This document shows positions 1 through 32,018 of a stretch of DNA of 32,018 bases, piece by piece (position 1 is the first letter of the stretch; the number at the start of each line of letters is the position of its first letter). Made by a program: the position numbers and the translations under genes. Origin of the DNA: Clostridiales bacterium DTU087 (GTDB lineage: Bacteria > Bacillota > Limnochordia > DTU087); contig LFTN01000106.1 in NCBI GenBank assembly GCA_001513495.1, positions 1-32,018 on the forward strand, in the 5' to 3' direction. Under the pieces are notes generated by a model. The model worked only from the letters and a program-made list of their open reading frames with translations, ran no database searches and was not told the origin of the DNA.

Positions 1-53
1 CAGCGGCGATGGTACTGCCGGGGTGACCCGGTGGGAGAGTAGCTCGTCGCCAG
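1..53 (+). rRNA. rrf: 5S ribosomal RNA, 3' end (truncated by window start)
   Basis: cagcggcgatggtactgccggggtgacccggtgggagagtagctcgtcgccag matches the conserved 3' portion of bacterial 5S rRNA and is followed directly by a tRNA. Confidence 0.9.
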
Positions 54-64
54 ATACCTTTCGC

Positions 65-139
65 TCCTCGGTAGCTCAATGGTAGAGCACCCGGCTGTTA
101 ACCGGGTGGTTGTTGGTTCGAGTCCAACCCGGGGAGCCA
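65..139 (+). tRNA. tRNA-Asn (anticodon GTT), CCA encoded
   Basis: Cloverleaf readable: acceptor TCCTCGG/CCGGGGA, anticodon loop ctGTTaa, T-arm ggTTCGAgtcc, 3' CCA. Confidence 0.96.
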
Positions 140-488
140 TTTATTTTACTACCTTATTGGTTTCTTCCTGCTTGTCGTCCATAATATCTAGCTGCTCATT
201 TTTTCCTCTTTGTTTTGTCGTTCCCTTATACGTCACCTGCCCGCTTTCCTCTACCGCAGTGTCCTGCTCTCCGCCTGAGGTCGGAGACAAAATCCTTCTT
301 TAGTCGACTTCGCCAAGACTGGCTACCCATATATACTTAATATAAGTACCCTTTAGCTAAGAACCATTGCTGGAAGGCCATAGGCCCTAGCGCTGTTTGC
401 CGCTGCGGGCTGCAGCCTACGGCATCTGCAGGTGTTAGACCGCTGTGGACCGAATACAGCTACAGGGTTGTGCGGGGAGGTACCGATT

Positions 489-1214
489 GTGGAAGGTATG
501 CGGATATGGGCTATAATTGCTATAGCTCTGGGCTGCGGACTGCTGCTCGATGCTTTGGGCATGGTGGAATTGAGCTTCGGCAGATTGATAGTCATCTACT
601 GGCCAGCCTTGCTGGTGGTGTGGGGAGCTCAAAAGGCAGCTAGGGTCATGCGGAATACTCGGATGGGTAGAAGGGCATCGATCAGATCGAAAATCGGGCC
701 GGTGCTGCTCATGTCACTGGGAGTGCTGTTGGTCGCCCATAACTTAGGCTGGCTCAGCAGAGCCGATTTTTCTTTCTGGAGGCTGGGAACCGCCTTCTTG
801 CTCATTTATCTGGGAGTTGGATGGCTGGACAGCAGACCCAAAGATAAGCAGGTGATCTCCTCATTGGTGGGGGAGCTCCACTATGGAGAGAGCCCCTTTC
901 CTCTAGATGACACCTGGTATGATCTCAAGGCTGGGGAGTTGCGGCTGGATCTGACCCAGGCCGTAGTTCCTAACCGAGAGGTATTGCTGGATTTTACCCT
1001 GGGTACGGGAGAAATCGAGGTGCTGGTTCCCACTGATCTGCCGGTTTCGGTCCAAGCCCATACTGGCGTGGGTGATCTTACCATCTTCGATGTCCAAGCC
1101 AGTGGAATCAGCCGGGACATCGCTTGGACCAGCCCCGACTATGCCCAAGCCACCCGGCGGGTGAAGATGTTTCTTGAAATCAAGGTGGGGGATGTTGTGA
1201 TCCGGCATGTTTAA
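489..1214 (+). CDS. LiaF-like membrane protein (cell-wall-active antibiotic response type)
   Basis: GTG start at 489 with GGAGG 8 nt upstream; N-terminal TM helices and C-terminal beta-rich domain (GELHYGE...LRLDLTQA...IGxGEIEVLVP...); overlaps a downstream histidine kinase and response regulator, as in lia operons. Confidence 0.75.
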   Translation: MEGMRIWAIIAIALGCGLLLDALGMVELSFGRLIVIYWPALLVVWGAQKAARVMRNTRMGRRASIRSKIGPVLLMSLGVLLVAHNLGWLSRADFSFWRLGTAFLLIYLGVGWLDSRPKDKQVISSLVGELHYGESPFPLDDTWYDLKAGELRLDLTQAVVPNREVLLDFTLGTGEIEVLVPTDLPVSVQAHTGVGDLTIFDVQASGISRDIAWTSPDYAQATRRVKMFLEIKVGDVVIRHV

Positions 1215-2250
1215 TAGACTGCACGGACATACGGCACTTAAAGCTGGGCTCACCGGAGGAGCTGCCGCCGCGGCTGTAGTTCTTGTCGCTTTCCTGATGC
1301 TGCTGTACTACGGAGATTCTTACCCCGATTGGCTCCTCAATCCCCTGGTGTGGGCAGGGCTTCTGGCGCTGGGAACAGCAGCTGGTCTTGTAATGGGCCT
1401 GTGGCTTGAACATGAAGCCGGCCGGGCCCTGCGGAAGGATTTGGATGAGATCCGATACGGAGTGCGGATACTCACAGAGGGGAATTTGAATTATCGCTGG
1501 CAAGAGTGGGGTGTTCGCTCAACGGATCAGCTGCGGCGTCAGCTCAACCGGATGGCTGCCCAGTGGCAGGATCAGACCCGCCGCTTGCAGAGATTGGCTG
1601 ATGAAAAGGAGCAGCTGGTTTCCCAGGCAAGGGATGCAGGGATGCTGGCAGAAAGGCAGCGCCTGGCCCGGGAACTCCATGATGCCGTCAGCCAGCAGCT
1701 CTTTGCCCTGACCATGACTGCCGCTGCAGCCAGGCGGCAGCTTCACTCCAATCCAGCCCAGGTGGAGGTAAGCTTGCAGCGCCTAGAAGACGCGGCTCAG
1801 CAGGCACAGAAGGAAATGAGGGCGTTGCTTCTGCAGCTGCGCCCAGTGGAACTCACCGAAGAGCCTCTGGCCAGTGCCATAGAGTCACTGGTATCTGAGA
1901 TAGAAGCCCGGGGGCTGTTGGCTTGCCGTGCCGAACTCGATCCCGATCTGGAGCTCAGTCCGTCAACAGCAGCCAATCTACTGCGCATATTCCAAGAGGC
2001 TGTTACCAATACACTGCGCCACGGGCAGGCCAAGAATCTAGAGGTCCGCCTTTTTCAGGAGGCGGATACGATTCGCTTAGTGATCGTCGATGATGGAGTC
2101 GGATTTGATCTAGAGGAAGCTCGAAAGCGGAAGGTTTCCCTGGGGATCACTGCTATGCAGGAGCGGGCACAGGAATGCGGCGGACAAGTCAAGATAGTAT
2201 CGGTTCCCGGCTGGGGCACAAGAATCAGTGTGCAAGTGCCTAGATTGTGA
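1207..2250 (+). CDS. LiaS/NarX-family sensor histidine kinase (HisKA_3 + HATPase_c)
   Basis: Two N-terminal TM segments, H-box AERQRLARELHDAVSQQLFALTM, C-terminal N/G boxes (FQEAVTNTLRHG, DDGVGFD, LGITAMQERA). Confidence 0.93.
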   Translation: MFNRLHGHTALKAGLTGGAAAAAVVLVAFLMLLYYGDSYPDWLLNPLVWAGLLALGTAAGLVMGLWLEHEAGRALRKDLDEIRYGVRILTEGNLNYRWQEWGVRSTDQLRRQLNRMAAQWQDQTRRLQRLADEKEQLVSQARDAGMLAERQRLARELHDAVSQQLFALTMTAAAARRQLHSNPAQVEVSLQRLEDAAQQAQKEMRALLLQLRPVELTEEPLASAIESLVSEIEARGLLACRAELDPDLELSPSTAANLLRIFQEAVTNTLRHGQAKNLEVRLFQEADTIRLVIVDDGVGFDLEEARKRKVSLGITAMQERAQECGGQVKIVSVPGWGTRISVQVPRL

Positions 2251-2275
2251 TCATCGAAGGGGGAGGAGTCGTTCT

Positions 2276-2911
2276 GTGGCCAAAGACAAGATCCGGGTAC
2301 TGGTGGTAGATGATCATGAGATGGTGCGCTTGGGGCTTGTCAGTTACTTAGAGACTGAGCCGTCAATTGAAGTGGTAGGTCAAGAGGCAGATGGTGCAGC
2401 TGCTGTTGAGTCAGCTGCCAAGCTGAAACCAGATGTGATTTTGATGGACCTAGTCATGGATGGAGTAGATGGCATCCAGGCTGCCAAGGCTATCTTGAGC
2501 CATAGTCCCCAGGCAAAGGTGATCGCTCTCACCAGCTTCGCCGACGATGAACTGATCTATCAGGTGTTGGCGGCAGGGGCAGCCGGTTATCTGCTCAAGA
2601 CAGCAACGGCTGCCGAAATCACGCAAGCTATTCTCAGTGTTGCTCAAGGCCAAACGGTTTTTGATCCCCATATCACCAAAAAGCTGATAGAAAGCCGGCA
2701 GGCAGAGACTGCCCTGCATCTACGCCTTACAGAACGGGAGCGGGAAGTGCTGACACTGATTGCCGCCGGTCAAAGCAATCAGGAAATAGCCGACAATCTC
2801 CACATCGGCATCAAGACGGTGAAAACCCATGTAAGCAATATCCTCGGCAAGCTGGAAGTCTCCGACCGCACCCAAGCGGCAGTTTACGCTCACCGCCATG
2901 GACTGGTGTGA
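2276..2911 (+). CDS. LiaR/NarL-family response regulator (REC + LuxR HTH)
   Basis: GTG start at 2276 with GGAGG upstream; VLVVDDHEMVRLGL...VILMDLVMDG; LTEREREVLTLIAAGQSNQEIADNLHIGIKTVKTHVSNILGKL. Confidence 0.95.
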   Translation: MAKDKIRVLVVDDHEMVRLGLVSYLETEPSIEVVGQEADGAAAVESAAKLKPDVILMDLVMDGVDGIQAAKAILSHSPQAKVIALTSFADDELIYQVLAAGAAGYLLKTATAAEITQAILSVAQGQTVFDPHITKKLIESRQAETALHLRLTEREREVLTLIAAGQSNQEIADNLHIGIKTVKTHVSNILGKLEVSDRTQAAVYAHRHGLV

Positions 2912-2997
2912 CTAAACACCGGCTCTCCTTGTCCGAACATCCTTGGCTGCCGCTGCACACTCTGCTTTTGCACCAGAGTAAGTACGGAGGTCAAAGT

Positions 2998-3138
2998 ATG
3001 TCCATTGAAGTACCATGTCTTTACTGGGTATATTTAACCTTTACTGTCGGCATAGTGATCGTGAAGGCTATGCGGTGTGATGCTGACTTTGGCGGTGTAT
3101 TGGCGGGAATCTTAGTGTTGGGATTGATGCCCGCTTAG
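2998..3138 (+). CDS. Small two-TM hydrophobic protein upstream of the ATP synthase operon (frame continues past a TAG to 3228)
   Basis: ATG at 2998 preceded by acGGAGGtcaaagt; 46-aa hydrophobic product MSIEVPCLYWVYLTFTVGIVIVKAMRCDADFGGVLAGILVLGLMPA. Confidence 0.45.
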   Translation: MSIEVPCLYWVYLTFTVGIVIVKAMRCDADFGGVLAGILVLGLMPA

Positions 3139-3257
3139 GAGATTCTCATTTCCATAAACTTGCGCTATCTGGGGATTCAAGGTAAAATCAAAACTGCAGT
3201 GGGATATTTGCCCGGTCTGTCGTCATGAGAGCGGGTCTTGAATTGGGGGACACCATC

Positions 3258-3494
3258 TTGGGTAAGCAGCCCCGTAAGGATCATCAGCTCAAGACAAGCG
3301 ATACTTTGCGTGCCTTAGCCTACTTTTCCCAGATAGGGATAACCATGGCGGCATCGGTGTTGATTGGGGTCTTGTTGGGTAGATATCTAGATATATTGCT
3401 GGGCACGGCACCCTGGCTGGGGCTAGTCTTTTCATTATTGGGCGCAGGAGCTGCCATCAAGTTGATGTTCAGTTTCTCCAATTCTGATCGGTGA
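3258..3494 (+). CDS. atpZ: AtpZ/AtpI-like small membrane protein of the F-type ATPase operon
   Basis: TTG at 3258 has GGGGGA 7 nt upstream; an in-frame ATG at 3225 is the longer alternative. Two-TM protein typical of AtpZ (ASVLIGVLLGRYLDILLGTAPWLGLVFSLLGAGAAIKLMF). Confidence 0.7.
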   Translation: MGKQPRKDHQLKTSDTLRALAYFSQIGITMAASVLIGVLLGRYLDILLGTAPWLGLVFSLLGAGAAIKLMFSFSNSDR

Positions 3495-3509
3495 TTGGAG
3501 AGGAGTACC

Positions 3510-3881
3510 GTGAGGCTGTCTGATTTAGCAAAGCGAATGGTTTTTACAGTGCTGACCATAGCACTGATATGTGTCTTGGTTTCAGCCATCTATTACCGCT
3601 CTCTTAAATTTCTTCCATTTGCCCTTGGAGTCTTGATCGGCTCAGCAGTAAGTATCGCTAAGGTTTTCCTTTTGGAACGCGGTATTGACAAAGCACTGAC
3701 AATGGACCAAAAACGTGCCGTCAGCTATCTTGGCCTCAACCATATCTCTAGGCTGCTGGTTACCGGGGCTGCCCTATTTCTAGGTGCCGTTGTGCCGCAG
3801 ATTAGTATGTGGGGAGTGGCGGCTGGCGTTCTAGCCTTTCAGGCTGCCACCTTTAACATTAAATTCACGTTGAAGAGTTGA
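3510..3881 (+). CDS. atpI: ATP synthase subunit I
   Basis: Four-TM protein directly before atpB; GTG at 3510 (or upstream start 3495) after ggagaggag. Confidence 0.75.
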   Translation: MRLSDLAKRMVFTVLTIALICVLVSAIYYRSLKFLPFALGVLIGSAVSIAKVFLLERGIDKALTMDQKRAVSYLGLNHISRLLVTGAALFLGAVVPQISMWGVAAGVLAFQAATFNIKFTLKS

Positions 3882-3915
3882 CTATGGTAAGAGCAGCACA
3901 GGTGGTGACTAGCTT

Positions 3916-4602
3916 GTGAATATCGGTGCGAAAACTCTTTGGGTACTAAATATTGCAGGGACTGAGATTTGGATAACAGAGACGATTGTCAACACCTGGA
4001 TTATTATGTTGTTTCTGTTGGTGCTTGCTCTTGTCGTCCGGATCAGACTCCGCAGGTTTGAGGAAATCCCGACAGGTTTCCAGAACCTGATCGAAGCTGC
4101 CGTGGAAGCCTTCGACAACTTCGCTGCAAGTACCTTAGGTGAGAGGTTTTCATATCTATTCCCGTGGTTTTTCATGGCCTTCGCCTTTATTCTGTCGAGT
4201 AGTGTGTTCAGTATAGTCGGATTGAGGGCTCCGACCGCCGATTGGACAACCACGGCCGCCCTTGCTTTTGCCACCTTTGTGTTCATGTTCGTGTTGGGAG
4301 TCTGGTACCGCAGAGGTACCTATCTTAAGGGTTTCTTTGATCCGCACCCCATCTTCTTTCCCATGAATGTTCTGGGAGAATTAGCTAAGCCTGTCGCTCT
4401 CAGTTTCCGTCTGTTTGGCAACATGCTGTCTGGGACGATCATCCTAACTCTTTACTATGCATTGACGCCGTTTTTTGTCCAGTTTGGTCCACCGGCACTG
4501 CTGCATGGATTCTTTGATGTACTGTTTGGCGGCCTGCAAACTTACATTTTTGTGATTATCAGCCTCATGTACATCAAGATTGCCGCAGACAGCGACTGGT
4601 GA
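3916..4602 (+). CDS. atpB: F0F1 ATP synthase subunit a
   Basis: Conserved SFRLFGNMLSG with essential Arg; operon position. A GTG at about that position opens the ORF. Confidence 0.96.
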   Translation: MNIGAKTLWVLNIAGTEIWITETIVNTWIIMLFLLVLALVVRIRLRRFEEIPTGFQNLIEAAVEAFDNFAASTLGERFSYLFPWFFMAFAFILSSSVFSIVGLRAPTADWTTTAALAFATFVFMFVLGVWYRRGTYLKGFFDPHPIFFPMNVLGELAKPVALSFRLFGNMLSGTIILTLYYALTPFFVQFGPPALLHGFFDVLFGGLQTYIFVIISLMYIKIAADSDW

Positions 4603-4648
4603 CTATTGCAAATAAAGAAGAGCGGAAAACGATTGGAGGAATCAGTCT

Positions 4649-4921
4649 ATGGAAAGCTTAGGAATTGCCGTTGGTCTAGTGCACATTGCAGCTGCTATTG
4701 CGCTTCTTAACGGACTGCTCACCACATTTGGTCAGTCAAGGATCGCCAGCCAGGCAATCGAGTCCATCGCAAGACAGCCTGAGGCAGCAGATAGTATCAG
4801 GCCTGTTATGTTTGTCGGTTTGGCTTTTGCAGAGACGTCCGGTATCTACGGCCTTTTGATAGCTATCATCATGCTGTACGCTAACCCCCTGATGGATGCC
4901 CTATTTAACCTCATACGGTGA
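4649..4921 (+). CDS. atpE: F0F1 ATP synthase subunit c, Na+-type ligand set, divergent helix 1
   Basis: Two-helix hairpin with ARQPEA loop and AETSGIYGLLIAIIMLYANP; GGAGG upstream (ttggaggaatcagtct). Confidence 0.95.
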   Translation: MESLGIAVGLVHIAAAIALLNGLLTTFGQSRIASQAIESIARQPEAADSIRPVMFVGLAFAETSGIYGLLIAIIMLYANPLMDALFNLIR

Positions 4922-4973
4922 GCCAGGCCTGTTCCGATTGGTATGAGACGGCAGGAAAGGGGGCCGCTGGGAT

Positions 4974-5512
4974 TTGCAGGACATGCTGTTTTCAGCTCAG
5001 GCTTTGCCTGCAGCACGGGTTTTTGCCCTGGATTCACAGACCCTGATCAGCATAGGTATCCAACTATTTAACGCGGCTGTTTTGGCCGCTGGTTTGGGTT
5101 TCATGCTCTATAATCCAGTAAAAGACTTCATGCGCAAGCGGACCGAGAGAATCCAGGCCGAGAAAGACGAAGCAGAGTCAGTGCTGGCTAAAGCCAACAG
5201 CCTGATAGCTGAGTATGATGCAAAGTTAAGAGACATAGATAGAGAACGGGTACAGATCCTGGAAGCTGCGCGTCTTGAGGCCGCCCATGAAAGTAAAATA
5301 CTTCTAGCCGAAGCCAAGCGAGAAGCTGATAGAATCCGGGAGCGATCACTGGAAGCTGTCGCTGAATACAAGAGACGTCTTGGGGAAGAGACACGCCTTT
5401 ACATAGTTGAGATTGCTGCTTTAATGGCTCAAAACTACGTTGCCCAAACCATTGATGATGAGACTCAAGACAAGCTCTTCGAAGAAGCCTTAGCGGAGCT
5501 GGAGGATGCACA

Positions 5513-5525
<13 letters not shown>
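4974..5525 (+). CDS. atpF: F0F1 ATP synthase subunit b
   Basis: N-terminal TM and long charged helix; position between atpE and atpH; overlaps atpH. Confidence 0.93.
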
Positions 5526-7560
<2,035 letters not shown>

Positions 7561-7572
7561 GGAGGTACCGGT

Positions 7573-8430
7573 GTGAGTTCGCTGCGGGATATCAAAAAGA
7601 GAATAAGCAATGTCGGGACAACGCAGCAGATCGTCAAAGCCATGTACATGATCGCCTCCACCAAACTGCACAAGGCCAGGGCGCAGCTGGAAGGGGTACG
7701 CCCCATCTACCGGGAGCTTCAACGGGTGGTCAAGGATGTCGGCGAGAAGCAGCAGGCGAGAAAACACATTTTCTATCAGGAGCGGGAAGTAAAGAACTCC
7801 CTATATATCATATTGACCAGTGATCGGGGCTTTTCTGGAAGCTATAGTGCCAGTATCTTGGCCAAGGCTTTGGAGCACATGGAGGCAGGGAGGCAGGAGA
7901 AGATCCTGGTGGTGGGTGCCAAAGGGCATCAGTTTTTCAGGCAGCGGGGCCGGAATATCATCCGCACCATTACTAATCTGCCCGATGCGCAGGTGTATTA
8001 CGGCTCTGAGAGTATTGCCAATTGGGCCATCGACCTCTATCTCTCCGGAGAGGTGGAAGAGGTGTACATTGTCTATACCCGCTTCGAGACCGTCTTGCAC
8101 TACGTACCTTGTGTAGACAGGCTGCTGCCCGTAGACATCAGCGGTGTAGAGATAGATGAAGCCGGCAGCATCAAGTACGAACCCGATGTCACTGCCTTTA
8201 TCGATCACACCATACCCCTGTATATGCATATGAGCTTATTTAGAGCGTTTTCCGAATCCCACACCAGCGAAGAAGCCGCCCGGATGGTCAATATGGATAC
8301 CGCCGGCAAAAACGCTGACGAGATGATCAGGGACTTGACCCGTATGTATAACCGCAGACGCCAGGCGGCTATTACACAGGAAATCAGTGAGATTGTGGGG
8401 AGTGCAAGCATCCTTAACATTGAGGAATAA
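7573..8430 (+). CDS. atpG: F0F1 ATP synthase subunit gamma
   Basis: N-terminal RDIKKRISNVGTTQQIVKAMYMIA and C-terminal MYNRRRQAAITQEISEIVGSA motifs. Confidence 0.98.
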   Translation: MSSLRDIKKRISNVGTTQQIVKAMYMIASTKLHKARAQLEGVRPIYRELQRVVKDVGEKQQARKHIFYQEREVKNSLYIILTSDRGFSGSYSASILAKALEHMEAGRQEKILVVGAKGHQFFRQRGRNIIRTITNLPDAQVYYGSESIANWAIDLYLSGEVEEVYIVYTRFETVLHYVPCVDRLLPVDISGVEIDEAGSIKYEPDVTAFIDHTIPLYMHMSLFRAFSESHTSEEAARMVNMDTAGKNADEMIRDLTRMYNRRRQAAITQEISEIVGSASILNIEE

Positions 8431-8437
8431 AGGTTAA

Positions 8438-10309
<1,872 letters not shown>

Positions 10310-10313
<4 letters not shown>

Positions 10314-10591
10314 ACAGCGGCGCTTGGCTCATTGCTGTCTGGTCGGGGGAAGGCAAATTGATGATTGCAGCGGCTGCAGCGAATCAAGAGCTTGGCTGGG
10401 CCCCTCAAGGGCAGAGACTCGCTATTGCCGCACTGGGGGCAGACAGCCTCAACCGTCGGACTGGGCTCGTGCCGGACAATGACAGCAACGAATTTCTGCT
10501 GACACTGATCACACTCCACCAAGAAGCGGCCATCGAGATCAACGAGCTCTGTGCGGCCGCAGCCGGGACATCGAATAGCGGGCATGGGCAT
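10310..10591 (-). CDS. Small double zinc-ribbon protein
   Basis: Start at 10591 preceded by AAAAGGAGA; two ribbons CPGC...CDQC and CPQC...CSRC; stop overlaps the convergent atpC stop. Confidence 0.72.
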
Positions 10592-10608
10592 TCTCCTTTT
10601 GAAAAGTC

Positions 10609-10803
10609 TCAGCAATCCAATGATGATAATGCTAGGATGATCACTAGCAACAGCAAGAGTACTAATAACCATCTGAGGCCATATGCGATGGGCTCATAGG
10701 GGGGGTCCAGCTGGCCGATACGGATAAAGTTGCCTCTGTTGCTTTCCATTGAGGTGAGCATATCCATCAACTCCCGTCCCTTGTCATGGGCTCTCTTTCT
10801 CAT
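10609..10803 (-). CDS. Small single-TM protein with hydrophilic N-terminus
   Basis: C-terminal hydrophobic run GLRWLLVLLLLLVIILAL; lies just upstream of the zinc-ribbon ORF on the same strand; internal ATG at 10767 has a GGGAG upstream and may be the true start. Confidence 0.5.
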   Translation of the reverse strand: MRKRAHDKGRELMDMLTSMESNRGNFIRIGQLDPPYEPIAYGLRWLLVLLLLLVIILALSSLDC

Positions 10804-10901
10804 TCAATAACGCTCGAGTTAATTTGCAGCGGCTGAGCCTGGAAGTCTTCTGCGATGGGTTTGAACGCGTCTTGGATACGATTCGAATATGAAAGATGGG
10901 G

Positions 10902-10930
10902 AGAGGTGGCTGAAGCGATCAGCCACCTCT
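10902..10930 (-). terminator. Hairpin downstream of the TasA-like gene, possible terminator
   Basis: Perfect 10-bp stem AGAGGTGGCT/AGCCACCTCT, 9-nt loop; U-tract is weak on the minus strand. Confidence 0.5.
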
Positions 10931-10952
10931 AGGCGTCTCAGGCCTTCACAGC

Positions 10953-11414
10953 TTAAGCTTCTACAGCGACAAACACAAGGTCGAATTCAATTGCCATGCC
11001 CTGGATCAGGTCGGTGGCGTTTGAGGGAGGTAGCGTAATGCTGAACTCTACATCCTCATTGGCACTAGCGGCTAGCAGGCGGCCTGCCGGCGGCTGCTGT
11101 ATCAGGCCGGCCAGTGAACCGGTGTACAACTGTACAGGGGTGCCAAGGGGGTCAGCTGTAACGGTAATCTCCAGTCTCTCTGCCAGCAAGCGGGCATCCT
11201 GGGGCGTTCCACCAACTGCTGCATACCAATCAGCTGATACAAAGTAGTTGATGTCAACGGGAGACGTGTTTTCGATGTTGATTGTGTCTGAAGCGGTAGA
11301 GCCTCCGACCCAGTCGGTGTCAGTAAATATCGCGACAGTTGGGTTTACAACAATACTCACTTGCGCGATACCAATGGTATTATCTTCATTTAGGGCCTGA
11401 AAGGTGAACGGCAT
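10953..11414 (-). CDS. TasA/camelysin-like beta-sandwich protein without signal peptide
   Basis: Strong RBS aaaggaggttacagg before ATG at 11414. Pattern INIENTSPVDINYFVSADW...LAERLEITVTADP...LYTGSLAGLI...DVEFSITLPP...QGMAIEFDLVFVAVEA resembles TasA/CalY-family repeats. Confidence 0.6.
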   Translation of the reverse strand: MPFTFQALNEDNTIGIAQVSIVVNPTVAIFTDTDWVGGSTASDTINIENTSPVDINYFVSADWYAAVGGTPQDARLLAERLEITVTADPLGTPVQLYTGSLAGLIQQPPAGRLLAASANEDVEFSITLPPSNATDLIQGMAIEFDLVFVAVEA

Positions 11415-11590
11415 CCTGTAACCTCCTTTGTGTTGTTGTTTCGGTATACGCTATGCGGCAAAATTTACAGTGGTTCACCCTGAAAGCTGAAAACAGTCTT
11501 AACCTCCCAAGAAAAACCCGTGTTCTAGGAGATGGCAATTAGCCATCCATTTGGGGATCAAGAGCTTGGGAACTGACTCTTCATAAATAG

Positions 11591-11618
11591 TTGTAACGGC
11601 AGATAGCTGTGGTAAAAT
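11591..11618 (+). promoter_or_regulatory. Predicted sigma-A promoter for ychF
   Basis: TTGTAA - 16 nt - TAAAAT. Confidence 0.5.
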
Positions 11619-11662
11619 AGAAACGTTGCACTAAATCCAGTTGATGATCTCGGAGGGTCTGT

Positions 11663-12739
11663 ATGAAAATCGGAATTATCGGTCTGCCCCAGGTGGGCAA
11701 GACCACACTGTTCAACCTGCTGACAGAAGCCGGAGCAGCCACCGGTTTCGGCAGCAAAGATAAAGCAAATGTTGGAGTTGCCAATGTACCAGATGAGCGC
11801 ATTGATTACCTTTCCTCAGTCTTCCAGCCGAGAAAAACCACCTATGCCCAGATTGAGTTCATCGACATTGCGGGCTTTGGCGCGGGCAGCAATGGCCGGG
11901 ATACCAGGGAGTTTTTGTCTGCGCTGCAGAACGTCGATGCCGTGGTCCAGGTGGTGCGGGCCTTCGATTCAGATGTGGTCCCCCACGCCCTGGGTGAAGT
12001 AGATGTGATGCGGGATGTAGACTTGCTCCAAAGCGAGCTGGTACTCACAGACTTGGCTCTTCTGGAAACCCGGCTGGAAAGGCTGAATAACGGCAGGGTG
12101 AAGGTGAAGGAGAATAAGTTAGAACTGGCGCTCCTGGAAAAATGCCGGGCCCATTTGGAAGCTGAAGAGCCCCTGACACAGGTAGAATTTACCCAAGATG
12201 AAGCTGCCGCTTTGCGTCAGTACACCTTCTACACTGCGATACCAATGGTATTGTCGGTTAACCTAGATGAAGAGCAGCTGGCAGCAGGCACCCAAGGAAG
12301 GCAGGCGGAACTGGCTGCTTGGGCGGCTGCCAGGGGTATGCCTGTAATTCCCATTTGTGGTAAGCTGGAGGAAGAGATCATTACCTTAGCTCCAGAGGAA
12401 CGGGCACCGTTTCTTGCGGACTTGGGCCTTGAGGAAACCGGCATCGCCCGCCTGGCTAGGACGGTCTACCGGCACTTAGGCCTTATCTCTTACTTTACCG
12501 TTGGACAAGATGAAGTCAGGGCTTGGACCATTGCCGCGGGAACCAATGCCCGGCAGGCAGCCGGGAAGATCCACTCAGATATAGAGCGGGGATTCATCCG
12601 CGCAGAGGTTGTCGGGTATGAGGACTTCAAAGAAGCCGGCTCCATGAACCGGGCTAAGGAAAAGGGACTTTGCAGGCTGGAGGGGAAAGAATATATAGTC
12701 AGGGATGGTGACATCATCAGTTTCCGATTTAATGTGTAA
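11663..12739 (+). CDS. ychF: Redox-regulated ATPase YchF (OBG-family)
   Basis: GIIGLPQVGKTTLFNLLT; TGS domain C-terminus SMNRAKEKGLCRLEGKEYIVRDGDIISFRFNV. Confidence 0.95.
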   Translation: MKIGIIGLPQVGKTTLFNLLTEAGAATGFGSKDKANVGVANVPDERIDYLSSVFQPRKTTYAQIEFIDIAGFGAGSNGRDTREFLSALQNVDAVVQVVRAFDSDVVPHALGEVDVMRDVDLLQSELVLTDLALLETRLERLNNGRVKVKENKLELALLEKCRAHLEAEEPLTQVEFTQDEAAALRQYTFYTAIPMVLSVNLDEEQLAAGTQGRQAELAAWAAARGMPVIPICGKLEEEIITLAPEERAPFLADLGLEETGIARLARTVYRHLGLISYFTVGQDEVRAWTIAAGTNARQAAGKIHSDIERGFIRAEVVGYEDFKEAGSMNRAKEKGLCRLEGKEYIVRDGDIISFRFNV

Positions 12740-12753
12740 TTGGAGTGATTGAG

Positions 12754-13170
12754 ATGTCAGTTAAGAGAAAGGCCCATGAGTTGGCGAGAGCCATAATGGA
12801 AAGCCCAGAGTATGAGCGGCTGACGAAAGCTCGAGAAGTAGTCGAGAGCCGAGAGGCCGCCAAGATCATGCTTCAGGATGTAGAAAAAAAGCAGAGGAAG
12901 CTGCGGGAAAAATACGCTGCTGGGGAAGAGCCCGCTGAAGCAGAGCTTCAAGATCTTCAGAAGACCATGGAGCTGGTATCCTTTAATCCATATATCCGTG
13001 ACTTGCTTGACGCGGAGCTTAGCTTCAGCAAGATGATGGCAGAGATTTGGGAAATCATCGGTGAGGCCCTGGGCCTGGAACCGCCTGAAGCCCAGCCGAC
13101 GGAGCAGGAGCCAGAACCAAGGGCAAGCGAGGCCAGCAGCAGGCTGTGGGTTCCGGGAAGGGATTTTTAG
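12754..13170 (+). CDS. YlbF/YmcA-family regulator
   Basis: Helical protein AHELARAIMESPEYERLTKAREVVES...LQKTMELVSFNPYIRDLLDAELSFSKMMAEIWEIIGEAL with acidic/proline tail. Confidence 0.8.
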   Translation: MSVKRKAHELARAIMESPEYERLTKAREVVESREAAKIMLQDVEKKQRKLREKYAAGEEPAEAELQDLQKTMELVSFNPYIRDLLDAELSFSKMMAEIWEIIGEALGLEPPEAQPTEQEPEPRASEASSRLWVPGRDF

Positions 13171-13227
13171 GGGCAGTTCATCAGCCTGACCGGAGAAAGC
13201 ACCCAGGGGCTAAAAGGAGGTCAACCA

Positions 13228-14520
13228 ATGGGACAGGTATACATTGAAGAACTCAGCCGGTATGAGGGGCAGGAAGTGACCATCAAGGGCTGGGTATACA
13301 ACAGGCGTTCCAGCGGCAAGATCCAATTCATATTGGTTCGTGACGGTACCGGAATTGTACAGGGAGTCATGCTAAAAAACGAAGTCTCCCCTGAGGTTTT
13401 TGCATTAGCTAGAGAGTTAACCCAAGAATCCTCGATCATTGTCAAGGGGTTAGTCAGGGCCGATGAGCGGGCTCCGGGGGGCTATGAACTGACCTTAACC
13501 GATCTGGAGCTGGTTCACCGTGCCGAGGAGTATCCCATCACACCCAAGGAACACGGCATTGAGTTTCTCATGGATCACCGGCATCTATGGCTGCGCTCAA
13601 GACGGCAGCATGCCATTATGCGGGTGAGAGGCGAAATCATTAAAGCCATCCGGGATTTCTTTGATGACCGGGGTTTTCTATTGATAGATGCTCCTTTCTT
13701 GACCCCCGCTGCTTGTGAGGGAACGACTACCCTATTTGAGACAGAGTATTTCGATGAGAAAGCCTATCTTACCCAAAGCGGACAGCTGTATATGGAAGCA
13801 GCAGCTATGGCCTTTGGCAAGGTGTACTGTTTCGGGCCCACTTTCCGAGCGGAAAAATCCAAGACCCGCCGCCATCTCATGGAGTTCTGGATGGTGGAAC
13901 CGGAGGTTGCCTATGCAGACCATGAAGATAACATGCGGCTGCAGGAGGATCTGATTTCCCACATCGTGCAGAGGGTTCTCCGGCGCCGAGCACCGGAGCT
14001 GGAGGTCCTGGAACGGGACACATCCCGGCTGGAGACAGTCGTCAAACCTTTCCCCCGGATTACCTATGATGAAGCCATCAAGATTCTCCGGCAGGAGGGT
14101 GTAGACATCCAATGGGGAGATGATTTTGGCGGCGGCGATGAGACTATCTTGGCTGAAAAATTCGACCGGCCTGTCTTTGTGGAGAAGTACCCCGCGGAGG
14201 TTAAAGCTTTCTACATGAAGCCTGACCCAGAGCAGCCCGAGGTAGTTCTATGCGACGATCTATTGGCTCCAGAGGGGTATGGGGAGATCATCGGAGGCAG
14301 CCAGAGGATTGACGATTTGGAACTGCTCAAGCAGCGGATGCAGGAGCACGATCTGCCGGAGGAGGTGTACGCCTGGTACTTAGACCTGCGCCGGTACGGT
14401 TCGGTGCCCCACTCTGGCTTTGGTTTGGGATTAGAGCGGACGGTGGCATGGATCTGCGGTCTAGCCCATGTCAGGGAGACAATCCCCTTCCCCCGCCTGC
14501 TCAACCGGCTCTATCCATAG
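13228..14520 (+). CDS. asnS: Asparaginyl-tRNA synthetase
   Basis: OB-fold [22 protein letters not shown]; class II motifs [25 protein letters not shown] and [27 protein letters not shown]. Confidence 0.93.
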
Positions 14521-14606
14521 GGTTGTCCCATGTTGACCTTACCATTCACCCTGCCCTCGGGACCGCGGTCTCTACGTCCTCGGCACCCCAGAGGGCAGGA
14601 GCTTTT

Positions 14607-14876
14607 CTACTGTCTTGTGCCCAAGAGGATCAAGAAAACTCCCGCAGCCACGATTCCCAGCTTCGTAAGGGAAATGCGCCCTGCCAAGCCCGCTAGGCCC
14701 AAGAGAGAGACTGCAGTCAAGATTAAGGGGCCAAACAGCCCCAGCCCAGCATTGATTCTCAATGCAATCCCCACTTTGCCATATCGGATCATCAGCAGGG
14801 CAGCAGTTATTTCCAGACTGCCGGCGATGAATCTCAGCAAGGCCATACTCCGAACTACTTGAGTCTCATCAGTCAT
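14607..14876 (-). CDS. DUF2619/YqhV-like small membrane protein
   Basis: ALLRFIAGSLEITAALLMIRYGKVGIALRINAGLGLFGPLILTAVSLLGLAGLAG...KLGIVAAGVFLILLGTR resembles B. subtilis YqhV. Confidence 0.7.
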   Translation of the reverse strand: MTDETQVVRSMALLRFIAGSLEITAALLMIRYGKVGIALRINAGLGLFGPLILTAVSLLGLAGLAGRISLTKLGIVAAGVFLILLGTRQ

Positions 14877-15003
14877 TACGTATATCCCTTTCTCTTGAAT
14901 TCTGTGGTATACTTATCCCAAGTCAAAACACCCAGGTATTAACTAAGCCGTACGACTGGCATTCATCAGGCGGCTAGACGCAGTCTACATAGGAGGCAGC
15001 ACC

Positions 15004-16251
15004 ATGTACGAGCACATAACACTTATCGATCCTGAGGTATCTGCGGCCTTGCGTCAGGAGCTGGAGCGGCAGCAGAACAGCATTGAACTAATCGCTTCGG
15101 AGAATTTCGTCTCCCCGGCGGTGCTGGAGGCAGCCGGTTCAGTCCTAACCAACAAATATGCCGAAGGCTACCCCAATAGACGTTATTATGGGGGATGTCA
15201 ATATGTTGATGAGGTGGAGAGGCTGGCTATCGAAAGGGCTAAGGCCTTGTTTGGCGCTGAACATGCCAATGTGCAGCCCCATGCCGGGGCCCAGGCCAAC
15301 ATGGCAGTGTATTTCGCTGTCCTTTCGCCGGGAGATACAGTTTTGGGCATGAGCTTGGCCCACGGCGGCCACCTCACCCACGGCAGCCCCGTGAACTTCT
15401 CTGGCAAGCTGTTCAACTTCGTTCACTATGGAGTGGACCGGGAAACAGAGCAAATTGACTATGATGAGCTAGAGCGCTTGGCAAAGGAACATAAGCCGAA
15501 GTTGGTGGTAGCAGGAGCCAGCGCTTATCCGAGGATTATTGATTTTGAGCGGATTAGGGCTGTCTGTGACCAGGTGGGTGCCTATTTTATGGTGGACATG
15601 GCCCATATCGCCGGCCTGGTTGCCGCAGGCATGCATCCTTCTCCTGTGCCCCATGCCCATTTCGTGACTACAACTACCCACAAGACCCTGCGGGGGCCCA
15701 GGGGAGGGCTGATTCTCTGCAAGGAGGAGTTTGCCAAGGCCATTGACAAGACCATTTTCCCCGGCACCCAGGGAGGCCCGCTGATGCACATCATCGCGGC
15801 CAAGGCGGTTGCCCTCAAAGAGGCGGAAGCTCCCGAGTTTAAGGAATACCAACAGCGGGTGGTGAGCAACGCTGCCGCTTTGGCCAAGGCGCTGATGGAC
15901 CGGGGATTGAGGTTAGTCAGCGGTGGTACCGACAACCATCTGATACTGGTTGATGTTCGGAACCTAGGGCTGACGGGAAAGGACGCAGAGGAGGCCCTGG
16001 ATGCCGTAGGCATCACAGCCAATAAGAATGCCATCCCCTTCGATCCGGAGAAGCCCTTTGTCACCAGCGGGCTTCGCCTAGGCACACCGGCTGTTACTAC
16101 TAGAGGGATGGGTACTGTAGAAATGGATGAGATCGGGGACGTTATTTATCGGGTACTGGCAGCGCCCCAGGCTCTGGATGTGCTGGCTGAAGCTAAGCGC
16201 CGCAGGGAGAAATTGTGCCGGGACTTTCCCCTTTATCAAGGCCTTGCTTGA
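15004..16251 (+). CDS. glyA: Serine hydroxymethyltransferase
   Basis: [39 protein letters not shown] and PLP lysine motif [15 protein letters not shown]; aggaggcagcacc RBS. Confidence 0.99.
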
Positions 16252-16347
16252 GCATTGACTGGAGTACCCATTCTGCACATTGAGCAATGAAGCGCACACA
16301 TACTTGCCATACATACTTGGCTGATGACAATTGCTCCAAACAAAGGG

Positions 16348-16376
16348 AAAAACGCCTTCCTCTTTGAGGAAGGCGT
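16348..16376 (-). terminator. Strong hairpin with U-tract only on the minus strand
   Basis: ACGCCTTCCTC-ttt-GAGGAAGGCGT perfect 11-bp stem; minus-strand 3' side is followed by TTTTCCC. Confidence 0.5.
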
Positions 16377-16480
16377 CAGACTGTCAGAAAAGGGGCAAGG
16401 GCGCCGCATTTGCTGTAATAGGGCTGATTTGCATGGCGCATTATCTCTGCTGATAAGACAAGCCTGTGGGATGTGAAGAA

Positions 16481-17980
16481 GTGATAGGCGGTAGTCATAA
16501 GCAAAAAACAATCACAGCTATTGTCATAGCGGTCGCCGCTCTTTTTTTGTTAAACCACTGGGCTTTTGTTTTGTCAGCAGATAATGATGCTGCCCAACCC
16601 AAAAGACTCTACTTCCTGGGAAATGAGAATCTAGCTCCAATCGTCTATAACGATAACGGGACTGCTAAAGGAATAGTTGTTGATATTGCTGCAGAATTGG
16701 GCAAGCGCCTTGGTTATGAAGTGGTTGTGGACGCCATTGACTGGAAGTTGGCGCAAGAGAAGGTGCTAGCCGGCGAGGCTGATGCTCTTCTGCAGATCAA
16801 TGCCTGTGCGGAGCGGGAGCAACTCTACGACTTTTCCACAGAACTGCTGAAATCAGAGTTTGCGATCTTTACGGAAAACGACGGCAGCATCTATACGGCA
16901 GAAGACTTACCGGGCAGTACTGTTGGGGTGGAGAGAGACGGGTATCCGTATATCCTCATGGAGAGTTATCCGTTAGTAAATACGGTGATCATACCCGACT
17001 GGTCCACAGGTTTTCATATGATCAAATCCGGTACAATCGATGCCGTTGTAGTCGATCGCTGGATCGGCGAGTATGAGCTGGCAGTAACAGGCCTCACGGG
17101 AATCCGTGTTGCAGCAGTGCCTATAGAAACGCAGTACTCGAGCATCGCCGTCAAGAAGGGAAATGAAGAGCTTCTCAATCTAATCAATACCGGCTTACGC
17201 GAGTTAAATGCTGATGGGACTATGGCAGACATTATCAGAAATTGGCAGAGGCAAAGGGTCCTCTATTTTACTGAAGAGAAAATCCGCCAGGCAATTTCAG
17301 GTGTGGTTACTGCTATACTGTTCATCTTCTCAGTGTTCTCCTTCTATTGGGTAAATAAAATCCGCAGGTTGAACAAGCAGCTTGAGTCTGAAGTCAGTGA
17401 GCGCACCAGGGAGCTGCATGAGACCAATTTGCTGCTTCAAAAAGCGAATCTAGAGTTAGAGAGACTGACCCTAACCGATAGCCTAACTGATGTCTCCAAC
17501 AGGCGGCATTTCGACCGCTATCTGCATAAGATTTGGCAGATGAGTGCCCGGGAACAAGTACCTTTGGCACTGATAATGATCGATGTTGATGATTTCAAAC
17601 TCTACAATGATACCTACGGCCATCTGCAGGGAGACCGATGCCTGATTGGTTTAGCCGATGTAATCAAGAACACACTCAACCGGCCGGGCGATCTGGTCTC
17701 TCGCTATGGCGGCGAGGAGTTTGCAGTATTACTGTACAATACCGATGAGAATGGCGCAGCAGTAGTTGCGGAAAGGATACGTCAAGGAGTAGAAAGACTC
17801 AGCACACGGCATGAAGGGCTCCAGGCTGGTATCACCGTGACCTGCGGTGTGGCAGCAAGGATTCCCAACAGTGATGTGGATCCTGACACTCTCATCAACG
17901 CTGCCGACCGTGCCCTCTATCAGGCTAAAGGACTCGGTAAGAACAGAGTTATCAAGGAAAGCTCATTAACCACAACATAG
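16481..17980 (+). CDS. Diguanylate cyclase with extracytoplasmic SBP_bac_3 sensor domain
   Basis: Signal/TM, periplasmic solute-binding fold (GNENLAPIVYNDNGTAKGIVVDIAAELGKRLGYEV), TM, coiled coil, GGDEF domain with SRYGGEEF and RxxD I-site (RPGD). GTG 16481 is one of several possible starts (ORF opens at 16466). Confidence 0.9.
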   Translation: MIGGSHKQKTITAIVIAVAALFLLNHWAFVLSADNDAAQPKRLYFLGNENLAPIVYNDNGTAKGIVVDIAAELGKRLGYEVVVDAIDWKLAQEKVLAGEADALLQINACAEREQLYDFSTELLKSEFAIFTENDGSIYTAEDLPGSTVGVERDGYPYILMESYPLVNTVIIPDWSTGFHMIKSGTIDAVVVDRWIGEYELAVTGLTGIRVAAVPIETQYSSIAVKKGNEELLNLINTGLRELNADGTMADIIRNWQRQRVLYFTEEKIRQAISGVVTAILFIFSVFSFYWVNKIRRLNKQLESEVSERTRELHETNLLLQKANLELERLTLTDSLTDVSNRRHFDRYLHKIWQMSAREQVPLALIMIDVDDFKLYNDTYGHLQGDRCLIGLADVIKNTLNRPGDLVSRYGGEEFAVLLYNTDENGAAVVAERIRQGVERLSTRHEGLQAGITVTCGVAARIPNSDVDPDTLINAADRALYQAKGLGKNRVIKESSLTTT

Positions 17981-18002
17981 TAGTGCGATTTCAGCGTACC
18001 AG

Positions 18003-18042
18003 ACAAGGGGTGCTGTTTCACATTTGAAACAGCACCCCTTGT
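18003..18042. terminator. Perfect long hairpin downstream of the diguanylate cyclase gene
   Basis: ACAAGGGGTGCTGTTTCA-catt-TGAAACAGCACCCCTTGT, 18-bp perfect stem; short U content afterwards. Confidence 0.65.
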
Positions 18043-18060
18043 ACGTTTGCCCAGCATGTC

Positions 18061-18240
18061 GCTTGAGCCCATTGGCTTGGAAGAAGCCCTGCCGCCTAAC
18101 AGCCGGAAGCAATGCGCAGGCAGGGGCGCCGCAGGTAACAGTGGGATCGGCAGGAGGCTGAAGGGAGACTGTGCAGGTTCCGATGTCCCAAAGAGTATAA
18201 GCCGCCGATCCCCGGGGATATTAAACAGGAATCTTGCGGT
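18061..18240 (+). ncRNA. Structured 5' leader of the por operon (class not recognised)
   Basis: CCCTGCC (18087-18093)/GGCAGGG (18119-18125) stem and GGGATCGGC (18143-18151)/GCCGATCCC (18204-18212) perfect 9-bp stem enclosing further short pairings; sits between a hairpin and the RBS at 18241-18250. Confidence 0.4.
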
Positions 18241-18256
18241 AAAGGAGGAATCGCCC

Positions 18257-18841
18257 TTGGCGGAAATGCTGGAGATCCGATGGCACGGCCGAGGCGGCCA
18301 GGGGGCCAAGACCGCAGCATTGCTGCTGGCAGAAGCGGCTGCTGCCGTAGGTAAATATGTGCAGGCGTTCCCCGAATACGGCCCTGAAAGGATGGGGGCA
18401 CCGGTGGTGTCTTATAACCGGATCAGCAGCCAGCCCATCACTATCCACAGTGCAGTTGCATCGCCCCGGTATGTGGTGGTTCTCGATCCCAGCTTCATTG
18501 GCCCTATCGATTTCACTGCCGGTATGCCTCCAGATGGTGTGCTGCTGATTAACAGCAGCGATGCCGCCGGTGTGCTGAGAAAAAGGTTGAAGCTGGACAG
18601 TGAAGAGGTCAAAGTGTACACATTGGATGCCAGCCGGATCAGTGAAGAGGCCATCGGCAGGCCTATACCCAACACTCCCATGCTGGGAGCAGTGGTGGCT
18701 GCGGCAAAGGTTATGACCATTGAGGAACTGCTTGAGGACACCCGTAAGCGGCTGGAAAGAAAGTTCCGGAACCGCCCGGAGCTCATCGATGGCAACATGA
18801 CAGCCATCTCCCGGGCATACCAGGAGGTGCAGAGCCAATGA
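18257..18841 (+). CDS. porC: 2-oxoacid (pyruvate):ferredoxin oxidoreductase gamma subunit
   Basis: [48 protein letters not shown] start at 18257 with aaaggagg RBS. Confidence 0.92.
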
Positions 18842-19224
18842 CCCTCAGCAGTCAGACAAAGAATCTGTTAAAGGCCCATGAAGAGGTGGATGCCAAGATC
18901 GAGCCCAATGCCGGCTGGCGGGACCTGCCCATCGGTGCAGTGATCCCACAGGGAGGCACAGCTACTCAGTTCGCCACCGGAGACTGGCGCACCATCAGGC
19001 CGGTATGGAGTAAGGAGAAATGCATCAACTGCCACCGGTGCTGGCTTTACTGTCCGGACATGAGCTGGATTTCTGAAGACGGCAGAATTCAGGGTGTTGA
19101 TCTCACATACTGCAAGGGCTGCGGCATTTGCGCCAATGTATGTCCGACAAAGGTCCATGCCATCGAAATGCATCCAGAGGATGACTTCAAGGAAGACGAA
19201 GCTGCCAAGGAGGGAGGAAAGTAA
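18838..19224 (+). CDS. porD: 2-oxoacid (pyruvate):ferredoxin oxidoreductase delta subunit (2x[4Fe-4S])
   Basis: [13 protein letters not shown] and [13 protein letters not shown]; overlaps neighbours in por order. Confidence 0.93.
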
Positions 19225-20429
19225 TGGCCATTGCCATCGCAACTCAGAAAACGGCGGCCCTCACCGGAAACGAAGCGGCAGCCCAAGCCCTGCGCCAGAT
19301 CAATCCCGATGTGGTGGCGGCATATCCTATTACGCCGCAGACAGAGATTGTCCAGCTCTTTTCTACCTTTGTCAGTGATGGGTTGGTGAAGACCGAATTT
19401 GTGGCTGTGGAAAGTGAACATAGTGCCATGAGTGCCACTGTGGGCGCTGCTGCCGCCGGAGCCCGGGCCATGACCGCGACCTCATCCCAAGGGCTGGCAT
19501 TGATGTGGGAGATGCTGTACGTTGCCGCCGGCATGCGGATTCCCATAGTCATGCCCATGGTGAACCGGGCGTTAAGCAGCCCCATTAACATTCACTGCGA
19601 CCACAGCGACAGCATGGGGGCCAGGGATTCCGGCTGGCTGCAGATTTACTCAGAAAATGCCCAAGAGATGTATGACAATCTCATCCAAGCCGTCAGAATC
19701 GCCGAGCACCCTGATGTGCTCTTGCCTGTTATGGTGACAATGGATGGGTTCATCATCAGTCACGGCATGGAGAATGTGGAGCTATTGCCTGACCAAGCTG
19801 TCCAGGATTTCGTTGGAGAATACAATTTCCCATATCCGCTGCTTGATGTTGAACACCCCAGGACCCTGGGCCCCCTTACCCTGCAGGATTTCTATTTTGA
19901 GCACAAGCGGGAGCAGGCAGAAGCAGTCTACCGGGCCAAAGAGGTGATCCTCGCTGCCGCGGAGGAGTATGCTGCCATATCCGGCCGCAGGTACGGGTTT
20001 TTCGAAGCCTACAGAATGGACGATGCCGAGTATGCAGTAGTAGTGCTTGGCTCCACCGCCGGCACAGCCAAGTACGTCGTTGACGGGCTGCGGCAGGCAG
20101 GGGAAAAATGCGGCCTGGTCAAGGTTAGGGTTTTCCGGCCGTTCCCAGGGCCTGAGCTTTGTGAAGCACTGTCTGGACTGAAGGCTGTGGGGATCATGGA
20201 TAGGGCCGATACCTTCTCTACCCAAGGGGGGCCCCTGTTCCTGGAGGTCAAGGCGGCACTCTACCACGCCGCCGGCCAGCCGCAGTGCATGAATTTTGTC
20301 TACGGCCTCGGGGGCAGGGACATCGATCCCGAGCTCATCAGGCAGGCCTTCGTGGAAGTGAAGGACTTAATGAAGAAGCCGGCTGACGGGGTTCTCCCGA
20401 TAGTCAGATATCTCGGTGTACGGGAATAG
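19224..20429 (+). CDS. porA: 2-oxoacid (pyruvate):ferredoxin oxidoreductase alpha subunit
   Basis: GNEAAAQALRQINPDVVAAYPITPQTEIVQ...EFVAVESEHSAMSATVGAAAAGARAMTATSSQGLALMWE. Confidence 0.95.
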   Translation: MAIAIATQKTAALTGNEAAAQALRQINPDVVAAYPITPQTEIVQLFSTFVSDGLVKTEFVAVESEHSAMSATVGAAAAGARAMTATSSQGLALMWEMLYVAAGMRIPIVMPMVNRALSSPINIHCDHSDSMGARDSGWLQIYSENAQEMYDNLIQAVRIAEHPDVLLPVMVTMDGFIISHGMENVELLPDQAVQDFVGEYNFPYPLLDVEHPRTLGPLTLQDFYFEHKREQAEAVYRAKEVILAAAEEYAAISGRRYGFFEAYRMDDAEYAVVVLGSTAGTAKYVVDGLRQAGEKCGLVKVRVFRPFPGPELCEALSGLKAVGIMDRADTFSTQGGPLFLEVKAALYHAAGQPQCMNFVYGLGGRDIDPELIRQAFVEVKDLMKKPADGVLPIVRYLGVRE

Positions 20430-20468
20430 GGCGGTGCAAGGGAATAGATATTGCCAGGAGGTGTCGTT

Positions 20469-21386
20469 TTGGCTCTACCGGATCTTGCCAAAAAACCCCA
20501 GCGCTTTACCGGAGGCCATCGAGCCTGTGCAGGATGTGGATTTCCCATCACAATCAAGATCATCCTGCAGGCAGCGGAAAACCCAGTGGTGGTTGGATGT
20601 GCCACCGGCTGCATGGAAGTCACTTCTACCATCTATCCATATACTGCTTGGCGGTGCAGCTTTATCCACACTGCCTTCGAGAATGCAGCCGCCACTGTGA
20701 GCGGCATTGAGGCTGCTTACCGCAGTTTGCGGCGGCAGGGGAAAATCCAGCAAGACATAGACTTCATCGCCTTTGGCGGCGATGGCGGGACATACGATAT
20801 CGGGCTGCAGTCTCTGTCGGGGGCCATGGAAAGGGGTCACAAGCTGGTTTATGTCTGCTACAATAACCAGGGGTATATGAACACCGGCATTCAGCGATCC
20901 AGTGCCACCCCCCGGGGGGCCAATACCACCACAACTCCCGCGGGAACCCAGCTGCCGGGGAAACCCCAGCATCCCAAAGACTTGACAGCTATCATGGCTG
21001 CCCACGATATCCCCTACGCAGCTCAAGCCTCCATGAGCCATTGGAATGATCTATACCGCAAAGCCAAGAAAGCCTTTGCTGTAGACGGGCCGGCATTCCT
21101 CAACGTCCTCAGTACCTGCCGGCTGGGCTGGGCGACTGCTCCGGAGGATACTGTAGATGCGGCGGAAGGTGCTGTCCAGTGCAATGTCTGGCCTCTATAT
21201 GAAGTGGAACAGGGCAAGTGGAAACTGACCTTTAAGCCGAAAAAGCCCCTGCCGGTAGCCGACTGGATGAAGCAGCAGGGACGCTTTAAGCACCTGTTCC
21301 GGGCTGACAACAGCCAGCTGTTGGAAAGCATCCAGCAGCAGGTGGATGAGAACTGGCAGCGGCTTTTGGAACGCTGCGGCGAGTAA
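20469..21386 (+). CDS. porB: 2-oxoacid (pyruvate):ferredoxin oxidoreductase beta subunit (TPP-binding)
   Basis: TTG start at 20469 after aggaggtg; GHRACAGCGFP, GCATGCMEV, FGGDGGTYDIGLQSLSGAMERGHKLVYVCYNNQGYMNTGIQRSSATP. Confidence 0.95.
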   Translation: MALPDLAKKPQRFTGGHRACAGCGFPITIKIILQAAENPVVVGCATGCMEVTSTIYPYTAWRCSFIHTAFENAAATVSGIEAAYRSLRRQGKIQQDIDFIAFGGDGGTYDIGLQSLSGAMERGHKLVYVCYNNQGYMNTGIQRSSATPRGANTTTTPAGTQLPGKPQHPKDLTAIMAAHDIPYAAQASMSHWNDLYRKAKKAFAVDGPAFLNVLSTCRLGWATAPEDTVDAAEGAVQCNVWPLYEVEQGKWKLTFKPKKPLPVADWMKQQGRFKHLFRADNSQLLESIQQQVDENWQRLLERCGE

Positions 21387-21459
21387 GAGTACTTTGTTTG
21401 TGCCCCTCGGCATGATAGAATGGAGGTGATTGACTAAAAAATGAGTTAGGTGGAAGCAG

Positions 21460-22794
21460 ATGGGAGAGCAGGCACCAATCCTCAGCCACGCTGAGATGAA
21501 GCGGGCAATGCGCATTAGTGTCATCGACGGCATGCTGGCCAGTGCCAGTGAAAACCTGATTGGGCCCTTTCTGGCCCTTTGCGCTCTGGCAATGGGTGCC
21601 AGCAAGGGCCAGATCGGCCTTCTGGCAGCACTGCCTGCCTTTTTGAGCAACGTACTCCAGATTCCATCGGCTCGCCTAACAGAAAGATGGGGACAGCGGC
21701 AGAAGCTGGTGGTGATATGTTCCGGGTTATCCCGCTTGACCATTATCCCCATCATCCTGACACCGATGCTGCTGGAAGGCGATGCGGCCATCTATACCTT
21801 TATTGTCCTGGTCACTCTCCGGGGCTTTATCAACAGCATCGGCGTGCCTGGCTGGACTTCCCTGATGGCGGATATCACTCCCCGCAGTTCCAGGGGCAGC
21901 TATTTTGGCTACCGCAACATCATGTCCAATCTGGCAGCCTTGGTGGGGACACTGCTGGCGGGGTGGCTCATTGAAAGGTCCGGATTCCCCGGGGGATATC
22001 AGATGTCCTTTGCTGTGGCACTGGTATTGGGCCTGCTTTCCACTTACTTTTTTTCCACCATCCCATCTGTTCCTATGCCCAAGAAAAACAAGCCTCAGCA
22101 GCGCTCAATGGGGCTTAGGGCAAGCTGGCAGGCGATTTCCCAGTACACAGCCTTTCGCAATTACTGTTTCACTTCAGTCCTTTGGAACTTTGGGGTGACC
22201 TTTTCCGGTGCCCTCTATTCGGTGTATTTTCGGGAGAACTTAGGAGGCGATCCCGGCTTTTGGGGAGTAGTAACTGCTTCAGGTTTGATTGCCGGTATTT
22301 TCGGGCATCGGTACTGGGGAAAGCTGGCGGATCAGTACGGCCAGAAGGCCATCATGCTGGCTGGGGGTATGGGGGCAGCTTCTCTGCCGTTTATTTGGTG
22401 GCTCCTTCCCCGCTGGCAGCTGGCGGCTGTGGCGGAGCTGGTAGGCGGTTTCTGCTGGGCTGGGTATAACCTGGCTGCCTTTAACCTCATCTTAGAAATC
22501 ACACCCGATGAAGAACGCACCATGTATATCGGTGTCTACAATACTCTGGCTGGATTAGCCAGTTCCATCGGTCCCCTCATCGGCGGGTTCCTGGCAGATA
22601 GTGCAGGCCTGCCCACGGTGATTCTCATTTCCGGTATCCTGCGGTGGGCCGGCTACTTTGTGTTCAAGTATAATGTGCCTGTTCCAACCGAGACTCAGCT
22701 TGGCTGGCGGGATTTGATTCCTTTCAGCCAGGAGGTGCGGCTTCTGAGGAAGCAGTGGCAGCAAAGGCACGATGATGCCGGCCTGTCTCAGTAG
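21460..22794 (+). CDS. MFS transporter
   Basis: About 12 hydrophobic segments; MFS-like loops (ARLTERWGQRQKLVV; YWGKLADQYGQKAIMLAGG). Confidence 0.88.
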   Translation: MGEQAPILSHAEMKRAMRISVIDGMLASASENLIGPFLALCALAMGASKGQIGLLAALPAFLSNVLQIPSARLTERWGQRQKLVVICSGLSRLTIIPIILTPMLLEGDAAIYTFIVLVTLRGFINSIGVPGWTSLMADITPRSSRGSYFGYRNIMSNLAALVGTLLAGWLIERSGFPGGYQMSFAVALVLGLLSTYFFSTIPSVPMPKKNKPQQRSMGLRASWQAISQYTAFRNYCFTSVLWNFGVTFSGALYSVYFRENLGGDPGFWGVVTASGLIAGIFGHRYWGKLADQYGQKAIMLAGGMGAASLPFIWWLLPRWQLAAVAELVGGFCWAGYNLAAFNLILEITPDEERTMYIGVYNTLAGLASSIGPLIGGFLADSAGLPTVILISGILRWAGYFVFKYNVPVPTETQLGWRDLIPFSQEVRLLRKQWQQRHDDAGLSQ

Positions 22795-22808
22795 TTTTCT
22801 GGTCATTC

Positions 22809-22837
22809 TTGACATTGCCTGCCTATGCGGGTAGAAT
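22809..22837 (+). promoter_or_regulatory. Sigma-A promoter for the T-box-serS unit
   Basis: TTGACA - 17 nt - TAGAAT. Confidence 0.85.
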
Positions 22838-22861
22838 AGCAATAACCTATTGACACAGCAT

Positions 22862-23161
22862 CAATACTGTGATGGAGACTAGTAGCCTGTCTATCTACTG
22901 CAGAGAGTCGGCGGCGGTGCAAGCCGATGGGAGGACAGAGCGAATCCCCTCCGGAGTGGGTCCCAACAGCTCCTCCAAAGCTGCTTGAGCTTTGCGCCGT
23001 GTTTGGCATAGGCTGCAAAGGCCCCGGGTAAGCCCGTTACAGCTCTAGAGTGGGATCCGGCTTGCAGGCTGGTTCGGCCTGGGAAGCTGGGTTCAATTTG
23101 GGTGGCAACGCGGGAAAGAAACCTCTCGTCCCTGTATAGCGGGCGAGAGGTCATTTTTTTT
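22862..23161 (+). promoter_or_regulatory. T-box leader (tRNA-Ser sensing) of serS
   Basis: Stem I AGAGAGtcggcggcGGTGcaAgccgatggg; candidate specifier UCC at 22945-22947 (GAA-UCC); T-box GGGTGGCAACGCGGG at 23099-23114; terminator ACCTCTCGTCC/GGGCGAGAGGT plus T7. Confidence 0.92.
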
Positions 23162-23179
23162 ACGAAGGAAGTGAGAAAT

Positions 23180-24460
23180 GTGCTGGACCTAAGACTAATT
23201 CGCAGCAATCCCGATTTAGTCAAAGAGGCCATGGCCAACAGGGGTGCAGAAGTCCCCATCGATGAACTGTTAGAACTGGACGCCCAAAGGCGCAGCCTCC
23301 TGACAGAACTGGAGCAGAAGAAGGCGGAGCGCAACAGTGTGTCCGAGAAAATCGGGCACTTGCGTAAGGCTAAGGAGAATGCTGACCACCTGATTGCTGA
23401 GATGAAGGTGCTGTCAGATGAGATCAAAGAAGGGGATAATCAGCTGCGGGAGCTTGAGCAGAGGATCCAAGACATCTTGCTGATCATTCCCAATATCCCC
23501 CACAGTTCCGTTCCGGTGGGCAGAGATGATTCAGAGAATGCTGAGATGCGCCGCTGGGGCAGCCCCAGGGAGTTTCCCTTTGAACCCAAACCCCATTGGG
23601 ATCTTGGTGTGGACTTGGATATCATCGATTTTGAAAGAGCTGCCAAGGTCACCGGTGCCCGCTTCGCGTTCATGAAAGGCTTGGGTGCCAGGCTTGAGCG
23701 GGCTGTCATCAACTTCATGCTGGACCTACACATCGGTGAGCACGGTTATCTGGAAGTCCTGCCTCCTTACATGGCCAACGAACACAGCATGACCGGGACC
23801 GGCCAGCTTCCCAAGTTCGGTGAAGACATGTTCAAGTGCGAAGGCGAAGACTACTACTTGATTCCCACCGCGGAAGTGCCGGTAACTAATTATTACAGGG
23901 GCGAAATTTTGGAAGCCGGCCAGCTGCCCATTTACATGGTTGGTTTCTCGCCCTGCTTCAGAGCGGAAGCCGGTTCCGCCGGCCGGGATACCCGGGGGCT
24001 GGTGAGGATGCACCAGTTCCACAAAGTTGAGCTGGTTAAGTTTGCCCGTCCCGATAGCTCCTACGATGAGCTGGAGAAGTTGACAGCCAATGCCGAAGAG
24101 GTACTGCGCAGGCTGGGACTGCCCTACCGGGTTGTGACACTGTGTACCGGGGATACCGGCTTCGCTTCGGCCAAGACGTACGATATTGAGGTCTGGATGC
24201 CCAGCTACGGCCGGTATGTAGAGATCTCCTCCTGCAGCAACTTCGAAGCATTCCAGGCCAGGAGAGCGGAGATCCGCTTCCGGCCTGAGCCGGGGGCTAA
24301 GCCTGAATATGTCCACACCCTCAACGGCTCCGGCGTGGCTGTTGGGCGTACTGTAGCTGCCATCCTGGAAAACTACCAGGAAGGCGATGGCAGTGTGACA
24401 ATCCCCGAGGCATTAAGGCCTTACATGGGAGGAGCAGAGAAAATAGAGCCTCGCAAGTAG
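23180..24460 (+). CDS. serS: Seryl-tRNA synthetase
   Basis: N-terminal [21 protein letters not shown] coiled-coil arm; class II motifs [36 protein letters not shown] start after aaggaagtgag. The supplied ORF start at 23102 is inside the T-box. Confidence 0.97.
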
Positions 24461-24546
24461 GCGATGCTTGGTGCTGGGCCATATGCGGCCATAGACGCCA
24501 GTTATGTGCCTGTTGGGGCAGATAAGATAGTCTGGGAAAAGGGGGG

Positions 24547-24587
24547 TTGGGCAGCGGCGGGGTTTGCCGGGGCCCAATTCCTTTTTT
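24547..24587 (+). terminator. Rho-independent terminator of serS
   Basis: TTGGGC...GCCCAA with inner CGGC/GCCG pairing, then ttccTTTTTT. Confidence 0.7.
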
Positions 24588-24629
24588 ATCTGCAATGGGG
24601 CTTTTTGAGAAAGCTTCAAGGAAGATAGT

Positions 24630-24661
24630 CTGTGACCCAACTGTGACAAACAGATGATAAT
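24630..24661 (+). promoter_or_regulatory. Direct-repeat operator over the efflux operon promoter
   Basis: CTGTGAC at 24630-24636 and 24641-24647 (11-nt period) followed by GATAAT at 24656-24661. Confidence 0.45.
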
Positions 24662-24773
24662 TCTGGTACTCTCCTCAGCTAGGTAGGGAAATGGGCCCAG
24701 CTAGATAAATATATCCTAGAAGGAGAAGGCTCTGTCTACCGCGATAACTTACTGTCATGATGGAGGTATTCAA

Positions 24774-25853
24774 ATGTGGAAGAAGCACAAAACAGTCTTC
24801 ATGTGTCTCAGCCTTATGCTCATGCTTTCCGGTATGGTCAATGCAAATGCTGCAGAAATTCCTTTAGGTGATGCAGTCCATCGGGCTTTACAGGAAAGCC
24901 TTGAGTTCAAAATAGCACAGCTGGAATGGGAGAACGCCCAGCTTGCTTACCAGAAGGCCTCAGCTGATAACCTGCTGGCCCAGTCTGCATACAACCAGCG
25001 GGCGGCTGAACTTGACCTCTTGAAGTCAGAAAAAGCCTACAAGAACAGCATCGCCAATGTGGTAATTTCCGCTGTGCGGGCGTTTAATGATGTGAGCTTG
25101 GCCCAGATGAACCTCAAGATCAGTGAAGAGCAGCTGCGGCTGAAGCAGAAGGCCAGGGATTTGACTGAGAAGAAGCTGCAGATGCAAAATGCCAGTGAGT
25201 ACGACCTCCTGCAGGCAGAGGCAGCTTTGGCCTCCAGCCAGATGGATTATCAGGCAGCTGTCAACAGTCTCGAAGAGAAGAAGCAGAATTTCTGGCTGCT
25301 GACCAGCTCTGAAGCAGTAATGCCGGATGGCGGGCTGAACTTCGTCCCCTTTGAATGGGAGCTGGCAGGGGTCTTGCCGGGCCTGTTGGAAGCCAGTGTG
25401 GCCGTCAAAGAAGCTGAAGACAGCCTGGCCTTGTCCAAGCTAAACTGGGAAAGGCTCCGTTTGGAGGGCACCGCAGATCTCATGATGCGGGAGGCTGAGA
25501 ATGCAGTGCGCTTAGCCGAACTGCGGCTTGAGCAAGCCAGGACAAACCTCACCCAGCAGGCCCAGGCAGCCTTCAACGGGGTAAAGCAGGCTGAACAGGC
25601 CTACCGGGCCCGTCAGATAAGCCTCCAGCTGGAGCAGAGGGTCTATGACATCACCAAGGGACAGGTGGAGGCAGGCCTAAAGACTGAAGATGATCTTTCC
25701 AATGCTCAAGTCAGCCTCTGGCAGGCAGAGCGGTCAGTATATGAAGCCCTCAGCAACTATATTACAGCTTATCTGGAGTGGGAGGATCTCATCGGCAGGG
25801 ATGTTAGAGATAGTGTGATCTTACAGCCGGCCCATGCGGGAGCAGAGGGCTAA
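24774..25853 (+). CDS. TolC-family-like protein, predicted all-helical (no obvious barrel strands)
   Basis: Signal peptide, then two TolC-like helical repeats (PLGDAVHRALQESLEFKIAQLEWENAQLAYQKA...; QVEAGLKTEDDLSNAQVSLWQAERSVYEALSNYITAYLEWEDLIG). Confidence 0.75.
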   Translation: MWKKHKTVFMCLSLMLMLSGMVNANAAEIPLGDAVHRALQESLEFKIAQLEWENAQLAYQKASADNLLAQSAYNQRAAELDLLKSEKAYKNSIANVVISAVRAFNDVSLAQMNLKISEEQLRLKQKARDLTEKKLQMQNASEYDLLQAEAALASSQMDYQAAVNSLEEKKQNFWLLTSSEAVMPDGGLNFVPFEWELAGVLPGLLEASVAVKEAEDSLALSKLNWERLRLEGTADLMMREAENAVRLAELRLEQARTNLTQQAQAAFNGVKQAEQAYRARQISLQLEQRVYDITKGQVEAGLKTEDDLSNAQVSLWQAERSVYEALSNYITAYLEWEDLIGRDVRDSVILQPAHAGAEG

Positions 25854-25861
25854 GGAGGGGT

Positions 25862-27292
25862 TTGAACTTGGTGTGGTCAAGGGAAAAGGGGATCCGGCTG
25901 AGGCTGATGGCGGCAGCCGCGGTCCTGACTTTGCTCATCACTGTATCGGCTGTGTCCTGGGCCGAACCCCATCCAGGTGTTGAGTTATTGACTTTGGCAG
26001 AGGCACTAAACCGTGCCGCAGAAAAGCATCCTCTTGTCAGCGGGGCCCAAGGGGCTGAGGAGTCTAAGGCACTGGCCTTGGCCCGCAGCCAGGCTGTCTA
26101 TGCGCCTAGGCTGTCCTTATCGTTAAAGCCGGTCACACTTAGCGCTGAAGAGAAAGTGGAAGTGCAGCTTGCGGATTCTGCAGCTGTTAACGGAGGCCTA
26201 TCTACTCTCCAAGGATTGGACCTGTCGGCTTCCAACCGGTGGGATGCCGGCGGCAGGGAAGGCAAGGGCCTGAGGGTGCAAGCTCAGCTGCAGCTGTGGC
26301 CTCCTGCCCGCTGCAATGGAGATTATCTCAGGTTGCTGTCGGCAGAGGAAGCTGTGGAACTGTCGGCTTACAAGTACAGTCAGGCGCGGCAAGAAGCAGT
26401 CATCGATATCTACAGCCGCTACCGCATGCTGCAGATTGAAGAAGCCAGGCTGAAGCTCCAGCAAGACGCCTATGAGGCAAACCAGGCAGCCTATGAGCGG
26501 GCGGTGGGCAAGGCGGAGCAGGGGCTGGCTTCAGCTGTGGAAGTGCTGGCTGCTCAGCAGGCCAAGGATGAAAGCTTGGCTGAGTATCGGCGGGCAGCCA
26601 GGGATTACCGGATAAAGCTCAAGGCCTTTTTAGCCGACCTCTCATTGGAAGGGGAGGCATGGGAGCTGGAGCCTTTGCCTGATGCCTTAAGCTTGCCGGA
26701 TGTAGATATCACCTTGGAAGAAGCGGTTGCCATGGCCTATGGGGCTGATCTAGCTTTGATGGAGCAAAGCCAGGCCCTGGCCGCTGCCCAGCGTCAGCTT
26801 GAGGCGGTTAGGGCAGCCAACGGTATAGAGCTGAGCCTCGGTGCCAATGCCAGCTTTTCGGAAGAGCAGTCATGGGACGGCAGATATGAAGCCTATCTTT
26901 CCTTCTCGTATCCCGTTTTCGACGGGGGGATCCGTCAATTGGATGTGAAGGAGGCGGAACTGAATCTCCAGAGTGCCCAAAAGGCTGTGGATCAGCGCCG
27001 CCTGGAAGTGGGCCGGGCAGTGGAAAGCAAGCTTTCGGAGATTCAGTACCTGGCAGATATGGTGAGGATCGCCGATCTTAAGTATGAGAAGGCCGCCCTT
27101 GAACATAATGCCAAGGTTCTCCAAGCGGCCAACGGCTTGATACCTGAGTCGGAGGCAAAGGAAAGCCAGCGCCTGTTGGCAGGAGCCAGACTCAGCTGGC
27201 TAGAAGCTGCAGCAGCCTTGGAGAAGGCTAGGCTGGAGCTGAGGTCCATGACAGGGCAGGCAGTGGATGTGGAAGGGGGGCACCCCAATTGA
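25862..27292 (+). CDS. TolC-family outer membrane efflux protein
   Basis: Signal peptide; LTLAEALNRAAEKHPLV; beta-type segments YAPRLSLSLKPVTL...LRVQAQLQLWPP and IELSLGANASFSEE...YEAYLSFSYPVFDGGIRQLDVKEAELNL typical of OEP repeats. Confidence 0.88.
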   Translation: MNLVWSREKGIRLRLMAAAAVLTLLITVSAVSWAEPHPGVELLTLAEALNRAAEKHPLVSGAQGAEESKALALARSQAVYAPRLSLSLKPVTLSAEEKVEVQLADSAAVNGGLSTLQGLDLSASNRWDAGGREGKGLRVQAQLQLWPPARCNGDYLRLLSAEEAVELSAYKYSQARQEAVIDIYSRYRMLQIEEARLKLQQDAYEANQAAYERAVGKAEQGLASAVEVLAAQQAKDESLAEYRRAARDYRIKLKAFLADLSLEGEAWELEPLPDALSLPDVDITLEEAVAMAYGADLALMEQSQALAAAQRQLEAVRAANGIELSLGANASFSEEQSWDGRYEAYLSFSYPVFDGGIRQLDVKEAELNLQSAQKAVDQRRLEVGRAVESKLSEIQYLADMVRIADLKYEKAALEHNAKVLQAANGLIPESEAKESQRLLAGARLSWLEAAAALEKARLELRSMTGQAVDVEGGHPN

Positions 27293-28341
27293 GCAAGAAA
27301 CGCAGGAAATTTGTCAAGACTGGCTTGATCATCCTTATCGTGATCATTGCAGTCAGTTACGGGTATAGGCTGAGGACCCAAAGGCTAGAGCAGGCAGCAG
27401 CTGTCCTGCCGGCTGGCCGGGAGGTTGTGGTCACCCGGGGCGATCTGTCCAGGGGCGTATCCAGCACCGGTACTATCGCAGCTGCCCAGGATTTGGAACT
27501 GGCCTTTGATGTCGGCGGCAAGGTTAAGGATGTTTTCGTCCAAGCTACTGAAAAGGTAGAGATGGGGGCTGTCTTGGCCCAGCTGGCTGATACTGAACAG
27601 CAGATGGCATATCTTTCTGCTAAGCGGGATCTGGAACTGGCGAGATTCGATGCAGCTCCCAATGTCATCAAAGAAAAGGAGCTGCAGCTGCAGATCGCCG
27701 AGAATAACCTCAAGAACACCACCCTCAAGGCGCCGTTTGCTGGGATCGTGGCCAGGGTGGACATTCAGCCGGAGGAATGGGTGACATCAGGCACTACTGT
27801 GATGCGCCTGTTGGATACCAGCCGCATGTTCTTGAACGTGGGAGTAGATGAAGTGGACATCCGCTATGTAGAGCCAGGTCAAGAGGCAACGATCACCCTC
27901 GATGCCTACCCCGAGCTGAACCTCTCAGGCACAGTAGTGGAGGTGGGCATAGTCCCCGAGGCATCGGGACAGGTGGTCATCTTTCCAGTGAAGATTGAAA
28001 TCAATGATCCCGATCCCCGGGTGCGGGTGGGGATGAGTGCTGAGGCCGAGATTGTAGTGGAGAAAGCCGAGAATGTCTTAATCGTACCCTTCGAGGCTGT
28101 GACTTCAAGGGACGGCAAGAGTATAGTAGCCCGGGTTACCCAGGAAGGTGTAGAACCGACAGAAGTTGTCACCGGCCTCAGTGACGGCTTCCTCATCGAG
28201 ATCAAAGATGGCCTCAAGGAGGGAGACCGGATTCTCGCCAGCAACTATGAACTCTACCGTACTTTCCAGGGGGGCCCGGCAGGCGGCCCTCGGGGTGTTG
28301 GCGGAGTGCGGGTTGTCCAGCCGGGAGGAGTGCGGCGGTGA
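27289..28341 (+). CDS. MacA-like periplasmic adaptor (HlyD/RND-MFP type)
   Basis: N-terminal TM; lipoyl halves [32 protein letters not shown] and [33 protein letters not shown]; overlaps the ABC ATPase gene. Confidence 0.9.
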
Positions 28342-29078
28342 GCGACAGAGTCAAGGTTTTCGCTGCTGACGGGATCAGCAAGGTCTACACCATAGGAGAT
28401 ATCGAGGTTCATGCCCTGCGGAGTATTTCCTTTGCCATCGAGAACGGCGAATATGTGGCCATCATGGGCCCATCTGGTTCAGGCAAATCCACATTGATGC
28501 ACATCATGGGGTGTCTGGACAGGCCCACCAGCGGCTCCATGTATCTGCGGGGCAAGGATGTCAGCTCCCTCTCCGATGGCGATCTGGCTGAGATTCGCAA
28601 TGCTGAGATCGGGTTTGTTTTCCAGAACTTCAATCTCCTGCCCAATATCAGTATTTTGGAAAATGTGGAGCTGCCCATGATTTACGCCGGTGTGCCGCCG
28701 AAGGAGAGGCGGGCAAGGGCAGTGCGGGCTTTGGAGATGGTAGGGCTGGGCGATCGCCTGCACCATAAGCCCAGTGAAGTCTCGGGGGGTCAAAGGCAGA
28801 GGGCTTCCATCGCCCGGGCAATAGTGAACCGGCCGGCTATTGTGCTGGCCGATGAGCCTACAGGGAATCTTGATTCGGTTACAGGGACTGAGATCATGGA
28901 GCTCTTTGATGAGCTCAACGCCAATGGCAATACTATTATCCTCGTCACCCACGAACGTGACGTTGCTGAACACGCATCGCGAATCATCCATATCTTAGAT
29001 GGGCGAGTAGATCGGGTGGAAGTACGCACACAGGAGAACGGCAGCGGTGTGCAGGCAGGGGAGGCGGTGGATGTATGA
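28338..29078 (+). CDS. MacB/LolD-type ABC transporter ATP-binding protein
   Basis: Walker [12 protein letters not shown], signature [19 protein letters not shown], Walker [13 protein letters not shown]. Confidence 0.97.
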
Positions 29079-30289
29079 ATCTAATTGAATTTTTCAAGAT
29101 TGCCCTCGGCAGCCTTTCCACCAACAAGTTGCGGACCGCCCTTTCCCTTCTGGGGATTATCATTGGGGTGGCCTCGGTGATCACCTTGGTATCCATCGGC
29201 ACCGGTGCCCAGGAGCAGGTAACCAGCCAGATTGGCGCCATGGGCTCGAACCTGATTACCGTCAGTCCAGGATTTATCCGGGGCGGAGGGGGCCGGGTCA
29301 GTCAGGACATTGCCAATGTCTTTACCTTGGAAATGGCCAAAGCCATCCAGAATCTATCACCTAACATCCAGCATGTGGTGCCCACCTCGACTACCTCAGG
29401 GCTGGCTGTTTACGGCGGCAACAACGTCAGGGTCCAGATCAGCGGTGTAACGCCGGAGTATCAGGAAGTGATCAATCACTATCCCGTCATCGGGCGGTAT
29501 ATCCGCGATCAAGATGTGGCCAACAATGAGAAGATTGCCGTGCTGGGCTGGGAAGTGGCAGAGGATCTGTTTGGTTCCGAGAATCCTGTAGGCAAGGCCA
29601 TGCGGGTGGTCATCGGCGGCCGCAGCCTCAGCTTGACGGTTGTGGGTGTGATGGAGGCCAAGGGCCAAGTGATGATGGCCAATTACGACAACCGGATCTA
29701 TGTACCGGTCACCATGCTGCTTAATCGGGGCCTCAACTCCAGGTATGTGGATGGATACTCCATTATGGCCGCTTCCCGGGATGCAGCCAAATCGGTGGTT
29801 GAAGAAGTAGAGGCTTTCATGACCCGGATGTTAGGGGATTCCGACCGGTTCCGGGTTATGAGCCAGGACACCATTTTGGAGGCAGTCTCCCAGGCTACAG
29901 GCACAATGACATTAATGCTGGGGGCTATTGCCAGCATCTCTTTGCTGGTGGGTGGCATCGGGATCATGAATATCATGCTGGTGACTGTCAGTGAGCGGAC
30001 CCGGGAGATAGGGATTCGCAAGGCAGTAGGCGCCAAACGGCAGCATATCCTGGCCCAGTTTCTCTTGGAGTCTGTACTTCTCAGTGTTTTCGGCGGCCTT
30101 CTGGGGCTGGCCGTTGGCTGGGGCGGCGGCTATTGGATCAGCAAGGCGCTGGGCTGGCCCTTCTCTGTTTCCATACCGGCAGTAATGGTTGCCATCGGTT
30201 TCTCTGCCGGTGTCGGGCTGTTTTTCGGTATCTACCCCGCCTTGCAGGCAGCCTCCCTGGACCCGGTAGTTGCCTTGCGGTATGAATAG
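29075..30289 (+). CDS. MacB-type ABC transporter permease (MacB_PCD + FtsX)
   Basis: N-terminal [34 protein letters not shown]-terminal [44 protein letters not shown]. Confidence 0.96.
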
Positions 30290-30326
30290 ACTAGCAGTTC
30301 TCACATACAATATCGATGTACCAATG

Positions 30327-30361
30327 CCCTCCCTCGGCTTGTTCTAGGTCAGGGAGGGTTT
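30327..30361 (+). terminator. Terminator-like hairpin after the efflux operon
   Basis: CCCTCCCT...AGGGAGGG followed by TTT. Confidence 0.6.
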
Positions 30362-30478
30362 CGGCCTGGGGGGAGTTGCAGCTGGCAAATAATCCCACTG
30401 CAAAGAAATCTCTCCAACCCCTTTTGGAAAGTGAGGATGTTTGATATACTCTCCCTGGATGGTTGGGAGGTAGTATTC

Positions 30479-31225
30479 ATGGGAAGAGCTCTTAAGAGCT
30501 TCATCTGGCTGTTGGCCCTGATGATCCTGGCGGCTTCCAGCTGCTTTGCAGCGCTGCCGAAGCCGGTAGGCTTTGTCAACGATTTTGCCCAGGTGATTGA
30601 CCAAAGGACACGGGCAGAACTAAACAGCATTGCCGAAGGGCTCCGGGATAGTCAGGGGATAGAAGTTGCGGTTGTTACCATCAATTCGGCTCAGCCGGAT
30701 ACTCCTAAGCAGTATGCAACCCAGCTGTTTAATGAATGGGGAATCGGCGGCCCTGAAGACAGCGGCTTGCTGATCCTGCTGGCTGTGGAGGATCGGGAAA
30801 TCCAGGTCGAAGTGGGGTACGGCCTGGAAGGTGTGCTGCCCGACGGCAAAGTCGGCGGCATATTGGATGATGCTGTCATTCCCTATTTTGCCGAGGGGGA
30901 TTTCGCCAAAGGCTTGCTGGAGGGAACTAAGGCCTTCGCAAAGGCGCTTTCCGGCGAAAGCTACAGCCGTAGGGAGAGCAGGAATCCAGACGTAACCGGC
31001 TTTATCATCTTTTTGATTATTGCCATCATCGCGAGCTTGTCTGCGAGAAGGTCTCCTTCAGGGCCGGGGCCTGGAGGGCCATTGGGCCCAGGAGGGACAG
31101 TGCGCCGTCCACCATATCCCCGTCCTATGCCGCCGGTGTTCCGGGGCCCTAAGGGCGGCGGCGGAGGCTTTGGCGGTTTTGGCGGCGGTAGAAGCGGCGG
31201 CGGAGGAGCAGGCCGTAAGTTCTAG
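30479..31225 (+). CDS. TPM-domain (YgcG-like) membrane-anchored protein with Gly-rich tail
   Basis: ATG 30479 after gGGAGGtagtattc; signal peptide; VGFVNDFAQVIDQRTRAELNSIAEGLRDSQGIEVAVVTI...NEWGIGGPEDSGLLILLAVEDREIQVEVGYGLEGVLPD; tail GGGGGFGGFGGGRSGGGGAGRKF. Confidence 0.93.
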   Translation: MGRALKSFIWLLALMILAASSCFAALPKPVGFVNDFAQVIDQRTRAELNSIAEGLRDSQGIEVAVVTINSAQPDTPKQYATQLFNEWGIGGPEDSGLLILLAVEDREIQVEVGYGLEGVLPDGKVGGILDDAVIPYFAEGDFAKGLLEGTKAFAKALSGESYSRRESRNPDVTGFIIFLIIAIIASLSARRSPSGPGPGGPLGPGGTVRRPPYPRPMPPVFRGPKGGGGGFGGFGGGRSGGGGAGRKF

Positions 31226-31251
31226 TGTGAGTCTAAGGGAGGGGGAGGACT

Positions 31252-31806
31252 ATGAAGAGAAGTTGGATTATTGTTGTCGCGGCTATCCTGGTCTTAGCGT
31301 TCGGCCTAATCAGTCAATACAACAGCTTGGTGTCCTTGGAAACCAATGTCGATGCCAGGTGGGCCCAGGTAGAGAATCAGCTGCAGAGGCGGGCTGACTT
31401 GATCCCTAACTTGGTCAACACTGTCAAGGGTTATGCCAGCCACGAGGAACAGATCTTCACAGAGATAGCTGCAGCCCGCAGCAGGCTCCTTTCAGCTGCC
31501 AGCCCCAGCGCTCAGATGGAAGCCAGCAACAGTCTGGATATGGCCTTGGGCAGGCTGCTGGCCATCGCTGAGAATTACCCGCAGCTGAAGGCAGACACCA
31601 GTTTTGTCCGGCTGCAGGATGAGCTGGCCGGCACTGAAAACCGCATTGCGGTTGAGCGGATGCGGTACAACGAAGCTGTCCAAGAGTGGAACCGGACCAT
31701 CCGGCGCTTTCCCACTGTGCTGGTGGCTAGGCTGTTTGGCAAGGATGTCCGCCCATTCTTCGAGGCATCGGCAGGTGCCCAAGAAGTGCCACAGGTTCAG
31801 TTCTAG
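31252..31806 (+). CDS. lemA: LemA family protein
   Basis: N-terminal TM; YNSLVSLETNVDARWAQVENQLQRRADLIPNLVNTVKGYASHEEQIF...YNEAVQEWNRTIRRFPTVLVARLFG. Confidence 0.96.
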   Translation: MKRSWIIVVAAILVLAFGLISQYNSLVSLETNVDARWAQVENQLQRRADLIPNLVNTVKGYASHEEQIFTEIAAARSRLLSAASPSAQMEASNSLDMALGRLLAIAENYPQLKADTSFVRLQDELAGTENRIAVERMRYNEAVQEWNRTIRRFPTVLVARLFGKDVRPFFEASAGAQEVPQVQF

Positions 31807-31824
31807 CCCAGCTTTTGGGCTGTC

Positions 31825-31854
31825 TTGACGGTGGCTGGGCTGCCGTGTTAGAAT
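31825..31854 (+). promoter_or_regulatory. Sigma-A promoter of tRNA-Ser
   Basis: TTGACG - 18 nt - TAGAAT, about 18 nt before the tRNA. Confidence 0.75.
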
Positions 31855-31872
31855 AAATGAGCTGACACAACT

Positions 31873-31960
31873 GGAGGGGTGTCGGAGTGGACGATCGTGG
31901 CGGTCTTGAAAACCGCTGAGGTGCAAGCCTCCGTGGGTTCGAATCCCACCCCCTCCGCCA
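31873..31960 (+). tRNA. tRNA-Ser (anticodon TGA), CCA encoded
   Basis: Acceptor GGAGGGG/CCCCTCC, discriminator G, long variable arm, anticodon loop ctTGAaa, ggTTCGAatccc T-arm. Confidence 0.97.
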
Positions 31961-31969
31961 TCCAAGAAA

Positions 31970-31999
31970 CCATTTCCGTCTGTGGGAGATGGCTTTTTT
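31970..31999 (+). terminator. Terminator of tRNA-Ser
   Basis: CCATTTCC / GGAGATGG stem followed by cTTTTTT. Confidence 0.75.
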
Positions 32000-32018
32000 G
32001 ATCTTTACGGCTATGGAC

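Follow-up and report, generated by a model that had tools for sequence, protein, structure and literature searches.

Two TolC-like proteins are encoded side by side in the window (the whole stretch of 32,018 nucleotides that was analysed, from Clostridiales bacterium DTU087), and one of them has lost both segments of the TolC barrel. This short protein (S; 359 residues, 24774..25853, on the + strand like every feature given below) belongs to the TolC/OEP family; it would be secreted and wholly helical, both membrane β-hairpins having disappeared. Its neighbour (L; 476 residues, TTG start, 25862..27292) is a barrel-type OEP protein. What appears to be new here is the strict pairing of S with L in diderm Bacillota; barrel-less OEP proteins in Bacillota that lack an outer membrane have been noted before. 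The distribution of S, L and BamA across genomes resolves into three states: TolC alone, S together with L, and S alone where there is no outer membrane.

Barrel sites and fold of the short protein

S and L score 75.6 and 96.1 bits against the OEP profile PF02321 (cut-off 22), each with two repeat stretches. The best stretch of L covers profile positions 1–187, that of S 83–187, and a search of the genome placed both S stretches in the second half of the profile (79–181 and 83–187). S has the family score and the two repeats of an OEP protein, but not the two β-strands per repeat. Alignment on E. coli TolC, which has 45 and 56 residues at its two barrel sites, gives L 77 (26093..26323) and 40 (26813..26932) and leaves S with 9 (ADNLLAQSA, residues 64–72, 24963..24989) and 8 (LEGTADLM, residues 230–237, 25461..25484). 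The preliminary description of this DNA had called S a TolC-like protein without either barrel segment, beside a neighbour that keeps both; these measurements bear it out, and the lengths, coordinates and sequences it gave are correct.

The barrel is absent throughout the group. OEP loci were collected from 61 genomes of the class to which the window belongs and were aligned on E. coli TolC. The 68 short proteins among them have 4–9 residues at the first site and exactly 8 at the second, whereas 63 long partners have 47–110 and 31–108, so that the ranges are disjoint. In a wider set of complete S proteins the first site holds 4–11 residues and the second holds 8 in 80 of 80. The same places hold 40–84 and 31–48 residues in 20 ordinary TolCs that come from other BamA-positive lineages, and the measure therefore separates the two kinds cleanly. 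Compared with TolC, L has a longer first barrel segment (median 79 versus 45) and a shorter second one (40 versus 56). Judged by these lengths, the first segment may hold four strands, and the barrel of L may differ from the standard 12-stranded one.

The N terminus of S reads as a Sec-type signal peptide without a lipobox (MWKKHKTVFMCLSLMLMLSGMVNANAA, 24774..24854). The tip end of TolC is the end that docks on adaptors, and both tips are recognizable in S. The first (residues 136–141, 25179..25196) is a helix break in the structural model that aligns around TolC G147, a position conserved across the S group. The second (residues 300–304, AGLKT, 25671..25685), placed by model and TolC alignment, retains the tip motif and the glycine at TolC G365. 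The adaptor-type tips of L are kept about as well as those of S, each relative to its own mean.

The preliminary description had held that membrane strands in a confidently predicted structure would speak against a barrel-less protein. An AF2 model of S, built from a three-row alignment (the window protein and two close relatives), contains no strands at a mean pLDDT of 65, with nothing above 90; it supports the absence of strands, though not a detailed fold. In this low-confidence model, helices are drawn at residues 31–135, 142–178, 193–299 and 305–345; the top of 142–178 lies about 55 Å above the tip, and the other helix starts about 160 Å above it. The 14-residue linker (179–192) is too short for this gap in height, so the helices of 105 residues cannot run straight as drawn. 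The motifs that start helices, PSP in repeat 1 and YTP in repeat 2, are conserved in most relatives. From these motifs and the linker length we infer a turn at both sites, and a tight helical hairpin probably replaces each part of the barrel. S would then have the two long and four short helices of TolC, minus the strands. An earlier reading of continuous helix at both places was right in that strands are missing from the model; the helix is probably interrupted by hairpin turns, and ‘continuous’ is not to be taken literally.

The AF2 model of L (mean pLDDT 51) represents the barrel region too poorly for its strands to be counted. Searched against the PDB, a profile of S has its strong matches among barrel-type OEPs (TolC, E = 5e-27); since all strong structural matches are of this type, the barrel-less kind apparently has no solved structure. 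Foldseek with the S model returned nothing at E≤0.001, only coiled coils that carry no meaning at so low a confidence.

Operon context, distribution and origin

S and L open an operon that continues with a MacA-like adaptor of the MFP type (350 residues, 27289..28341; HlyD_3, HlyD_D23 and RND_mfp matches), a MacB-like ATPase (28338..29078; ABC_tran, 119 bits) and a MacB-like permease with MacB_PCD and FtsX domain matches (29075..30289). A sigma-70 scan upstream of the operon gave a single weak promoter-like site. The adaptor and the separate ATPase and permease genes lie directly downstream of the OEP genes, as expected of MacAB–TolC; the window differs in having two OEP proteins rather than a single TolC exit duct and in the short hairpin of its MacA (50 residues, against 83 in AcrA). 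Many other members of the class have adaptor hairpins of about 133 residues, and hairpin lengths are bimodal, tracking pump type rather than the presence of S.

The adjacency remarked on in the preliminary description is conserved. Among 80 complete S proteins, a barrel-type OEP directly adjoins 72 and lies within 6 kb of a further 5; two stand at a contig edge and one has no such partner. S mostly lies ahead of L, the two genes often overlapping by 4 nt, and the order S–L–MacA–MacB continues with frequent 4-nt overlaps; at four loci L lies upstream of S across a gap of 2–3.5 kb. All three OEP loci of the window genome are S–L pairs. In the third (L049, G000:C137:1-1001), close to the end of a contig, L is split into two frames that overlap, through either a frameshift or an assembly error.

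At a few loci L is joined to the pump. In L091:2007-6365, L094:2301-6656 and L095:3023-7375 (one genus) and in L178:7367-9517 (cut), RND and barrel-type OEP share a single frame of 1450 residues; an OEP signal peptide lies where the two meet, the adaptor gene precedes the frame and the S gene follows it. Such a frame is possibly a polyprotein that signal peptidase cleaves. OEP stretches also occur within frames of 1485–1509 residues in other BamA-positive lineages (G271:C52, G362:C3 and G403:C51), perhaps further pump–OEP fusions. A plasmid search returned no named relatives of P0001 and, for a monoderm S, just OEP proteins of less than 60 percent identity and at most 78 percent query coverage.

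The class to which the host belongs is diderm, with BamA (Omp85) present in 59 of 61 class relatives, the window genome included (E = 2.2e-56). This fits the Limnochordia. Limnochordia are named among the diderm Firmicutes lineages (PMC10665443).

Beyond the class, a survey of 399 genomes of the phylum gave matches to the S profile in 280 and BamA in 103. Of the genomes that are S-positive at E≤1e-40, 56 also have BamA and 72 lack it. Outside the class, L lies near S at 19 of 20 BamA-positive loci; at the remaining one (L186) the contig breaks off within the partner, of which a short L match is visible. In BamA-negative genomes, by contrast, 39 loci carry S without an adjacent L, with a Sec signal peptide legible in the sequence. 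About two thirds of these loci are MFP–RND–S operons and a few have MacAB. Most of these S proteins have 9 residues at the second site, frequently with the motif YTPNVF; the first site is longer, mostly 20–30. Among the matches listed for 60 BamA-negative genomes, every OEP stretch begins no earlier than profile position 62, and none of these matches therefore includes a barrel half; in 20 BamA-positive genomes that lack S, scoring weakly against its profile, most stretches begin at 1–9. These last, diderm Bacillota with an ordinary TolC, show that S is dispensable in some such envelopes.

TamB served as the second outer-membrane marker, because the Pfam model of LptD found no match even in BamA-positive controls and was uninformative. 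Among 16 BamA-positive controls TamB was found in 15; the 60 BamA-negative genomes gave no match. It was not found in the window genome, probably because the assembly is fragmented, and is present in a genome of the same genus. One BamA-negative locus (L148:6437-8080) encodes an S-type protein whose C terminus carries a copper amine oxidase N-terminal domain (PF07833, 1.9e-32), an extracellular module.

All S proteins are kin, and trees computed with the barrel columns removed favour, without proving, a single origin. The free tree requires three changes between S and non-S labels. Placing all 86 S proteins in one clade nevertheless fits better (lnL +19, p-AU 0.75; +33 with ordinary TolCs added, p-AU 0.83), and we set aside several independent losses of the barrel. 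In the larger set the BamA-negative S proteins form one group when L133 and L145 (divergent, near-identical rows) are left out.

Proposed arrangement of the two proteins in the pump

We propose that the two repeats of S form a TolC-type coiled-coil body with adaptor-docking tips, its far end closed by the two tight helical hairpins. By analogy with TolC, S would most likely be a trimeric tube. Its tips would dock on a ring of the MacA encoded downstream, L with its two barrel segments would provide the outer-membrane pore, and the pump would be a four-part machine of MacB, MacA, S and L. Where Bacillota have no outer membrane, S alone would terminate an MFP–RND pump or a MacAB pump, either within the cell wall or beyond it. 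The preliminary description had suggested a helical tube that works with L or extends the conduit, and both roles would fit this scheme.

On balance we favour an arrangement in which S is an all-helical conduit seated on the adaptor and L the pore at the outer membrane, most likely in series. Two lines of evidence favour such separate rings: S occurs alone in genomes that lack an outer membrane, and the RND–L fusions imply one L per RND subunit, that is three L per RND trimer, as fits an L homotrimer. Against a pure series stand the adaptor-type tips of L, which would not be needed there, and the adaptor hairpin lengths, which vary with pump type, lend it no support. A wider proposal, to which we give slightly less than even weight, is that export pumps of diderm Bacillota in this class have four parts with two TolC-type tubes, and that the barrel-less tube survived loss of the outer membrane in related lineages to leave monoderm cells with a complete, barrel-free conduit of adaptor plus TolC through the wall.

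S and L could instead share a single trimer of mixed composition, such as two L with one S, in which S completes the helical body and L gives all the strands. With six strands each, two L could close a 12-stranded barrel. The genes adjoin and often overlap, the two proteins have a common helical plan and common tips, and the first insert of L is long. We nevertheless regard this as unlikely, though the most serious competitor: S occurs without L in genomes that have no outer membrane, the fusions call for three L per RND trimer, and the strands of L are not countable in its model.

We consider it rather improbable that S lies outside the conduit altogether, as an accessory or regulatory coiled coil or a cell-wall scaffold that holds the pump open or anchors it to peptidoglycan. 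The extracellular module at the C terminus of the L148 protein would suit such a role, and YknX, an adaptor from Gram-positive bacteria, binds peptidoglycan in purified form (PMC5985334). Yet S holds the OEP position in MFP–RND–OEP operons, with no other OEP among the matches listed, and retains TolC-type tips. That S is a decaying duplicate or an annotation artefact, as its shortness beside its paralog L might suggest, is scarcely credible: the frame is open and the signal peptide legible in all lineages, the second site is invariant in length in all 80 proteins, and between close species S is more conserved than L (for example 85 versus 72 percent identity) and so is not decaying. The pseudogene that the preliminary description had named as fatal to its reading is ruled out, together with annotation error, by this conservation across lineages.

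Relation to known systems

S shares with the channels of the TolC/OEP (OMF) family, such as E. coli TolC and P. aeruginosa OprM, the two OEP repeats, coiled-coil helices, tip motif, signal peptide and an operon with pump and adaptor; it differs in having no barrel segment at all. Closer relatives may be the TolC-like proteins reported in 2022 from pump operons of 12 monoderm Firmicutes, which have an ‘omission’ in the barrel domain (PMC8809574). Compared by description, they are OEP proteins of cells without BAM, as are our BamA-negative S proteins, and very likely they are of the S type. They belong to single-membrane cells, whereas the window genome has BamA and here, in BamA-positive Bacillota, S has a barrel-type OEP as its partner; and, set against an ‘omission’, the loss in S is complete and uniform. 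The preliminary description had named the arrangement in the window as its strongest candidate for an undescribed one. Barrel-less relatives as such are widespread in Bacillota that lack an outer membrane, but a search of openly accessible journal papers found no account of S–L pairing in diderm Bacillota or of the three-state pattern.

The Gram-positive adaptor systems of the YknWXYZ type likewise combine a MacAB-type or RND pump with an adaptor in cells without an outer membrane, and two reviews describe no OEP component for them (PMC4338810, PMC5985334). The same reviews call it puzzling that Gram-positive adaptors keep a TolC-binding α-hairpin although there is no outer membrane. A barrel-less TolC encoded beside adaptor and pump offers these hairpins a direct, testable partner.

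How the monoderm TolC-like proteins assemble without BAM was posed as a question, and an S-layer location was proposed for them (PMC8809574). If they are of the S type, the question has an answer, since S has no barrel to insert. The three states weaken the notion that S serves residence in the S-layer only, and they allow the diderm–monoderm transition to be studied within one machine. Surface extracts of the Gram-positive D. reducens contained one OEP protein, Dred_3141 (PMC4137172).
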